Assembly (NCBI GenBank): GCA_040755395.1
Contig: JBFMAX010000006.1
Coordinates: 1-64,000, forward strand
Origin: Nitrospirota bacterium
GTDB lineage: Bacteria > Nitrospirota > Nitrospiria > Nitrospirales > Nitrospiraceae
Length of the DNA: 64,000 bases
Reading direction: 5' to 3'
Shown: positions 1-64,000 of the stretch, in pieces
How the letters are laid out: the number at the start of each line of letters is the position of its first letter
Position numbering within the stretch: the first letter of the stretch is position 1
Made by a program: the position numbers and the translations under genes
The notes under the pieces: model-generated
Database searches by the model: none
What the model was told of the DNA's origin: nothing
Seen by the model: only the letters and a program-made list of their open reading frames with translations

Positions 1-126
1 GGGAAGCGGTTCGAGATGTACAACGACACCGTGCTGGGCTTCAACAAGTCGGGCAAGGAGGTCGTGCGGCAGCAGGTGGAGGAGCCGATCTACATCCGCC
101 CGGCCGAGCGCGTGAACTGGCTGTAA
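1..126 (+). CDS. C-terminal end of an unidentified protein (partial)
   Basis: The first 41 codons form an open frame ending in TAA; the gene begins outside the window. The fragment ends in a charged stretch followed by IYIRPAERVNWL. I do not recognise the family from so short a piece. It is followed 25 bases later by a strong terminator-like hairpin, so it is the last gene of its transcription unit. That this is coding rests on the open frame reaching the window edge and on the terminator position. Confidence 0.6.
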   Translation, partial: GKRFEMYNDTVLGFNKSGKEVVRQQVEEPIYIRPAERVNWL

Positions 127-150
127 CCACGGCGCGCAGCTGATCCCATC

Positions 151-195
151 GAAGGGCCGGGGGCTCGACGAGCCCCCCGGCCCTTCCTGTTTTTA
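151..195 (+). terminator. rho-independent terminator
   Basis: A GC-rich hairpin, GAAGGGCCGG... paired with ...CCGGCCCTTC with one bulged base and a tiny loop, is followed by a run rich in T (CTGTTTTTAT). It lies just after the stop codon of the partial upstream gene and fits an intrinsic terminator for it. Confidence 0.85.
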
Positions 196-672
196 TCTCC
201 TTTCTGCCGGTTCCTCTTCCGATCCGTTTTCACCGCCCCCGCCTGCCGGTTCCGAGATCCCATACGGCCATCTTCGAGTCCAGAAGAACATCGCGCGTGA
301 GCAACGATTCACAGGCGCCCAGGTCGGCGCCACCCGCATTCCATGCCGCAGGGTAAGCCGAAGGCTCATGGAGACTGCATTGCCATGCTGCAGGACGACC
401 CGAGGGCTCATGAGGAGTGGTGGAAATTCAACGTCTTAACCTCGTCCTGTCTTCCATAATCCAAAAGCCTGGCGCAGAATAAGGATGAGGAGAACACACG
501 CCTGTACAAAGCGGGGATGGGTCATTCAAGTGCTATATTTTGAAGGGCTTGTCTGTGCCGGACAAACGGGGTCTGGCGGAGCCCTGCGTGTGCGAAGGAC
601 TTGGAAGCTGATGCGGCGAAATGCCGAGCACCCGGGGGCGGCGATTGTCGCGAAGACCGGACGAGGTCATAC
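196..672. other. intergenic stretch, no gene seen
   Basis: About 480 bases separate the terminator from the metallopeptidase start. The short open frames here have no recognisable domain, no convincing ribosome-binding site and unlikely composition. The stretch probably carries the promoter of the metallopeptidase/ATP-grasp unit, but I could not pick out a convincing -35/-10 pair. Confidence 0.5.
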
Positions 673-1734
673 GTGACGCAGGGTGGCACGGACGAGGCCG
701 GAATCCTCTCCAGCGCAGCCGATGATCAGCCTTGGGCGGCTTGGCCGGACGACAAGCTCCTGAATCTGAAACTGTGCGATCTGCAGTTGGGTCTCGAGGG
801 GGGATTTCTCTCTGAACAGATTGCGCGGCTGTATGCCGAGCTTGAATCCAGACGATTGGTCTTCAGACCGCACTTTTGGCTGTCCGACGAGTGGTTCACC
901 CCGGACGGAGTCTCCGGGATCGCCATTCCGTTCTATCTGGCGCATCCACGCCTCGCTCGGCTCGAACTCAGCCAAATGCTGGAGGTGGAAGGGGGCACTG
1001 CCGAGTGGTGCATGCGCATCCTGCGCCACGAGACGGGACATGCCATCGAAAATGCCCACCTGCTTCGCCGGCGCCGGCGGCGGCGGCAGTTGTTCGGGAA
1101 GTCGTCGCAGCCCTATCCCGATTATTACACGCCTAAGCCGTATAGCCGCAGCTTTGTGCTGCATCTGGACATTTGGTATGCGCAAAGCCATCCGGACGAG
1201 GACTTCGCGGAGACCTTCGCCGTTTGGCTGGATCCGGATTCAATGTGGCGTGAACGCTACCGCGGCTGGCCGGCGCTCAAGAAGCTCGAATACATGGATC
1301 AGCTCATGCGGGAGCTGGCTGATGTCCCGCCGAAGGTGTCATCCACGCAGGAGATCGATCCTCTCTCGAGTCTCAGCAAGACCCTGCGAGAGCATTACGA
1401 ACAGAAGCGCGAGCGCTACGGCGTGGAACGCCCGAATTTTTACGATGCCGATCTCCGCCGGCTGTTCTCCGACGCGCCTGCTTTCGCCGGTAACAAGACC
1501 GCGGCCGCCTTTCTCAGCCGAATCCGCAAGGAAGTCCGCCGCAAGGTCGCCGGCTGGACGGGGGAATATCAATACACCATCGATCAGGTGCTCGAGAGCA
1601 TGATCGTCCGTTGTCGCGAATTAAATCTGCGGCTTGCTGTTCCGGAAGACCAGGCGAAGCTCGACTTCACGGTGCTGTTGACAGTGCAAACGATGAACTA
1701 TCTCCACAGCGGTCGTCACCGGGTGGCGTTATGA
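673..1734 (+). CDS. putative zinc-binding metallopeptidase
   Basis: A 353-residue protein with a gluzincin-like active site: HETGH (HExxH) about one third in, and a downstream FAETFAVWL segment whose Glu is the expected third zinc ligand. No signal peptide or membrane helix is visible, so it is probably cytoplasmic. I prefer the GTG at 673, preceded by a GAGG sequence, over the upstream ATG at 601, whose extra 24 residues look non-coding. Its stop overlaps the ATG of the following ATP-grasp gene (ATGA), so the two are translationally coupled and presumably act together. An arginine-rich run (RRRRRRR) follows the HExxH helix. Substrate unknown. Confidence 0.8.
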   Translation: MTQGGTDEAGILSSAADDQPWAAWPDDKLLNLKLCDLQLGLEGGFLSEQIARLYAELESRRLVFRPHFWLSDEWFTPDGVSGIAIPFYLAHPRLARLELSQMLEVEGGTAEWCMRILRHETGHAIENAHLLRRRRRRRQLFGKSSQPYPDYYTPKPYSRSFVLHLDIWYAQSHPDEDFAETFAVWLDPDSMWRERYRGWPALKKLEYMDQLMRELADVPPKVSSTQEIDPLSSLSKTLREHYEQKRERYGVERPNFYDADLRRLFSDAPAFAGNKTAAAFLSRIRKEVRRKVAGWTGEYQYTIDQVLESMIVRCRELNLRLAVPEDQAKLDFTVLLTVQTMNYLHSGRHRVAL

Positions 1735-2753
1735 GAAAACTCCGTGTCCTGGTCCTGATGCACGAGGACCTCGTTCCTCCAGAACACACCAACGGGCATG
1801 ATCTGAAGACGGTGGAATGGAAAACCGAGTACGACGTGGTCTCGACGCTCAGGAAGATGGGCCACGAAGTCCGTCCCCTAGGCGTGAAGAGCGACCTGGG
1901 CGTCATCCGGAGCGCCGTCGAGGAGTGGAGACCGCACATCGCCTTCAATCTGCTCGAGGAATTCGACGGCGTGGCGGTGTATGACCAGAACGTCGTGTCC
2001 TACCTCGAGCTGCTCCGTGTTCCGTACACTGGCTGCAATCCGCGCGGGCTGATGCTGGCGCGCGACAAAGCGCTGTCGAAGAAAGTCCTGTCGTTTCACC
2101 GGATTCCATTTCCCGAGTTCATCGTCGTTCCCTTGGGCCGTTCGGTGAAGCGGCCGAAATGGCTCTCATTCCCTCTGATCGTCAAGTCGGTCTCCGAGGA
2201 GGCGTCGCTCGGGATTTCGCAGGCTTCCATCGTCGAAGACGACGAGAAGCTGCGGGAGCGCGTGGCGTTCATTCATAACAGCGTCGGCACGGGCGCCATC
2301 GTCGAGCGGTACATCGAGGGGCGGGAACTTTACGTCGGCGTGCTGGGGAATTCCCACCTGCAGGTGCTGCCGGTGTGGGAGCTGCTGATGGACAAGATGC
2401 CGGACGAGTCCCGCCGCATCGCGACCGAGCGGGTGAAGTGGAGTCGGAAATACCAAGAGAAGTACGGCATCCGGTCGTGCGAAGCCAAGACCCTTCCGGA
2501 GGGAATGACGGAGCAGATCCAGCATCTGGCCAAACGGGTCTATCGCGCTCTCGGACTGAGCGGCTATGCACGGATCGATCTCCGGCTTGACGCGGAGGGT
2601 CGCGTGTACGTCCTGGAAGCCAATCCGAATCCGCAAATCGCCGAAGACGAAGACTTCGCCGAGTCCGCACAGCGGGCTAACCTCTCCTATAGCGATCTGC
2701 TTCAAGATGTCCTGAACATCGGGCTGCGCTGGCGACCTGCCCGCGTCGCCTAG
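1731..2753 (+). CDS. ATP-grasp protein related to D-alanine--D-alanine ligase
   Basis: A 340-residue protein. The N-terminal part has a pre-ATP-grasp fold region (FNLLEEF, LLRVPYTGCN). The ATP-grasp core follows, with LIVKSV, an IVERYIEGREL strand and a C-terminal ARIDLRLDAEG...YVLEANPNPQ metal-binding segment. This is the layout of D-Ala-D-Ala ligases, but the neighbour is a metallopeptidase rather than mur genes, so a role in linking amino acids or modifying a peptide is more likely than general wall synthesis (inference). Start is the ATG overlapping the peptidase stop; the longer frame from 1611 runs inside the peptidase gene and is rejected. Confidence 0.85.
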   Translation: MRKLRVLVLMHEDLVPPEHTNGHDLKTVEWKTEYDVVSTLRKMGHEVRPLGVKSDLGVIRSAVEEWRPHIAFNLLEEFDGVAVYDQNVVSYLELLRVPYTGCNPRGLMLARDKALSKKVLSFHRIPFPEFIVVPLGRSVKRPKWLSFPLIVKSVSEEASLGISQASIVEDDEKLRERVAFIHNSVGTGAIVERYIEGRELYVGVLGNSHLQVLPVWELLMDKMPDESRRIATERVKWSRKYQEKYGIRSCEAKTLPEGMTEQIQHLAKRVYRALGLSGYARIDLRLDAEGRVYVLEANPNPQIAEDEDFAESAQRANLSYSDLLQDVLNIGLRWRPARVA

Positions 2754-2990
2754 CATTACTGCGGCGGCGAGCCCTTTCTTCGACTCTTCAACCAGAAAAC
2801 CGGCTGCGCAAGAGGCCGGAGAAGACACCCGCGTCTTCGTCTGACTCCACTTCAAAGCTGAGGCATCGCGATGCGCCGCGCGCCCTTTGGGATGCCTGGA
2901 TTAAAAAACAGGGCGGCTCTTTACGTGATGAAGAAGGCCCGGCTTCCGAGCGCAGACCGTGGGGCTACCGACGCAACAGATTCCGACCGA

Positions 2991-3545
2991 CTAAGGCCCG
3001 AACCGGATTCCGAACATCACGGCCACGCTGGTATTGTCGTTTGGGACCGGGGGGGAGAGGGTAATGTGATGCAGGTTGACCATCAGAGTCGTGGCCAGCG
3101 CAATGTTTCTGGTGGCCTGGTATTCGGCGGAGAGGCCGAGCGGAATGAAGTGGCTGGTATCGTTGCGGTCGATGTGGTTCGGACCGGCTCCACGATCCAG
3201 ATCCGCGTGCACTAAACCGATTCCTGCAAACGGCACGAGGTTGATGCCGTTGTTGAGTCGCAAATGGTATTTGGCCACTCCGGCGAAAGCGATCTGCGTC
3301 AGATCTCCGGTCGGCGCCAACAACATCATAGGACCGAAGGAGAACGAACGATCCAAATAATAGTCAAGATTAAATCCGAGCGCGAAGACCGTCCCATCGG
3401 TTGTCCCGCTCCAAAAACCGAGGTCCGTGCCGAATCCCCAGCGATTCTCATCCGCTCGTGCGAGGTCGGGCATCGGCGAAGCCAGGACGGCCACCACCAT
3501 GCTTGAGAGCACAACCTTGCTCAACTTGTCACACACTCCGCTCAT
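2991..3545 (-). CDS. outer-membrane beta-barrel protein (OmpW/opacity-like)
   Basis: A 184-residue protein with a signal peptide (hydrophobic VVLSSMVVAVLAS then ADEN). Alternating strands follow, such as WGFGTDLGFWSG and FSFGPMMLLAP, ending in a short strand (VMFGIRFGP). This is typical of small 8-stranded outer-membrane barrels. The start at 3545 has AGAGGAG just upstream; the longer frame adds 21 residues before the signal peptide. It lies alone, with no operon partner. Function unknown. Confidence 0.75.
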   Translation of the reverse strand: MSGVCDKLSKVVLSSMVVAVLASPMPDLARADENRWGFGTDLGFWSGTTDGTVFALGFNLDYYLDRSFSFGPMMLLAPTGDLTQIAFAGVAKYHLRLNNGINLVPFAGIGLVHADLDRGAGPNHIDRNDTSHFIPLGLSAEYQATRNIALATTLMVNLHHITLSPPVPNDNTSVAVMFGIRFGP

Positions 3546-3687
3546 TCCATTCTCCTCTTGCAGAACGACAGCCGCGCGGACTCTATCATAGCGATCTCTG
3601 CGGGACAAGCTTCCGCCGACTTCCCGACGTGTCGAGCCGGCCGGAGAGCGGTGTGATCCTCAATCGGTCTCGAAACACGCCGCCACG

Positions 3688-3912
3688 ATGTTTTCCCAAG
3701 CGAGTCCGGCTCAGACCGCCGAAGCGCGCCGCCGCGACGATGATCGGATTGTTGGAGTAAGCGGAAGCGTTCAGGCGGTCGCGACGCAGGCGGCCGAAAC
3801 GCTCGAAGCCGAAGCGGCCGAGCGTCCCGAGGACAACGCGAACGTCATCCCTCTGATACCGGAGGTGATCCCGGTCGAGATGCTCGACAAGGTGCTCTGG
3901 TGGTTCCGATAG
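3688..3912 (+). CDS. possible small protein of unknown function
   Basis: A 74-codon frame fills an otherwise gene-free gap between the barrel gene and phosphoglycerate mutase. It is Ala/Glu-rich in the middle and ends in a hydrophobic amphipathic stretch (VIPLIPEVIPVEMLDKVLWW). There is no clear ribosome-binding site and no recognisable family. A 117-codon frame on the opposite strand overlaps it and looks less natural. I report it only as a possibility. Confidence 0.25.
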   Translation: MFSQASPAQTAEARRRDDDRIVGVSGSVQAVATQAAETLEAEAAERPEDNANVIPLIPEVIPVEMLDKVLWWFR

Positions 3913-3945
3913 CCGGGATGCGCACCGGAGGCTGAGCAACCTGCG

Positions 3946-4551
3946 CTAGAGATACCGATGCGCCGTGGCCGTTCCCTCAGGGCCGAATTCGTAAAGTAAG
4001 GGAGCGCCGGTGGGAATGTTCAGCTCAAGCACTTGATCCGGCGTCAGACGATCGAGGTGCATCACCAGGGCGCGCAGGCTGTTGCCGTGGGCGGCGATCA
4101 GGATGGTTTCCCCAGCGAGAACGTGGGGTTCAATACGGGATTTGTAATAGGGCAGCACGCGCTCCGCCGTGTCCTTGAGACTTTCTCCTCCCGGCGGACG
4201 AATGTCGTAACTTCGGCGCCACAGCTTAACCTGGTGCTCACCGTATTTCTGCGCTGTTTCCGCCTTGTTAAGTCCCTGCAAGTCGCCGTACATGCGTTCA
4301 TTCAAGGCCTGGTCCTTTTCGATCGGAATGTGGGACTGTCCGATGACTTCCAGAACGATTCGGAGAGTCTCGATCGCTCTGGTCAACACCGACGTAAAGG
4401 CTCGGTCAAAGCGATAACCGATCAGTTTCTTGCCCGCCTCCCGCGCTTCTTCTTCACCCTTCGCCGACAGAGGGACGTCTACCCAGCCCGTGAACCGGTT
4501 TTCTAGATTCCATTGCGATTCGCCGTGACGCAGCAACACCAGCCGACCCAT
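3946..4551 (-). CDS. gpmA: 2,3-bisphosphoglycerate-dependent phosphoglycerate mutase
   Basis: Interconverts 3- and 2-phosphoglycerate in glycolysis. The phosphoacceptor motif RHGESQWN (His9) is followed by [12 protein letters not shown], typical of dPGM rather than general histidine phosphatases. Other family motifs are [36 protein letters not shown] and the second catalytic His in [11 protein letters not shown]. At 201 residues it is shorter than the roughly 250-residue Escherichia coli enzyme because C-terminal material is missing, as in several short bacterial dPGMs. It stands alone between unrelated genes. Confidence 0.92.
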
Positions 4552-4871
4552 TGCTACTTCTCCCGATTCTTAAAAAGTCTCCATGAGCCTTTGGCCGCGA
4601 CCCATTGCAAATGAAAGACACTGGGTCCCCCGGCAACGGGTACCCGGCAGCATGAACATAAGCGAACAGCTCAGAGCTATTCCCGCTCTCTACTCGCTCT
4701 TTTCTAAAGACGATACGTTTCTCAGACTTGCCACAGGATACGCAATCGCCGCTCCAAGTCAAGCCTCGGACTTCGACAAACGCATCCTCTGGGGCTCCTT
4801 GCAATCACTCCGTGCAGTCAGTACCATGCCGCCTGTTGCCGCGGCTCTTCTTCTTATACGGGCAATGGGTG
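4552..4871. other. intergenic stretch, no gene seen
   Basis: About 320 bases between the divergent phosphoglycerate mutase and the next hypothetical gene. The overlapping short frames show no domain. The stretch must hold both divergent promoters; none was convincing by eye. Confidence 0.4.
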
Positions 4872-5726
4872 ATGGCCTCTGTTCCGGATCCACGAGCTCA
4901 ATCTGGGCAGGAACTCGAGCGCTGGTGGATCGAAATGGCGCGGCGCCTCGGCGTCGGCGAACGGGCGGAGTATTTCTTTAAGCACGCGCTCGGCCCGGGT
5001 CGATTGTTGGAGCGGATCGGGCGGGTGGGAGGAAACATCGACTATCTGTTGTTCGTCTTGATCCGGTATTGGATTCCGCCCGTGCTCCCACCGCCCGGCC
5101 GTGAGCGCATGTCGAAAAACGATCAAGATTATTGGCTGGAATCCGAGCAAATCCTCAAACGCGCGGTCGAACGTTTGAGGGAATTGAAGCCCTTGATCGA
5201 ATTGCTGACGGCCCCGAATCCGCTCACAGCCGCCGCCGACTCCAGCAAAATGCCCCAGAGCACAACTCCGGTGGTGGAAGTGGAACTCGCCCGGATGCTG
5301 GAAGGGATCGCCGAAGTGGCGGGCAGCTACGGCGGGCCTGATTACACGTCGGTCGTCAAGAATTTCGATCCGATTCCGCTTCGGCAGACCCAACCGTTCA
5401 AACACAATAAAAAGAACAGCGCGGAACTGTGGGTGGTCTTTCTGCTGCGGGAACATTTCAAGACGCTGGGCTTAGGCAAGGATCGCTACTGGCCGCTCGT
5501 GGCCGAGGTCTGTGCGGCCGCCGACATCTCCCAGCCGAGCGGCCAATCGTACGGAGCGGAGGAACTCAAATCCTGGTGGCAAAAGAACTGGCCGCGGACC
5601 TACACGCAACTGGAACAGAAAGAGGCCGCGGCCGAACCGGGGGGAGCCGCATACAGGCACGATTTCGAGTGGTTTCAGGCCTGGATCACCTGGCAACGCA
5701 CGCGCGCCCCACTGGCTCCGGCATAG
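4872..5726 (+). CDS. conserved-looking protein of unknown function
   Basis: A 284-residue soluble protein, rich in Trp and charged helices (ERWWIEMARRLG, DQDYWLESEQILKRAVERL, SWWQKNWPRTYTQLEQ). There is no signal peptide, membrane segment or metal motif. The longest frame starts at 4728, but its first 48 residues are cysteine- and proline-rich and unlike the rest. I favour the ATG at 4872, although its ribosome-binding site is weak. I do not recognise a family. Convergent with the following zinc-ribbon gene. Confidence 0.65.
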   Translation: MASVPDPRAQSGQELERWWIEMARRLGVGERAEYFFKHALGPGRLLERIGRVGGNIDYLLFVLIRYWIPPVLPPPGRERMSKNDQDYWLESEQILKRAVERLRELKPLIELLTAPNPLTAAADSSKMPQSTTPVVEVELARMLEGIAEVAGSYGGPDYTSVVKNFDPIPLRQTQPFKHNKKNSAELWVVFLLREHFKTLGLGKDRYWPLVAEVCAAADISQPSGQSYGAEELKSWWQKNWPRTYTQLEQKEAAAEPGGAAYRHDFEWFQAWITWQRTRAPLAPA

Positions 5727-5751
5727 TCACCGGAGAAGTCCGAACATGGTC

Positions 5752-6375
5752 TCAGGCGCTCGTCCGGGTGGGCGCCGGCTGTGTTCGGGGAGGAGCGGGG
5801 CCACCGTGATCGGGCGGCCCCTCTTGCAGAAGGGCGATGAGGAGCGCCACCTTCAAGGCGAATAACCCGACTCCGACCCACACCACGTAGGGTTGAACCC
5901 CTCCGGAATCGTTCAAGATCCGGTCCCTGCTGAGAACGTCCAGGCTCCGTTGCGCTCCGATCTTTGCCAACTGCTCCTTGATGTGCCAGTAATAGATGTA
6001 GTTCGCGCTGGCTCCCGCCATGATCCGCCAGACGAAATCCGCCGACAGATCCTGCGTGAAGTAAAACGCCACGACCGGCCCGACCGCATAGACCAGCGCG
6101 TACAGATACATCTTGCGGTACAGGAACCAAAGGAAGGGCTCAAAGAGAAACGCCGGCCAATTCCACGTGAAGGCGAAGCGGGGTCCGGACGCGGTCGAAA
6201 ATTTCTTGAACGTCTCCAGATACCGATCGGCATTGGGTCCGATGAATTTCCGCCAGAGCTGCGCTTCATCCCAGACAGGTTCGGTCGGCTGGGCGGAGGA
6301 GAACGCGGTCCCGCATTGCTGACAAAAGCGTGCGTCGTCTGGATTGACCTGTTGACAGGTTTCACAGGATTTCAT
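5752..6375 (-). CDS. zinc-ribbon membrane protein with DUF2628-like domain
   Basis: A 207-residue protein. A zinc ribbon sits at the very N-terminus (CETC...CQQC, Cys4/7/18/21). A segment FTWNWPAFLFEPFLWFLYRKMY follows, the hallmark of DUF2628-type inner-membrane proteins, with hydrophobic helices after it (YALVYAVGPVVAFYFTQ, PYVVWVGVGLFALKVALLIAL). The C-terminus is Pro/Thr-rich and probably cytoplasmic. No function is established for the family. Start at 6375 is fixed by the zinc ribbon. Confidence 0.8.
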   Translation of the reverse strand: MKSCETCQQVNPDDARFCQQCGTAFSSAQPTEPVWDEAQLWRKFIGPNADRYLETFKKFSTASGPRFAFTWNWPAFLFEPFLWFLYRKMYLYALVYAVGPVVAFYFTQDLSADFVWRIMAGASANYIYYWHIKEQLAKIGAQRSLDVLSRDRILNDSGGVQPYVVWVGVGLFALKVALLIALLQEGPPDHGGPAPPRTQPAPTRTSA

Positions 6376-6533
6376 GGGCTGAGCTTATCACATTCTCGGG
6401 GCTTCACTCACACGCCGTGTAGATGAAATTTCTCAATGATCAGAAAGAGATAGAAGATTCAGTCGCCGAGTTTGATATTGCTTTCACTCTATCGGTGTGT
6501 TAGTGTCCCTAAATTCATGCAGGGTGGCGCGCG

Positions 6534-7727
6534 ATGCCGACCGAGGAGCTCAAGCAAGACGCGGAACGTTATCTGATGCCGACCTACGCACGACAGCCAA
6601 TTTCGATCGTGCGTGGTCGGGGGAGCCGCGTCTATGACATGGAAGGGAGAGAGTACATCGATTTTGTCGCCGGAATCGCGGTGAATGTCTTAGGCCATGC
6701 CCATCCGGATTTGACGCTGGCCATCCAAAAGCAGGCCCAACATCTCCTTCACGCTTCCAACCTCTATTACACCGAGCCGCAGATAAGATTGGCCCAGGCG
6801 TTGGTCGACCATTCATTCGCCGACAAGGTGTTTTTCTGCAACAGCGGTGCGGAGGCGAACGAAGCCGCGATCAAGTTGGCCAGGCGCTATTCATTCGAGA
6901 AGTACGGGCCTGGTCGGCATGACATCATCACGATGCGGAATTCATTCCATGGCCGGACTCTCGCGACCCTAACGGCGACCGGTCAGGAAAAAGTGCAGAA
7001 GGGCTTCGCCCCGCTCGTTCCAGGGTTCAGCTATGCGACGTTCAACGACCTGGCGGAGGTGGAACGAGCCATCACCGCCAAGACAGCCGCGGTGATGCTG
7101 GAACCGATCCAGGCCGAAGGCGGAGTCCAAGTCGCAGATCGCACCTATTTAAAGGGACTACGGGAGTTGTGCCGGCAACGGGACGTCCTGTTGATTTTCG
7201 ACGAGGTCCAGACCGGCATGGGCCGCACAGGCACCCTCTTTGCGTACGAACAATTCGGTGTCGAGCCGGACATCATGACCCTCGCCAAGGGACTGGGCGG
7301 CGGCGTCCCGATCGGGGCCTGCCTCGCGACCGGCCGAGTAGCGGAGGTCTTCACCCCGGGGACCCATGCGTCCACATTCGGCGGCAATCCGCTGGCTTGC
7401 GCCGCCGGGTTGGCCGTGCTGCGGGTCCTGCTGGAAGGGCGGATCCTGGACCACGCCCGCCGGATGGGAGATTATCTGGCCAAGGGCTTGGCGGAATGCA
7501 AAGATCGGCACCGTATGGTGAGAGACGTGCGCGGCCTCGGCTTGCTGCAAGGAATGGAGCTGGCGATCGACGGCCAGCAGATTGTGACGGACTGTCTGGC
7601 TCGCGGACTCTTGATCAACTGCACGATGGAACGGGTCTTACGTTTCATTCCACCCCTCATCATCACCCAGCGCGAGATTGATCGCTTGTTGGACGCGCTG
7701 TCGCAGGTACTCAACAAACGAGCGTAA
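6534..7727 (+). CDS. argD: acetylornithine aminotransferase
   Basis: Transfers the amino group to N-acetylglutamate semialdehyde in arginine synthesis; PLP enzyme of class III, 397 residues. Visible motifs are the N-terminal MEGREYIDFVAGIAVN, the phosphate-binding NSGAEANEAAIKLAR, FDEVQTGMGRTG with the cofactor Asp, and the Schiff-base Lys in LAKGLGGGVPIGA. It is the first gene of a same-strand run argD-argF-argG-argH spaced by only tens of bases, so probably an operon. Other transaminases of this class (for example succinyldiaminopimelate or GABA enzymes) are similar, but the context fixes the assignment. Confidence 0.95.
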   Translation: MPTEELKQDAERYLMPTYARQPISIVRGRGSRVYDMEGREYIDFVAGIAVNVLGHAHPDLTLAIQKQAQHLLHASNLYYTEPQIRLAQALVDHSFADKVFFCNSGAEANEAAIKLARRYSFEKYGPGRHDIITMRNSFHGRTLATLTATGQEKVQKGFAPLVPGFSYATFNDLAEVERAITAKTAAVMLEPIQAEGGVQVADRTYLKGLRELCRQRDVLLIFDEVQTGMGRTGTLFAYEQFGVEPDIMTLAKGLGGGVPIGACLATGRVAEVFTPGTHASTFGGNPLACAAGLAVLRVLLEGRILDHARRMGDYLAKGLAECKDRHRMVRDVRGLGLLQGMELAIDGQQIVTDCLARGLLINCTMERVLRFIPPLIITQREIDRLLDALSQVLNKRA

Positions 7728-7749
7728 CGAACCGCGCGAGGAGGTCGCC

Positions 7750-8754
7750 ATGGCAGGACGTCCTGTCAGCGTGACTGGCCGACAGCCTGGCCAAGGGCTC
7801 GGAAAAGACTTGCTGCATGTCGGCCTTATCCCCAGGCAGGACATCGACGCCTTGCTGCGCCTGTCCATCGGATTGAAGCGCGCCCACCGACGCGGCGGAA
7901 CCCCTCGGCTGCTGGCCGGCAAGATGCTCGGGCTCTTGTTTCAAAAGCCGTCGACGCGGACGCGCGTATCGTTCGAAGCCGGCATGAATCAACTGGGAGG
8001 GCAGGCGATCGTCCTCCCGATGGCCGACATCCAACTTTCGCGCGGGGAAAGCATCGCCGACACGGCGCGGGTGCTGTCGCGGTACCTGGACGGCTTGGTG
8101 ATCCGGACCTACGACCACGTAACCGTCGAAGAGTGGGCCAGAGAGGCGACGATTCCGGTCATCAACGGGTTGACCGATCTGAGCCATCCCTGCCAAGCGC
8201 TCTCCGACCTCTTGACGATTCGCGAAAAAAAGGGCCGCCTCAGAGGGATCAAGATCGCGTATGTCGGCGACGGCAACAACGTGGCCAATTCCCTCATCGA
8301 GGCGGCGGCCAAAATGGGCATGGCGATCGCCCTCGGCTGTCCTGCCGGCTATCAGCCGGATCAACATATAGTCGATGTCGCCCGGGTCGAAGCGCAGCAG
8401 ACCGGCGGCGTCATCGAGATCAGCGAAGATCCCGTCGTGGCGGTCAAGGAAGCCGATGTGGTCTATACCGACGTCTGGATCAGTATGGGCCGTGAGCGGG
8501 AACAGGCCCGTCGCCTGAAAGCCTTGGCTCCCTACCAACTGAACGAGCGGCTCTTGCGGCGCGCAAAGCCCGATGCCATCGTGATGCATTGTCTGCCGGC
8601 GCACCGCGGCGAAGAAATCACGGCCGACGTCCTGGATGGTCCGCGATCGGTCGTCTTGGATCAGGCCGAGAACCGCCTGCACATGCAAAAGGCCATCCTG
8701 GTCACGTGGCTGTCGAATCGGGGAGCCACGCGTCGAGGTCGCAGGCAGGCATAG
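7750..8754 (+). CDS. argF: ornithine carbamoyltransferase
   Basis: Makes citrulline from ornithine and carbamoyl phosphate. The 334-residue protein has the carbamoyl-phosphate motif [10 protein letters not shown], the HPCQALSDL motif and the catalytic [11 protein letters not shown] near the C-terminus. The start at 7750 follows GAGGAGGTCGCC; the longer frame from 7678 begins inside argD. A roughly 25-residue N-terminal lead precedes the usual start of the fold ([18 protein letters not shown]). Twenty-two bases after argD and 11 before argG. Confidence 0.95.
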
Positions 8755-8765
8755 AGGAAGGACCC

Positions 8766-9980
8766 ATGGCGCGGAGCGCGGTCAAGAAAGTGGTGCTGGC
8801 TTATTCGGGCGGGCTGGACACGTCCGTCATCCTGAAATGGCTGCAAGAAACGTACGGTTGCTCGGTGGTGGCGTTCTGCGCCGATCTCGGGCAAGGGGAA
8901 GATCTCAAGGCGATCAAGGCGAAGGCGCAGATCTTGGGCGTTTCGAAAGTTTATGTCGAAGATCTCCGCGAGGTCTTCGTGAAAGACCACATCTTCCCGA
9001 TGCTGCGGGCGAACGCCGTCTACGAAGGAAGCTACCTTCTGGGAACCTCGATCGCCAGGCCGCTGATCGCCCGGCGCCAGATCGAAATCGCGCGGAAGGA
9101 AGGGGCCGACGCCGTGTCGCACGGCGCGACGGGGAAGGGGAACGATCAGGTCCGATTTGAACTGACTTACCTGGCGCTCGACCCGAAGATCAAAATCATT
9201 GCACCCTGGCGCGAGTGGGCGTTTCGTTCGCGACGGGAGCTCATCGAGTATGCGCAGACGCACGGCATTCCGGTGACGGCGACCAAGGCCAAGCCCTATA
9301 GCCTGGACCTGAATTTGTTCCACGTCAGTTACGAAGGTGGGATCTTGGAAGATCCGTGGGAGGCGCCGCCGGAAGAAATCTTCCAGATGACCGTCTCGCC
9401 AGAAAAGGCACCGGACAAACCCAGAGAAATCGAGATCGACTACGAACAGGGTGACCCGGTCGCGGTGGACGGGAAGCGCATGAGCCCGGCAACGCTGCTG
9501 GCGCATCTCAATCGTCTCGGCGGAGCCCACGGGGTGGGCCGGGTGGACATGGTCGAAAACCGCTACGTAGGCATGAAGTCTCGCGGCGTCTACGAAACAC
9601 CGGGCGGGACGATCCTGCATGTCGCGCATCGGGGGATCGAGTCGCTGACGATGGACCGTGAGGTCTTGCATCTTCGCGACAGCTTGATTTCTCGTTACGC
9701 CGAACTGATTTATTATGGATACTGGTACAGCCCCGAACGGGAGATGTTGCAGCGGGCGATCGACGAGGCTCAACAGGACGTCACCGGCACGGTCCGGGTG
9801 AAATTGTATAAAGGCGGTTGCACAGTCGTCGGCCGCAAATCGCCCAGGTCGCTCTATCGGTTGGATTTGGCGACGTTCGAAGAAGATGAAGCGTACCGAC
9901 AGAAGGACGCGGAAGGATTCATCCGGTTGAATGCGCTGCGGCTCGCCATCCGTGCGCAACGGAAGAAACAGAAGGCGTAG
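8766..9980 (+). CDS. argG: argininosuccinate synthase
   Basis: Condenses citrulline and aspartate using ATP. At 404 residues it has the usual family length. The N-type ATP pyrophosphatase P-loop is [10 protein letters not shown]. Other conserved blocks include the [16 protein letters not shown] segment, IIAPWREW and [10 protein letters not shown]. The start at 8766 is preceded by GAGGAAGG. It sits 11 bases after argF in the arginine operon. Confidence 0.97.
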
Positions 9981-10021
9981 TTCGTGAAGCGCATCGCGTG
10001 AAGTGTGTGGGAAGAGAACCT

Positions 10022-11482
10022 ATGAGCCCAAAGAAACAACTGGCCGTTCAGAAAGGGAAGAAGACGGCTGCCGGCCATTCCCCCGGGACGCTTCACGCTT
10101 CACGCGATACGGCCAAACTCTGGGCGGGGCGGTTTCGCGACCGTACCGATCGGCTGGTGGAGGCGTTCACGTCTTCGCTCGCCTTCGACCGGCGGCTTTA
10201 CGCGCACGACATCCGGGGCAGTATCGCCCATTGCAAGACGTTGGAGCGGGCGGGTGTGTTGACCTCTCGCGAGACGGCCGAAATGATCCGCGGGCTGGAG
10301 GTCGTGAAGGCGGAGCTGGATCAAGGACGCTTCCCCTTTGTCCCCGAGGACGAGGATATTCACATGGCCATCGAGCGCCGGCTGACGGAGTTGATCGGAC
10401 CCTTGGGAGGGAAACTGCATACCGGCCGCAGCAGAAACGACCAGGTGGCGCTGGACATTCGGTTGTATCTGCGCGATGCGCTCAAGATAGTGACCGGGCG
10501 GCTTGAAGAATTGGAGCGCGCGCTCCTGGCTCAGGCGCGGGCGCACCTCGATGTGATCATGCCGGGCTATACGCACCTCCAGCGCGCCCAGCCGGTGTTG
10601 CTGGCCCATCACCTGCTGGCCTATGTCGAGATGTTGGAGCGCGACAAAGGGCGGGTGAAAGATGCCCTGTCCCGGCTGAACGTGATGCCGCTCGGTTCGG
10701 GGGCGTTGGCCGGCACGAACTATCCGGTCGATCGCCAGTACACCGCGCGCCTCCTGGGTTTTACGACCGTGACGGAGAACAGCCTCGATGCCGTCTCCGA
10801 CCGGGACTTCGCCGTCGAGGTGGCGGCCGCGCTTTCGCTGATCATGATGCACCTGTCCCGGTTGAGTGAAGAACTGATTCTGTGGACCTCTCAGGAGTTC
10901 CAATTCGTGGACCTGCCCGATACCTTCTGCACGGGCAGCAGCATGATGCCGCAGAAGAAAAACCCCGATGTGCCGGAGCTTGTCAGGGGGAAAACCGGCC
11001 GAGTGTACGGCCATCTCCTCGCGCTGTTAACGACCCTCAAAGGACTGCCGCTGAGTTACAATCGTGATCTTCAGGAGGATAAGGAAGCGCTTTTCGATGC
11101 GCTGGACACCGTGTCGGCCTCTCTCGAAGTCTATGCGGAACTGCTCAAAGGGCTGAAGGTCAACCGCGAGGTGCTGGAGCGCGCGGTGGCCTCAGGTGCC
11201 ATGCTGGCCACGGAGTTGGCGGATTACCTCGTCTCGAAGGGCGTCCCGTTCCGGGAGGCTCATGCCGTCACGGGCCGGATCGTGCGGTTCTGCCTCGATC
11301 AGGAGAGGGACTTGGGGGATCTGACGCTGAACGAGATCCGGTCGTTCTCCGAGCGGTTTGACAAAGACGTGATGGACGTGCTCACGGTGGAGGGCGCAGT
11401 CGAGCGCAAGGCCCAGATCGGCGGCACGGCGCGCAAGCGAGTCGAGGCGAGGATCAAGGCCTTGGAAAAAGAACTCGCATGA
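10022..11482 (+). CDS. argH: argininosuccinate lyase
   Basis: Splits argininosuccinate to arginine and fumarate. The fumarase/ASL signature [12 protein letters not shown], the [11 protein letters not shown] motif and [11 protein letters not shown] are present. The protein is 486 residues; the family fold begins near KLWAGRFRD. The first roughly 35 residues (lysine-rich, then [12 protein letters not shown]) are an extension encoded partly by an inverted-repeat sequence, TTCACGCTTCACGCGAT. No Met lies nearer the fold, so the ATG at 10022 is kept. The stop overlaps the next start by ATGA. Confidence 0.95.
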
Positions 11483-11847
11483 TCGGGTCGACATCCTACG
11501 GGCTTGACGTCGGCATGTCGCCCAAGGGGCGTGCGGCTTGCCCTCTGGTCGGGTCGTCGGTCGGCCGCTCGATGGGATTCGTTGGGCGACCTGACAGGCA
11601 ACGGCCAAAACCGGTTGTCCTGTTCGTGATGATGTTGGCGATCGGTGCGATCTCCGTCGGATGCGGCGTCATCGGCGCTCCCATCGCACCGGAAGATGTG
11701 GGCATCGCCCCACGGCTGGAGAAAGAGCGGGAACAAGACGCCAAGGAGCGTGAACAGGCCGCCCAACGGCAGGAGGCCGGACCAGGCGCCGTCGAGCCGC
11801 CGTCCGAGCCGGAGCTGCCGCCGTTGAGGCCGGTCGGGACGAGATAG
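11479..11847 (+). CDS. small lipoprotein, LptM/LppL-like
   Basis: A short protein with a lipoprotein signal (VVLFVMMLAIGAISVGC, lipobox SVGC). It continues CGVIGAPIAPEDVG, which resembles the CGxKGPxxxP core of LptM/LppL lipoproteins, then a Glu/Lys/Gln coiled segment and a proline-rich tail. Position between argH and lysA matches where such lipoproteins lie in many Gram-negative bacteria, where LptM helps maturation of the LPS translocon. The frame opens at the ATGA overlap with argH, but an internal ATG at 11572 gives a more normal signal peptide and may be the true start. Confidence 0.7.
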   Translation: MIGSTSYGLDVGMSPKGRAACPLVGSSVGRSMGFVGRPDRQRPKPVVLFVMMLAIGAISVGCGVIGAPIAPEDVGIAPRLEKEREQDAKEREQAAQRQEAGPGAVEPPSEPELPPLRPVGTR

Positions 11848-11950
11848 CGGGCATGAGCTTGTTCGTGTGAGAAAGATGGGCGGCAACCGGGCGGCACAGT
11901 TTAGCCTGGTTGGCAATGGGCACTGCATCACAAATCAGGAGGAAAAACCA

Positions 11951-13846
11951 ATGGAGCTGATCCGACCCGCGAGGGCGACGACGAAGACGAGGACCCTCTT
12001 GTTGGTTGATCCCTATCCCAGAAACAACCCCTATCATTTGACGGCCTCGGAGCGGCGGGCGGTGTGGTTCCCGAAGTTGAGCCTACCGGTGATCGCGGCC
12101 TATACGCCGGAGAGCTGGCATGTCGATCTGATCGATGAGGCGGTGCGGGACATCGCTTTCGAGCATCCGTGCGATCTGGTGGGTCTGTCGGTGATGACCT
12201 GTTATGCGCCGCGGGCCTACGAGATCGCCGCAGAGTTCCGGAAACGCGGCAAGAAAGTGGTACTGGGCGGGGTGCATCCGACCTACTGTCCGGATGAAGC
12301 GCTCCAACACTGTGATGCGATCGTCTGCGGAGAGGCGGAGGATCTCTGGCCTGAGCTGATCGCCGATTTCGAAGCCGGCGCGATGAAGCGCATGTATAAG
12401 ATGGAAAAGTTTCCTGCGCTTGAACACTATAAAAGCCCGCGCGTGGAGCTGCTAAGTCCGGACGCCTACATGACCAGGCAATGTAGTTTCACGACGCGGG
12501 GGTGCCATTTCGATTGCGAGTTTTGCAGCGTGTCCCCATTCAACGGAAAGACGACCCGGCGTCGGCCGGTCCAGGAAGTCGTGAAAGAACTGACACAGAT
12601 CAAGCAATGGATCCGCAGCGAACTGGTCGACCGGATACGGAACGATTCCCTCTGGCAAGCGTTCCTGACCGGTCTGCGTATTCGGCTGGGCATCGAGGAC
12701 GGGACGATATTCGCGTTCGTGGACGACCTGCACAACAGCAACCGCGCCTACTGCCGCGAACTGTGGACGGCGCTCAAGCCGCTGAACATCAAATGGGGAT
12801 GTCAGTCGACGTTGTTCCTGGGCGACGATGAAGAGATGGTCAAGCTCGCGGCGGAGAGCGGTTGCGTGTCAGTCTTCGTGGGGATGGAGTCGCTGGATGA
12901 AGACTGCTTGGAGGAGACCAACAAGCCGTTCAACCGTGTGGAGAAGTTCTCGCAGGAGATCAAGATGTTTCACGACTACGGGATTATGGTGAATCCCGGC
13001 ATCGTGTTCGGCTTCGACAACGACGACGAATCGGTGTTCGAACGGGCTGTGGAATTTCTCGTGAAGAACCGGGTGGAACTCGCCTACTTCAACGTGCTCA
13101 CCCCGCTTCCGGGCACGGCGTTGTACGAGCGGTACAATCGGGAAGGCCGCATCTTCGACCGGGATTGGGCGAAGTACGACGGCAAACACGTCGTCTTCTA
13201 TCCGAGCCGCATGACGCCCGAGCAGCTGCAAGAGGGTTTCTATTGGGCGAATCACCAATTTTATTCGTTCCCGTCGATTTGGTACCGCTTGATGGGAACG
13301 CAGCAGCGATTTGTCGCTCGTCTGGAAATGAACCGGGAATTCCGCAAGCTGATCAAGCGGGCGTGTCCCCGGGGCACCCTCTCACCGGTGGCCCAAGTCC
13401 TGAAGAATCTCCAGGCCAAACTGCCGGCGATCGATCGCGAGCATCTGATCCCCAACGCGCTGCACGCGATCAAGCAGCGGTTTGATGCGACCACGGCACC
13501 GGCCCAGGAACTCTGGTTGAACATCAAAGCCAAACGGCACGACCGATTCGCTGCCTTGGTCGTGGAACTGGAAGGTACGCTCGACCGGCTGAATGCGCAG
13601 GAACTGCTCAAGCGGATCAAGGAAGCGGCGGAGAAGGCCAGGCTTGACATCATTATCAACTTCGAACATTTGAAGCACGCGACCCCGGACGCGCTGCGGG
13701 CGCTGTTGGACGGCGAGGCGTTGAAAGCCGTCATGCCCTATGCCAAGGTCCGCTATCGGAAGTTCAAAGCCGCCTTCGAAGCGTCGCTCCATGGACTCTC
13801 GGTCCACGGGCTCGACATGTTGAGCGAGGACTTCCAAGATGCATGA
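11951..13846 (+). CDS. B12-binding-domain radical SAM protein with C-terminal STAS-like region
   Basis: A 631-residue protein starting after a strong AGGAGG. Residues about 10-150 are a cobalamin-binding Rossmann-type domain (LLVDPYPRNN, DLVGLSVMT, VVLGGVHPT). The radical SAM cluster motif CxxxCxxC is Cys185, Cys189 and Cys192 (CHFDCEFC), followed by the barrel (VFVGMESLDEDC, GIVFGFDND). After a linker, residues about 530-600 (ALVVELEGTLDRLNAQEL ... DIIINFEHLKHATPDALRAL) look like a STAS/anti-sigma-antagonist fold, an unusual fusion. It overlaps lysA by 8 bases. The reaction is unknown; B12 radical SAM enzymes are often methylases or ring-contracting enzymes. Confidence 0.85.
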   Translation: MELIRPARATTKTRTLLLVDPYPRNNPYHLTASERRAVWFPKLSLPVIAAYTPESWHVDLIDEAVRDIAFEHPCDLVGLSVMTCYAPRAYEIAAEFRKRGKKVVLGGVHPTYCPDEALQHCDAIVCGEAEDLWPELIADFEAGAMKRMYKMEKFPALEHYKSPRVELLSPDAYMTRQCSFTTRGCHFDCEFCSVSPFNGKTTRRRPVQEVVKELTQIKQWIRSELVDRIRNDSLWQAFLTGLRIRLGIEDGTIFAFVDDLHNSNRAYCRELWTALKPLNIKWGCQSTLFLGDDEEMVKLAAESGCVSVFVGMESLDEDCLEETNKPFNRVEKFSQEIKMFHDYGIMVNPGIVFGFDNDDESVFERAVEFLVKNRVELAYFNVLTPLPGTALYERYNREGRIFDRDWAKYDGKHVVFYPSRMTPEQLQEGFYWANHQFYSFPSIWYRLMGTQQRFVARLEMNREFRKLIKRACPRGTLSPVAQVLKNLQAKLPAIDREHLIPNALHAIKQRFDATTAPAQELWLNIKAKRHDRFAALVVELEGTLDRLNAQELLKRIKEAAEKARLDIIINFEHLKHATPDALRALLDGEALKAVMPYAKVRYRKFKAAFEASLHGLSVHGLDMLSEDFQDA

Positions 13847-15101
13847 TTTTCAGTACCGACAGGGCGAACTCTACTGCGAAGATGTCCCGATCGGCCGCAT
13901 CGCCAAGGAAGTCGGCACGCCGTGCTACGTGTACAGCCATGCCACGCTGGTGAGGCATTTTCGGGCGTACGACGGCGCGTTCCAGAACATTCCCCACATC
14001 GTCGCCTATGCCATGAAGGCCAATTCCAATCTGGCGATCCTGCGCCTGATGGCCCGCGAGGGCAGCGGCGTGGACATCGTGTCGGGCGGCGAGTTGTACC
14101 GCGCCTTGCAGGCCGGCGTGCCGGCTTCAAAGATCGTGTTCGCCGGGGTCGGGAAGAGCCGAGAGGAAATCCGCGATGCGCTCAAGTCGGATATTCTCAT
14201 GTTTAACGTGGAGTCCTCGGCCGAGCTCCATGCGATCGACGAGGTCGCAGCCGAGATGGGCGCTCGGGCACGGGTGGCGCTGCGGATCAATCCGGACATC
14301 GATCCCAAGACGCATCCCTATATTTCGACCGGGTTGAAGAAAAGCAAATTCGGGATCAGCGCGGACCGCGCGCTCGATGAGTTTAAGCTGGCGTCATCGC
14401 TCAAGCACATCGAGGTCGTCGGGGTCCACAAGCATATCGGCTCCCAGCTCACCGATGTGACGCCGTTCGTCGATGCGCTCCGGAAGGTGCTCGGATTGGT
14501 CGAGGCCCTCAAAGCGCAGGGGATCGGAATCCGGTACGTTAACATCGGCGGCGGGCTCGGCATTACGTACGCCGACGAATCACCGCCAAGGCCTCAGGAT
14601 CTGGCGGACGCCATCTCGCCGCTGGTGCGGGATCTCAAATGCGTGTTGATCATGGAACCGGGCCGCGTCATCGTGGGGAACGCCGGCGTGCTCGTCACGA
14701 AAGTGCTCTACACTAAAGAGGGCGAGGCCAAACGGTTCGTGATCGTGGACGCGGCGATGAACGATCTCATCCGCCCGAGCTTGTACGGCGCGTACCACGA
14801 TATCCGTCCAGTTCGGGAGGCGGCCGCGCACGGAGAACGTAAGACCGTCGATGTGGTCGGCCCGGTCTGCGAGTCGGGCGACTTTCTGGCGAAAGATCGG
14901 GCGATGCCCGAAACGAAACCGGGCGAGCTGCTGGCGGTCATGAGCGCGGGCGCCTACGGATTCGTGATGTCGTCCAATTACAACTCCAGGCCGCGGGCGC
15001 CGGAAGTCCTGGTCAAGGGTGGAGAGATGCATGTCATCCGCGCGCGGGAAACCTGCGCAGATCTCGTGCGCGGCGAAACCATTCCCGATTTCCTCAGGTA
15101 A
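13839..15101 (+). CDS. lysA: diaminopimelate decarboxylase
   Basis: Last step of lysine synthesis: meso-diaminopimelate to lysine. A 420-residue fold-type III PLP enzyme. The cofactor Lys is in AYAMKANSN. Further motifs are the GVDIVSGGEL segment, VGVHKHIGSQ, the glycine-rich NIGGGLGI phosphate loop, EPGRVIVGNAG and the C-terminal CESGDFLAKDR substrate-binding block. Start ATG 13839 lies inside the end of the radical SAM gene, so expression is coupled. Followed by dapA and dapB. Confidence 0.96.
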   Translation: MHDFQYRQGELYCEDVPIGRIAKEVGTPCYVYSHATLVRHFRAYDGAFQNIPHIVAYAMKANSNLAILRLMAREGSGVDIVSGGELYRALQAGVPASKIVFAGVGKSREEIRDALKSDILMFNVESSAELHAIDEVAAEMGARARVALRINPDIDPKTHPYISTGLKKSKFGISADRALDEFKLASSLKHIEVVGVHKHIGSQLTDVTPFVDALRKVLGLVEALKAQGIGIRYVNIGGGLGITYADESPPRPQDLADAISPLVRDLKCVLIMEPGRVIVGNAGVLVTKVLYTKEGEAKRFVIVDAAMNDLIRPSLYGAYHDIRPVREAAAHGERKTVDVVGPVCESGDFLAKDRAMPETKPGELLAVMSAGAYGFVMSSNYNSRPRAPEVLVKGGEMHVIRARETCADLVRGETIPDFLR

Positions 15102-15134
15102 CGACGGGTCACCCTTTTGCATGAGGGACAGAGT

Positions 15135-16007
15135 ATGTTTACCGGCTCACTAGTCGCCATCGTCACGCCCTTCAAGAACGGGCGGGTGGATGAACGGTCA
15201 TTGGGCGACTTCATTGAATGGCAGATCGCCAACGGCACCGACGGGATCGTGCCGTGCGGCACGACCGGGGAATCGGCCACGCTCTCGCATGATGAACACG
15301 AACGGGTCATCGCTTTCACCGTCGAGGTGGTCAAGCGCCGGGTCCCGGTGATCGCCGGGACCGGCTCCAACTGCACCGATGAAGCCATTTCCTTGACCCA
15401 GCATGCGAAACGCGTCGGGGCGGACGGCGCTCTGCTGATCACCCCCTACTACAACAAACCGACTCAGGAAGGGCTGTTCCGCCACTTCAAGGCCGTAGCC
15501 GAAGCCGCGGATATCCCGATTGTGCTCTACAACATTCCGGGGCGGACCGGAGTCAACATGCTGCCGGCGACGGTGGCCCGTTTGACTTCCGTGCAGAACA
15601 TCGTGGCGATCAAAGAAGGAAGCGGGTCGGTCCAACAGGCGTCGGACATCGTCCAGATGTGCGGAGACCGGATCACCGTGTTGTCCGGCGATGATCCGCT
15701 GACCTTGCCTATGATGGCGGTCGGAGCCAAGGGCGTCATCACGGTCACGGCGAACATCGCGCCGGTGGACATGGCCTACCTGGTCGATGCCTTTGCGGAA
15801 GGGCGGGTGGAGGAAGCGCGGCGGCTGCACTTTAAACTGTCCCCTTTGTTCGCCGCTCTGTTCCTGGAGACGAATCCGATCCCCGTCAAAGCGGCCCTCA
15901 GTATGATGGGGAAAATCGAGGAAGAGCTTCGTCTTCCCCTTTGCCCGATCGGGCAGGAGAATCGGGACAAGTTGGCGCGGGTGATGAAAGACTACGGACT
16001 GATTTAG
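15135..16007 (+). CDS. dapA: 4-hydroxy-tetrahydrodipicolinate synthase
   Basis: Condenses pyruvate with aspartate semialdehyde, committing to lysine/DAP. The 290-residue length is standard for the family. Seen are PCGTTGESATLS with the active-site Thr pair, the catalytic Tyr in VLYNIPGRTG, and the Schiff-base Lys in VAIKEGSGS. The start at 15135 (MFTGSLVAIVTPF) is the family norm; the frame opens six codons earlier. Between lysA and dapB on the same strand. Confidence 0.97.
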   Translation: MFTGSLVAIVTPFKNGRVDERSLGDFIEWQIANGTDGIVPCGTTGESATLSHDEHERVIAFTVEVVKRRVPVIAGTGSNCTDEAISLTQHAKRVGADGALLITPYYNKPTQEGLFRHFKAVAEAADIPIVLYNIPGRTGVNMLPATVARLTSVQNIVAIKEGSGSVQQASDIVQMCGDRITVLSGDDPLTLPMMAVGAKGVITVTANIAPVDMAYLVDAFAEGRVEEARRLHFKLSPLFAALFLETNPIPVKAALSMMGKIEEELRLPLCPIGQENRDKLARVMKDYGLI

Positions 16008-16108
16008 TAGCTTTCAGTGGTCAGCTCCCCGCCGTCGGCTTCGGAACGCCGGTTTTCCCGTGCCTGTCGCTGAAGGCGCACCGCTTTCATGCTTCTTTCG
16101 AGGTCCAG

Positions 16109-16912
16109 GTGATTAAAGTCATCGTTGCCGGCGCAGCCGGACGCATGGGTTCCAGGCTCGTTGCGCTGATCAAGGACTCGGCCGCCTTGACGTTGACCGG
16201 AGCGGTCGAAAGCAAGGGCCACGTCTCGATCGGCGAGGACGCCGGAGAAAACGCCGGGTGCGGCAAGACGGGCGTCCTGATCGCCGACGACCTGTCCACG
16301 CTCCTGGATCGTGGCGAAGTGGTCATCGATTTCTCCACTCCTCAGTCCTCACTCGCCCACCTGCGCACGGTGGCCCAGCATCGCCGGGCGATGGTCATCG
16401 GCACGACCGGCTTTTCGCCTCAAGAACTGGACGAACTCAAAAGTTTGGCGCGCCAAGTGCCTTGCGTGTTTTCGCCGAACATGAGCGTGGGCGTCAATGT
16501 GATCTTCAAAGTGATCGCCGAGATGGCCAAGACGCTCGGCGAGGAGTACGACCTCGAAGTGATCGAGGCGCATCACCGTTTGAAGAAGGATGCGCCGAGC
16601 GGTACGGCGCTGAAGATGGCGGAGGTGCTCGCCAGGGCAGTGAACCGTGACTTGGCCCAGGTCGGCGTCTACGCTCGGAAAGGGTTGATCGGGGAGCGCA
16701 AGCGTGGGGAAATCGGCATTCAGACAATCCGGGCAGGCGACATCGTCGGCGATCACACCGTGCTCTTCGGCGGCATAGGCGAGCGCATCGAGGTCGTCCA
16801 CCGGGTGCAGAGTCGCGACACATTCGCCCGCGGGGCCCTTCGTGCGGCACGGTGGGTCGTGAAACAGCCTCCCGGACTCTACGACATGCAGGATGTCTTG
16901 GGGCTCAAGTAG
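16109..16912 (+). CDS. dapB: 4-hydroxy-tetrahydrodipicolinate reductase
   Basis: Reduces the DapA product with NAD(P)H. The 267-residue protein begins at a GTG 5 bases after GAGG, immediately before the dinucleotide motif VAGAAGRMG. The catalytic block EAHHRLKKDAPSGTAL is intact and GDHTVLFGG is near the end. The longer frame from 15941 would overlap dapA and adds unrelated sequence. With dapL elsewhere in the window, this gives the aminotransferase (LL-DAP) route to meso-DAP. Confidence 0.96.
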   Translation: MIKVIVAGAAGRMGSRLVALIKDSAALTLTGAVESKGHVSIGEDAGENAGCGKTGVLIADDLSTLLDRGEVVIDFSTPQSSLAHLRTVAQHRRAMVIGTTGFSPQELDELKSLARQVPCVFSPNMSVGVNVIFKVIAEMAKTLGEEYDLEVIEAHHRLKKDAPSGTALKMAEVLARAVNRDLAQVGVYARKGLIGERKRGEIGIQTIRAGDIVGDHTVLFGGIGERIEVVHRVQSRDTFARGALRAARWVVKQPPGLYDMQDVLGLK

Positions 16913-16930
16913 AGGAGCGTCTTGATGCTA

Positions 16931-17095
16931 CTACTGGCAGGAGGCGGGAAGGTCCGGACTGCTGACAGTGGCGCCGCAGGCGTGACACTGGACCGTGCTC
17001 TGCCCGCGTGTGAAACTAATAAGCCGGTAGCATGACGGGCAACAGAGTAACGCGGTAAGGGGAACGGTCGAAATTCGATGAACAGTCGGTTTCAT
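16931..17095 (-). CDS. possible small zinc-ribbon protein
   Basis: A 54-residue frame with two cysteine pairs (CCPSC ... CHACG) spaced like a minimal zinc ribbon. The ribosome-binding site is weak and the frame could be read 13 codons further upstream (to 17134). It lies directly downstream of dapB on the opposite strand. A similar mini-protein lies 200 bases away on the same strand, which modestly supports both. Function unknown. Confidence 0.45.
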   Translation of the reverse strand: MKPTVHRISTVPLTALLCCPSCYRLISFTRGQSTVQCHACGATVSSPDLPASCQ

Positions 17096-17297
17096 TGGAT
17101 TTTCAGAGAACGGGCCTATCCTGTCTTCGGGCATCCGCTTCGCTTCTCGGCCCGCGCAGACTTCCAGGCGCAGTCTTCCGCCCGACCGATACCCGCCCCT
17201 GAACCCCGACAGGCCATGCGTCGGTGACAGGACAGGCCACTCCCTCAGCCTGTCTGATCGCGCATGAGAGGACGTGATCGTTTTGCACAGTGCGGAA

Positions 17298-17450
17298 TTA
17301 ATGTCGCGCTGTCAACGGTCGCGGCTCAGGATCGATGGCTTTTCGCCGACCGCAATTCAAGCAGGCAAAGACGGTGATCGCTAGTCCTGCGTCAAGGTCC
17401 ACCGCCCGTTCCGGCAACATTGTCCCGCGGCATTTGTCGCAAGTCTGCAT
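17298..17450 (-). CDS. small zinc-ribbon protein (50 aa)
   Basis: A 50-codon frame, ATG to TAA, beginning MQTCDKCRGTM and containing a second pair in FACLNCGRR: a clean CxxC...CxxC ribbon with about 22 residues between pairs. The length is below usual gene-finder cut-offs. An in-frame stop lies just upstream, so this ATG is the only ATG start. An AGGAGG is present further upstream but not at ideal spacing. Comparable solitary ribbons are common in this type of genome; role unknown. Confidence 0.55.
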   Translation of the reverse strand: MQTCDKCRGTMLPERAVDLDAGLAITVFACLNCGRRKAIDPEPRPLTARH

Positions 17451-17652
17451 GTTGCGACTCTAACATTGACCTGTGCCAATGACTATCCTCCTGAAGTACT
17501 GGATTCTCTGTGCAAAGGCCCCTCGTTCAGGTGGACAATCGGCCCATGTACGCTAGGCGGCCAGAAGGGCGGTAACAGACTCACTGCGCTCGCTCCTTGA
17601 CAGGGTATCAAGCCTCCCATAGGATTGGTGGAGACCTCTGCCGGTAACCACA

Positions 17653-17910
17653 ATGTATAGGCTATTGTTAATTGCGGGGCTCCTGATCCTTTTGTATTTT
17701 CTTCTTCGAAGCGTGATCAGAGAGCTGACAGGGAGGAGAGATACAGGCGGCGGGCCGCTGATGGAAGACCGCAACAAGATGGTGCAGGATCCGGTCTGTA
17801 AAGTCTTTGTCCCGAGGGGAACGGCGGTGACTGCAGAGATTGGAGGCCAGACCTACTTTTTCTGCAGCCGCGACTGCGCGCAGACCTTTCAAAAGCAGTT
17901 ATCCGGTTAG
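17653..17910 (+). CDS. membrane-anchored YHS/TRASH-type metal-binding protein
   Basis: An 85-residue protein. An N-terminal transmembrane helix (LLLIAGLLILLYFLL) and a short linker lead into a YHS-like domain: MVQDPVCKVFVPRG, then GGQTYFFCSRDCAQTF, with Cys residues positioned for a TRASH-like metal site. Such proteins are widespread as small membrane-bound proteins of unknown role, possibly metal sensing. Its stop overlaps the stop of the convergent lipoprotein gene. Confidence 0.75.
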   Translation: MYRLLLIAGLLILLYFLLRSVIRELTGRRDTGGGPLMEDRNKMVQDPVCKVFVPRGTAVTAEIGGQTYFFCSRDCAQTFQKQLSG

Positions 17911-18218
17911 CAACCGGAATAACTGTAATCGGTGAGTTTCTCTTCCTTATCAAACTTCAGCGTGATCTGACATTCATTCGGAGAGAAATTGAACAGCGGC
18001 GGACCGGATTTGCCGCCGGCGATACGGTAGTAGGTCCAGGTCTCGCCCCCAAAGAAGCGCGGCGCCCTGCCGTCCGGCGCCCCCCAATTTTTCTCGAACC
18101 ATGCCTTGTCCTTCCCTTGCAACTCGGCAGGTTTCAACGAGGCCTCAAGGTAGGGGTTCCGCCCGCAGGCGGTGAACAGCAGCGCCATAAGCACAACGCA
18201 GACTGATCGCCGTTTCAT
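17907..18218 (-). CDS. small lipoprotein of unknown function
   Basis: A 103-residue protein with a lipoprotein signal peptide (MKRRSVCVVLMALLFTACG, lipobox FTAC). The mature part contains a SmpA/OmlA-like run (KAWFEKNWGAPD ... WTYYRIAGG ... ITLKFDKEEKLTDYSYSGC), suggestive of the BamE-type fold in which a short helix pair packs on a three-stranded sheet. That assignment is tentative. Start is fixed by the signal peptide. Confidence 0.7.
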   Translation of the reverse strand: MKRRSVCVVLMALLFTACGRNPYLEASLKPAELQGKDKAWFEKNWGAPDGRAPRFFGGETWTYYRIAGGKSGPPLFNFSPNECQITLKFDKEEKLTDYSYSGC

Positions 18219-18344
18219 GATTCCTCCTCAGGCGAGATCCGTTCAACGGTTCGGCATCCTAAGAGAAAGGACGGATGTACGCGAAGAAAATTGTAACCCC
18301 CGCACCCATACCTGTCAAACAACCGTACCTGGCGGGAAAGGGAA

Positions 18345-18373
18345 TTGCATTGTCCTTGAGATGTTCCTACAAT
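18345..18373 (+). promoter_or_regulatory. sigma70-type promoter for transaldolase
   Basis: TTGCAT, 17 bases, then TACAAT, ending 57 bases before the transaldolase start. Spacing is optimal and both boxes are near consensus. Confidence 0.55.
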
Positions 18374-18430
18374 CACTCAAAGGAGAGACGACGACCGTGA
18401 CGGAGGCCTCCAGCATGAAAGGAAAGGACC

Positions 18431-19078
18431 ATGCACATCTATCTTGATACCGCGAGCGTGAAGGAGATTCAAGAAGCGGCGAGCCTCGGCCTGCTGGACG
18501 GGGTGACGACGAACCCGTCTCTCGTGGCGAAGGAAGGCCGGAGCTTCAAAGACGTGTTGTTGGAAATTTGCAGCATCGTGGATGGACCGATCAGCGCCGA
18601 AGTAGTCAGTGTCGAAGCGGACGCGATGGTGAAAGAGGGGCGCGAGCTGGCCAAAATCCACAAGAACATCGTAGTGAAATGTCCGCTGATCCCCGAAGGC
18701 TTGAGGGCGACAAAACGGCTGGCGGCGGAGGGTATTCGTGTGAACGTCACGCTTTGTTTTTCGCCGACCCAGGCCCTTCTCGCGGCCAAGGCGGGGGCTT
18801 GGTGCGTGTCCCCGTTCATCGGTCGGCTGGACGATGTCAGCTCAAACGGCATGGAGCTCATTCGCCAGATCGTGACAATCTTCCGCAACTACGCCTTCCC
18901 AACCAAAGTCCTGGTCGCCAGCGTCAGGCATCCGCAGCACGTCGTGGAGGCGGCGTTGGCCGGCGGGGATATCTGCACCATGCCCTTCGCGGTCTTTCAA
19001 CAACTGGTGAAGCATCCGCTCACGGATGTCGGGCTCAAGAAATTTCTGGCCGATTGGGAGGCGCGGGGCAGGAGATAA
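18431..19078 (+). CDS. tal: transaldolase (small MipB/TalC type)
   Basis: Transfers dihydroxyacetone units in the non-oxidative pentose phosphate pathway. At 215 residues it belongs to the short family shared with fructose-6-phosphate aldolase. The Schiff-base Lys is Lys83 (NIVVKCP) and the N-terminal LDTAS and GVTTNPSL motifs are present. Two residues separate the activities: FSA has Gln and Tyr where transaldolases have Glu and Phe. Here they are Glu57 (ISAEVVS) and Phe129 (VSPFIGR), favouring transaldolase. Own promoter upstream; convergent with the glycosylase gene. Confidence 0.92.
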
Positions 19079-19099
19079 CCGGACTCGTCGGCGCCGCGC

Positions 19100-19786
19100 T
19101 CATTGGCGTTCCAGCCGTCTTCGGGCTTGCCGAAAGACGGAGTGAAACATCCTCCGTGTCAGTTTCCCGGTGAAGGTGTTTTGCTGGCTGGGATGATACG
19201 ACCCGATCAGCGTCACGCCCCACGGGAGGAGGTACGACAATCCGTGACCGAATGGAGGGATCGACGGAGGGATCGTGCGGCCCAGGTCTCGGCAGGCTTT
19301 CAGGTAGTGGTCGAAGGCGACCCTCCCCAGCACGATCACGACGCGCACCCGCGCGAGCAGGCGTAACTCCTCGAGCACATAAGGCCGGCAGTTTTCAAAT
19401 TCCTCCGGCAAGGGTTTGTTGCCGGGCGGAGCGCACCGGACCGTCGCGCCGATGTAACAATCGCGAAGGCGAAGCCCGTCATCCCGATGGGTCGAGGTCG
19501 GCTGATTGGCGAAGCCGAACTTGTACAGCGCCTCATAAAGCCAGTCACCGCTGCGGTCGCCGGTAAAGACTCGGCCCGTTCGATTGCCTCCGTGGGCGGC
19601 CGGCGCCAGTCCCAACACATAGAGACGGGCGTCGGGATCACCGAAGCCTGGGACAGGGCGGCCCCAGTAGGTCCAGTCGCGGAACTGGCGTCGCTTGGCT
19701 TGGGCGATCGCTTCACGATAGGCGACCAGCCGAGGGCAGCGGGAGCACTGAACGATCCGTTCGTTTAAGAGATCCAGCGCGCGCAT
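19100..19786 (-). CDS. uracil-DNA glycosylase, family 5 (UDGb)
   Basis: Removes uracil and other deaminated bases from DNA. The 228-residue protein starts with an iron-sulphur-type cysteine pair (CSRCPRL). It has the UDGb motif GLAPAAHGGNRTGRVFTGD, which lacks the usual catalytic Asp/Asn as the family does. A second cysteine region (CYIGATVRCAPPGNKP ... FENCRPYV) follows, and the distal motif is GSYHPSQQNTFTG. Start taken at MRALDLL (19786); an ATG six codons upstream is possible. The longer frame to 20032 runs under the transglycosylase gene and is rejected. Confidence 0.9.
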   Translation of the reverse strand: MRALDLLNERIVQCSRCPRLVAYREAIAQAKRRQFRDWTYWGRPVPGFGDPDARLYVLGLAPAAHGGNRTGRVFTGDRSGDWLYEALYKFGFANQPTSTHRDDGLRLRDCYIGATVRCAPPGNKPLPEEFENCRPYVLEELRLLARVRVVIVLGRVAFDHYLKACRDLGRTIPPSIPPFGHGLSYLLPWGVTLIGSYHPSQQNTFTGKLTRRMFHSVFRQARRRLERQ

Positions 19787-19904
19787 GGGGCGCGAGTGTA
19801 GCATGAATTGGAAAGGGCGTTCATTCTTGCCCGTCCCATGACTTGCTGCTAGCATGGGCCGGAATACCGACAGGCGAATCAATCCGGGAAGGATCTTTTC
19901 CAGC

Positions 19905-21020
19905 ATGCGGCTGCACCTCACAGCCTTGCCGGTCTTCGCAACGGCCTTGATGTCCGGCCTCCTGTTCATGTCCGTCGGGGCCGAACAGGAACCGGCAGCC
20001 GCGACCGTGACGTTGAAGTCTTCCAAGAACATGGCCGACGCTTTTCCCTCCGCCGGTCACGACCGGCAACAGGAGGCGCAAAGCGTTGCCGACCCCGACC
20101 GCGATTCTCCATCCGAAGGAGCCTCGGAGGAGCTTTCCGATGCGGAAGATCGCCTCGTCATCCTGCCGGAAATCAAGCGGGAAGGCGAACGGTTTTTCCT
20201 GAGTTCGTTCAAGCTCCCGGAGAAGCTGACCTTCGCAGGTCAACCGGTGCCGCTGGACAACTGGCAGGTCCGCGAGCGCATCGAGTACGAGTTCTATCAG
20301 TTCCTCGAGGATCAGGGCGAGAGCATCATCCTGGCCAAGCGCATGGGCCGATGTTTCCCGCCGGTGGAAAAGCAGTTGGCCGAGGCGGGCTTGCCGGACG
20401 ATCTGAAGTACATGCTGCTCGTGGAGAGCAAGTGCATCGCCGCCGCCTATTCCCGCGCGAAGGCGTCCGGCCCCTGGCAATTCATCGGATCGACCGGCAA
20501 ACGATACAAACTACACAGCAACAAGTTCTTGGACCAGCGGCGCAATCTCGAGATGTCGACGGAGGCCGCCATCAAGTACCTCCGCTACCTGAAGGATTTC
20601 CAGCAAGGCGACTGGTTTCTGGCGATGGCCTCCTACAATGCGGGGGAAGACCGCATCAGGAAATTGCTCAAAGAGCAAAAGGTGAACGATTACTGGAAGC
20701 TCCATGGCCCGCGCGAAACCATGCGCTACGTGCCGCGGATCATCGCGGCGAAGGAGATCTACTCCCAACCGGAGAAATATCTCGGGCTGACGAAAAAGGA
20801 TTTGTACGCGCCGTTGGAGACCGAGACGGTGACCGTGACGATCAAAGAAGCGCAACGGCATCTCACCGTCATCGCCGAAGAGTTCGGCACCTATTTCCTC
20901 GAGCTGAAGATGCTGAACCCGGAAATCAGAAAAGACTTCCTGCCCAAAGGAACCTATCAGATCAAAGTCCCGCGGCAGACCTGCCCCAACCGCTGCTTCA
21001 AACAGGACAAGACACCGTAA
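19905..21020 (+). CDS. membrane-bound lytic murein transglycosylase D-like
   Basis: Cleaves peptidoglycan glycan strands in the periplasm. A 371-residue protein with signal peptide (MRLHLTALPVFATALMSG...). The SLT domain has the catalytic Glu in LLVESKC, then AYSRAKASGPWQFIGSTGKRY, AAIKYLRYL and the MASYNAGEDRI motif. A C-terminal region (ITVKEAQRHL-like ... LNPEIRKDFLPKGTYQIKVP) resembles a LysM repeat. The start at 19905 gives the signal peptide; 17 extra upstream codons are unlikely. Glycerate kinase follows after 12 bases. Confidence 0.9.
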   Translation: MRLHLTALPVFATALMSGLLFMSVGAEQEPAAATVTLKSSKNMADAFPSAGHDRQQEAQSVADPDRDSPSEGASEELSDAEDRLVILPEIKREGERFFLSSFKLPEKLTFAGQPVPLDNWQVRERIEYEFYQFLEDQGESIILAKRMGRCFPPVEKQLAEAGLPDDLKYMLLVESKCIAAAYSRAKASGPWQFIGSTGKRYKLHSNKFLDQRRNLEMSTEAAIKYLRYLKDFQQGDWFLAMASYNAGEDRIRKLLKEQKVNDYWKLHGPRETMRYVPRIIAAKEIYSQPEKYLGLTKKDLYAPLETETVTVTIKEAQRHLTVIAEEFGTYFLELKMLNPEIRKDFLPKGTYQIKVPRQTCPNRCFKQDKTP

Positions 21021-21031
21021 GGCCTCGCTTC

Positions 21032-22369
21032 ATGCGCGTCGGTGTGCCGCAGCCTCGAATCCGCGCGCTCCTTCGGCGGATGTGCGCGGCTGCGCTCTCG
21101 GCGGTGGACCCGGCCGAGGCGGTCCGCCGCCATGTGAGACGGAAAGGGGCGACACTCCGGGTCGGTCGACGGACCTACGACCTCCGGCGCGATACCCGTA
21201 TCCTTGCGGTCGGAGCCGGCAAGGCGTCCGCAAGGATGGCTTGGGCGCTGGAACGAATTCTGGGCGATCGTCTGGACACCGGCCTGGTGGTTGTGAAATA
21301 CGGCCTTGCGGTCCCCACCAGAAAGATCGAGGTTGTGGAAGCCGGCCACCCGGTTCCCGATCGGGCCGGTGAGCGGGCCGCTTCAAAGCTCCGGGCGCTC
21401 GTCGGCGGCCTTGCATCGAACGACCTGCTCATCGTGCTCCTTTCCGGCGGCGCCTCCAGCCTGCTGCCGGCGCCGGTCTCCGGCCTGAGCCTCGCCGATA
21501 AGCAAAAGACATCGCAGTTGCTGCTCAAGAGCGGCGCGACCATTCAAGAGATCAACACGGTCAGAAAACACCTCTCTGCGATCAAAGGGGGGCAACTGGC
21601 AGCCGAGACGCAGGCGCGGGTGGTCAGTCTGATCCTGTCCGATGTGATCGGCGACGATCCGGCCTCCATCGGCTCAGGCCCGACGGCGCCAGATCCGACT
21701 ACATACGCCGAGGCCTGCGCCATCTTGCGGCGCTACGGGATCTGGAAGTCGGTGCCGGCTCCGGTCAGAAGGCACCTTGTCGCGGGGACGGAAGGTCGGG
21801 TTGCGGAGACGCCGAAGCCAGGCGCCTCGATCTTTCATCGCGTGCAGAATCTCCTCATCGGCAACAATCGCGCCGCCGTGGAGGCGGCTGCGGCCGCGGC
21901 GAAAACCGCCGGGATTGCTCCGGTGATTCTGACGACGACGCTGACCGGCGAGGCGCGGGAAGCGGCGAAAGTCTTCGGAGCCATCGCGCGGGAGATCGTG
22001 GCGGATGACAGGCCCGTTCGACGCCCCTGCTGTCTGATCGCCGGAGGAGAACTGACGGTCACCGTTCGGGGAAGCGGGCAGGGTGGACGAGCCCAAGAGT
22101 TCGCGCTGGCCGCGGCGTTGGAGATCGCCGGATTGCCCAAGGTGTGGGTTGCAGGCTTCGCCACGGACGGCACCGATGGGCCGACCGAGGTGGCCGGAGC
22201 AGTAGCGGATGGTGAGACGGCCAGGCGCGCGGCGCGATCGGGGCTGGATGCGGCGCGCGCGCTGCGCGACAATGATGCCTATCCGTTTTTCCAAAAACTG
22301 AGAAGCCACATTGTCACCGGCCCGACCGGCACGAACGTGAACGACTTGTATGTCCTCGTTTCCGTGTAA
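21032..22369 (+). CDS. glycerate 2-kinase (type II, MOFRL family)
   Basis: Phosphorylates glycerate to 2-phosphoglycerate. The 445-residue protein has the N-terminal DUF4147 region (RILAVGAGKAS, VVKYGLAVP, EAGHPVPD, LLIVLLSGGASSLLP, INTVRKHLSAIKGG, SDVIGDDPASIGSGPT). The C-terminal MOFRL domain follows (GGELTVTVRGSGQGGRAQE, TDGTDGPTEVAGAV, VTGPTGTNVNDLYV). The long frame upstream of 21032 lies in the transglycosylase gene. It overlaps the next gene by 20 bases, coupling glycerate kinase with a PEP-synthase-like protein. Confidence 0.93.
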   Translation: MRVGVPQPRIRALLRRMCAAALSAVDPAEAVRRHVRRKGATLRVGRRTYDLRRDTRILAVGAGKASARMAWALERILGDRLDTGLVVVKYGLAVPTRKIEVVEAGHPVPDRAGERAASKLRALVGGLASNDLLIVLLSGGASSLLPAPVSGLSLADKQKTSQLLLKSGATIQEINTVRKHLSAIKGGQLAAETQARVVSLILSDVIGDDPASIGSGPTAPDPTTYAEACAILRRYGIWKSVPAPVRRHLVAGTEGRVAETPKPGASIFHRVQNLLIGNNRAAVEAAAAAAKTAGIAPVILTTTLTGEAREAAKVFGAIAREIVADDRPVRRPCCLIAGGELTVTVRGSGQGGRAQEFALAAALEIAGLPKVWVAGFATDGTDGPTEVAGAVADGETARRAARSGLDAARALRDNDAYPFFQKLRSHIVTGPTGTNVNDLYVLVSV

Positions 22370-25013
22370 TCCCGTCCTCTTGCCTTTGGAGGCCTGTGAA
22401 GACCGCGCGCTGGCCGGTGGAAAGGCGGCCGGATTACGCCGCCTGATCCTTCACGGCTTCCGCGTTCCGTCCGGAATCTGCCTGACGACGGCGCTGTACG
22501 AAGAAGCGCTTGAACGGACGGGGATTCATCTTCGCGATCAGTGGCGCACGCTCCAAACCCTATCCGACCGCGACCGCCCGGCCATGTTGGCCGCCTGCCG
22601 GCAAGCGATCGAGCAGCCGATCCTGCTGCAGCCGATCTTCGAGCGGCTGGCTGCGTCGCTGGACGCGCTGGAAAGGAACAAGCCGGCCGGCGCGGGACGG
22701 CTCTGGGCAGTACGGTCGTCGGCCTCGAGCGAGGATGCGGCGGAGAGATCGTTCGCCGGCGTCTATCGAACGACGCTTGGTGTGACCCGGGATGCGATCC
22801 CGGCCGCTGTGGTCTCCTGCTGGGCTTCCCTGTGGACCGAGACGGCCTTCGCCTACTCCCGCCGCTGGGGAGTGGAAACGGACCCGCCGAAGATGGCGGT
22901 GATCATTCAGCCGCTTCTCTCTCCCATCGCCTCCGGCGTGGCGTTCTCCCAGGATGTGGCGACGGGTCGAACGGACCGCGTGGTGGTCAATGCCGTCTTT
23001 GGTTTGGCTGACTCGCTCGTGGCCGGTCAGATCGTGCCGGACCACTATGTGATCGTCTGCGACGAATCCAAGCGAACGCCGGCGGCCACCGTGGTGGAGC
23101 GTACGATCGCGCAGAAGCCGAGACGGAGAGTGTCCACGGAGACGGGCCTTCATGACGAGCCGGTCGGTGAAGAAGATCGACGCGCGCCGGCCCTTGACGA
23201 ACTGCAGGCGCTGGAGCTGGCGATCCTCGTCAAACGGGTTGAGCGGGTGTTGGGGCAACCGGTCGATGTCGAGTGGGCGATCGATCATCAGGGAATCTGG
23301 CTGCTGCAGGCGAGGTCCCTTCCTCCCGCAGGCACGCCGCCAACCCCGGCATTCGAACCTTGTGAGTGGTCGCGCGCCAATTTCAAGGAGACCATGCCGG
23401 AGTTGCCGAGCCCGTTGGGACTTTCCTTCCTGGACCATTTCATGGACCACCAGATCCTCACACATTATCGGGAGGCGGGCTGCAAGATCCCGAAGAGCGC
23501 AAAGGCGGTGCGGATCGTGCGAGGGCGTCCCTATATCAACGTGACGTTGTTTCAATCGCTCATGGCGCAACTGGGCGGCGACCCGCGAGATGTCGCCGAA
23601 CAGATGGGCGGGCATGGCGGCGCGCCGCCGGTCGGCGTCGAACGGCTGCCCTGGTGGACACTCCTATGGGCGGGAGGCCTGTTCATGTGGAAGATGCGGC
23701 AGGCCATGCGGCATGCGCCCACCTGGTTTGCCGAGATGAAGCGGATGGCAACCGATCTTCGTGCGGATTCGCTCAAGGGCTTGAGCATAGCGGAACTGCT
23801 TGCGCGAATGGACCGGATCGGAACGCGACTGCGGGAACACGACCTGACCTTCGCGATCGTGGCCGGCGTGGGGCAGGCTTTGCGGACCCTCGGGTTCCTC
23901 TCGTCTCGGGCGATCGGCGAAGGGTGGCGGGGACTGCTGAACGCGGCGTTGCAGGGACAAGGCACGGTCATCAGCGCCAGGCAGATTCTCTGGCTGGCCG
24001 AGCTCGCGGACTGGGCGAGGCAGGAGCGCCCGGCACGGGCGTTTTTTCTCGCCGATCCTTGGACGCCGGTTCGATTCCGGTCCGCCCTGGCCGGCACGCG
24101 GTTCATCGAAGAGTTCGACCGATTTTTGGCGGAATTTGGCCACCGGGCTCTCGGCGAGTCCGACGTGGCCACGCCCCGTTTCAGCGAGAACCCGGACTAT
24201 CTGCTCGGCGTCATCCGGGTGCACCTGCAAGCGACGGGCGGGAAATCGGTCGAGGAGATCCGACGGCAGCAGGAGTCGGCGCGGGAAGCCGCCCTAAGGG
24301 AAATCCGTCGACGAATGGGGTGGCGTCTCCACTACTGGATGGCGTTTCGATGGTGGTACCGGCGACTCTGCCGATTCCTCTCCTTGCGCGAGGCGAACCG
24401 CCACCATCTGATGTATTTTTCCGCCGCCACGCGGCATCTGGCCTTGGCGCTGGGAGAACAGCTCTCGGCAACCGGCGTACTGGACACCCCACACGACATG
24501 TTCTTTCTCGCCGCCGAAGAGATCAGAGCCATCGCGTTGGATCCTTCGCAAGACTGGAAAGGTCTGATCGCCAGACGGCGGGCGGAACGTGCGGAGCATG
24601 CGGCGCATCAGGCGCCGGACACGATACGAGACGACAGGCCGGAAAGAAACAGTGCGGAAAGGAGGCAGCCTCCATCGGCAACGGGCCTCACGCTGAGCGG
24701 GGTCCCCGTTAGCGCAGGTTATGCGGAAGGACCGGTCTGTGTGCTTCTCTCTCCGGACGATTTCAGGAAAGTCAAACGCGGTGACATCATCGTGGCCCCG
24801 GTGATCGACCCCGGCATGGCGCCGGTCTTCAGCCTCGCAGCCGGTCTCGTCGTCGAAATGGGCGGCACGCTGTCCCACGGCGCGATCATCGCCCGCGAAT
24901 ATGGCCTGCCGACGATGGTCAACGTCCCGTATGCGACGAAGTTCCTCACGGACGGCGAGCGCATCGCGGTGGACGCGGGACAAGGCCTCATCCGGCCGCT
25001 TGGGCCGTCATAA
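22350..25013 (+). CDS. PEP synthase / rifampin-phosphotransferase-like three-domain protein
   Basis: An 887-residue protein. Residues about 1-330 are a PPDK/PEP-synthase ATP-binding domain (GGKAAGLRRLILHGFRVPSG, WAVRSSASSEDAAERSFAG, VDVEWAIDHQGIWLLQARS). A long middle region (about 340-760) is unlike the PEP synthase TIM barrel and resembles the substrate-binding domain of rifampin phosphotransferases. The C-terminal swivel domain carries the phospho-His in GTLSHGAIIAREYGLP (His843). There is no PEP/pyruvate barrel after it. This domain order and length match rifampin phosphotransferase-type enzymes, in which ATP beta-phosphate is passed via His. The natural substrate here is unknown. Overlaps glycerate kinase. 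Confidence 0.85.
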   Translation: MSSFPCNPVLLPLEACEDRALAGGKAAGLRRLILHGFRVPSGICLTTALYEEALERTGIHLRDQWRTLQTLSDRDRPAMLAACRQAIEQPILLQPIFERLAASLDALERNKPAGAGRLWAVRSSASSEDAAERSFAGVYRTTLGVTRDAIPAAVVSCWASLWTETAFAYSRRWGVETDPPKMAVIIQPLLSPIASGVAFSQDVATGRTDRVVVNAVFGLADSLVAGQIVPDHYVIVCDESKRTPAATVVERTIAQKPRRRVSTETGLHDEPVGEEDRRAPALDELQALELAILVKRVERVLGQPVDVEWAIDHQGIWLLQARSLPPAGTPPTPAFEPCEWSRANFKETMPELPSPLGLSFLDHFMDHQILTHYREAGCKIPKSAKAVRIVRGRPYINVTLFQSLMAQLGGDPRDVAEQMGGHGGAPPVGVERLPWWTLLWAGGLFMWKMRQAMRHAPTWFAEMKRMATDLRADSLKGLSIAELLARMDRIGTRLREHDLTFAIVAGVGQALRTLGFLSSRAIGEGWRGLLNAALQGQGTVISARQILWLAELADWARQERPARAFFLADPWTPVRFRSALAGTRFIEEFDRFLAEFGHRALGESDVATPRFSENPDYLLGVIRVHLQATGGKSVEEIRRQQESAREAALREIRRRMGWRLHYWMAFRWWYRRLCRFLSLREANRHHLMYFSAATRHLALALGEQLSATGVLDTPHDMFFLAAEEIRAIALDPSQDWKGLIARRRAERAEHAAHQAPDTIRDDRPERNSAERRQPPSATGLTLSGVPVSAGYAEGPVCVLLSPDDFRKVKRGDIIVAPVIDPGMAPVFSLAAGLVVEMGGTLSHGAIIAREYGLPTMVNVPYATKFLTDGERIAVDAGQGLIRPLGPS

Positions 25014-25118
25014 TGTCTCCCCGCCGGTTCCCGTCCTGACCGCTGGTGGTCGCCCTTGCGTCCGGGATCGCCTCGTTTCCCAAGCGGATCAGTCGCCCCA
25101 ACGCCGGTTGAAGCCGAT

Positions 25119-25909
25119 CTACCTCGTCAGGAAGTCGAGAATTTCATCCAGCGGTCGGACCGTACCCAGCAGCGTCGGATGGCCGAACCGACGGTTGTGG
25201 CGGTTCTCCTTGACTTTTTCGAGAGCGATGACGAGGTTATGGAAGTCGTCGAGTTGGGCGGTCTCGAAATACGTAATGAAGTCGAGGTCGTCGAGGCCGC
25301 TCGAGTGGTAGAGCTTGCGTTTGACGGTCTGAAGATAGGCCACGGTGGCCTCTGTGTGCTCCTTCATCATCTCGGTCCGCGCCGCCTGGTCCAACTGCCA
25401 CCACTCCGCATCCTTGCGGATCGGCACGACGATCGCGTAGGGCATCGGCCCCGCGTCGGCCGGAGCTTTCAGCGCCGCTTTCAGGTCGTCGGGAAATCCT
25501 GGCACGTAGTTGGCTTTCTTGGTCATCCCGTTGAAGGTGTGCGTGTGACGGAGGTGACGTCCCAGCGGCGTGCTCATGAAATCCAGGAGAAAGTTTTGAT
25601 TGTCGAGCATCTCGCCGGCATGAAGACGGAGAAAAAAGTCCGCATGATCGGACAGCCCGCGCAGGAGATAGACATCGACGGCGATCTTCTCGCCATGTTT
25701 CCGAATCACCTCTTTGACCGCCGCGGCGGCGAAAGCGCGGGTATTTTTTCCAGCTTCCACCAGTCTTCGTCAATGGCGAATACGGTGAATGTGGCATAGA
25801 CGCCCGGCTCGGTCAGCAGCTTTGCCCGATCGGCGGCCTGGGCCTCCCAGGCAAAGACCGCCCAACACAGGAAACCGATAAGAATTCTCAGTGGGAATAG
25901 GCGCAACAT
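25119..25909 (-). CDS. cld: chlorite dismutase, periplasmic, interrupted by a one-base frameshift
   Basis: Heme b enzyme converting chlorite to chloride and O2. The start at 25909 has AGGAG upstream and gives a signal peptide ending EAQA, then ADRAKLLTEPGVYATF. The frame breaks at a run of six A (25744-25749, minus strand). One extra A there joins DWWKLEK to NTRAFAAAAVKEV and restores exactly the segment length of the Nitrospira enzyme as I recall it. Downstream all is intact: the proximal His in KEHTEA (codon 25356-25358), the distal Arg thirteen residues later in QTVKRK (25317-25319), and the C-terminal NRRFGHPTLLGT. Either a homopolymer sequencing error or a real inactivating deletion. Cotranscribed with the secreted protein upstream. 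Confidence 0.93.
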
Positions 25910-25922
25910 CGCCCGTCTCCTT

Positions 25923-26753
25923 TCAATGATGGTCTTGGAAGGTGAAGCCGGAACCGGCAGGCTCCGGATATTTCGGCACCGGTTGGCCCGCCCAGCCGAT
26001 CTTTGACGCGAAACCCTTGCCATACCGGTCATAGAGCTGGAAGAACTGATAGGCCTTGCAGTCGGTCAGCACTTCTTTGACTTCTTTCAAATACCGGTCG
26101 AACGTGTACTCAAACAATACACCCTGTCCGCCGGTCATGATCACCACGCGCCGCGAAGGGTCGATCGCGGCCTCCTGGTGGAAGACATAGCGATAGTAAG
26201 GACTTTCCGGTCCGCCGATGTGCTGAAGGAACTGCGCCCAGGTGGGTGGCTTGTCCATCGAGAGCCGCTCGGCGATGTTGACCCCCTTGATCGGACCGAA
26301 CGGTTCGAAGAATTCTTTGAACATGCTGTCGGTCCAGTGATGTTCGCCGGAGATGTGATGGATGGCCTCGTCGAAGGGGACGAGCGTGTGGGTCTCCCAG
26401 CGAGAGCCGGGCGCCCAGTGGAAGATCACGCCGTTGGTCGGCCCCTTCCACTCGGTGCCGCCGACCTGCTCGACTTGGTGTTCGGTGATCTTGTTCGCCC
26501 AGACCCAGAAGACGAAGTCCACAAAGCGGGGATCGTCCGGCGCGATCGTCAACGCGTCGGTGCGAAGCGGGGTTTGAGGGTTGTAGCTGGTACGGACGTC
26601 TTTGCAGTGTGCGAGCCACTGGGCATCGGACCAGGCTGCGCCGCTCACCGGAAACGCCGCGGCCTGATCAAGCAGAGCGACCGTTGGGGTAAGCGCCAGG
26701 GCAAGCGTCCCGGCGGCAAGACAGAAAGTGACCCGACAGTTCCTTTCTCGCAT
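25923..26753 (-). CDS. secreted protein of unknown function in the cld operon
   Basis: A 276-residue protein with a signal peptide (hydrophobic CLAAGTLALALTPTVALL, cleavage near QAAA). The mature part is aromatic-rich and His-rich (VFWVWANKITEHQVEQ, IHHISGEHHWTD, YYRYVFHQEA) with only two cysteines (LAHCKDV, LTDCKAY). These could form one disulphide. It has a good GGAGG before the ATG and ends 13 bases before the chlorite dismutase start, so the two are cotranscribed and both periplasmic. I do not recognise the family; the His pattern allows metal or heme binding, which is only a guess. Confidence 0.8.
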   Translation of the reverse strand: MRERNCRVTFCLAAGTLALALTPTVALLDQAAAFPVSGAAWSDAQWLAHCKDVRTSYNPQTPLRTDALTIAPDDPRFVDFVFWVWANKITEHQVEQVGGTEWKGPTNGVIFHWAPGSRWETHTLVPFDEAIHHISGEHHWTDSMFKEFFEPFGPIKGVNIAERLSMDKPPTWAQFLQHIGGPESPYYRYVFHQEAAIDPSRRVVIMTGGQGVLFEYTFDRYLKEVKEVLTDCKAYQFFQLYDRYGKGFASKIGWAGQPVPKYPEPAGSGFTFQDHH

Positions 26754-26980
26754 GGTTCCGACCTCCCAGCGGCGATGGCGCTGGCCCTATCCTACCTTCC
26801 TCAATACCATGATTTCATCTGTCACGAACGAGATCCTTCTCTCAGGGGCGGTGTCCAACAAGTGGCGTCCAACGGCTTGACCTTTCTCGATGATTCTCGT
26901 AGGCTTACGCCGCTTTCCCCACACAGTCGGCGTGATTCAGATTCTAGCCTATTGCTGCGCCATGCGGCGGAGGTCGGCCG

Positions 26981-28372
26981 ATGTTTGACGTGACCAGCCT
27001 CCTAGCGGGCTTCGCCGCCGGCCTTCTGTTGGGTGCGGCGCTCGCCGGCTTCTGGACCGCGGTGCGGCTCAGCGCACAGACGCACGCGCGCCTGATCGAA
27101 AGCGCAGAGCGGGCCCAGCGGGCGGAGGCGGCGGTCTCCGAGCTTCGTCGCCAATCCGAGCAGGAGCGGACCGAAGTTCAGCGGTTGAGGCAGGAACTGG
27201 CCGAGGCCCAGCAGGCGCGAGCCTCGGCCGAGACGCGCGCGGAAGAAGCCCTGAAGAATCTCCAGGAACAGAAGACGCTGCTCAGCCAGGCCCGGCAGGA
27301 TTTGGTCGAGGCTTTTCAGGCGCTCTCCGGTGAGGCCCTGAAACAGAATAATGAAACCTTCCTGAACCTGGCCAAGACGTCCTTCGAAACTCTGCAGGCG
27401 GAGGCGAAGGGCGAGCTTGCGCAGCGCCAGCAGGCGATTCACGAACTGGTGAAGCCGCTCCAGGACGCCCTCAGACGCTACGAAGAGCAGCTCCACGCGC
27501 TCGAACAATCCCGCCAGTCGGCCTATGGCGGGCTGGACCAGCATCTCAAGCTTCTGGCCGAGTCACAGCAGCGGCTCCAGCAGGAGACCGGCAATCTGGT
27601 CAGAGCCTTGCGGGCGCCGACGGTGCGCGGCCGATGGGGCGAGATCACGCTGAAGCGCGTGGCCGAACTGGCTGGCATGGTCGCCCACTGCGATTTCATC
27701 GAGCAGGACACGGTCGACGGCGAGCAGGGGCGCCTGCGTCCGGACATGGTCGTGCACCTACCCGGCGGCCGGCAGATCGTCGTGGACGCCAAGACGGTGC
27801 TCTCGGTCTATCTGGAGGCCCACGAGGCGCCGGATGATCCGCAACGCCTCGAGCGGCTCAGACGACATGCGGCGCAGGTGCGGGCGCGCATGGACGAGTT
27901 GAGTCTCAAGGCGTACTGGAACCAGTTCCCTCAGGCGCCGGAGTTCGTGGTGTTGTTCCTGCCGGGCGAGCAATTTCTCGGCGCGGCGCTGGAGCAAGAC
28001 CCGACGTTGATCGAAGACGGGTTCGCACGCGGGGTCGTGATCGCGACGCCGACGACGCTCATGGCCCTGCTCCGCGCGGTCGCCTATGGATGGCGGCAGG
28101 AACAGTTGGCGGCGCACGCCGAAGAGGCGGGCCGCCTGGGCAAGGATCTCTACGAGCGGATGGCCGTGCTGGCCGAGCACCTGAACGACGTCGGCCAGGC
28201 GCTGGGGAAAAGCGTGGTCGCCTACAACAAAGCGGTCGGCTCACTGGAGACGAGGATTCTGCCCGCCGCGCGCCGGTTCAAGGAGTTGGGCGTGGCGTCG
28301 GACAAGGAGATCCCTCCGCTGGAGCCGGCCGAGATCGTGCCGCGCAAGTGTCTGCCCGTTGACTCACCATAG
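26981..28372 (+). CDS. rmuC: DNA recombination protein RmuC
   Basis: A 463-residue protein. An N-terminal membrane anchor (LLAGFAAGLLLGAALAGFW) leads into a long coiled coil (residues about 30-130, AERAQRAEAAVSELRRQ...). The RmuC nuclease-like core follows: VRGRWGEITLKRVAELAGM, LPGGRQIVVDAKTVLSVYLEA, PEFVVLFLPGEQFLGAAL, and VIATPTTLMALLRAVAYGW. The family limits DNA rearrangements and its core is related to PD-(D/E)XK nucleases. Start has GGAGG upstream. A palindromic repeat follows directly after the stop. Confidence 0.93.
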   Translation: MFDVTSLLAGFAAGLLLGAALAGFWTAVRLSAQTHARLIESAERAQRAEAAVSELRRQSEQERTEVQRLRQELAEAQQARASAETRAEEALKNLQEQKTLLSQARQDLVEAFQALSGEALKQNNETFLNLAKTSFETLQAEAKGELAQRQQAIHELVKPLQDALRRYEEQLHALEQSRQSAYGGLDQHLKLLAESQQRLQQETGNLVRALRAPTVRGRWGEITLKRVAELAGMVAHCDFIEQDTVDGEQGRLRPDMVVHLPGGRQIVVDAKTVLSVYLEAHEAPDDPQRLERLRRHAAQVRARMDELSLKAYWNQFPQAPEFVVLFLPGEQFLGAALEQDPTLIEDGFARGVVIATPTTLMALLRAVAYGWRQEQLAAHAEEAGRLGKDLYERMAVLAEHLNDVGQALGKSVVAYNKAVGSLETRILPAARRFKELGVASDKEIPPLEPAEIVPRKCLPVDSP

Positions 28373-28377
28373 GGCAA

Positions 28378-28588
28378 GCGCGCATTAGCCATGAACGCTT
28401 CTACTGCAATCGCACATTCGCTGCTCCGACGAGCCGGCGCGAGGGCTTCACAGCGCGCCGGCGGGCGGGCTCGCCGCTCAGTCGGTCAACGTACTTTTCA
28501 AGTACGCCTCCCTCCTTTGCGGCTCCACGCGCCCGTCTCGCAACGCGACTGTGCGATTTCGTCACGAACCGTCATGACCAATGCGCGC
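28378..28588. repeat. palindromic intergenic repeat, copy A
   Basis: A roughly 210-base element just after rmuC, bounded by near-perfect inverted ends (GCGCGCATTAGCCATGA and TCATGACCAATGCGCGC). Inside are nested pairs (CAATCGCAC with GTGCGATTT) and an apical hairpin GTACTT-TTC-AAGTAC at about 28491-28505. Blocks shared with copy B after mscL include CATGAACGCTTCT, CTCAGTCGGTCAAC, GCCCGTCTC and CTCCCTCCTT. No coding content. It looks like a MITE- or REP-like family whose position after a stop may give termination or mRNA stability. Confidence 0.8.
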
Positions 28589-28750
28589 TAGGAGACCGCA
28601 TGACCGACGAATAGGAGATGGTCGCGGAGTTTTATCGGCCGTTTCCGAACGCTTGCGACTGCCCCAACGGGATGTCGGCTTGCGGTCTTTCGCTTATGGC
28701 CCGTTCTTTGAATGCGGACACGCTTGAATCGCCATCCCTCAACAAGCGTC

Positions 28751-28779
28751 TTTACATCGTTATCGCCATAGTCTAAAGT
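28751..28779 (+). promoter_or_regulatory. possible promoter of the nucleotide-metabolism island
   Basis: TTTACA, 17 bases, TAAAGT in an AT-richer stretch about 50 bases before the first gene of the 28.8-33.6 kb cluster. Position and spacing are right but the boxes are only moderately good. Confidence 0.35.
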
Positions 28780-28829
28780 CAGGCGATCTCGGGCCGGAGA
28801 CGCTATACGAAGGCCATCACGATGGTGGA

Positions 28830-30422
28830 GTGCTGATAGTGTCGACGACCGCGGAAATCCTCCCGAGAACCTTCGTTCACCTCCCAGGAGTCGGCGCAAC
28901 CATAGAACGGGCTTTGTGGCAGACGAGAATTACCTCTTGGGCGAAATTCCTGAAGTCCCCCGCGCCACTTCCTACCTCTCTCCGTGCGAGATCTGAAGTC
29001 CATCGTGTAGTCCATCAATCGCTGGAAGCATTCGATCGCGACGACGCATTCTTCTTTGCAGAGCACCTTCCCCGCGAGGAATGGTGGAGGCTGTATCCGA
29101 GTTTTCAAGCCAAGGCCGTCTTTTTGGACATCGAGACAACAGGGCTCTCCCATTACTACGACGACATCACGCTCGTGGGCCTCTATGACGGGGAACGGGT
29201 GACAACGCTCATCTCCGGGCATAATCTTCATCAACTTAACGACCTGCTCCCGCAATACCAGATTGTCATCACCTTCAACGGCACGCTGTTCGACATTCCG
29301 TTCCTGAAAACCAAGTTTCCCGCCCTGCAATTGCCGCCGATCCATCTCGATCTACGTTACCTGCTGAAAAGGCTTGGATACTCAGGAGGACTGAAACAGA
29401 TTGAGCGGCGCCTCGGACTGAAGAGAAGCAAGGAAGCCGAATCGGTCGATGGACTGATGGCCACGGTCCTGTGGGCACGCTACCTCCGCGGCGATCTCAG
29501 CGCCCTTGAGCGGCTCGTGAAATACAACACGGCGGATGTAACGAGCCTATGGAGCCTCGTTCGGTTTAGCTGCCAGCGGCTCGCAAGCCGACTCCTCAAC
29601 GGAACCGGATTCCCCCGGCAAGAACCTCGTCTTAGACGCCCCAAGCCCGTGCCTGTCCGAGTGTCGATGAATGGGCCAGGCGTCAAGCTGACCGTGGGCG
29701 GTCACAGGCTTGTGTTGAAATCGCGGCCGGGTGAGCGGCCTACAGTCACGCTCAGCAACCTCTTGGCGAGAATGCCCGGCACACTCAGAATGCCGAAGGT
29801 TGTGGGAATCGATCTTCGGGCCTCAGAGGAGCGGCCGACAGGCTGGGCTTTGCTCAAGGGTGAGTGGGCCGAGACGCGGTTGATCAAAACGGATAAGGAC
29901 CTCGTCAAAGAAACAGTCGAGGAGGCTCCCGACATCATCTCGATCGATTCGCCCCTAGGCATTCCCCTTGGGCGATGCTGTACCGAGGAGTCTTGTCCAT
30001 GCCGGGCCGAAGGCATCTTGCGCGAATGCGAGCGAACCCTGTGGAGGCGTGGGGTGAGGGTCTACCCCTGCCTATTGCCAAGCATGCGGAAACTGACAGA
30101 GCGTGGCGTGCGCCTCGCTAGAGAGTTTCGCAAGCGTGGATACACCGTGATCGAGAGCTACCCAGGCGCCGCCCAGGACATTATGCGAATCCCTCGTAAG
30201 CGATCCAGCCTGGAAGACCTCGCCAGAGGCCTGGAGGCATTTGGCATTCGTGGCGCGTTTCTCTCGCAATCCCGTAGCCATGATGAGTTAGATGCCATCA
30301 CGTCGGCGGTGGTCGGATATTTCTTTCTTACAGGAGACTACGAAGCCCTGGGGGATAGTCGCGAAGAATGCTTGATCGTGCCAAAGCTAGACAATCTGGT
30401 AACAGCCATCACATCTCGATAG
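28830..30422 (+). CDS. fused YprB-like RNase H-fold nuclease and DUF429 protein
   Basis: A 530-residue two-domain protein. Residues about 85-245 form a YprB-type 3'-5' exonuclease-like domain with the DEDD series visible: FLDIETTG, TFNGTLFDIPF, LDLRYLLKRLG and YNTADV. Residues about 325-505 form a DUF429 domain, a predicted RNase H-like nuclease: VVGIDLRASE, IISIDSPLG, YPCLLPSM, VIESYPGA and SHDELDAITSA. The N-terminal 80 residues are helical. The start is uncertain between two GTGs (28830 and 28839). It lies 7 bases before the PurZ-like gene and is probably the first gene of that operon. Nucleic-acid substrate unknown. Confidence 0.8.
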   Translation: MLIVSTTAEILPRTFVHLPGVGATIERALWQTRITSWAKFLKSPAPLPTSLRARSEVHRVVHQSLEAFDRDDAFFFAEHLPREEWWRLYPSFQAKAVFLDIETTGLSHYYDDITLVGLYDGERVTTLISGHNLHQLNDLLPQYQIVITFNGTLFDIPFLKTKFPALQLPPIHLDLRYLLKRLGYSGGLKQIERRLGLKRSKEAESVDGLMATVLWARYLRGDLSALERLVKYNTADVTSLWSLVRFSCQRLASRLLNGTGFPRQEPRLRRPKPVPVRVSMNGPGVKLTVGGHRLVLKSRPGERPTVTLSNLLARMPGTLRMPKVVGIDLRASEERPTGWALLKGEWAETRLIKTDKDLVKETVEEAPDIISIDSPLGIPLGRCCTEESCPCRAEGILRECERTLWRRGVRVYPCLLPSMRKLTERGVRLAREFRKRGYTVIESYPGAAQDIMRIPRKRSSLEDLARGLEAFGIRGAFLSQSRSHDELDAITSAVVGYFFLTGDYEALGDSREECLIVPKLDNLVTAITSR

Positions 30423-30429
30423 GCAGGCC

Positions 30430-31476
30430 ATGCCCCTCACCGTTGTAGTCGGTGGACAATACGGCTCCGAGGGCAAAGGCAAAGTTACTTCCTACCTGGC
30501 TCTCCGGGATAACGTCGACATTGTCGTTCGCTGCGGAGGACCGAACTCAGGCCACACGGTCGAAGTCGGCGAGCAGCGTTACGAACTGCGTCTGCTTCCA
30601 TGTGGCTTCATTAATCCCAATACGCGGCTGCTGCTTGCCGCTGGCTCGTTGATCAACGCGGAGATTCTCTTAACCGAGATCAAGGCTGCCGGCGTCGATC
30701 TTCGAAGGGTTGGCGTAGACCGAAATGCGGGAATCATTTCTGGCGATTACGGAGATGAAGAAGCCAGGCTTCTTCTGCGAGATCGTCTTGGTTCCACCCT
30801 GTCAGGAACAGGGATCGCGGTCGCCTATCGTGTGTTGCGAAGAGTGGATTTCAAATTGGCGAAAGACATCCCGGAGTTGCAGCCTTTTCTTACAGATGTG
30901 TCTGCAGAGGTAAACGCAGTGCTGGATAAAGGCGGCAAGGTCCTCATTGAGGGGACGCAAGGCTTCGGCTTATCCGTCTACCATTCGCCGCACTATCCCT
31001 ATGCGACAAGTCGTGACACGACGGCCAGCGGGTTTCTAAGTGAAGTAGGGGTCAGCCCGCGGTTGGTGACCGACATCGTTATGGCAGTCCGGACTTATCC
31101 GATCCGTGTAGCAGGGAATTCTGGTCACCTTGAAAATGAAATCACGTGGGAGGAAGTCCGCCGGCGAAGTGGATATCCAACTGATGTTCGCGAATTCACG
31201 ACGACCACCAAGAAACTGAGAAGGGTCGGTCTATTCAATCTGGAGTTAGTACAGCGAGCTGCGATGGTGAACAGGCCGACTCAGATCGCCCTCCATGGAG
31301 CGGACTATCTTTCATATTCGAACAAGTCAGTTCGCTCGATCGGTGAGCTTGGGAAAAGGTCCATGGACTTCATTGAAGGAATTGTGCAGAGTCTCTGCAT
31401 TCCAGTGACTCTCATTGGAACAGGGCCTGCGAACGAAGAACTCATCGACTGCACGGTTGGATTTAGAAACGTTTAA
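30430..31476 (+). CDS. PurZ-like short adenylosuccinate synthetase homologue
   Basis: A 348-residue PurA-superfamily enzyme, much shorter than housekeeping PurA (about 430). The P-loop reads GGQYGSEGKGK: the catalytic Asp of PurA (GDEGKG) is Ser, the substitution described for phage PurZ, which makes N6-succino-2-amino-2'-deoxyadenylate from dGMP. Retained are the catalytic His (GGPNSGHTV), EGTQGFGLS, YPYATSRDTTASG, RTYPIRVAGNSG and an aspartate-binding loop FTTTTKKLRRVG. So it probably ligates aspartate to a purine 6-oxo group on a substrate other than IMP. Start has AGGCAGGCC upstream. The operon neighbours are nucleases and nucleotide-binding proteins, not purine genes. Confidence 0.85.
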   Translation: MPLTVVVGGQYGSEGKGKVTSYLALRDNVDIVVRCGGPNSGHTVEVGEQRYELRLLPCGFINPNTRLLLAAGSLINAEILLTEIKAAGVDLRRVGVDRNAGIISGDYGDEEARLLLRDRLGSTLSGTGIAVAYRVLRRVDFKLAKDIPELQPFLTDVSAEVNAVLDKGGKVLIEGTQGFGLSVYHSPHYPYATSRDTTASGFLSEVGVSPRLVTDIVMAVRTYPIRVAGNSGHLENEITWEEVRRRSGYPTDVREFTTTTKKLRRVGLFNLELVQRAAMVNRPTQIALHGADYLSYSNKSVRSIGELGKRSMDFIEGIVQSLCIPVTLIGTGPANEELIDCTVGFRNV

Positions 31477-31510
31477 TCGCAGGAGTCTGTTTAGGTCAAG
31501 AAGGAAAGTG

Positions 31511-32530
31511 ATGGCTTTCCAGGATTATCCAGAGCTGGCCACAAACGATTCTGATGCAGAAGCCCGCTTCGGACTCGCCAAGACAACTGACCCTTTCCCT
31601 GAGATCGCGAACGCCCTGCTCAACTCCGCTGATGTCTACGACTATGTCCGCATAACTGGCATGCTGTACCCATTTCATAAAGACAAACTCAAGTCGGGAT
31701 CGTACGAGGCAGCGATCCGTGGGCGATGCCTGTGGTGGGATGAAAACGGAGAACGTCACGAAAAGCTACTGAGCGATGAGAACCAGGATGAGTTCCCATT
31801 GAAGGCCAATTCTATCGCCTTTGTGCAAGTTGAACCTTTCTTCAGGCTCCCCGACTATATAGCGTTACGATTCAATCTGAAGATCACTCATGTCCACCGA
31901 GGAATACTTCTGGGTACAGGCCCGCTGATTGATCCGGGTTTTGTAGGAAGGCTCCTCATCCCACTCCATAACCTGACTACTAATGAATACACCTTCAAGT
32001 GTGGCGAAGGGCTTATATGGATTGAGTTCACGAAGACGAGCCCTCTACCAGGCCATTCTGGAGCAGCAACGAATGCTTTTGGCCTAACGCGACACGGGAA
32101 ATACGTTTCTTTCCCGGAAAGCAAGAAGAATCTGCAGCCAGAGTACTACCTTGTAAAAGCATCTCCGCACAGGTCTATTCGAAGTTCAATACCAGAGGTA
32201 ATACGACGAAGCGAAGAGGATGCAAGGGAGGCCAGGGCGCTCGCCAGGAGAGCACAAGCTCATGTACAGACGCTACAACTTGCAGGAGGGGTTGTCCTTC
32301 TGTTGACATTAGGAGGTCTTGGATATGCAACATGGACGCTTATTCAAGATGCTTGGAAAGCGGTAGCTGACGTTCAGCAACATCTGCACTCTCACGTAGA
32401 GCAGGAGAAGGATCGAACTCGTATTCTCGAGGAGATATTAAGTCGGTATCAATCAACTCTGCAAAGCTCACCGGAAGGCCATACCTCGAAACAAAAGAGA
32501 CTGCAAAAAGATGGAAAGGCACAGCGGTAA
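31511..32530 (+). CDS. membrane-anchored dCTP-deaminase/dUTPase-fold protein, probably inactive
   Basis: A 339-residue protein. Residues about 20-190 follow the Dcd/dUTPase beta fold: SIAFVQVEPFFRLPDYIALRF, GILLGTGPLIDPGFVGRLLIPLHNLT, then CGEGLIWIEF. In deaminases the block after the IDPGFxG turn reads ITLEL with the catalytic Glu; here it is LLIPL, so the Glu is Pro. The GRSSLAR motif is also absent. It is therefore likely a nucleotide binder rather than an enzyme. A transmembrane helix (LAGGVVLLLTLGGLGYATWTLI) and a charged coiled coil (HSHVEQEKDRTRILEEILS) follow. Start ATG 31511 has AAGGAAAG upstream. Thirty-four bases after the PurZ-like gene. Confidence 0.8.
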   Translation: MAFQDYPELATNDSDAEARFGLAKTTDPFPEIANALLNSADVYDYVRITGMLYPFHKDKLKSGSYEAAIRGRCLWWDENGERHEKLLSDENQDEFPLKANSIAFVQVEPFFRLPDYIALRFNLKITHVHRGILLGTGPLIDPGFVGRLLIPLHNLTTNEYTFKCGEGLIWIEFTKTSPLPGHSGAATNAFGLTRHGKYVSFPESKKNLQPEYYLVKASPHRSIRSSIPEVIRRSEEDAREARALARRAQAHVQTLQLAGGVVLLLTLGGLGYATWTLIQDAWKAVADVQQHLHSHVEQEKDRTRILEEILSRYQSTLQSSPEGHTSKQKRLQKDGKAQR

Positions 32531-32663
32531 CCAGGCCCTATTGCATTTTACGGTCAGACCTTGATTGCTTGGCCCCGATCTCGCTGCGCGGGTTTCATTA
32601 CCGAAATGAGATCGTTTCCGTGATTAAAACTTCGCCGGCCACACGGTCGTCCCATTGAAGCTG

Positions 32664-32873
32664 ATGGATCACTTTTTGGTAATTACTGTGGCTGCAATGG
32701 CCATCTTTTTGGGGTATCGATTGTTCGCCATCTTGCCGGTAGAGCGAGACCCGTTCGGCATGATCCATCCTCTTAGCCTAAAAGCGATATGGCCTAGAAT
32801 AGTGCCGGGAGCAGTCCTAGTTCTGTTTGGGATTGGAATGATCATCTGGCATGTCGGCTGGAAATTTTGCTGA
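32664..32873 (+). CDS. small two-helix membrane protein
   Basis: A 69-residue protein with two predicted transmembrane helices (HFLVITVAAMAIFLGYRLFAIL and VPGAVLVLFGIGMIIWHVGW). The ATG at 32664 is preferred to the TTG three codons earlier. It sits between the deaminase-fold gene and the NUDIX gene on the same strand and shares their lower GC. No recognised family; possibly a membrane partner of the anchored deaminase-fold protein. Confidence 0.55.
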   Translation: MDHFLVITVAAMAIFLGYRLFAILPVERDPFGMIHPLSLKAIWPRIVPGAVLVLFGIGMIIWHVGWKFC

Positions 32874-32940
32874 GAGATGACCACCACGTGCGCCGTCCCA
32901 TGAAAACGAGAGTGGCTCTCTAGCATTAACAGAGTAGCAA

Positions 32941-33615
32941 ATGGAACAAATGGTTCTCGTCCTTAAAGTATCTTCATTGCGTGCCCTTGTGGAATTTCAA
33001 GGGTATAGATTGACGACAGAGGAGTGCATGGATCTTCTGCTTCACCCTTTGAACAACCGCTTTGTAGATCGTAAGTCGGCCGAGGAGGATTTCCGTTACA
33101 AGCAATTGATTCCCTATGTTGTGCTTCGCTGCAGAGAGTTGGTCTTCACTTACGTCAGGGGAAAGAAATCGAGCGAATCACGCCTAGTCGCCATGAGATC
33201 AATTGGAGTCGGTGGCCACATTGAACCGACTGACCAAAGCCTGTTCTCGTCGGATCGCGAGATGTACTTGGAGGCAGCGCGGCGAGAGGTGAACGAAGAA
33301 GTCAAGATCGATACGCCCTACGTCGAGCACGTTGTGGCATTGATCAACGACGACTCGACCGACGTGGGCAGAGTCCACCTCGGCATCATGCACATTTGGG
33401 ATTTGGCGGAGCCCAAGGTGACCAAGCGGGAAGGACTGATCACTCAGGCGGGGTTTGTACCGATTACGAGCTTGAAAAGCAAGCTAGACGAGCTCGAAAC
33501 GTGGTCTCAGATCGCACTTCAGGTGCTTGAGGACTGTCGCGTCCCCAGTTGGGAGAAGAACATCGCAAGCCGACTGCGCGTTGCACCTGGGTGCCCTACG
33601 CAGTCAACAGAATGA
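32941..33615 (+). CDS. NUDIX hydrolase (predicted phosphoesterase type)
   Basis: A 224-residue protein. After an N-terminal strand region (QLIPYVVLRCRELVFTYVRGKK) comes GVGGHIEPTD and then YLEAARREVNEEV. Together they make a NUDIX box with an enlarged insert and the REVNEEV metal-binding Glu residues intact. This arrangement matches the predicted phosphoesterase NUDIX group (COG4112 type). A nucleotide or nucleotide-derivative substrate is likely given its neighbours. Its stop overlaps the start of the PilZ gene by ATGA. Confidence 0.8.
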   Translation: MEQMVLVLKVSSLRALVEFQGYRLTTEECMDLLLHPLNNRFVDRKSAEEDFRYKQLIPYVVLRCRELVFTYVRGKKSSESRLVAMRSIGVGGHIEPTDQSLFSSDREMYLEAARREVNEEVKIDTPYVEHVVALINDDSTDVGRVHLGIMHIWDLAEPKVTKREGLITQAGFVPITSLKSKLDELETWSQIALQVLEDCRVPSWEKNIASRLRVAPGCPTQSTE

Positions 33616-34127
33616 GTGCGAGGCCGTCGATGAAGGGCCCCCATTGCCCTCAATGCGGCACCCCGTTTGTCCGCGTGACTCACCATCAGGGTCGCCTGGA
33701 GCCTCTGCTGAGGTGGTTCAGTGTGTATCCGTTCCGTTGCCAGGTCTGCACCAACCGGTTCGTCGCTCTGCGGCGCGGGATCAAAGATGCGACCCAGTCA
33801 TTCGACCGCCGGGAGTACAAACGGCTGCCCACACATTTCCCCGCCGTCTTCGCCGCGAACCAGCTCTCTCTCGACGAGGTCGTGACCGATCTCTCGATGG
33901 GAGGATGTTCCGTGAGAACCACTCAGCCTCTGGCTCGCGGGACGTTCGTGGAGCTCCTGCTGAAGCCGTCCACTCGCGAGCCGGGGATCAAGGTCGAGAC
34001 GGCGATCGTCTGCTGCGTGCGCCCGTCCGCCGTCGGCGTGAAATTCCTCGAAGTCGAGCCTCAAGAGAAAGCCCGTCTCAGTCGGGTGGTCCACAGCCTG
34101 CTCCTCAGCCAGACCGCCGCTCCTTAA
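33612..34127 (+). CDS. zinc-ribbon PilZ-domain protein
   Basis: A 171-residue protein. The N-terminal zinc ribbon is CPQCGTPF ... CQVCTNRF. The PilZ domain has the c-di-GMP motif RREYKRLP (RxxxR type) and the second motif DLSMGGCSVRT (DxSxxG). Both are intact, so c-di-GMP binding is likely. The start overlaps the NUDIX stop, although an internal ATG at 33630 is possible. GC returns to genome level here, so this gene probably belongs to the host backbone. Its 3' end overlaps panC convergently by 23 bases. Confidence 0.8.
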   Translation: MSARPSMKGPHCPQCGTPFVRVTHHQGRLEPLLRWFSVYPFRCQVCTNRFVALRRGIKDATQSFDRREYKRLPTHFPAVFAANQLSLDEVVTDLSMGGCSVRTTQPLARGTFVELLLKPSTREPGIKVETAIVCCVRPSAVGVKFLEVEPQEKARLSRVVHSLLLSQTAAP

Positions 34128-35004
34128 GAACCGTTCGCCCGCCCCTACTTTTTCTCGCCGGAACGGTCACGAGCAGATTGTCGATCAGGCGGACTTTGCC
34201 GATCCTGATCGCGCCCAGCAGTGCGACCGTCCCCGCTGCGCGCCGCAGCGGTTCGAGCGTCCGGGCGTCGCACATGACGAGGTAGTCGATCTGGGCCAGC
34301 GGTTCGGCGGCCACGGTGTCGTGCATGGTTCGGCTGATCTGAACTCCGGACCGGATGCCGGATCGAATGGCGGCCCGCCCCGCTTGAAGGGCCCGATAGA
34401 GGACGGGCGCGGCGCGGCGCTGTGCCGTCGTCAGGTACACGTTGCGGGAACTGAGCGCGAGGCCGTCGGCTTCGCGCACGGTGGGGTGAATGACGACGCT
34501 GACGCCGAGATTCAGGTCCTCAACCAGACGTTGCACAAGCACCGCCTGCTGGTAGTCCTTCTGCCCGAAGACCACCAGGTGCGGTCGCACGAGGCAGAGC
34601 AGTTTCGTCACGACGGTCGCGACGCCTTGAAAGTGGAGCGGGCGCGCAGCCCCTTCCCACCGCCGCGCAAGATCGTGGACCGTGACGGCGGTCTGAAACC
34701 CGGGCGGATACATGGCTGCTCGGCTCGGGGCGAAAAGCACATCGACCCCTTCCTGCGCGCACAGGGCCCGGTCCTGCGCGAATGGCCTCGGGTAGCGGGC
34801 CAGGTCTTCAGCCGGGCCGAATTGCCGCGGGTTGACGAAGAGACTCACAACGAGCGCGTCGCAGGACAGGCGGGCCTTTCGGATCAGCGCGCGATGCCCT
34901 TCATGCAACGCGCCCATGGTCGGCACGAGGCCGATCGTCACGCCTTCGCGGTGGAGCCGGCAGCTCCACATCCCCATCGCCCGAGGAGTTGTGATGATGT
35001 TCAT
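34105..35004 (-). CDS. panC: pantothenate synthetase
   Basis: Joins pantoate and beta-alanine with ATP. The 299-residue protein has the adenylation motifs PTMGALHEGHRALI (HxGH type), SLFVNPRQFGP, FGQKDYQQA and SSRNVYL (KMSKS-equivalent region). It has a basic C-terminal tail. Its start ATGA overlaps the folK stop, so the two vitamin genes form an operon transcribed leftward. Confidence 0.95.
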   Translation of the reverse strand: MNIITTPRAMGMWSCRLHREGVTIGLVPTMGALHEGHRALIRKARLSCDALVVSLFVNPRQFGPAEDLARYPRPFAQDRALCAQEGVDVLFAPSRAAMYPPGFQTAVTVHDLARRWEGAARPLHFQGVATVVTKLLCLVRPHLVVFGQKDYQQAVLVQRLVEDLNLGVSVVIHPTVREADGLALSSRNVYLTTAQRRAAPVLYRALQAGRAAIRSGIRSGVQISRTMHDTVAAEPLAQIDYLVMCDARTLEPLRRAAGTVALLGAIRIGKVRLIDNLLVTVPARKSRGGRTVLKERRSG

Positions 35005-35567
35005 GAGATCGGCTCTCGCTCGGACGCGCGCGAGTGACAGGTGGGACGTGAGCCGTAGCGAGAGCGGGGCTGCGGGTCCAGCAGGCGGACGATCGCCCGG
35101 TCGCTCAGACCGTCTAGCAAGGCCTTGACGGTGCGGTTCAAGACAGGATGCGCCCAGTCCGGATCCAGTTCGGCGAGCGGCACAAGCGCAAATCGCCGAA
35201 GATGCACGCGGGGGTGGGGAATGACCAAATCCGGCTCCTGGATGATATGCGCGCCGTAAAACAGGATGTCGAGATCGAGCGTCCGTGGTCCGCCTCGGTG
35301 TTCCTGGTCGCGGCCCAGTGAAGATTCAATTTCCCGACAAACCTCCAGCAGGCTCCGCGCCGTCACGTCGGTCTCCATCCGGACGACGCCGTTCAGGAAC
35401 CAGCCGGCGCCGGGATCGGTGCAGTCCGTGACCGGCTCGGTCTCATAGAGCGACGACACGCCGATGACCCGCGAATGGGGAAGCAGGCCCAGCAACGTCA
35501 CCGCCCGATCACAGTAATCGAGCCGATCGCCCACGTTGGAGCCGAAGCCGATGAATACAGTGACCAT
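35001..35567 (-). CDS. folK: 2-amino-4-hydroxy-6-hydroxymethyldihydropteridine pyrophosphokinase
   Basis: Pyrophosphorylates the pterin in folate synthesis. The 188-residue protein starts FIGFGSNVGDR, with the ETEP loop and the diagnostic PRTLDLDILFYG and IPHPRVHLRRFAL motifs. A basic C-terminal tail of about 25 residues exceeds the usual length. Overlaps panC by four bases. A stem-loop repeat lies between it and dapL upstream. Confidence 0.94.
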   Translation of the reverse strand: MVTVFIGFGSNVGDRLDYCDRAVTLLGLLPHSRVIGVSSLYETEPVTDCTDPGAGWFLNGVVRMETDVTARSLLEVCREIESSLGRDQEHRGGPRTLDLDILFYGAHIIQEPDLVIPHPRVHLRRFALVPLAELDPDWAHPVLNRTVKALLDGLSDRAIVRLLDPQPRSRYGSRPTCHSRASEREPIS

Positions 35568-35581
35568 AAGAAAATCGTCAT

Positions 35582-35662
35582 ACGTGACACGTGACTCGTG
35601 ACACGAACGTGGAAATCCGCCGCGCGTTGCGCTCGTTACGCGTCACGCATCTCGCGTCACGT
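35582..35662. repeat. imperfect stem-loop of CGTGAC-type oligomers
   Basis: Left arm ACGTGACACGTGACTCGTGA and right arm TCGCGTCACGT pair as an imperfect 24-base stem (about 19 of 24 positions) around a GC-rich loop. Both arms are built of short CGTGAC/GTCACG units. It fills the gap between dapL and folK and could act as a weak terminator or processing signal. Confidence 0.5.
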
Positions 35663-35663
35663 C

Positions 35664-36845
35664 TTAAAATCCCTCCTTCCGGATGCGTTCCACTGCTTCC
35701 GCCAGCCGCTCCTTGGTCGTGCAGAGGGTCATGCGAATATAGCCTTCGCCCGGCGCGCCGAAGCCGTTGCCCGGCGTGGTGACGAGCCCCGCCTTCTCCA
35801 ACAGGTGCGCAGTGAAGGAGGCCGAGGTGTAGCCTTTCGGCACGGCGATCCAGACATAGAAGGCCGCTGGAGGGGTTTCGACCTCCAGTCCGAGCTTTTG
35901 GAGTCCCGGCACCAGCACGTCGCGCCGTTCTTGATAGATCTTGCGCAAGCCGTCGGTGACGGAATCCTCCAGCTCCAACGCCGTGATGCCGGCTTCCTGG
36001 ATGGCCTGGAAGCACCCCGAATCCAGGTTGCTCTTGATCTTGAGTAGGCCGTTCAGCACCTGCCGGTTGCCGACCGCGAAGCCGATGCGCCAGCCGGTCA
36101 TGTTGTAGGTCTTGGAAAGCGAATGGAATTCGATGCCGACGTCTTTTGCGCCCTCCACTTCCAGGAAACTGGCCGGCCGCCGCCCATCGTAAAAGATCTC
36201 CGAATAGGCCGCGTCGTGGCACACGATGATGTGGTTCGCTCGGGCGAACTCCACGACCCGTCGGAAATAGTCTTTGTCGGCGACGACCGAAGTCGGATTG
36301 TTGGGCGAGTTGAGGAACATCAGCTTGGCTTTCTTCGCCACGTCCTTCGGAATCGCGTTCAAATCCGGGAGAAACCCGTTCTGCTTGGTCAACGGCATGA
36401 TGTGGGAAACGCCGCCCGCGAAGCTGGTCCCGACCGGATAGACCGGATAGCCGGGGCTCGGTACCAGCACCACGTCGCCGGGATCGACGAACGCCAGCGG
36501 CACGTGACCGATGCCTTCTTTAGAACCGATCAGGGTGAGGACTTCCGACGCCGGGTCCAGCGTGACGTTGAACCGGCGCTTGTACCAGTCGGCCACGGCC
36601 CGACGGAATGACAGCAGCCCTTCGTACGACGGATATTGATGGTTCTTCGGGTCGGCCGCCGCCTGTTTGAGGCGCTCGATGATCGGCGCCGGCGTCGGAA
36701 GATCGGGATCTCCTACCCCCAGGTTGATGATGTCCACCCCCCGTGCGATCGCGTCCTGCTTCATCTTGTCGATGGCGGCAAACAGATACGGGGGCAGGGT
36801 CTTGATGCGGGTTGCGTATTCGATCGGGAAACAGGACATGCGCAT
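35664..36845 (-). CDS. dapL: LL-diaminopimelate aminotransferase
   Basis: Converts tetrahydrodipicolinate directly to LL-DAP, bypassing DapD/C/E. A 393-residue class I PLP aminotransferase: [12 protein letters not shown] near the start, [21 protein letters not shown], and the Schiff-base Lys in [16 protein letters not shown]. It resembles the DapL type of Nitrospira, Leptospira and methanogens more than generic aspartate aminotransferase. Start is ATG 36845 or the ATG two codons later, both behind AAAGGAG. With dapA, dapB and lysA in the window, the lysine route is nearly complete. Confidence 0.9.
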
Positions 36846-36994
36846 GAACTCCTTTCTTCAATCACTCTTGAGCTCTTAGCGATCAGTCGTCAGCCGTCAG
36901 CGCTGACTCGCTCTACCGGGAAGATCGAGTACGGCGCCGCATACGGACGTGCCTGCCGAGGAAGCGTTAGCCTACTAGAACCGGAGGCCGGCAA

Positions 36995-37678
36995 TCAACG
37001 TGGGAGAGCGAGCAGATGGTCGATGAGTGCGCCGGCCCGGGCATGCAGGCGCGGCAGGTGCGGCAACGCCTGCGCGAGAAGCGCGGCCGGCTGGAGCCCC
37101 GCCCGCGCGACATCCTGCGGGCATTCGCGGGAGAGCGCGTCGATCCCGTTCCGCTCCATCTCCAGATGGAACAACAGCCCGTAGGCGCGATCGCCATAGC
37201 GGAACGCTTGCACAGGCGCGGCGGCCGACCCGGCGAGCGCCACGCAGCCGGCCGGCAGGTCGAAGACTTCACCGTGCCACTCAAAGACTTCGAACGTGTC
37301 CGGGAACCGGCCGAAGACCGGGTCTTTCTTACCGTCGTCCGTGAGCCGGATCGACGTCATGCCGATCTCCAACGCGCGGCCGGGACGCACCTGCGCCCCG
37401 AGCGCCTTGGCCATGAACTGGCTCCCGAGACAGATGCCGAGGACCGGTTGGCCGGCCTGCATCGCGGCATGAATGAAGGCCGTCTCCTCCGCAATCCAGG
37501 GGTCCGGGTCACTGACCGACATCGGCCCGCCCATGACGATCAGCAGATCGCCGGGGTCTTTGGGCACGCCGTCGCGAGGCACGAGGAACTTCTCGACAGT
37601 GACCTCGCGAGCATTCAGGTGCCGGGCAAAAACGCCCGGCCCTTCGAAGGGGACATGTTGTAGACAGACGGCACGCAT
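36995..37678 (-). CDS. class I glutamine amidotransferase-like protein
   Basis: A 227-residue stand-alone GATase domain. The nucleophile Cys is in LGICLGSQ, and the catalytic His and Glu in LLFHLEME. An oxyanion segment MGGPMSVSD is present. Such proteins are annotated as GMP-synthase-like glutamine amidotransferases; the acceptor is unknown and no synthase partner is adjacent. I start it at ATG 37678 with GAGG upstream rather than the GTG two codons earlier. Confidence 0.85.
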   Translation of the reverse strand: MRAVCLQHVPFEGPGVFARHLNAREVTVEKFLVPRDGVPKDPGDLLIVMGGPMSVSDPDPWIAEETAFIHAAMQAGQPVLGICLGSQFMAKALGAQVRPGRALEIGMTSIRLTDDGKKDPVFGRFPDTFEVFEWHGEVFDLPAGCVALAGSAAAPVQAFRYGDRAYGLLFHLEMERNGIDALSRECPQDVARAGLQPAALLAQALPHLPRLHARAGALIDHLLALPR

Positions 37679-37892
37679 CGACACCTCAGAGGCATTTCTC
37701 CACTCTCTCGCGCAAGCAAAAGCCTAAAGCACTTCCACGCACAAGTCTGAGCGTCACAGCAACCTGTCCAGTCGTTTCCGTCGGCGACATGAAGCACAAC
37801 CGGCTCCCGATCGTCAAGCCCGCCGTCGGAGGGGCTGCCGACATCACGACCACCGTCTACCGTTTGCACGATGGCTGCGCTACAATTGGCCC

Positions 37893-38717
37893 ATGCGGCA
37901 CTACATTCGCAACGCCGAAGAGCTGGCTTGGCTGCTCGCGCACACGCACGGGTTTCGCGGCGGCTATGTCACCGACGTGCATGTCTCGAAACGCCGGCTG
38001 TTCGACGAGGAATCGGGACGCGACGTGCTCGCCGGGACGACGGTGACCACGGTGATCCGCTATCAGGTTCGCGGGGTCACACGGGTCGCCAAGCTGACGA
38101 TGTTTGGCGTGACGGATTTCTCGATCTTCGAACAGGAAGGCGCCGACTGTTCGACGCTGGGCGTGATTCATGCCGAGGCCGGCGCCGACCGGCTGCGATT
38201 CTGGTTCGATCCGCAGGGGGAGCTGTACGTCGTCTGCGAGGAGGCGGAACTGGAGGAAGTCTCCAAGCCCTCCAGCGAGGCCGCGCTGGCGAGCCATCTG
38301 GCTCAATGGACGTTCCAGGCCGAGTCCGGCGAAGGACCGACGGTCGAATGGCTGCTGGCCGAATTGGATCGCGCGGGGCTTCCCTGCTCGTGGAAAGCGA
38401 AACGAGTCAACGGAGCGAGCCATCCGGCGGTCCGTTGGGAAGGCCAACTCATTCCCGCGTCCTCCCACGAGGCGCCGCACCTCGGCTCGGTCTTCGTCCA
38501 GACGTACGGACCGCTGGATGGAGCCGGGTTCGGGATCGTCCTGCAGACGTCCACCCATCAGAACGGCCAGGCCGGCCGGGTGCTCGCGCTGCTGGCCGAT
38601 CTCATCGCTCGCACGTTTTCCGGTAACTGCCTGGTCGGGAATACGATTATTCCCGGGATGGACTGGGTCAACGGGAAACTCTTGGAACGCAGTCGATGGG
38701 TGGACGAGTCAGCGTGA
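37893..38717 (+). CDS. protein of unknown function
   Basis: A 274-residue soluble protein without signal peptide or membrane helices. It begins MRHYIRNAEELAWLL and has beta-rich stretches (VTTVIRYQVRGVTRVAKLTMFGVTDFSIF, FWFDPQGELYVVCEEAELEEV) and a helical C-terminus (VLALLADLIARTF). TACAAT lies just upstream and may be a -10 box. Composition is coding-like throughout. I do not recognise the family. Confidence 0.7.
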   Translation: MRHYIRNAEELAWLLAHTHGFRGGYVTDVHVSKRRLFDEESGRDVLAGTTVTTVIRYQVRGVTRVAKLTMFGVTDFSIFEQEGADCSTLGVIHAEAGADRLRFWFDPQGELYVVCEEAELEEVSKPSSEAALASHLAQWTFQAESGEGPTVEWLLAELDRAGLPCSWKAKRVNGASHPAVRWEGQLIPASSHEAPHLGSVFVQTYGPLDGAGFGIVLQTSTHQNGQAGRVLALLADLIARTFSGNCLVGNTIIPGMDWVNGKLLERSRWVDESA

Positions 38718-38727
38718 GGCCGGCCGA

Positions 38728-39420
38728 TCAGCTTTGAAAGGAACCGCCGCCGTTCTTAGACCCATTCGTGTGGGCTAAGCCGTTCGAGTAACCCGCCCGC
38801 TCGTTTTTGTTGTTCACGCACTCTACAAGATGCCAGAAGCGCAGCGGGTTGACTTTTTCTTTCCTCGCGACCTGCAACGTGGTCCCTTCCAACACGGTGT
38901 TGAGCGACAGGTCCGTGCGCCAACCGAGGTGCTTGGTCAGCGGGGAAATGACCTTCTCGACCGCGGCAATGAGCTTGTTGCCGTTGCTGAAGTGATTCAG
39001 CATCACGATCCGTCCGCCTGGTCGGCAGACGCGGATCATTTCGCTGACGACACTGCGATAATCCGGCACGGCGGTCACCACGTACGCGGCGACCACCGTA
39101 TCGAAACTGTCGTCCGGGAATTCCATCGCGCCGGCGTCCATCCGATAGAGCCGCACATGGCTCAATCCGTGGGCCGAGGCCCGTTCTTTCGCTTTCTCCA
39201 ACATGCCTTCCGAGAGATCGATGCCCACGATCTGGCAGTGGCGGGGGTACATCGGGAGCGCCAGCCCGGTGCCCACCCCGACCTCCAGGATTCGCTCATT
39301 GGGCTGCACGTTCAGGTTACGGATCGCGGATTCCCGTCCCTCGTGAAATACCTTGCCGAACACGTGGTCATAGATATTGGCGTAAGCCGTATAGACACGC
39401 TCGACTTTCTGAAGGTCCAT
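38728..39420 (-). CDS. class I SAM methyltransferase (PmtA/UbiE-like)
   Basis: A 230-residue SAM-dependent methyltransferase: motif I ILEVGVGTGLAL, motif II region GIDLSEGMLEKA, DAGAMEFPDDSFDTVVAAYVV and RPGGRIVMLNHF. The N-terminal YAYANIYDHVFG-like region recalls bacterial phosphatidylethanolamine N-methyltransferases, but substrate cannot be fixed from sequence. The start at 39420 follows GGAGGCAAC. The C-terminus is a Gly/Asn/Ser-rich tail. Convergent with the preceding hypothetical gene. Confidence 0.85.
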   Translation of the reverse strand: MDLQKVERVYTAYANIYDHVFGKVFHEGRESAIRNLNVQPNERILEVGVGTGLALPMYPRHCQIVGIDLSEGMLEKAKERASAHGLSHVRLYRMDAGAMEFPDDSFDTVVAAYVVTAVPDYRSVVSEMIRVCRPGGRIVMLNHFSNGNKLIAAVEKVISPLTKHLGWRTDLSLNTVLEGTTLQVARKEKVNPLRFWHLVECVNNKNERAGYSNGLAHTNGSKNGGGSFQS

Positions 39421-39695
39421 GTTGCCTCCACGCCTCACACGCGCCTGCCCGCGGACGCCCGCTCGGCGGAAGTAACAGCCGACGGCTTCAATGATGTGAG
39501 GGAAACCAATTAAGGCGGGGAACCAGACATGTTGAAACTACGTGCCCGCCCGGACAAAAAACGGGCTTACTCTAGCGAAGTCGTCACACCGAGTCAACAG
39601 ATTCGTACACTGCGGCCGCCTGCGCCGAGCCGCCGTCACGTCATCGGACGGGCCGCTTGTCTTTCCCTGTCTTTCGACGCGCCTTCGCATGTGCT

Positions 39696-40337
39696 ATGGT
39701 AGGCCCGATGGTGCTGGTCGGACTGTTTGCTGCAGTGTTGTTCCTCGGGCTTATCGTGGGTGACTGGTGGTTTTTTTCGAGCCTCTGGCCGGATGCCAGT
39801 CGCTACGGTTGCGGGATCGCTCGCGGCCAGGACCGATTGGACGGCACGAATCTCCTGCAGTTGAAAGACCGCTTCGACCGCAACGGCGTGCTCGCTCTTC
39901 CGCATGGCGTCGCCCGCTTTTTCCCCGAAGAGAGACGTTTGACGATTCGCCCCCAGTGTCATCTGTTCTCGTTGCGGTTTCGAACGGCTTGGCCGATCAA
40001 GGGCACGATCGACGTCATTCCGGACGGCGAGACCGTCCGGCTGGTGTACACGAAGCGGATTCCCTGGTCCTCGGCGATTCTGACACTGCTGTGGTTCGGG
40101 GTCGTCGGGTTGGGGACGATCGGGTTCCTGATCGCCTACATCATGCAAGGCGGCGCGGAGTCCTTCAGCGGACTCTTGATGGGGCTGGGGGTCACAGGGG
40201 TGGGTCTGTTGGTGGTCGCGTTCGGCCTCATCACCGTGGCGTTCGCCTATCGATTGGAGAACGGCCGTCTCATCGAGCTATACCAGGAGCTGCGCGCGGC
40301 CTTGGAGAAACCGTCCGGTCGGGCCGCTACGTCATGA
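39696..40337 (+). CDS. membrane protein of unknown function
   Basis: About 213 residues with three predicted membrane helices: an N-terminal one (MVLVGLFAAVLFLGLIVG), then after a soluble beta-rich segment two more (AILTLLWFGVVGLGTIGFLIAYI and GLGVTGVGLLVVAFGLITVAFAY). The C-terminus is short and charged. The ATG at 39696 is favoured over the earlier TTG frame start. Its end overlaps the convergent small gene by 11 bases. Confidence 0.7.
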   Translation: MVGPMVLVGLFAAVLFLGLIVGDWWFFSSLWPDASRYGCGIARGQDRLDGTNLLQLKDRFDRNGVLALPHGVARFFPEERRLTIRPQCHLFSLRFRTAWPIKGTIDVIPDGETVRLVYTKRIPWSSAILTLLWFGVVGLGTIGFLIAYIMQGGAESFSGLLMGLGVTGVGLLVVAFGLITVAFAYRLENGRLIELYQELRAALEKPSGRAATS

Positions 40338-40680
40338 AGGCATCCAGGAACCGGTCATACTCCTTCGGAAGGTCAAGGGTCTGTCGCGACCGGGCCAACC
40401 CGACGATGATGCCGCGATGCTTCTGATTGAGGCCGGCCACCGTGAACGCCTCGGCATACCGGGCCCATCGCAACTCGGGATCGACGGCGATGCGATCCCG
40501 TTCCGCGGGCGGCAAAGCCTTGAGAGTCGTCGCGAGCTGAAGAACGGCCTTTTCGACACTGTGATAGGGAGGCGCCAGTTTCAACTTCGCATAAAACGTT
40601 TCCAGGTGGCGACGAAACTCGTCGCGCAGTTGCGGAATGGGATCGAGAGGACGCGGCGCGTTGTGGGTAGCTTCAGACAT
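40327..40680 (-). CDS. small helical protein of unknown function
   Basis: A 117-residue all-helical protein beginning MSEATHNAPRP, with segments such as QLRDEFRRHLETFYAKLKL and YDRFLDAFMT. Start is taken at the ATG at 40680; the longer frame would run under the divergent lipoprotein gene. No family recognised. Convergent overlap with the membrane protein gene. Confidence 0.65.
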   Translation of the reverse strand: MSEATHNAPRPLDPIPQLRDEFRRHLETFYAKLKLAPPYHSVEKAVLQLATTLKALPPAERDRIAVDPELRWARYAEAFTVAGLNQKHRGIIVGLARSRQTLDLPKEYDRFLDAFMT

Positions 40681-40779
40681 GAATGATCGACGCTGGGTTC
40701 CTTGAAAAGGATATAGCGGCTTGTGCCAGGCAAGCAAGGGGATGACGAGGTGGACGATTTGTCGAAAGGAGAGACCGGC

Positions 40780-41259
40780 ATGAAGGCAGTGAACGGCATC
40801 GCGTTGTTGGCAGTGATGGCGGTGGTCCTCGCAGGGTGCAGCTCCTATCACCAACGGATGGGATACTCCGGCGGCGAGTACGGATGGGAGAAGGCTGCCA
40901 AGGACATGACCGCTCTCGTCCAGAAGACGATCCAGGATCCGGCCAAGGCCAAGCAGGTGAACGAGATCCTGGGCGACATCTTGGGCGAGATCAGGCACTC
41001 GACCGAGCAAAGCCGGCAGTATCACCAGAAGCTCTATGAGCTGAACGCCAACTACGAGGCCGCGCCAGAGGACTTCACGAAAATCCTCGACGACATGAAC
41101 AACCACCGCATGCGGTCGGCGTCAAAGATCCTCGGCCTCCGCTTCAAGATGAAGGAAATTCTGACGGCGCAAGAATGGAAGGCGCTCTCCGACGCGATGA
41201 CCTCGTATCGCGGCCGATACCGACACGGAGGCGAATCGGGTCAAAAAGCCGGGAGTTGA
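40780..41259 (+). CDS. lipoprotein of unknown function
   Basis: A 159-residue protein with a lipoprotein signal (MKAVNGIALLAVMAVVLAGC, lipobox LAGC). A mostly helical mature part follows, with repeated charged helices (VQKTIQDPAKAKQVNEILGDILGEI, AASKILGLRFKMKEIL-like), ending in a basic tail. The start follows AGGAGAGACCGGC, better than the upstream start at 40723. The helical, Zn-less architecture recalls periplasmic stress lipoproteins of the Spy/CpxP type in general shape only. Confidence 0.75.
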   Translation: MKAVNGIALLAVMAVVLAGCSSYHQRMGYSGGEYGWEKAAKDMTALVQKTIQDPAKAKQVNEILGDILGEIRHSTEQSRQYHQKLYELNANYEAAPEDFTKILDDMNNHRMRSASKILGLRFKMKEILTAQEWKALSDAMTSYRGRYRHGGESGQKAGS

Positions 41260-41277
41260 ACGAGGCGTCGCGAAATC

Positions 41278-41889
41278 TTACAGACTCAGGCCGGCGACCG
41301 AGGGCGTATAGTTCAGACAGAGCAACTCGGCCGTCCCTTCCGCGAGACGCAGCGCCGTCAGCGAGGCATGGTCGATCCGCGCCTGGCGCAGGCCGACGAA
41401 GTCCAGCCGCAGGTAGTGCGCCAGAACCGAGCGGATGACGTCGGCGTGTGACACGAACAAGAACGGTTCGCAGGTTCCGTTGCGGCAGGCCTCCTCGACG
41501 GCCGCCACGGCGCGGGCTTGGACCTCGGCCAGCGTTTCCCCGCCCGGCGGTCTGGCTTCGTGCGGTTTGGAGTAATAGTTTTGTTTCACCGGCTCGTCGG
41601 CCAGGTCTTTCCAGAATTTTCCCGCCCACTCGCCGACCCCGATTTCCGATAGACCGGGCAGCACGGTGACGCGCGCCCCTAAGACCGATGCCAGAATCTC
41701 CGCAGTCTGAACCGCCCGCGTGACAGGGCTCGAATAAACGGTCTGGACTCCACGGCCCTTCAAGCAGGCAGCAAGCAGATGCGCCTGAGCCTCGCCATGC
41801 TGGTTCAGCGGAACAGGCTGATCGCCCATGATTTGCCCGCTGCGGTTCCAGTCCGTTTCGCCGTGACGGACAAGCAGGATGATCGGCAT
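41278..41889 (-). CDS. histidine phosphatase family protein (phosphoglycerate-mutase-like)
   Basis: A 203-residue phosphatase: phosphoacceptor RHGETDWN near the N-terminus, SSPVTRAVQTAEIL, the acid/base Glu in LSEIGVGEWAGK, PPGGETLAEV and the second His in FVSHADVIRSVLAHYL. Compared with the GpmA of this window it lacks the TGWVD segment. It is more like CobC/GpmB-type phosphatases; substrate unknown. Confidence 0.88.
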   Translation of the reverse strand: MPIILLVRHGETDWNRSGQIMGDQPVPLNQHGEAQAHLLAACLKGRGVQTVYSSPVTRAVQTAEILASVLGARVTVLPGLSEIGVGEWAGKFWKDLADEPVKQNYYSKPHEARPPGGETLAEVQARAVAAVEEACRNGTCEPFLFVSHADVIRSVLAHYLRLDFVGLRQARIDHASLTALRLAEGTAELLCLNYTPSVAGLSL

Positions 41890-41908
41890 GGTAGACGCCT
41901 CTGGTCGA

Positions 41909-43000
41909 TTAGCCGGTCACGGCGACCCGAGCCGCGGTGGCTTCGGTCAACGGCACACGGGTCCAGGTCTCGCCGCCGTCGGTCGAACGATAGAGCCCGC
42001 TGCCGTTCGTGCCGGCGAACAAAAGATCCGGATCGCGCGGGCTCATGACGATCGTGCGGATGTTCAACGTCTCGAGCCCGTTGTTCATGGGCCGCCAACT
42101 CGCGCCGGCGTCGTCACTCTTGAAGACGCCGGCGCGTCCTCCCACGTACAGCACGTTGTGATCGGTCGGGTGGATCAGCATCGCGCTGATGAACTGATCC
42201 GGAAGAGAGCGGCCGATCCGTTCCCAGGCCTCCCCTCCGTTCGTCGTCTTGAACAGCCCGTTGGTGGTCCCGGCATAGACCGTATCGGGAGTCACCGGGT
42301 CCACGACAAGGATATTCACGCCGAGCGACATCGACGCCATGAGCTCTGTTTCCGGGATCAACCCGTTGTTGATCTTGTGCCAGGAAGCCCCGCCGTCGCG
42401 GGTCCGATAGACTCCTCCGGTCGTACCCGCGTACAAGATCTGCGGGTTCTTGGGGTTCATGGCAATGGTCACGACGATGTGCACTTCCTTCATCCCGTTC
42501 ATGCGCTCTTCCCATTCTCTGCCGCCGTCCTTGGTATAGAAGGCGCCGACCGTCGTAGCCGCATAGACGATCTCGGTGCGGGTTGGATGAAACACGAACT
42601 GGTTGACGTAGGAGACGTGCTCTTTAAGGCCCACGTTATGAGGCAGCCAATGCTGGCCGCCGTCGGGGCTTTTGTACACCGCGTCCCCCATTGTGCCGGC
42701 ATACACGGTGGCCGGGAGTTGCGGATCGACGGCGACGACCGTGACCCGCCTGGCGCTGAAGTTCGTAAACTTCTCCCAGGTCGTCCCGCCGTCGCGGGTC
42801 TTGTACACCGCCTCGTTCGTGGCGACATAGATGATGTTCGGATTCGTGGGGTGCAAAGCGATGGACACCACCGCGTCGCTTTGCTTTCCGCAAGCGGAGA
42901 GGACGAGCCACGCGACGGCCAGCGTCAGTCGCAACGCCACGAGATTCGTCGGCGAAACGGGCGTGCTATGCCGCAGGGCAAGCAAAGCGGAGAACCCCAT
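41909..43000 (-). CDS. beta-propeller lipoprotein with BNR/YCF48-like repeats
   Basis: A 363-residue protein. Signal peptide ends in a lipobox (LVLSAC). The mature protein consists of about seven repeats, each of the form 'TVYAGT...G(V/L)(Y/F)K(S/T)xDGGxxW'. Visible copies are YKTRDGGTTW, YKSPDGGQHW, YTKDGGREW, YRTRDGGASW, FKTTNGGEAW, FKSDDAGASW and YRSTDGGETW. This is a sialidase/VPS10/YCF48-type propeller, exposed on the periplasmic or outer-membrane side. The start at 43000 is chosen to give the signal peptide. The partner or assembly role cannot be told from sequence. Confidence 0.85.
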   Translation of the reverse strand: MGFSALLALRHSTPVSPTNLVALRLTLAVAWLVLSACGKQSDAVVSIALHPTNPNIIYVATNEAVYKTRDGGTTWEKFTNFSARRVTVVAVDPQLPATVYAGTMGDAVYKSPDGGQHWLPHNVGLKEHVSYVNQFVFHPTRTEIVYAATTVGAFYTKDGGREWEERMNGMKEVHIVVTIAMNPKNPQILYAGTTGGVYRTRDGGASWHKINNGLIPETELMASMSLGVNILVVDPVTPDTVYAGTTNGLFKTTNGGEAWERIGRSLPDQFISAMLIHPTDHNVLYVGGRAGVFKSDDAGASWRPMNNGLETLNIRTIVMSPRDPDLLFAGTNGSGLYRSTDGGETWTRVPLTEATAARVAVTG

Positions 43001-43272
43001 GCTGGCTGATTCCTTGCGGTCGGTGCACGAGGCAGACCGCACAAAATGTTGAGCAAGTCCGCCGGCCTGGCACTCGCTCGGCCGAGGCGATGGCTTGCAG
43101 CGAACATCGGCAGGCGATGTAGAACCTGTCCGTGTCTCCTCGGACGTTTTATTCTCACGGTGACGAAGGCGCTTTTTCAACACTTGCTAATCATACCGGG
43201 CGGGTCGAGTCAAGATACTCGGTCAGGCGCGCGGAAGGGCAAGGGAGAACGAGGTTTTCGCGCCCGGTGAGA

Positions 43273-43302
43273 TTGAATATGATTCGACGACCATGCTAGA
43301 CT
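43273..43302 (+). promoter_or_regulatory. promoter of tRNA-Val
   Basis: TTGAAT, 18 bases, TAGACT, ending 11 bases before the mature 5' end of tRNA-Val. Spacing is within the normal range. A GC-rich discriminator (GGCGCGCGGG) follows, as is usual for stable-RNA promoters. Confidence 0.5.
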
Positions 43303-43313
43303 GGCGCGCGGGT

Positions 43314-43388
43314 GGGCGATTAGCTCAGTGGGAGAGCGCTTCCCTCACACGGAAGAGGCCACTGGTTCGATACCAGTATCGCCCACCA
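43314..43388 (+). tRNA. tRNA-Val (CAC)
   Basis: The acceptor stem GGGCGAT pairs with ATCGCCC, and the CCA end is encoded. The D-arm is AGCTCAGTGGGAGAGC. The anticodon loop CTCACAC, closed by TTCC/GGAA, gives anticodon CAC (valine, GUG codons). The T-arm contains GGTTCGATACC. It stands alone without a tRNA neighbour. Confidence 0.96.
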
Positions 43389-43615
43389 TCACCGCACGTC
43401 GTGTGCTCCGCCCGCTCTTCATCGCCTTATCATAAACTGTTGCGGGCGGAGAGAGTCCTCAACCCACAACTCCTCTTCTTTGTCCCCTGTCCCCGCAGGA
43501 GCCGAGGTGGCGGAACGGGGTCAAAATCTGGACAGAATGCCAACGGTCGGCTACACTTCCGTGTGTAGTATTGGGCGGGTCTTGAGCTTTCTTGCTGAAT
43601 GACGGGAGGTGCGGC

Positions 43616-43960
43616 ATGCGGCAAGCACGGTTTCTTGTCGGAATGGCTTTCTCGATCGCAGCGACGTTGAGCCTCGGCGGCTGCGCCAGCACGAACATGG
43701 AAGGCTACACTCCACCGACGAGTATTTACGGCGCGATGGACAGCACATCCCTCGTCTATACGAATCCTATGGCCGCTTCTCCTATCAACGACCATCCGCT
43801 CCGCTGGATCGCGTTTCTTCTGCATCCCATCGGGGTGGGCCTTGACTACGGGATCAACCGGCCTGTGTACGGTCTGTCTTCTCTCAATCCCAACTTGCAC
43901 GGGTACACAAGCGAAGACGCGATGCTCGACGCCCAGCGGTATCGGTTAGGGACTCAATAA
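43616..43960 (+). CDS. small lipoprotein of unknown function
   Basis: A 114-residue protein with a lipoprotein signal peptide (FLVGMAFSIAATLSLGGC, lipobox LGGC) and mature sequence CASTNMEGYTPP. It continues with a conserved-looking segment LRWIAFLLHPIGVGLDYGINRPVYGLSSLNP that could lie against the membrane. The start at 43616 follows GGGAGGTGCGGC; the frame opens eight codons earlier. I do not recognise the family. Confidence 0.75.
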   Translation: MRQARFLVGMAFSIAATLSLGGCASTNMEGYTPPTSIYGAMDSTSLVYTNPMAASPINDHPLRWIAFLLHPIGVGLDYGINRPVYGLSSLNPNLHGYTSEDAMLDAQRYRLGTQ

Positions 43961-44077
43961 TCCGGAGACGAGCCTCTTCTTTTCACTTCACCACGCGCCG
44001 TTTCCCTCTTGCCTTTGCCCGTCGCAGTATCTTAGGGTTCATATGGGCGCCAAACGCCCGGGCGTCCATCGATCCCG

Positions 44078-45226
44078 ATGAAGCAGCATCCCGAGCGACA
44101 CCGTTCCATCCAGTTCGGCTTGGCCGTCACGGCTCTTGCCGTCGCCTGTGCGACGGAGGGACCTCCGTCGAATCTTCCCCCTTCCGCCAGCGACCTTCTC
44201 CTCCTGAAGTCCGCCGCGCTGTGCGACCAGAAGACCGTGTTTCTCCAACGATACAGTTCGGTGCCCATCCAGCGTGAACCCTGGGGCAGCGGGCAAGAGC
44301 TGCGGATCCCGGCTGAGCACAGCGCATCCAAAGCTGAAGAGTCGTATTTCTTCGACGAGGACGGCGTGCTCGTCGGTGCCCTCTTTACCTACGCTGCCGG
44401 GCTTGACTTGGCACCGTATCCCGTCTTGCGCCGGACCCTCTCACAGCTTAAACCCTCGCTGGAGTTCTATCTCAATGTCGCTAAGCTGGCGAGCCGGGCC
44501 AACATGGAGTCCAGCGCTCTCTACGAAACGGGGGACGAGAAAACGACCACCCAATATTTGGTCCTGGGAGATCGCGACCGCCCCACGTTGCTCCAGGCTT
44601 CGTTTTCGGTCGATCCCTATGTCAGGCTGTTTTCTCCCTATCGAAAGGAGTTTCTCGACCGTCTCCGCAATCCATCCGGGACCAAGCAGGGCCAGCGCAT
44701 CGACAGTCAGGGCGTTGAAGACAAGGAGCCGTTCGCGTCGCTCCAGCAATTCGCCCGAGGGCAGACGGCGCAACTGGCCTACTGCGGTCCCCAGAATTAT
44801 GACATCGCGGCCGAGGCCTACCAGAAAGCCATCGCGAGCGGTTTTTCCAACAAGGTCTGGTTAGCGGAAGCTCATCATCGACTGGGCGTCGCTTGGGAAA
44901 AGAAAGGGGATCTGGAGAAAGCCAAGGCTGAAATGCTGCAATCCCTCTCGATCAGGCCCAATACACCGGAGGTGCTCAATAATCTCGGGACGGTGTATGC
45001 CAAACTGGGAGACAAACAAAACGCCCTCGCCTTCTTCGAAAAAGCGGTCACCCTGCGGCCCAACTACGCCATTGCCCGCTATAACCTGGCAGAAGCCTAT
45101 GAATCCGTCAACCACAAGCGGGCCATTTCCGAGTACGAAACCTACCTGGCGCTCGTCCAAGGCATCCCCGAGGAAGCCGACCGGGCCGACCGGGCCCGAC
45201 AAAAACTGAAGACCCTGCGCCGCTAG
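44078..45226 (+). CDS. TPR-repeat protein, probable lipoprotein
   Basis: A 382-residue protein. The N-terminus (IQFGLAVTALAVAC) looks like a lipoprotein signal with Cys following LAVA. A roughly 200-residue domain of unknown type follows. The C-terminal third holds three tetratricopeptide repeats: AEAHHRLGVAWEKKGDLEKAKAEM, PEVLNNLGTVYAKLGDKQNALAFF and YAIARYNLAEAYESVNHKRAI. A protein-protein interaction scaffold in the envelope is likely. Confidence 0.8.
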   Translation: MKQHPERHRSIQFGLAVTALAVACATEGPPSNLPPSASDLLLLKSAALCDQKTVFLQRYSSVPIQREPWGSGQELRIPAEHSASKAEESYFFDEDGVLVGALFTYAAGLDLAPYPVLRRTLSQLKPSLEFYLNVAKLASRANMESSALYETGDEKTTTQYLVLGDRDRPTLLQASFSVDPYVRLFSPYRKEFLDRLRNPSGTKQGQRIDSQGVEDKEPFASLQQFARGQTAQLAYCGPQNYDIAAEAYQKAIASGFSNKVWLAEAHHRLGVAWEKKGDLEKAKAEMLQSLSIRPNTPEVLNNLGTVYAKLGDKQNALAFFEKAVTLRPNYAIARYNLAEAYESVNHKRAISEYETYLALVQGIPEEADRADRARQKLKTLRR

Positions 45227-45310
45227 TGCGCCCCATTCGGCCGGAGGTTTCCATCCATACGATGTGCGGACTTTTTGAACCACGAGGTTCTGCGCCGCGG
45301 GACGAGAGCG

Positions 45311-45742
45311 TTACCGGCGGATTTTCTCTTCTTCTTCCTGGAGGGTCTTACACGCGATGCAGAGGGTGGTGACAGGGCGGGCTTTGAGTCGCTTGTACGG
45401 GATCTCCTCACCGCACCGCTCGCAGATGCCATAGGTGTTGGTGGCGAGGCGGCCGAGCGCGTCGTCGATCTTCTTCAGCAGCTTCCGCTCGCGCTCCCTG
45501 ATCCGCAGCGAGAAGTTCTGGTCCACCTCCGCCGAGGCCTGATCACTGACGTCGGGGAAACTCTCCAATTTGGCGCGATTGGTCAGCACTTCCCCGGCTT
45601 CCTCCAGGATGGCGGCGCGTTGCCGTTCAAGGTCGCGACGAATGTCCGGATATTGATCGCCGGACCGGGACCGGGGAGACTTGGCGAGTTTTGTGCGGCC
45701 TGGGGCCTTCGCTTTTGCCTTGGCTGATGGGCGAGACTTCAT
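45311..45742 (-). CDS. dksA: DksA/TraR-family RNA polymerase-binding protein
   Basis: A 143-residue protein. A basic, Ala/Lys-rich N-terminus leads into a coiled coil carrying the acidic tip DVSDQA (Asp, Asp+3, Ala+5 as in DksA). The C4 zinc finger CERCGEEIPYKRLKARPVTTLC...C follows, and the end is EEEEKIRR. It should bind the RNA polymerase secondary channel and modulate the stringent response. Start is set at 45742; a longer frame to 45781 is possible. Other TraR-type proteins are alternatives, but the intact tip favours DksA function. Confidence 0.85.
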   Translation of the reverse strand: MKSRPSAKAKAKAPGRTKLAKSPRSRSGDQYPDIRRDLERQRAAILEEAGEVLTNRAKLESFPDVSDQASAEVDQNFSLRIRERERKLLKKIDDALGRLATNTYGICERCGEEIPYKRLKARPVTTLCIACKTLQEEEEKIRR

Positions 45743-45833
45743 CGTACAGGTCGATGGGCTCCAAGCTTCGGCGGAGCCCAAACTATATCAGTCGGCGACC
45801 GAGGGGGTCAATGGGCCGCGCAGGACCACGGCC

Positions 45834-46436
45834 TTACACCTCTCGTCTTCCTTCGATGGATTTCAGAAGCGTGACCTCGTCGGCATACTCGATATCCATC
45901 CCGACCGGAATCCCGTAAGCGATCCGCGAGACCCGTACACCGAAAGGCTTCACCAGCTTGGTGAGATAGATCGCCGTCGCTTCTCCTTCGATGGTCGGAT
46001 TAGTGGCGAGAATCACTTCTTCGGTTCCGCCCGCCTTTAGCCGGTCGACCAATTCCTGCGCCCGAATGTCCGAAGGACCGACCCCGTCCAACGGCGAAAG
46101 AGATCCTAAGAGAACATGGTACAGCCCGCGATAGCCGCCGGCGCGCTCGATGGCGTACAGCGTACTCGGTTCCTCCACCACGAGGATTTTGGTTCGATCC
46201 CGTTTGGGATCCAAACAAAACTCGCACAATTCGTCTTCCGCGATGTTCCGGCACTGACGGCAGAACGAGAGGCCATCCTTGACGGCGCGGATCGCGTCGG
46301 CCAGCCGCTGGGCCTCCTCGCGTTCCGCTTTGAGTAAGTGAAAGGCCAGCCGCTGGGCGCTTTTCCGGCCGATGCCGGGCAGTCTCACCAACTCACTGAT
46401 CAACCGCGCCAGCAACCCTTGTTGATCAACACCCAT
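45834..46436 (-). CDS. recR: recombination protein RecR
   Basis: RecFOR-pathway mediator of RecA loading. At 200 residues it has the standard length. The helix-hairpin-helix is RLPGIGRKSAQRLAFHLL, the zinc finger CRQCRNIAEDELCEFC, and the Toprim domain starts KILVVEEPSTLYAIE and includes ATNPTIEGEATAIYL. It is third in the leftward dnaX-ybaB-recR group, an arrangement common across bacteria. Confidence 0.96.
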   Translation of the reverse strand: MGVDQQGLLARLISELVRLPGIGRKSAQRLAFHLLKAEREEAQRLADAIRAVKDGLSFCRQCRNIAEDELCEFCLDPKRDRTKILVVEEPSTLYAIERAGGYRGLYHVLLGSLSPLDGVGPSDIRAQELVDRLKAGGTEEVILATNPTIEGEATAIYLTKLVKPFGVRVSRIAYGIPVGMDIEYADEVTLLKSIEGRREV

Positions 46437-46517
46437 TACGGATCAGGTATCGATGACGGAGTGAATGATGAATCGAAGATGCTCCGAACGTCTTTCCTTC
46501 TTCGCAGCATCACGCAT

Positions 46518-46841
46518 TCAGAACAGTCCAGGGATTCGTAAGCCGCCCGTCAACGCTTTCATTTCCTCGGACACCATGTCGCGCGCCTTGCGCAGCGCTT
46601 CGTTCGTCGCAGCCGTAACTAAATCCTGCAGCATGTCCACATCGCCGGACTTGACGACTTCCGGATCGAGGACGACGCTGACGATCTGCATGGCCCCGTT
46701 GGCCGTCACCGTGACGATCCCGCCGCCGGCCGTGCCGGTCACGGTCTTCGCCGCCGCTTGTTCCTGGAGCTTGGCCATTTGCTCCTGCATGGCCTGCGCC
46801 TGCTTCACCAAGTTGGCCATATTGCCGAACGGATTCTTCAT
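46518..46841 (-). CDS. YbaB/EbfC-type nucleoid-associated protein
   Basis: A 107-residue DNA-binding protein. It starts MKNPFGNMANLVKQAQAMQEQMAKLQEQ, followed by GGGIVTVTANGAMQIVSVVLDPEV and LQDLVTAATNEALRKARDM, the complete YbaB signature. Its ATG overlaps the dnaX stop (ATGA) and recR follows 81 bases later, the classical order. Confidence 0.95.
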   Translation of the reverse strand: MKNPFGNMANLVKQAQAMQEQMAKLQEQAAAKTVTGTAGGGIVTVTANGAMQIVSVVLDPEVVKSGDVDMLQDLVTAATNEALRKARDMVSEEMKALTGGLRIPGLF

Positions 46842-48739
46842 GATCGGGCCTCCCGCGACGGGGACGAGCGATGCGCTTCCGGAGCCGAAGTCTCGCGGAC
46901 CTCGACGAGGTCCCCGCCGAACATCTCGAGGGCTTGTTTCACCAAGGGATGGGCACGGGCGCGCTCGAACAGCACCAGCCGCTGCTCCCGCTCCTTGGCC
47001 GCTCGCATCTCGGCCATGGTCGGTCCCGGCTGATCCGTGTCCCCTAACTCAACCACGCGAAGCCGGGCCGGCTGGCCCGCCAGCCGCTGGCAAAGCTCGG
47101 TGATGGTCCGCAGATTGTCTGCCCTCTCGATAAACGACCGGGCCACCATCTCTCCCTTGGCGAAACCGATGGTGATCTGATCCCCATCGATCCCGACGAA
47201 GCGCGCTCGTTCGAGAAACGAGGCAATGCCGGGATGAGCGTTCGCGACCTCTTCCTGAAATTGTTCCCAGTCGAGCCGAAGCGGAAGGGCTGACGCAGTC
47301 ACGGGTGCGGACAGTGCGGGTTCGTTCCCGACGGACAGTTTGTCGGCCGAAGCGGAACCCAGGACGGGGACCGGCGGTTGGCCACAGTCCCGAGCCGGGT
47401 CTGCCGACGCACGCGCAGCGGTCGACGTGGCGGTGCGCGGCTCTCCGGCGGGCGGCGCCGCCGATGACGGACTCGTTGTCACGGGCTTGCCTGACGCCGA
47501 GTTTCGGACCGCTGGAACTTTCGCCGCCCGTGCGGAATGTGAGAATGGGCCCGGTTTGCCGGCTGTTTCCGGCTTCACTGATGCAGCCGGTACAGCCTTC
47601 TCGCGCGCGGGGACAGCCGCGTCCCGTGTGCCGGAGCCGATCAGCCTGGTGGCCCGCACCGCGGCCACCTCCAGCACGTATCGGGGATGGGTGCTCAGCC
47701 GCAGGGCATCTTCGGCTTGGGTCAAGATCCGAAACAATTCCTGCACCTGCTCCGGCGTGAACATCTTGGCATCCGCTGCGAGCCGGCGAATGTCTTCCTC
47801 GGACGCCTCGATCAGCCCCCGCAGATCCTGCGGCGCCGGCACGACCGACGCCACCAGGAGATTCCGCACGTACTCGACGAGATCGGCGCAATAGGCGCGC
47901 AGGTCATGACCTTGATTAAGCAGGCGGTGGATCACGCGCAGCGCCGCCGGGCTGTCTTGCGCAATGACGGCCTCGATCATCGCGCGGACGTGTTCCTGCG
48001 GCACGGCCCCGAGCAGCGCTTCCAAGTCGGCATGGTTGATCGTCTTCCCGCCGAAGGCCACCGCCTGGTCGAGGAGACTGAGCGCGTCCCGCATGCTGCC
48101 TTCGCTGGCCCGAGCCAGAGCGGTCAGGCTGCGCTCCTCTACCGTAATACCGTCCTGCGCGGCCACGTGACGCAGCCGCTCGATGATTTCGGCCCGGGGA
48201 ATGCGCCGAAAGTTGTAGTGTTGGCAGCGCGAAAGGATGGTCGGCGGGATCTTATGAATCTCGGTGGTCGCGAAGATGAACACCACGTGCGGCGGCGGCT
48301 CTTCCAGCGTCTTGAGCAGCGCGTTGAACGCGGAATTCGACAGCATATGGACTTCGTCGATGATATAGACGCGATAGCCCCCGCGAAACGGCGTGAACTT
48401 GACGTTCTCGCGGATCTCGCGCACGTCGTCGACGCTCGTATTCGACGCGCCGTCGATCTCGATCACGTCCACCGAGGTTCCCTGTGTGATCTCGACGCAA
48501 TTCGGACAGACGTTGCACGGCATGCCGGTCGGCCCCTGTTCGCAATTGAGCGCTTTGGCCAGAATCCGCGCGACCGTGGTCTTGCCCACGCCGCGGGTGC
48601 CGGAAAACAGGAAGGCCGGCGCGATCCGTCTCGTGTTGATTGCGTTGACCAACGTCTGAACGACGTGCGGCTGCCCGATCACGTCCCCAAACGTGCCGGG
48701 CCGGTACTTTCTGGCGGAAACCTGATAATCCAACGTCAC
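46838..48739 (-). CDS. dnaX: DNA polymerase III subunits gamma/tau
   Basis: Clamp-loader ATPase, 633 residues. N-terminal YQVSARKYRPGTFGDVIGQPHVV, Walker A FSGTRGVGKTT, a zinc module with four Cys (C...C..C..C around CNVCPNC), Walker B YIIDEVHMLSN, Sensor 1 FATTEIHKIPPTILSRCQ and the helical collar follow. A low-complexity Ala/Pro-rich linker (about 390-500) then leads to a tau-like C-terminal domain. I start it at the GTG at 48739 with GGAG upstream, which gives the canonical N-terminus. The frame open to 48817 adds sequence from an AT-rich repeat. No obvious programmed frameshift site was identified. Confidence 0.95.
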   Translation of the reverse strand: MTLDYQVSARKYRPGTFGDVIGQPHVVQTLVNAINTRRIAPAFLFSGTRGVGKTTVARILAKALNCEQGPTGMPCNVCPNCVEITQGTSVDVIEIDGASNTSVDDVREIRENVKFTPFRGGYRVYIIDEVHMLSNSAFNALLKTLEEPPPHVVFIFATTEIHKIPPTILSRCQHYNFRRIPRAEIIERLRHVAAQDGITVEERSLTALARASEGSMRDALSLLDQAVAFGGKTINHADLEALLGAVPQEHVRAMIEAVIAQDSPAALRVIHRLLNQGHDLRAYCADLVEYVRNLLVASVVPAPQDLRGLIEASEEDIRRLAADAKMFTPEQVQELFRILTQAEDALRLSTHPRYVLEVAAVRATRLIGSGTRDAAVPAREKAVPAASVKPETAGKPGPFSHSARAAKVPAVRNSASGKPVTTSPSSAAPPAGEPRTATSTAARASADPARDCGQPPVPVLGSASADKLSVGNEPALSAPVTASALPLRLDWEQFQEEVANAHPGIASFLERARFVGIDGDQITIGFAKGEMVARSFIERADNLRTITELCQRLAGQPARLRVVELGDTDQPGPTMAEMRAAKEREQRLVLFERARAHPLVKQALEMFGGDLVEVRETSAPEAHRSSPSREARS

Positions 48740-48836
48740 AAGCTCCAATGCGAAATGTGGAATTAGGAATGAGGAATGTCGGGCTGGGTTTTCAATACTA
48801 CATTCCTCATTCAACATTCCTCATTTCCCGAAAGAG

Positions 48837-48940
48837 CGGGGCCAGGTGATCCTGCGGCACCCAGACTGGCCTGCTTACCGTTGCTTCCTTCCGGACCTGG
48901 CGGGGTTCACAGGATTCTGTTGCACAGGGCCCAGCCCCTA
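48837..48940 (-). ncRNA. ffs: signal recognition particle 4.5S RNA (small type)
   Basis: The minus strand contains the universally conserved apical motif AGGTCCGGAAGGAAGCA, flanked by complementary arms. The 5' end GGGGCTGGGCCC faces the 3' end GGCCCC, and CCTGTG..ACAG pairs are present. Length of about 104 bases fits the short hairpin SRP RNA of Gram-negative bacteria. It lies between tRNA-Ser and dnaX on the same strand, a frequent arrangement. Exact ends are estimated from the terminal pairing. Confidence 0.93.
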
Positions 48941-49054
48941 TCTTTTCAATGCTGAATTATGAATTTTGAATTAGAAATGAGGAATTAATTTAAAGAGCGT
49001 TGCTCGCACGTGTCATCTCAAATTCCGCATTCCTAATTCAACATTCCCGAAGGG

Positions 49055-49209
49055 TATGGCGGAGAGGGTGGGCATTCGTTCACCCGCTGGGCGGGTACCC
49101 GGCCGAGGTGCTGCGCGCGCGCTCCTACAAGGGGGCCAGCCCCCTTGTACGATCCCCACGCGAGGGAGCCTCTCCCCCGCGTTCCCCCTCGTTCGAATCC
49201 CACCCTCTC
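49055..49209. repeat. inverted-repeat element built from copies of the tRNA-Ser 3' end
   Basis: The left end TATGGCGGAGAGGGTGGG (49055-49072) is an exact 18-base direct copy of 49240-49257 in tRNA-Ser. The right end TTCGAATCCCACCCTCTC (49192-49209) is the exact reverse complement of 49247-49264. Between them are perfect hairpins: TACAAGGGGG-CCAG-CCCCCTTGTA (49126-49149) and ACCCGC-TGG-GCGGGT. A TTCACG-rich tandem (CACGTTTCACGCTTCACG) follows at about 49208-49235. There is no coding content. It lies just downstream of the tRNA gene in its direction of transcription. Confidence 0.75.
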
Positions 49210-49241
49210 ACGTTTCACGCTTCACGTTTCACGTCTTCATA

Positions 49242-49331
<90 letters not shown>

Positions 49332-49719
49332 ACCTCGCTAGCGGAGCCGGGTGCCCTGTGATGGCTCGTGGCACCCGGAGAAACCTCTCAACGACTCTCC
49401 GTTTCCGGGCTCCCTCTTCCTCGTCCCATCACCAGCCAAGCCTGCCGTCCTGGGACAGCTCTTGGCGGCTGCAGAAGACATCTTTGCCGTTTCGCTCCTT
49501 CCGCAGCGCTTCGTCGGGTTTTCATCATGAGCCGAACACCGCCCAGGTCGCCAGCACAGAAAAGGCATCTTAGCATGCGACCCTATCAGCGGCAAGGTGA
49601 AGGAGACACGTTTCGGGCCTGTTTCACCGACCCAAGACAGGTCCGATCCGGTCGGTTCGGATCGCGGAGGCCAACACGGCTTCGCTATCCCGGGCGCACA
49701 GGAAATATGGTCGCTCGCG
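49332..49719. other. intergenic stretch, no gene seen
   Basis: About 390 bases between tRNA-Ser and the AsmA-like gene promoter. Overlapping short frames on both strands show no family features. It should hold the tRNA-Ser promoter reading leftward; no single pair of boxes stood out. Confidence 0.4.
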
Positions 49720-49749
49720 TTGACCCTTACGGAGCGGCCTCACTATACT
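49720..49749 (+). promoter_or_regulatory. promoter of the AsmA-like gene
   Basis: TTGACC, 18 bases, TATACT, ending 24 bases before the start codon of the AsmA-family gene, with GAGGAGG in between. Both boxes are near consensus. Confidence 0.6.
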
Positions 49750-49773
49750 GCAGCGACAACGAGAGGAGGCGAC

Positions 49774-51423
49774 ATGATGAAAGTCCTGGCGGGTCTCGGC
49801 GTCGTCATTCTTGTGCTGGTGCTCCTGGCCCTCCTCCTGCCGTTTCTCATCGACCTCAACACATACCAGGATCAGTACCGCCCCTTCATCGAAGACGCGC
49901 TGAACAGGAAAGTCGCGCTCAAGGATATCCGGCTCACCATCCTCCCCCGGGTTGGCGCGCGAATAACCGAGTTTTCCGTGCTCGACGATCCCGCCTTCGG
50001 CTCAAACCCCTTTGCCTCGCTGACCTCGCTCGATGTCGGCGTCAAGCTGATGCCGCTCTTGAGCGGCCGCGTCGAAGTCGAAGAGATCACGTTGCGGGAT
50101 CCCGCCATCACCGTCATCAAGAATCGCGACGGAGCGTTGAACGTGTCCACCATCGGGAAGAAAGGTCCGGCCGAACCTCAAGCCGTGACCCGCGTGCCGA
50201 CCCATCCGCCCGCAGGCCCGCTCCGCATTCTGGCCCTGCTGGCCGTTGATCGCGTGTCGCTGACCGGCGGAAAGGTGACGTACCGCGACCTCTCGGCGGA
50301 GAAGCCGGCCGAATACACGTTGCAGGACCTGACCGTGCGGCTCTCTTCTGTCGGCTTGGGCCAGACGCCGAACCTCCACGTTTCCATGCTCGTGCAGCCG
50401 ATGAATGTGCCGTTCACGATCGACGGCAGGTTCGGTCCGCTCAAGGAAACCGCCGACATCGAAGCGGCGACCGCCACGGTGTCGCTCGGGAACACGCAGT
50501 TCGTCCTCACGGGCAGGTCCGTGAGCGGCCGTACCTCCGTCAACGTTGCTTCGCCGGTGATCAACACCGCCGACCTCCCCGTGGCATTGCCGCTCGAGAA
50601 ACCCATCGAGATCAAAAATCTCCAAATCTCCGCCGAACTGCACGACCAGCAGGCGCAGGTGAGTAATCTGGCGTTCGACCTCTTGAACGGACAGGTCAAG
50701 GCGCAGGGCGGGTTGACGTTGGGAGCCGAAGCGCCTCCGTTTGACGCGCATGTGGCCGTCCAGGGACTGCAACTGGGGCCGGCGCTCGAAGCCGTCGGCG
50801 CGGATGTCCTGTCGATCAGCGGGTCCGCCGCCGCGGATCTCGCCGTGCGGGGTCGCGGCTTGTCCATGCCGAATCTCACAAAGGCGCTCGAGGGAGTCGG
50901 CCACGTGGCCGTCAAGGACGGCAAGCTCGAAGGCGTTAACCTCTTGCAGGAGGTGGCCGCCCTGCTCAAAGTAGCCGGCATCGCGACGGACAATGTCAAA
51001 GCCACGGTGTTCTCGACGATTGAAGGCGACGTCGTGATCAAGCAGGGCGTGATCACGGTGCAGCGGCTGCTGGTCGAAAGCCACGATTTCCAGGCCGCGG
51101 TGGCGGGCACCGTTGGGTTCGATCAGACGTTCAATCTCAAAGCCACCCTCAACCTGTCTGAAGCGTTGAGTCAGAAGATCGCTGCCGCTTCACCGGCGGC
51201 CAAGCTTGCCATGGCGGGCGGCCGGATGACCGTGCCGCTGCTTATCACCGGTACCGCGCAGGCGCCTGTGTACGGGCTCGACACCAAGGCCATCGGCGCC
51301 AAGGTCCAGGAGCAGGTCAAAGAGAAAGTGAGGGAAACAGTCCAAGAGATGCTGAAATCCAAGAGCGCAGAAGAGGCGGTCCAGAAAGGCCAAGAGGCGC
51401 TGAAGAAACTCTTCGGACAATAG
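49774..51423 (+). CDS. AsmA family protein
   Basis: A 549-residue envelope protein with an N-terminal membrane anchor (VVILVLVLLALLLPFLI). The AsmA N-terminal region follows: NTYQDQYRPFIEDALNRKVALKDI, then FGSNPFASLTSLDVGVKLMPLLSGRVEVEEITLRDPAI. The C-terminal AsmA part has GVNLLQEVAALLK and a repetitive beta-helical composition, ending in a coiled amphipathic tail. AsmA/TamB-type proteins are thought to bridge inner and outer membranes for lipid transport or assembly. Start at 49774 is set by GAGGAGG. Confidence 0.88.
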   Translation: MMKVLAGLGVVILVLVLLALLLPFLIDLNTYQDQYRPFIEDALNRKVALKDIRLTILPRVGARITEFSVLDDPAFGSNPFASLTSLDVGVKLMPLLSGRVEVEEITLRDPAITVIKNRDGALNVSTIGKKGPAEPQAVTRVPTHPPAGPLRILALLAVDRVSLTGGKVTYRDLSAEKPAEYTLQDLTVRLSSVGLGQTPNLHVSMLVQPMNVPFTIDGRFGPLKETADIEAATATVSLGNTQFVLTGRSVSGRTSVNVASPVINTADLPVALPLEKPIEIKNLQISAELHDQQAQVSNLAFDLLNGQVKAQGGLTLGAEAPPFDAHVAVQGLQLGPALEAVGADVLSISGSAAADLAVRGRGLSMPNLTKALEGVGHVAVKDGKLEGVNLLQEVAALLKVAGIATDNVKATVFSTIEGDVVIKQGVITVQRLLVESHDFQAAVAGTVGFDQTFNLKATLNLSEALSQKIAAASPAAKLAMAGGRMTVPLLITGTAQAPVYGLDTKAIGAKVQEQVKEKVRETVQEMLKSKSAEEAVQKGQEALKKLFGQ

Positions 51424-51489
51424 CGGAACTTGCCTCGCACGTCACAGGAACGATCTCCTGCAATTCACAATTTCATCTGGAGGGCGACT

Positions 51490-51930
51490 ATGCTCGACGA
51501 ATTCAAAGCTTTCGCCTTGCGCGGCAATGTGCTGGATATGGCCGTCGGGATCATCATCGGCGGGGCGTTCGGCAAAATCGTGAGCTCAATGGTCAGCGAC
51601 ATCCTGATGCCGCCGATCGGTCTGCTGTTGGGCAAAGTGGACTTCTCCAGTCTGTTTATCAACCTGTCCGGTCAGCCCTATCCCTCGCTCACCGCGGCGA
51701 AAGCGGCCGGCGCGCCGACCATCAACTACGGAGTGTTTCTGCAAGCGGTCCTGGATTTCGTGATCGTGGCGTTTGCGATCTTTTTGCTGGTCAGGCGAGT
51801 CAACGCCTTGACCAGGAAGCCGGATGCTCAGCCCGCTCCGTCGACCAAACCCTGCCCGTACTGCTTTTCCGAGATTCCGCTCAAGGCGACGAAGTGCGCT
51901 CACTGCGCCTCAGAGGTGAAGGCTGCTTAA
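51490..51930 (+). CDS. mscL: large-conductance mechanosensitive channel MscL with C-terminal zinc ribbon
   Basis: A 146-residue channel protein. The start [31 protein letters not shown] is the MscL signature, TM1 gating helix included. The periplasmic loop contains [22 protein letters not shown], and TM2 is [19 protein letters not shown]. After the usual cytoplasmic linker the last 25 residues hold a zinc ribbon, CPYCFSEI...CAHC, in place of the normal amphipathic helix. It opens under hypo-osmotic stress. The stop codon lies in the left arm of palindromic repeat copy B. Confidence 0.95.
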
Positions 51931-52142
51931 CCCGCATTATTCATGAACGCTTCTGCTGCAAACGCGGATACGCTGTTCCGACGGGCGTGCTCGCCACTCA
52001 GTCGGTCAACATACTGACCACCCGTTGCATGAAGCCTGGCAACGGGTCCCCGGTATGCGTCCCTCCTTCGTGGCTGTGCTTGCCCGTCTCACAACGCGTC
52101 TCCGCGTTTTCGCGACGAACTGTCATGAATAATGCGGGTTAA
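51927..52142. repeat. palindromic intergenic repeat, copy B
   Basis: A 216-base element with perfect 20-base inverted ends, TTAACCCGCATTATTCATGA and its complement at 52123-52142. The left end includes the mscL stop. It shares CATGAACGCTTCT, CTCAGTCGGTCAAC, GTCCCTCCTT, GCCCGTCTC and GACGAACTGTCATGA with copy A after rmuC. Where copy A has a short hairpin, this copy has a larger one, CCCGTTGC ... GCAACGGG (52021-52046). With it, the gap up to the next gene (52280) contains no other gene. Confidence 0.8.
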
Positions 52143-52280
52143 CTCATCATCCCGATGAAATCCGCCGTTCAGCAGGGGGCGCCGAAGGGATAGAACCACT
52201 CGACACGTCATTAAACGACCTGATGACGCGGTAGCCGCACCGCCAGGTCGCCCGTCTTCCCAGCACAAGGAGGTACGCCC

Positions 52281-52586
52281 ATGAGGCAGATGCAGAGAAG
52301 CTTGCTGGCTATCGTCATGACCCTCACCTTTACCTCGACCTTCGCGGAGGAGCCAGCCCCATCCGCTCCGGCTGCTCCAGCGCCGCCGGCACCTGCTCCG
52401 GCCGAGCCGGCTCCCGCCGCTCCAGCGGCTTCCGAGGAGCCCAAGGCTGAAGACGGAAAGAAGACTGGAAAGGAGATGAAATCAAAGAAAAAGGGGAAGA
52501 AGCGCGGACTCGAACGGGCCGATGAAGCTGCCGGCGAGCACGGCCGGAAGGGACGGGCCAGAGCAGGGGAGAAGCAAGGACGCTAG
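52281..52586 (+). CDS. small secreted Pro/Ala- and Lys-rich protein
   Basis: A 101-residue protein with a signal peptide (SLLAIVMTLTFTSTFAEEP). The first half of the mature chain is a proline/alanine repeat (PAPPAPAPAEPAP) and the second half a lysine/arginine/glutamate-rich tail. The start has AAGGAGG at good spacing. No folded domain is expected. Similar low-complexity periplasmic proteins are common but unassigned. A perfect palindromic terminator follows. Confidence 0.65.
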   Translation: MRQMQRSLLAIVMTLTFTSTFAEEPAPSAPAAPAPPAPAPAEPAPAAPAASEEPKAEDGKKTGKEMKSKKKGKKRGLERADEAAGEHGRKGRARAGEKQGR

Positions 52587-52593
52587 GCACAAC

Positions 52594-52621
52594 GCCGGTC
52601 GCAGCCCGGGCTGCGACCGGC
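52594..52621. terminator. bidirectional terminator-like palindrome
   Basis: A perfect 14-base inverted repeat, GCCGGTCGCAGCCC followed immediately by its complement, lies between the convergent small secreted protein and substrate-binding protein genes. No T-run follows, so termination may need Rho or be partial. Confidence 0.55.
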
Positions 52622-52648
52622 CATCCGTCGCTCAGCGAAGAGCGCATC

Positions 52649-53893
52649 TCACAATCGGCAGGTGTTCTGCTCGACCCCGCCGGCGACTGCATCTCCCGGC
52701 ACGGTGGCGAGAATCTTGTAGTGGCCCAGTCCCAGCTCTTTTCCGTAGGCTTCGCCCACCAGGACATCTTGCACGTGCTGATGGTCCCAGGCCCGGAAGT
52801 AGGAGCGGCCTTCCTTGAGCCCGTCGAACTCGTGGCCCTCCAAGGCCTTGATCACAGCCGCTGTCTCGGTCGTCCCGGCCCGCCGGACCGCTTCCAAGAT
52901 TTGCATCATCGCCGCGTAGCCGAGGTAACAGCGCGACGTCGGCGTATGGTTGTATTTGTCGATCACGCCTTGAATAAAGCGCTTCGAGCCCTCGGTATTG
53001 ATCTTCGGATCCCAGATCAACCCCCAAACGCCGGCATTGTTCGCATAGCCCAACGGTCGACCGATCTGCTCACCGCCGATCATCCCCCCGACGCCGATCT
53101 TCTCTCTTGCCAGTTCCAGTTTCGTGTAGGCTTTCAACGCACGAACGAGATCCCAGCCGTAGAGGTTCAGGATGACCGCACCCGGCTTGGCGTTCTTGGC
53201 TTCCGTCAGTGGACCGCTGAAATCGGTCGCACCAAAGGCCGTCGTGACCGACCCGACCACGTCGCCGCCGTGAGCCTTCAGCGCATCGGTCATGGCCTGG
53301 AGCGCCGCCTTGCCGTCCATCGTGTCGGCCGTGATCATGAACCACTTGTTGCCGTAAGCCTTGACGATATGAGGCGTCACCGCCTGGGCCATCATGCGGG
53401 CGTTCGGCATGAAGACGAACGTGTGTGAGTTACAGCGGGAGCCGGTCAAGTCCATGATGTGGGCGCCGGTGACCATGAAGAGCTTGTTTTCCTTCTTGGC
53501 GAGTTCCGACACGGCGAGCGCCACATCGCCGTTAAACGTGCCCATGAGGAAATCCACACGATCGTCTTTGATCAGTTTGGTGGCAGCCTTGATCGCCGTG
53601 TCCACGTTGGACGCGTCATCGGCCTCGATGAGGCCGACCGGACGGCCCAGTACCCCGCCCCGCTTGTTATAGAGGTCCAACGCCACCGTGGCCCCGTGCA
53701 CGTCGTGGATCGAGGATGTCTTATACGGGCTGGACAAGGGATCGATGATGCCGACTTTGATCGGCTCGGAAGCCGAGGCGATGTGCGTCCTGCCTGCGAA
53801 CCCAAAGATCTGTTCTGCCCAGTCGCCTATGACGAGCGCCCCGCCGGCCGCGGCGGAGAGTTGCAGAAAGCGTCGACGCGAGATCGTGCTCAT
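52649..53893 (-). CDS. ABC-type substrate-binding protein (branched-chain amino acid/urea type)
   Basis: A 414-residue type I periplasmic binding protein. The N-terminus carries a twin-arginine signal (SRRRFLQLSAAAGGALVIG). The mature fold starts IKVGIIDPLSSPYKTSSIHDVHGATVAL and includes GRPVGLIEADDASNVDTAIKAATKLI and RCNSHTFVFMPNARMMA. This matches the amide/urea/branched-chain (LivK-like) group. No permease or ATPase gene is adjacent, so it is an orphan binding protein or a sensor component. The start at 53893 follows AGGAGG and overlaps the PPOX gene stop (ATGA). Confidence 0.88.
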   Translation of the reverse strand: MSTISRRRFLQLSAAAGGALVIGDWAEQIFGFAGRTHIASASEPIKVGIIDPLSSPYKTSSIHDVHGATVALDLYNKRGGVLGRPVGLIEADDASNVDTAIKAATKLIKDDRVDFLMGTFNGDVALAVSELAKKENKLFMVTGAHIMDLTGSRCNSHTFVFMPNARMMAQAVTPHIVKAYGNKWFMITADTMDGKAALQAMTDALKAHGGDVVGSVTTAFGATDFSGPLTEAKNAKPGAVILNLYGWDLVRALKAYTKLELAREKIGVGGMIGGEQIGRPLGYANNAGVWGLIWDPKINTEGSKRFIQGVIDKYNHTPTSRCYLGYAAMMQILEAVRRAGTTETAAVIKALEGHEFDGLKEGRSYFRAWDHQHVQDVLVGEAYGKELGLGHYKILATVPGDAVAGGVEQNTCRL

Positions 53894-54873
53894 AGAGGTC
53901 CTCCTGATGGAATGAAAGCGCCGGGTGAGTCTATCACTGCCGTTGATCTTTTTCTCCACGTGCGCGCCGGCGCCGGCCTGGCGGGGTTGAAGGGAGAGGA
54001 GCCGAGAAATCGAACGCGCAAGCTGTGGGCGTCGACGGTTTCAATCGTGTGCTCGATTCGGAATTCCACGAGCCGCTCGGCACCCGGGTAAGCCTCCAGC
54101 TCCTCGCGTTCCCACCGGACTCGACCCTCACCGGTCAGTTGAAGCGTGCTCCCTCGATCGAAATCGACGAAAAGCAGCCCGCAACTCGGATTGCAGGTGA
54201 GGTTGCCAAGCGTCTGAAACATCCGGTTGCCCGGATAGTCCGGCCAGACGAGCGTTTTGTCGTCTAACACCCTGATGAATCCCGGATTGCCCCCTCGATG
54301 CGAGACGTCCGCGCCGCCCGCCTTGTGATAGCTGGCCACGAAGAAGGTATCGGCCTCCGCAATCCAGCGTTGCTGGGCATGAGTGAGCACCGGCCTGCGC
54401 GCGGCATGCGCGACCTGATCGGACACTCCAGCCGACAGTTCGAGACGGCGCGCTTGGATGTACTTCGGACAGTTCCCGTACACCTCTTCAGCCCGGATGA
54501 GGAGAGCCTCGTCTGCCTGGACAACCCGGCCGTTCAGCCGCATGCGTTTGCGGGTTTCGAACTCGATGGCGATAAGCCCGACAGGCGCCCCGATTCGCAG
54601 GTTCTTGTGCAAAGGATCGCCAGCGGCCGGCGTAGCCTGAATGCGCAGCGTCGTGTCGTCCGGCACGTCCAGGAACCCCGGTCTGCCGGTCAGCAACGAA
54701 GCCCACACCCGCCCGGCCTCATCGACCGATCCGACGACGAGCACGGGCAGACCGGCTAAAAACTCGGCGGCCGCTGACGGAATGGTCCGGCGAATCATGT
54801 TGCCAACCCGACAGGCCTCGGAATCAACTCCGGCTCGAACTTGCACCTCCCGCTCGCCGTCATGGTACGCCAT
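53890..54873 (-). CDS. pyridoxamine 5'-phosphate oxidase-family flavin-binding protein
   Basis: A 327-residue protein with two PPOX-like halves. Near the N-terminus is FLAGLPVLVVGSVDEAGRVWASLLTGRPGFL; in the C-terminal half are TFFVASYHKAGGADVSHRGGNPGFIRVLDD and MFQTLGNLTCNPSCGLLFVDFDRG. The latter is typical of FMN-binding PPOX proteins. Start is set at 54873 (MAYHDGERE) with GGAG upstream; the frame to 55044 overlaps the VOC gene. Middle gene of a leftward VOC-PPOX-binding-protein operon. Its redox substrate is unknown. Confidence 0.85.
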   Translation of the reverse strand: MAYHDGEREVQVRAGVDSEACRVGNMIRRTIPSAAAEFLAGLPVLVVGSVDEAGRVWASLLTGRPGFLDVPDDTTLRIQATPAAGDPLHKNLRIGAPVGLIAIEFETRKRMRLNGRVVQADEALLIRAEEVYGNCPKYIQARRLELSAGVSDQVAHAARRPVLTHAQQRWIAEADTFFVASYHKAGGADVSHRGGNPGFIRVLDDKTLVWPDYPGNRMFQTLGNLTCNPSCGLLFVDFDRGSTLQLTGEGRVRWEREELEAYPGAERLVEFRIEHTIETVDAHSLRVRFLGSSPFNPARPAPARTWRKRSTAVIDSPGAFIPSGGPL

Positions 54874-54901
54874 GGCTCCGATCCCGCCTTTCGCTGGCGC
54901 C

Positions 54902-55378
54902 TCAAAAGAACCCGCAGGAGGGCACTCCCGGCACCGGTATAGGGTGGTCTCCTCCGCCCGACGGACAGTAGATCTCCAGACGAGTCCCGTCAGGATCCTC
55001 AAAAAATACGCCAGTAGCAGGCGAACCCTCCGCCTGCCGGACAATACCGTCGTAATGAAAAGGAACCTTCAGCGCCCGCAGTCGCCGTTCAGCTTCTCTG
55101 ACCTGCGCGATGTCGGCGACCTGAAACGCAAGATGATGCAGCCCCGGTTTGCGTCGTTCGAAACGGCCTTCGCTTTGCTCCCACAGCGTGAGCTGCAATT
55201 CGCGGCCGTCGCCGAGGAAGAGAAATTTCCTGCCCCCCTCGCGCGATTCTCCCATCACCCGAAATCCAAAGACCTGTCGATAGAACGCTCCCGCGCGGGC
55301 GAGGTCGCTCACGTTGAGGCCGACGTGCCCGGTTTGCAGTTTCTCCAAGAGCTGACCGCCCATTGCCTGCATCCGCAT
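54902..55378 (-). CDS. VOC-family (glyoxalase/dioxygenase-fold) protein
   Basis: A 158-residue metalloenzyme-like protein: metal ligands His in TGHVGLNVSD, His in LHHLAFQVAD and Glu in GTRLEIYCP, with the paired beta-alpha-beta repeats of the fold (AGAFYRQVFGFRVMGE). It could be a glyoxalase, an extradiol-type dioxygenase or a resistance protein. The start at 55378 follows AGGAGG. First gene of the three-gene operon, transcribed from the promoter at 55436-55464. Confidence 0.85.
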   Translation of the reverse strand: MRMQAMGGQLLEKLQTGHVGLNVSDLARAGAFYRQVFGFRVMGESREGGRKFLFLGDGRELQLTLWEQSEGRFERRKPGLHHLAFQVADIAQVREAERRLRALKVPFHYDGIVRQAEGSPATGVFFEDPDGTRLEIYCPSGGGDHPIPVPGVPSCGFF

Positions 55379-55429
55379 GGCCAACCTCCTTTCGCTTCCC
55401 TGGAGCGGGATAACCATCGAACATATATT

Positions 55430-55464
55430 TTGACAGTTATACCTGGGAAAGGCTAACCTGTCAA
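55430..55464. promoter_or_regulatory. divergent promoter with inverted-repeat operator
   Basis: TTGACAGTTA on the left faces TAACCTGTCAA on the right, an inverted repeat with one base of asymmetry. On the minus strand TTGACA (55464-55459), 17 bases, TATAAC (55441-55436) is a near-consensus promoter for the VOC operon. The plus-strand TTGACA at 55430-55435 could start the CGNR regulator, though its -10 (TAACCT) is poor. Dyad symmetry over both promoters suggests an operator for the divergent regulator. Confidence 0.65.
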
Positions 55465-55504
55465 GTGCAGCGTAGACGGTGCGAGGCCGAACAAGGTCAC
55501 GGTG

Positions 55505-56119
55505 ATGCAGGGCAGGATGACCAGCAAGTTCCTGTTCGTGGGCAATCATCCCTGCTTGGATTTCATCAACACGCAGGTCATGCAGGCCGGCCGGCCGGTG
55601 GATCTTCTGGAACGCCCTTCCGATTTGCTGGCGTGGCTCGAAGAAGCGAGACTGATGGACCGCGCGTCGAGCGCAGGGTCGCCGACGGCGCGCGCGGAAG
55701 ATCAGTCCGGCGACCGCCTGCTCGACCGGGTCAAGGCCTTCCGCGCGGTCCTGCGCGAGATGGTCGAACGTATCGTGTCGGGCAGGCCTGCGCCCGCGTC
55801 AGCGGTGGAGGCGATCAACCGGTTGCTCACCGGCCGGACCGGTCATTTCCAGTTGGTCCGGACCGGGCGCAGGTATGACCTCCAATTTAGGACCGCTGCC
55901 GATCGCGCGACAGGAGTGTTGGGGGTCCTCGCCGAAGCCGCCGCGGACTTGCTCAGCCGGGCGGATCTGTCGCTGGTGAAGAAATGTCAGAATCCGGCGT
56001 GCATCCTCTATTTTTACGACACCACGAAGAATCACGCCCGCCACTGGTGCAGCATGCGGCTGTGCGGCAATCGGATGAAAGTGGCCGCCTATTACAGGCG
56101 CATGCATTCCACTCGGTGA
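55505..56119 (+). CDS. CGNR zinc-finger transcriptional regulator (ABATE-domain)
   Basis: A 204-residue protein. The N-terminal ABATE/DUF1470 domain begins FVGNHPCLDFINTQVM. The C-terminal CGNR zinc finger has CQNPACILYFYDTTKNHARHWC then RLCGNRMKVAAYYRR, complete with the diagnostic CGNR. Such proteins are predicted stress-related transcription regulators. It is divergent from the VOC-PPOX-binding-protein operon with a symmetrical operator between, so it probably controls that operon. Start is ATG 55505; ATG 55517 is an alternative. Confidence 0.88.
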   Translation: MQGRMTSKFLFVGNHPCLDFINTQVMQAGRPVDLLERPSDLLAWLEEARLMDRASSAGSPTARAEDQSGDRLLDRVKAFRAVLREMVERIVSGRPAPASAVEAINRLLTGRTGHFQLVRTGRRYDLQFRTAADRATGVLGVLAEAAADLLSRADLSLVKKCQNPACILYFYDTTKNHARHWCSMRLCGNRMKVAAYYRRMHSTR

Positions 56120-56183
56120 CACATCATGAAGGTGGGGAGGATCCGCGAGCGGGACCGGGGAGGAAAGGCGCTAGAAACGGCGA

Positions 56184-56217
56184 CAGGCCGCAAGTCGAGG
56201 ATCGGACTTGCGGCCTG
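56184..56217. terminator. bidirectional terminator-like hairpin
   Basis: A perfect 13-base stem, CAGGCCGCAAGTC with GACTTGCGGCCTG, and 8-base loop, between the convergent CGNR and HEAT-repeat genes. T-runs are short on both sides. Confidence 0.6.
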
Positions 56218-56246
56218 CCCCTCCGGCTTCTCCGCACTGCAGGCGC

Positions 56247-57317
56247 TTAGCTGTACTGATCTTCCGTGTAGACCTGTTTAATGGCCCAGAATACCGCTTC
56301 CTTGAGCTTCTTGATCAAGGGATCCGGGGGATCATTCCGAATCTTCTGGAGCTTTCGGTCGAGCGCGAACAGCGGCTGTACCGACCGCCGGTCCGGCACC
56401 CGCCCCAGCGCCCAGGCGATCTCCGTCTGCACGGTCACGTCGATCCCCGGCGCATCCAGCATTTCGAGAAGCGGGGGCACCACGGAATTGTCGCCGTACA
56501 GGTTCCCGACATCGCCCAAGCCTTTCGCCGCCGCAGCCTGGAGCTCCGGTTGCTTGGAATTTTTCAGAATATCGATCAAGAGCGGGATGCCGTCTCTGCC
56601 GACATTGCCCAAGGCCACGGCCGCCTGCTTGGCCAAGTCTTTGTCCTTGAGCGCCTCCTTGAGTTTGGGCAGCGCCTCGTCCGCCTGCATCTCGCCGAGG
56701 ACCGAAATCACTTTCAGCCTTCGCAACTGATTCGTGCCCTTGTCGTCTAGCAGCTTAATGAGTCGATCCGGCTGCCCCCATTCCGCTGTGACGAGGACCG
56801 GGAAATCGTACTGCTCCAGCCGCTCCTTGAGCTTGGCCATCGCAAACGCACCGGGGTCTCCACCGTTTGCCGCCTGCACCGCGTCGTCAAAGTCCGTTCG
56901 TACTTCCTTCTGCCACTTGATCTTCATACCGCCCAGCACATACGTCAATTGGCAGGCCGGCCCCTTCCACAGCCGAGAGGGAGCATCGGGGAGATCGTTG
57001 TCTCCTCCGGCCGCTGTCGTGCCTTCCCACGTCTTCCGCTGCTCGCACTTGACCTTGAAGACGACGTCGTGGGGCTTCGCGCCGTCACGGACGACCGTAT
57101 AGCCGAGTTCGCTCATGCGACGCGTGACGACTTCCGCGATCGGCCCGGCGTCGACTGCGCCTTTGTCCGTGAGGGCGATGGCTTCCACTAGGACTGTCTG
57201 AATCTTGGCCAGTTGGGCCTTTTGTTCGGGGCTGAAATAATCTCGATACGCCCAGCTCGTCTCCGCTGACGCCACCGCAGCGAACAAGACTGTTCCAATA
57301 ATAACCCATCGTTTCAT
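56247..57317 (-). CDS. periplasmic HEAT-repeat protein
   Basis: A 356-residue protein with a signal peptide (MKRWVIIGTVLFAAVASAETSWA). A roughly 150-residue region of unknown fold follows (EQRKTWEGTTAAGG...QLTYVLGGMKIKWQKEV). The C-terminal half contains HEAT-like repeats: LRRLKVISVLGEMQADEALPKL, LAKQAAVALGNVGRDGIPLLIDIL, LQAAAAKGLGDVG and TEIAWALGRVPDRRSVQPL. A protein-binding scaffold is expected. The start at 57317 follows GGAAGGAGG; 66 further upstream codons are rejected. Confidence 0.82.
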   Translation of the reverse strand: MKRWVIIGTVLFAAVASAETSWAYRDYFSPEQKAQLAKIQTVLVEAIALTDKGAVDAGPIAEVVTRRMSELGYTVVRDGAKPHDVVFKVKCEQRKTWEGTTAAGGDNDLPDAPSRLWKGPACQLTYVLGGMKIKWQKEVRTDFDDAVQAANGGDPGAFAMAKLKERLEQYDFPVLVTAEWGQPDRLIKLLDDKGTNQLRRLKVISVLGEMQADEALPKLKEALKDKDLAKQAAVALGNVGRDGIPLLIDILKNSKQPELQAAAAKGLGDVGNLYGDNSVVPPLLEMLDAPGIDVTVQTEIAWALGRVPDRRSVQPLFALDRKLQKIRNDPPDPLIKKLKEAVFWAIKQVYTEDQYS

Positions 57318-57684
57318 CTGGCACCTCCTTCCGGTGCGCTTCCCGAGAGACCTCGCATGCCGCGCGACGGTCAAGGCTTCCGAGTCTGTGTCAAGGAAGA
57401 AAAACCCGATCAACCGGCGAGAACGTTGGGAGTTGAACACCGAGACGCCACCGGCCAAGTCCGTGAAGATCCGGAAACCTTCCCGAGTGTTTCGATGGAT
57501 TATTATACCGCCCAACCCACCCTTGCGCTACCTCCTCTCGCCGGGAGACTCCGACCAGGCCGCGAGGCTTGTCCGGACTCGCCTTGGGTCCGTTGAGCGG
57601 AAGCGCGGTCGTCGCCCCCGTGTCGCAGAATCGATCGTAGCCGTCAAGGAGCCCGAAGCCGCCCGTCGCCTCGGACAATCATGG
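57318..57684. other. intergenic stretch, no gene seen
   Basis: The region between the HEAT-repeat gene and the tRNA-Leu promoter. A 194-codon rightward frame starting at 57334 runs through it but then also through tRNA-Leu, and its composition is unlike a real protein. I see no gene. Confidence 0.5.
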
Positions 57685-57714
57685 TTGACACTGGCGCGCG
57701 ACGGGCTGTACAAG
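57685..57714 (+). promoter_or_regulatory. possible promoter of tRNA-Leu
   Basis: TTGACA, 18 bases, TACAAG, about 70 bases before the mature tRNA-Leu 5' end. A perfect -35 and fair -10; the long leader would be removed by RNase P. Confidence 0.4.
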
Positions 57715-57784
57715 AGAGCCGTAGCGAGGCGGCCGAACGGCGCGCGCAACGCGGTGATTGCGCTTCCGCTACAGGTCGGCAGGG

Positions 57785-57867
57785 GCGAGAGTGGCGGAAC
57801 TGGCAGACGCGCGAGACTTAGGATCTCGTGGGCAACCGTGGGGGTTCAAGTCCCCCCTCTCGCACCA
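57785..57867 (+). tRNA. tRNA-Leu (TAG)
   Basis: An 83-base class II tRNA. Acceptor GCGAGAG pairs with CTCTCGC and CCA is encoded. The anticodon loop CTTAGGA, closed by CGAGA/TCTCG, gives anticodon TAG (leucine, CUA/CUG codons). There is a short variable arm TGGGCAACCGTG and T-arm GGTTCAAGTCC. It lies 110 bases before tig, a common position for a tRNA-Leu. Confidence 0.96.
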
Positions 57868-57976
57868 ACAATCTCGCGAACCGATCCGCAACCCTCAAAA
57901 CCCGAACTGACACGCTAAGTTCCCGACAGAAAGCGGATGCTGCTGGGGTCGGGTTGTCGGCTGGAGTCCATGACAC

Positions 57977-59302
57977 ATGAAGATGGAAGTCACCGAACTC
58001 GGACCGATGAAACGGGCGCTCAAGATCGAAGTGCCGGCCGAGGAAGTCAAGCAGCGATTTGTTGAAGCGTACAATGAACTGAACCGCCAGGTCCAAATTC
58101 CCGGCTTTCGTCCGGGCAAAGCCCCCCTGGCGTTGCTGGAAAAGCGCTACGCGAAGACGGTGGAGGAAGACGTCGTCCGGAGACTTGTACCGGATTACTA
58201 TGATCGAGCCATCCGGCAGGCCGGTATCGTCCCTATCCTGGTCGAAATTCCGCCGTTGGAGCGGGTGAAGATCAAGAAAGACGCCGCCTTCACCTTTACG
58301 GCGACCGTCGAGATCAAGCCCAAGATCGAACTGCGGGACTACAAGGCGCCTAATCCCATCTCGCTCAAACCCGATAAACGGACGGTCACCGACGAACAAA
58401 TCGATCGAGCGATCGAGGTCCTCCGAGAGCAACATGCCAGGCTGGACGCCGCGCCGGCGGGAATCCCGCTCAGCGAAGGGGATTATGCGATCCTCGACGT
58501 CGAAGGGTTTCTTGACCTCGCGTCCCTCGAAGGGACCAAGAAAGAAGGTCTGCTCCATAAGGTCGGGTCGAGGACCCCGATCCTCGGCGTTGAGATCGAC
58601 CCGCATCTCCTCGGCAAAAAAGAGGGAGAGTTGGTGGAGATCTCCCAACCGTATCCTCCGACCCATCCCGATCCCCGGGTGGCAGGAAAGACGGTGGTCT
58701 TCCGCCTGAAGATCCGCTCGATTAAACAGAAAAAGCTCCCGCCGGTCGATGACGAATTCGCCAAGGACTGCGGTCCTTACAATTCGTTGCAGGAACTCAG
58801 GGACAGACTCCGCGGCGAATTGGAAAAGGCGCTGAAGAAAGACATCGAGGAAACGTACAAAGACACGATCCTGAAGCGCCTGGCGGAAACTCATCACTTT
58901 GAACTGCCCGAGACGCTTGTGGAACGGGAGCTGTCGGCCATGCTCCGGCAGCACCTGCAGGCACGCCGCCGGCAACGAGGGGCGGGAGCTGGCCAGGATG
59001 AACCCGCGATCCGCGGGGAGGAACTCAACAAATTCCGCGAGGAGAACCGCCCAGAAGCCCAACGCCGGGTCAAGATCGGCTTGATCTTGGAAGCGATCGC
59101 AGAAAAAGAAGGGCTGACCGTTGAAGAGGAGGATATCAACGCGGAAATCGCCCGGTTGGCCGGGGAACTCAAGCTGTCGGCGGATGAACTCCGGCGGTTG
59201 ATCCTTGCGGGCGGACAAGAGTCGGTGGACGAATTGAAGGCCCGCATCTTGGCGGACAAAGCCCTCGATTTCGTCTATCGCCATTCGGTGATTCAGGGAT
59301 GA
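57977..59302 (+). CDS. tig: trigger factor, ribosome-associated chaperone
   Basis: A 441-residue chaperone and peptidyl-prolyl isomerase. The N-terminal ribosome-binding domain ends in the signature IPGFRPGKAPL. The middle FKBP-like PPIase domain is around residues 150-240 (GDYAILDVEGFLDL...VVFRLKIRSI). The C-terminal helical arms follow. A basic, Gln/Arg-rich insert (RRQRGAGAGQDE) sits in the C-terminal domain. First of tig-clpP-clpX, an order found across bacteria. Confidence 0.95.
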   Translation: MKMEVTELGPMKRALKIEVPAEEVKQRFVEAYNELNRQVQIPGFRPGKAPLALLEKRYAKTVEEDVVRRLVPDYYDRAIRQAGIVPILVEIPPLERVKIKKDAAFTFTATVEIKPKIELRDYKAPNPISLKPDKRTVTDEQIDRAIEVLREQHARLDAAPAGIPLSEGDYAILDVEGFLDLASLEGTKKEGLLHKVGSRTPILGVEIDPHLLGKKEGELVEISQPYPPTHPDPRVAGKTVVFRLKIRSIKQKKLPPVDDEFAKDCGPYNSLQELRDRLRGELEKALKKDIEETYKDTILKRLAETHHFELPETLVERELSAMLRQHLQARRRQRGAGAGQDEPAIRGEELNKFREENRPEAQRRVKIGLILEAIAEKEGLTVEEEDINAEIARLAGELKLSADELRRLILAGGQESVDELKARILADKALDFVYRHSVIQG

Positions 59303-59400
59303 CCGTCATCCGCTCCTTCCGTCTCACCACATCCTGAGCACGCGCGGACACCAAATATGGTAGACTACCGACGACTTTCTAGCTGAAAGGATTGCACGGC

Positions 59401-60039
59401 ATGCTGGTTCCGATTGTCATCGAGCAAACGAATCGAGGCGAGCGCGCCTACGATATTTATTCGCGCCTTCTCAAAGACCGCATTATTTTCCTGGGAGCCC
59501 CGATCGACGACGTGTTCGCGAACCTCGTTATCGCTCAACTGCTGTTTCTGGAAGCCGAAGATCCGGAGAAGGACATCAACCTGTATATCAACTCCCCAGG
59601 CGGCAGCGTGACGGCCGGGCTGGGCATCTACGACACCATGCAATACGTGAAGCCGCCCATTACGACCATCTGTCTGGGCCAGGCAGCCAGCATGGGAGCC
59701 CTGCTGCTGGCCGCGGGTACGAAGGGCAAACGGTTCGCGTTGCCCAACGCGCGGGTGATGATCCACCAGCCGATGGGGGGGTTTCAGGGACAAGCGACCG
59801 AAATCGACATCCACGCCCGGGAAATTCTCAAGATTCGCGAGCGGCTGAATGACATTCTCGCCCGGCATACCGGCCAACCGCTGGAGAAGATTGCCCAGGA
59901 TACGGAACGCGATTACTTCATGTCCGGCGAAGAAGCCAAGAAGTACGGCATCATCGACGAGGTCATCACTCGTCCTCCGAAGATCGCCAAGGGGCTTGAA
60001 CAGAGCGAGTCGGGAAAGGACGGGGCGAAAGAGAAATAG
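59401..60039 (+). CDS. clpP: ATP-dependent Clp protease proteolytic subunit
   Basis: A 212-residue serine peptidase: catalytic Ser in [10 protein letters not shown], His in MIHQPMGG, and Asp in TERDYFMS. The [17 protein letters not shown] loop is present, and the C-terminal tail is a little longer and lysine-rich. Start ATG 59401 ([10 protein letters not shown]) follows AAAGGA; the TTG three codons earlier is unnecessary. Forms the degradation chamber loaded by ClpX, encoded next. Confidence 0.97.
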
Positions 60040-60055
60040 CTTCAGGGGGAGCGGT

Positions 60056-61306
60056 ATGCCGAAGCAGGAAAAGTTGGATCGGCACCTCCGGTGTTCATTC
60101 TGCGGCAAGAGCCGCGACGAAGTGCGCAAACTGATCGCCGGTCCCACGGTCTACATCTGCGACGAATGCGTCAACCTGTGCAACGACATCATCGCGGAGG
60201 ACTGGGAAGAAGCGAAGGAAGAGATCTCATCTAAGCTGAGGAAGCCGGCCGAGATCAAGCACCATCTCGACCAATACGTCATCGGTCAGGACCGCGCCAA
60301 GAAGATCCTCTCTGTAGCGGTCCACAATCACTACAAGCGCATCTCCTCCCGTGAAGTCGACGACGTCGAACTCCAGAAGGGCAACATCCTCATGGTCGGG
60401 CCGACCGGCACGGGCAAGACGCTGTTGGCTCAGACACTGGCGAAGTATTTGGATGTCCCCTTTACCCTCGCGGACGCGACGACGCTGACCGAAGCTGGGT
60501 ACGTAGGCGAGGACGTCGAGAACATCATCCTCAAGCTGCTGCAGGCCGCCGATTACGACGTCGAGCGGGCCGAGCGAGGAATCGTCTACATCGACGAGAT
60601 CGACAAGATCAGCCGCAAGAGCGACAGCCCCTCCATCACGCGGGACGTGTCCGGCGAGGGTGTTCAACAGGCCTTGCTCAAGCTCATCGAAGGAACGGTC
60701 GCCAATGTGCCTCCGCAGGGCGGCCGCAAGCACCCTCACCAGGAGTTCATCCAAGTCAACACGAGCAACATTCTCTTCATCTGCGGCGGCGCCTTCGTCG
60801 GGCTCGACTCGATCATCGAGCAGCGATTGAACCGCAAAGCCATGGGTTTCGGCGCGGAAGTCCGAAGCCGTTCCGACGCCCGTCTGGGAGAGCTGCTGGC
60901 TCAGGTTCAACCGGAGGACTTCCTGAAGTACGGCCTGATCCCGGAGTTCATCGGGCGCCTGCCGGTGGTGGCCACCCTTGAGGAACTCGATGAAAAGGCC
61001 TTGATCCGCATTTTGACCGAGCCGAGGAACGCCCTCACCAAACAGTACGAGAAGCTCCTCTCCTTCGAGAAAGTGAAACTGAAGTTCACGGAAGGAGCCC
61101 TCGGCGCGATCGCGCGCAAAGCCTACACGCAGAAAACCGGCGCCCGTGGCTTGCGCGCGATCCTGGAAGAGGTCATGCTGGACGTCATGTACGACGTCCC
61201 CTCCCAGAAACAGATCAAGGAAATTGTCATTACGGAAGAGGTCATCTCCGGGAAAAGCCAGCCGATCCGCCTCTACGAACAGGACAAAGAAATGAAGAGC
61301 GCCTAA
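60056..61306 (+). CDS. clpX: ATP-dependent Clp protease ATP-binding subunit ClpX
   Basis: A 416-residue AAA+ unfoldase. N-terminal C4 zinc-binding domain (CSFCGKS ... CDECVNLC), Walker [13 protein letters not shown], Walker [11 protein letters not shown], the ClpP-binding IGF-equivalent region near MGFGAEV, sensor 2 [12 protein letters not shown]. The long frame from 59849 overlaps clpP; the ATG at 60056 follows GGGGGAG. It recognises and unfolds substrates for ClpP. Confidence 0.97.
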
Positions 61307-61326
61307 GCCGGGACCCGACGGCTTAG
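61303..61326 (+). terminator. possible clpX terminator
   Basis: CTAAGCCG, 8-base loop, CGGCTTAG starts at the clpX stop codon. The downstream CCGCGCCCAATTTT has only a short T-run at a distance, so it is a weak terminator at best. Confidence 0.4.
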
Positions 61327-61485
61327 CCGCGCCCAATTTTCGCCTCACCGGCCCCTCTCTCGGGTCGCGATCCCCCGATCATGGCCGGTTGAGGCTTCCT
61401 TCCACGCCGATCGGGCCCTTGCCTATTTTCTTCTCCCCGTTCTGTGCCGGCCTCGGCTGGGCCGCCGGCCGATTCACAGCTTCTA

Positions 61486-61514
61486 TTCGACATTTCCGAA
61501 CCCTGCGCTATACT
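61486..61514 (+). promoter_or_regulatory. promoter of the tandem PilZ-like genes
   Basis: TTCGAC, 17 bases, TATACT, 32 bases before the GTG start of the first PilZ-like gene. Good -10 and spacing. Confidence 0.55.
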
Positions 61515-61546
61515 AACCCTCAGGGAAAGTACCGCCGGGTGCGACC

Positions 61547-62065
61547 GTGAAACTGCCTGTCAGTTCCAGCAATCGACACAAAGGCAAGACTCTGGATTTG
61601 GATCCCGCGCGTGAGGTGATCACGCTGCTGGGAATCGGCGGCGAGCCGCTGGGCAGTCTCTCTTGGGACTTCATCATCGACCAGATTTTGGCCTATCGCA
61701 AACCCCAGAGCGCGAAGGACGCGCGAAGTGAGCCGAGGGTGTCGTTGGCCGTCCGGGTGAAGTACAGCACTCCCGAAGGGCGTCATTTCGAAGGCCGAGC
61801 CGGAGGGATCGGAGGCGGAGGACTGTTCATCGAGAGCGAGGCGCCGCTGCCCGTGGGAACCAAGCTCGCGATGGAATTCTCCCTGCCGGAACGCTCCTCG
61901 GACTGGCTGGCGGCCAAAGGGGTCGTCGCATGGGTCTGCCCCAAAGCTGATCAGTATACCTTCTCTCCGGGCATGGGCGTGCGGTTCACCGATGTGTCGA
62001 ACGACACGCGGACCCGCATTCTGGAGCTCGTCAGATCGCTCCAGGCGGTCGGCCAGCCGACATGA
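61547..62065 (+). CDS. PilZ-like protein, tandem paralogue 1
   Basis: A 172-residue protein. The first 50 residues (DLDPAREVITLLGIGGEPLGSLSWDFIIDQIL) form a small beta-rich lead domain. A PilZ-like barrel follows, starting EPRVSLAVRVKYSTPEG with the glycine run GGIGGGGLFIESEAPLPVGTKLAMEF. The standard PilZ motif D/NxSxxG is replaced by GGIGGGG, so c-di-GMP binding may be lost or altered. GTG start. The next gene encodes a close paralogue, giving a clear tandem duplication. Confidence 0.8.
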   Translation: MKLPVSSSNRHKGKTLDLDPAREVITLLGIGGEPLGSLSWDFIIDQILAYRKPQSAKDARSEPRVSLAVRVKYSTPEGRHFEGRAGGIGGGGLFIESEAPLPVGTKLAMEFSLPERSSDWLAAKGVVAWVCPKADQYTFSPGMGVRFTDVSNDTRTRILELVRSLQAVGQPT

Positions 62066-62093
62066 CCGGTTCGATCCGGCAAGGGAATCGCGC

Positions 62094-62612
62094 ATGAAAC
62101 TCACGGTGACTGTGACAGAAGCTCATCAGGGCAAAGCCCTCGATATCGACTGCGACCAGGAAACGATCACGCTCGTAGGGATCAACGGCGAGCGCCTGGG
62201 GACGCTGACCTGGGAGGCCGTCATCGAGCGGATTCTCGCTTCCGATGAAGACTCACGCTTTGCGCACAGCCGAGCCCATCCGCGGGCGCCGCTGGCGATC
62301 CGAGTCCGCTACACGACGCCGGAAGGAAAACAGTTCGACAGCCTCACCGGAGGTATCGGCGGGGGCGGATTGTTCATCGAGAGCAGCGCCCCGCTTCCGC
62401 AGGGCACCGAATTGGCCGTGGAATTCGCGCTTCCCGACCGGCCCTGGGAGAAGCTCAAGGCCAGGGCCAAGGTCGCCTGGACCCGGAACAAGCCCGAACG
62501 CTACCTGCTCTTTCCCGGCATGGGCGTGCAGTTCACGGACATCGCGCCGGAAGCCCGCGCGCAGGTCCTGGAACTCGTCAATGCGCTGAACCGGAATCGG
62601 GCGCTGAGCTGA
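62094..62612 (+). CDS. PilZ-like protein, tandem paralogue 2
   Basis: A 172-residue protein alignable end to end with its upstream neighbour: HQGKALDID, ITLVGINGERLGTLTWEAVIERIL, RAPLAIRVRYTTPEGKQF, GGIGGGGLFIESSAPLPQGTELAVEF and FPGMGVQFTDIAPEARAQVLELV. Same glycine-rich replacement of the PilZ second motif. It follows 28 bases after paralogue 1 and is likely cotranscribed. Its 3' end overlaps the convergent HEAT lipoprotein gene by 35 bases. Confidence 0.8.
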   Translation: MKLTVTVTEAHQGKALDIDCDQETITLVGINGERLGTLTWEAVIERILASDEDSRFAHSRAHPRAPLAIRVRYTTPEGKQFDSLTGGIGGGGLFIESSAPLPQGTELAVEFALPDRPWEKLKARAKVAWTRNKPERYLLFPGMGVQFTDIAPEARAQVLELVNALNRNRALS

Positions 62613-63378
62613 TCTGCTCGCTCGCCCACCTGGCCCAGCGGCGCACTCCCGCATCCGCATCGTCCGCCGCCACCTTTTCCAAGTCGGCAACGGCCGCTCG
62701 GTCGCCGATCTTTCCCAGGCGAAATGCCGCTTCGGCTCGCACGCCGACGGCAGGATCGTGCAAGAGACGTTCGCGGAGCAGGGGAATCGCCCGCGAATCG
62801 GCCAACTCCCCCAGCGCCGCAACCGCTCCCTGTCGAACCTCCGCATCGTCATCCCGGAGCGCCTCAACGAGAGCCGGATACGCTGGCGGCGCATCGAGCG
62901 AGAGGAGCGCGTGAACGGCCGCGCGCCGCGTCGCCGCATCGGACGCTTTGAGTGCCCGAGTCAGCCGTTCGACGACGGCTTCCGTTTCTCCGATCTCGGC
63001 GATCGCTCTGGCCGCGCTGAGCCGGACCTGTTCGGAACGATCGCGCAGCCGACCGACCAGAGGCAACGAAGCCCGACCAGCCACGGCCTCCCCAAGCTGG
63101 CCAAGAGCCCAGGCGCTGGCCTGACGGACAGCGGGGTCCGGATCATTCAGCGCCTCGACCAAGGCCTCAGCGGCGCCCGATTGTCCCAGCTTTCCTAAAC
63201 CTTCCGCTGCGGTTCGTCGAACCTCGGGGTCCGCGTCCGCGAGCAGCGACGCCAGATACGAGACGATCGTATCCGGGCTGCGTGGCGGCTCATCTCCATC
63301 GCAGGCCGACAGGAGAACGAGGATGCCGATCAAGAGGAGGATGGTGGGCGAAGGAGCTTGGCGATGGATCGCACGCAA
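62578..63378 (-). CDS. HEAT-repeat lipoprotein
   Basis: A 266-residue protein. The lipoprotein signal peptide (TILLLIGILVLLSAC) is followed by about six HEAT/PBS-lyase-like repeats of about 31 residues: ADPEVRRTAAEGLGKLGQSGAAEALVEAL, DPAVRQASAWALGQLGEA, SEQVRLSAARAIAEIGE, DAATRRAAVHALLSLDA, DAEVRQGAVAALGELADS and AVGVRAEAAFRLGKIGD. The only in-frame start that keeps the signal peptide is a TTG at 63378. Probably an outer-membrane-attached binding scaffold. Confidence 0.8.
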   Translation of the reverse strand: MRAIHRQAPSPTILLLIGILVLLSACDGDEPPRSPDTIVSYLASLLADADPEVRRTAAEGLGKLGQSGAAEALVEALNDPDPAVRQASAWALGQLGEAVAGRASLPLVGRLRDRSEQVRLSAARAIAEIGETEAVVERLTRALKASDAATRRAAVHALLSLDAPPAYPALVEALRDDDAEVRQGAVAALGELADSRAIPLLRERLLHDPAVGVRAEAAFRLGKIGDRAAVADLEKVAADDADAGVRRWARWASEQISSAPDSGSAH

Positions 63379-63414
63379 GGGTCGCTGAAACCGGATTGGA
63401 GGATTGTTGGCTGA

Positions 63415-64000
63415 TCAGGCCGGCTTGGGGGGTTCTTCCTGCACAGCCGGCATCTGTTTGGCCGCTTCGATGGACTGCTCGATCTCTTTCTGAGCGGCGT
63501 CCATTTCGGCTTGAATGGTGCGCATCTCCGGATCGACCGTGTTGCGGACGTCGGCGACCGCCTGCCGGAACGTCCGGAGCGCATCGCCCAGTCCGGACCC
63601 GAGACTCTGCATATCCTGAGGCGAGAGTCCCCCTGATTGCGACGCCGCCTGCGCCTGCTGTGCGGCCTTCTGCTTGAGGGCCGCCTGTTGTGCCTGCACC
63701 CGAGCGACGGCCTCTTTGTTCACGATTGCGGAGGGACGCTTCGCAACCGGCTTGGGCTGCGCGCTCGGAGGCAACGGCGGATATTGCGCCCGCGCGACGG
63801 GAGGCGGAGTCGCCATCCGCTCCTCCATCGTCGGCGGCTGGTGCCCCTGAGCGCCGGCGGAGGCGGGGCTCGCCGCAGCGGGCGGCGCAGCTTGTGCCGC
63901 CTTGACAACCTTGGGTTGCGCTTCCTGGGGCCCAAGATTCGCCATAAGCGCAGCCGTGGTTCCTGGAGTCAGTTCCGGACCCGGTGTGTAGGGCGCCGTC
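63415..64000 (-). CDS. Pro/Ala- and Gln-rich protein, N-terminus beyond the window
   Basis: A reading frame open to the window edge. The visible part contains a proline/alanine-rich stretch (PPAAASPASAGAQ, ARAQYPPLPPSAQPKP), an Ala/Gln coiled stretch (VQAQQAALKQKAAQQAQAA) and a charged amphipathic C-terminal helix region ending EEPPKPA. An ATG at 63945 could be the start, but the frame continues upstream without a stop, so the protein is probably longer. No family recognised. Confidence 0.6.
   Translation of the reverse strand, partial: TAPYTPGPELTPGTTAALMANLGPQEAQPKVVKAAQAAPPAAASPASAGAQGHQPPTMEERMATPPPVARAQYPPLPPSAQPKPVAKRPSAIVNKEAVARVQAQQAALKQKAAQQAQAASQSGGLSPQDMQSLGSGLGDALRTFRQAVADVRNTVDPEMRTIQAEMDAAQKEIEQSIEAAKQMPAVQEEPPKPA

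Follow-up and report, generated by a model that had tools for sequence, protein, structure and literature searches.

A PurZ-like enzyme gene in a horizontally acquired nucleotide-handling cassette of a Nitrospirota bacterium

PurZ is known from the literature as a phage enzyme with a few archaeal relatives, and a gene of this kind among the housekeeping genes of a Nitrospirota chromosome raises the question of what a PurZ-type protein would do in a bacterial cell. We consider here the window, meaning the whole 64,000-nucleotide stretch of DNA that was analysed, and within it a 348-residue PurA homologue in which a first-pass annotation had read the P-loop as GSEGKG, with Ser where PurA has its catalytic Asp. 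The open reading frame was confirmed, and it lies second among four genes on one strand. The features to which the text refers are as follows.

26981..28372, + strand: rmuC, left flank of the island
28830..30422, + strand: first cassette gene, an RNase_H_2 (DEDD-type exonuclease-like) domain fused to a DUF429 nuclease-like domain
30430..31476, + strand: PurZ-like (2-amino)adenylosuccinate synthetase homologue, ATG start, 348 aa, PF00709 E 3.9e-51
30463..30480, + strand: P-loop GSEGKG, residues 12-17, with the Ser13 codon at 30466-30468 replacing the catalytic Asp13 of PurA
31099..31125, + strand: PIRVAGNSG, residues 224-232, an insertion that includes Val227 (S-2L V241)
31198..31224, + strand: aspartate loop TTTTKKLRR, residues 257-265, with Lys262 at the position of E. 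coli PurA Arg303 (phiVC8 Lys267)
31303..31305, + strand: codon of Asp292, the donor-base Asp, of PurA and PurZ0 type
31508..32530, + strand: DCD-TM, a protein of DCD/dUTPase fold whose C-terminal part holds a transmembrane helix, long helices also being predicted; start GTG 31508 or ATG 31511
32288..32344, + strand: predicted transmembrane segment GVVLLLTLGGLGYATWTLI of DCD-TM (hydropathy)
32941..33615, + strand: Nudix-like hydrolase, motif REVNEEVKI, lacking from the empty sites of relatives
33549-34127, + strand: PilZ-type gene between the island and panC, likewise in empty sites
34105..35004, - strand: panC, right flank of the island

Residues, family models and phylogeny of the PurZ-like protein

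The P-loop serine stands in the context GGQYGSEGKGK. It recurs in G011, the closest genome with a PurZ-like gene and a member of the same family as the source genome (83% identity), and in the Nitrospira sp. MAG contig L034 (83%), and a more distant relative, G277, has Gly at the position (P-loop GGEGKG), so a sequencing error does not account for it. Comparison with the G011 gene (dN 0.126, dS 1.45) indicates that the protein is under constraint. The catalytic His is kept, as had been claimed (His42). The aspartate-binding loop, also claimed as kept, is present, but in its PurZ form TTTTKKLRR, with Lys262 for Arg303. Neither of the residues expected of a PurA (Asp13, Arg303) is found. Mapped onto S-2L PurZ, the protein matches at Ser13 (S23), His42 (H52), Gln177 (Q190), Arg226-Val227 (R240-V241, with the GNSG insertion following PIRV), Thr260 (T276) and Arg264 (R280), and in the alignment the PIRVAGNSG insertion is common to nearly all PurZ-side proteins and missing from PurA. 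S23, V241 and the replacement of Arg303 have been tied to guanine and 2'-deoxy selectivity (Czernecki et al., PMC8342488). The donor-base site differs from that of S-2L and phiVC8 PurZ: Asp292 here, as in PurA and PurZ0, against Gln308 in S-2L and Asn297 in phiVC8.

By model scores the protein falls between curated families, reaching 349.6 bits with the archaeal PurA model NF003295 (cut-off 368) and 227 bits with the NCBI phage PurZ model NF038379 (cut-off 300). A sequence search ranked its solved relatives as Pyrococcus horikoshii PurA (5e-68), PurZ0 (7vf6, 4e-44), phiVC8 PurZ (6fm1, 2e-35) and S-2L PurZ (7odx, 6e-27). Foldseek with the AlphaFold model (pLDDT 93.6) likewise placed archaeal PurA 5k7x first (39% identity, TM 0.92), then PurZ0 7vf6 (33%), with DgsS/PurZ 6fko and 6fm1 (29%) close behind. 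The nearest solved protein by identity and fold score is thus an archaeal PurA and not PurZ0 or PurZ, which, together with the PurA-like Asp292, counts against a PurZ-type reading.

Phylogeny, set beforehand as the test of that reading, gave a different answer. Two maximum-likelihood trees, of 98 rows (IQ-TREE, C20 model) and 40 rows, were built from phage PurZ and PurZ0, 80 IMG/VR relatives, homologues from plasmids and chromosomes, canonical PurAs and a single archaeal PurA. A single branch splits all Asp-type PurA, the one archaeal PurA in the tree included, from all Ser/Gly-type proteins (support 100/99 in the large tree, 100/100 in the small one), and in both trees the window protein lies on the PurZ side, not within archaeal or bacterial PurA. 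Its clade of 13 rows (97/95; 98/94 in the small tree) comprises G011, G277, Sinorhizobium medicae and the viral contigs L065-L083, and forms a third clade outside those of phage PurZ (S-2L, phiVC8) and PurZ0; support for how the clades branch relative to one another on the Ser side is weak. An ordinary archaeal-type PurA, the top database and fold match, is therefore rejected on residues and tree together. The earlier description of the protein as PurZ-like holds in its tree place and in the PurZ residues beyond Ser13, but not in the sense of an ordinary phage PurZ, given the 227 of 300 bits, the position outside the phage clades and Asp292.

A related possibility is a divergent PurA paralogue acting on IMP (or dIMP) as a second adenylosuccinate synthetase. 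The archaeal PurA as closest solved relative, the score just below the archaeal PurA model's cut-off and the retained Asp292 would fit such an enzyme, but the loss of Asp13 to Ser (Gly in G277), the change of Arg303 to Lys, the insertion and the firm placement outside the Asp-PurA clade all speak against it. Moreover, a canonical PurA is already encoded elsewhere in the genome of 74 contigs and 4.1 Mb (C7:83102-84355, 621 bits, GDEGKG), and the PurZ-like gene occurs in only 3 of 296 Nitrospirota genomes; we regard this alternative as unlikely. The assignment to the PurZ-type class is well supported as a prediction from residues and tree, and it is likely that the protein is both of that class and active on (d)GMP.

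Among known enzymes, PurZ0 of Gordonia and Arthrobacter phages (7VF6; PMC12884076) shares with the window protein the P-loop Ser, the GNSG insertion, Lys for Arg303 and the donor-base Asp, and both are encoded alongside a dUTPase-fold partner (DutZ in the phages, DCD-TM here). In contrast to PurZ0, the window protein sits in a separate clade, at 33% identity, on a cellular chromosome; its cassette lacks DutZ, DmtZ and DpoZ, and its partner is membrane-anchored with degenerate motifs. PurZ of S-2L and phiVC8 (7ODX, 6FM1) has the same Ser13, PIRV with its insertion and predicted dGMP pocket residues, and the TKK loop resembles that of phiVC8 in particular; these ATP-using phage enzymes carry Gln or Asn in place of Asp292, are about 29% identical and have DatZ/MazZ neighbours that are lacking here. 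The short archaeal PurA of P. horikoshii (5K7X/2D7U) is alike in length, fold and donor-base Asp, but has Asp13 and Arg303 and lacks the GNSG insertion, and a deep branch with full support divides it from the window protein in the tree. PurZ0 uses GTP. One study, which drew on five previously described PurZ-related sequences and reports four archaeal ones whose catalytic site has Ser or Gly, states that PurZ0 prefers ATP and PurZ prefers GTP (PMC12884076). That assignment contradicts the ATP-bound PurZ structure (6FM1) as well as the GTP use of PurZ0 given above, and may be a slip.

The acquired cassette and its membrane partner

Ten related genomes have 0.6-1.4 kb between rmuC and panC; the corresponding gap is 5.7 kb in the window and 5.2 kb in G011. 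The cassette genes have a GC content of 0.50-0.58 against 0.67 in the flanks, and from these two observations we conclude that the cassette is a horizontally acquired island. A search of the flanks for direct repeats as island borders returned only chance-like matches. A PilZ-type gene is present in the rmuC-panC region of all five related genomes checked. The earlier statement that the gene lies outside a prophage is borne out, albeit within a small island: the flanks are housekeeping genes (rmuC, the PilZ gene, panC, folK), the empty sites of relatives lack the cassette, and prophage origin in situ is ruled out. Two further features of the region may be recorded. The 410-base gap between DCD-TM and the Nudix gene (32531-32940) contains a short inverted repeat (32658-32671/32761-32774), and upstream of the cassette, at 22350-25013, lies a PEP-synthase/rifampicin-phosphotransferase-like protein of 887 aa (PPDK_N and PEP-utilizers), a similar protein preceding rmuC in L034.

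The first-pass annotation had proposed a cellular system, which can now be put more sharply: the gene does not stand alone but belongs to an operon that was acquired horizontally and whose partner genes recur elsewhere. In G277, a distant member of the Nitrospirota from another family, the first three cassette genes occur at a different site and are followed by a deoxynucleoside-kinase-like gene. In a further genome, G017, the nuclease gene is present at the rmuC site as it is here, but the contig ends at that point, and G017 was left out of the cassette count. Of 296 Nitrospirota genomes, the three with a PurZ-like gene are also the three with DCD-TM. On plasmids, DCD-TM was found in 3 of 72,556 records, all from S. 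medicae and each time adjoining a PurZ-like gene (3/3), and it was found in none of 50,697 phage records, with no confirmed match in IMG/VR.

Between the window and G011, identity reaches 83% for the PurZ-like protein, 66% for the RNaseH/DUF429 protein and 70% for the Nudix protein, whereas DCD-TM is only 32% identical to its G011 counterpart (L036:9602-10711) and 47% to that of G277. This disparity suggests that DCD-TM has been replaced or is evolving very fast relative to the other cassette genes. Profile comparison relates it to the archaeal-type 'dCTP deaminase' 8y1w (1.7e-11) and to phage DutZ (hhalign probability 94%). It lacks the motifs that mark a dUTPase or dCTP deaminase: motif I reads SYE/TYL/SYT, the RSS site reads KIT/MIR/RVK and there is no motif V, although Asp142 is kept despite this degeneracy. 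A single-sequence AlphaFold model (pLDDT 43) was set aside. We read DCD-TM as a putative nucleotide-binding, membrane-tethered module.

Relatives on viral contigs and plasmids

Within the window clade, the viral contig L067 brings together a DpoZ-like polymerase, a PurZ with P-loop GSSGKG, DutZ and an HD hydrolase, a gene group that, from its composition, is a Z-type phage cluster.

A second cellular group is found on rhizobial and Methylobacterium plasmids, where an AAA_18 kinase is fused to the PurZ-like protein. The fusion is followed by a DUF7002 gene where this was tested, and nearby lies a YfbR-like HD hydrolase of the DatZ superfamily, scoring below the Pfam cut-off; that HD family occurs in 138 plasmid records and is thus common enough on plasmids not to be specific to PurZ. 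The combination of kinase-PurZ fusion, DUF7002-type gene and HD hydrolase is a candidate defence system of its own. Plasmid cassettes of this second group (L039, L040, L150, L151, L152, L180, L181, L182) often adjoin known defence systems. For example, Gabija GajA/GajB lies beside the cassette of L039 and GajA beside that of L182, SIR2 with DUF87 and AbiE beside L150, and RdrA/RdrB-like (RADAR-like) genes beside L181; BilD adjoins the S. medicae cassette (L037). These neighbours of related cassettes carry the argument for defence; the plasmids concerned are rhizobial, and most of their cassettes belong to another subclade than the window copy. No known defence genes were identified beside the Nitrospirota cassettes; the defence-gene search beside the window copy gave no clear match, the best being a weak one to PDC-S44 (1.4e-5). 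The open-access papers searched described neither a bacterial PurZ-type cassette nor a PurZ-type defence system.

A proposed activity and its alternatives

From its residues, the window protein is predicted to draw on GTP as its donor and to accept dGMP (or GMP), so that the enzyme would most likely convert GTP, dGMP (possibly GMP) and L-aspartate to N6-succino-2-amino-(deoxy)adenylate, GDP and Pi. The Nudix protein would probably supply (d)GMP from (d)GTP, and host PurB, whose gene is present in the genome, would then release 2-amino-(d)AMP ((d)ZMP). DCD-TM probably acts at the membrane, either by binding the product or by sensing an imbalance in the dNTP pool, and a candidate for the effector is the RNase H/DUF429 nuclease. 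Taken together, the four genes may constitute a conflict module, directed against phages or plasmids, that acts through an altered deoxynucleotide. Expression of the S-2L Z-cluster is toxic to E. coli (PMC8342488), and a controlled toxic or signalling nucleotide accordingly fits better than a housekeeping role. We give this reading as a whole, a PurZ-type (d)GMP ligase in a mobile conflict module, a probability of roughly 55%, to be read loosely. Its defence component, taken separately, is tentative, with the odds somewhat against it.

Anti-phage systems that work through the nucleotide pool or through modified nucleotides include depletion by dGTPase and dCTP deaminase, Kongming and CBASS. 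The cassette possibly shares with them the logic of an altered nucleotide pool or signal joined to a membrane partner, but the enzyme family and the partner genes differ. A more specific proposal, which we consider rather doubtful, is that mobile bacterial cassettes use a PurZ-type enzyme to produce a 2-aminoadenine (or succino-) deoxynucleotide, which would serve as an antiviral agent or as a second messenger and be read by a membrane-anchored sensor of dUTPase/DCD fold. If true, this would amount to nucleotide-based anti-phage immunity of a new class, constructed around the enzyme with which phages evade restriction. More broadly, a cellular clade residing in islands and conjugative plasmids with recurring nucleotide-handling partners and, on the plasmids, often near known defence systems would imply that the making or exploitation of 2-aminoadenine nucleotides extends to bacteria, and it bears on the origin of phage PurZ. 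The defence genes beside related plasmid cassettes hint that altered DNA building blocks may be used by bacteria in conflict with viruses. The PurZ-like gene and DCD-TM form a two-gene unit small enough for cloning and assay.

Z might instead replace A in host or plasmid DNA as protection from restriction, through a domesticated phage gene making dZMP. Many relatives do lie on viral contigs with DpoZ-like and DutZ genes, and the rhizobial plasmid cassettes pair a PurZ-like protein with the HD hydrolase and the fused kinase; yet DatZ was found neither in the genome nor in the cassette, and the plasmid HD hydrolase in none of the three Nitrospirota genomes (both searches run without a positive control). 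Both results count against a complete Z-genome pathway. The absence of a DatZ match makes a full Z-DNA pathway in this genome unlikely and leaves any (d)Z nucleotide without an evident dedicated use there, and constitutive substitution is unlikely in view of the Z-cluster toxicity in E. coli (PMC8342488). We accordingly give such a cellular Z-genome little credence.

Less probable still is that the enzyme takes the ribonucleotide GMP and that the resulting 2-amino-AMP, or its succino intermediate, serves as a small-molecule alarm or inhibitor and not as a precursor of DNA. With Ser13 the 2-amino group would be tolerated irrespective of the sugar, the Nudix partner could provide GMP as well as dGMP, and this genome has no known deoxy-specific partner, but Val227 and Lys262 occupy positions tied to 2'-deoxy preference in PurZ (PMC8342488).

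The poorest candidate is an enzyme that tailors a secreted nucleoside or another specialised metabolite, like the PurA homologue of toyocamycin-type clusters: homologues do lie in a toyocamycin-like cluster in Rhizobium leguminosarum (L038) and beside aminotransferase, phosphoribosyltransferase-like and kinase-like genes in Paenibacillus, but in the tree the toyocamycin-type protein falls with the Asp-type PurA proteins, and the Nitrospirota cassette, with its genes for a nuclease, a Nudix protein and a membrane DCD protein, has no biosynthetic or export genes. In Paenibacillus a Nudix gene lies 12 bases upstream of the homologue (L035:5524-8327; GSEGKG, 45% identity), and the neighbouring genes possibly form a biosynthetic cluster. 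The R. leguminosarum plasmid cluster (NZ_CP030762.1, 7375-15715) encodes a short PurA with GDEAKG together with folE, purB, QueE, an IMPDH-like protein, a nitrile hydratase subunit, QueC, a HAD protein, a phosphoribosyltransferase and 6-carboxytetrahydropterin synthase.
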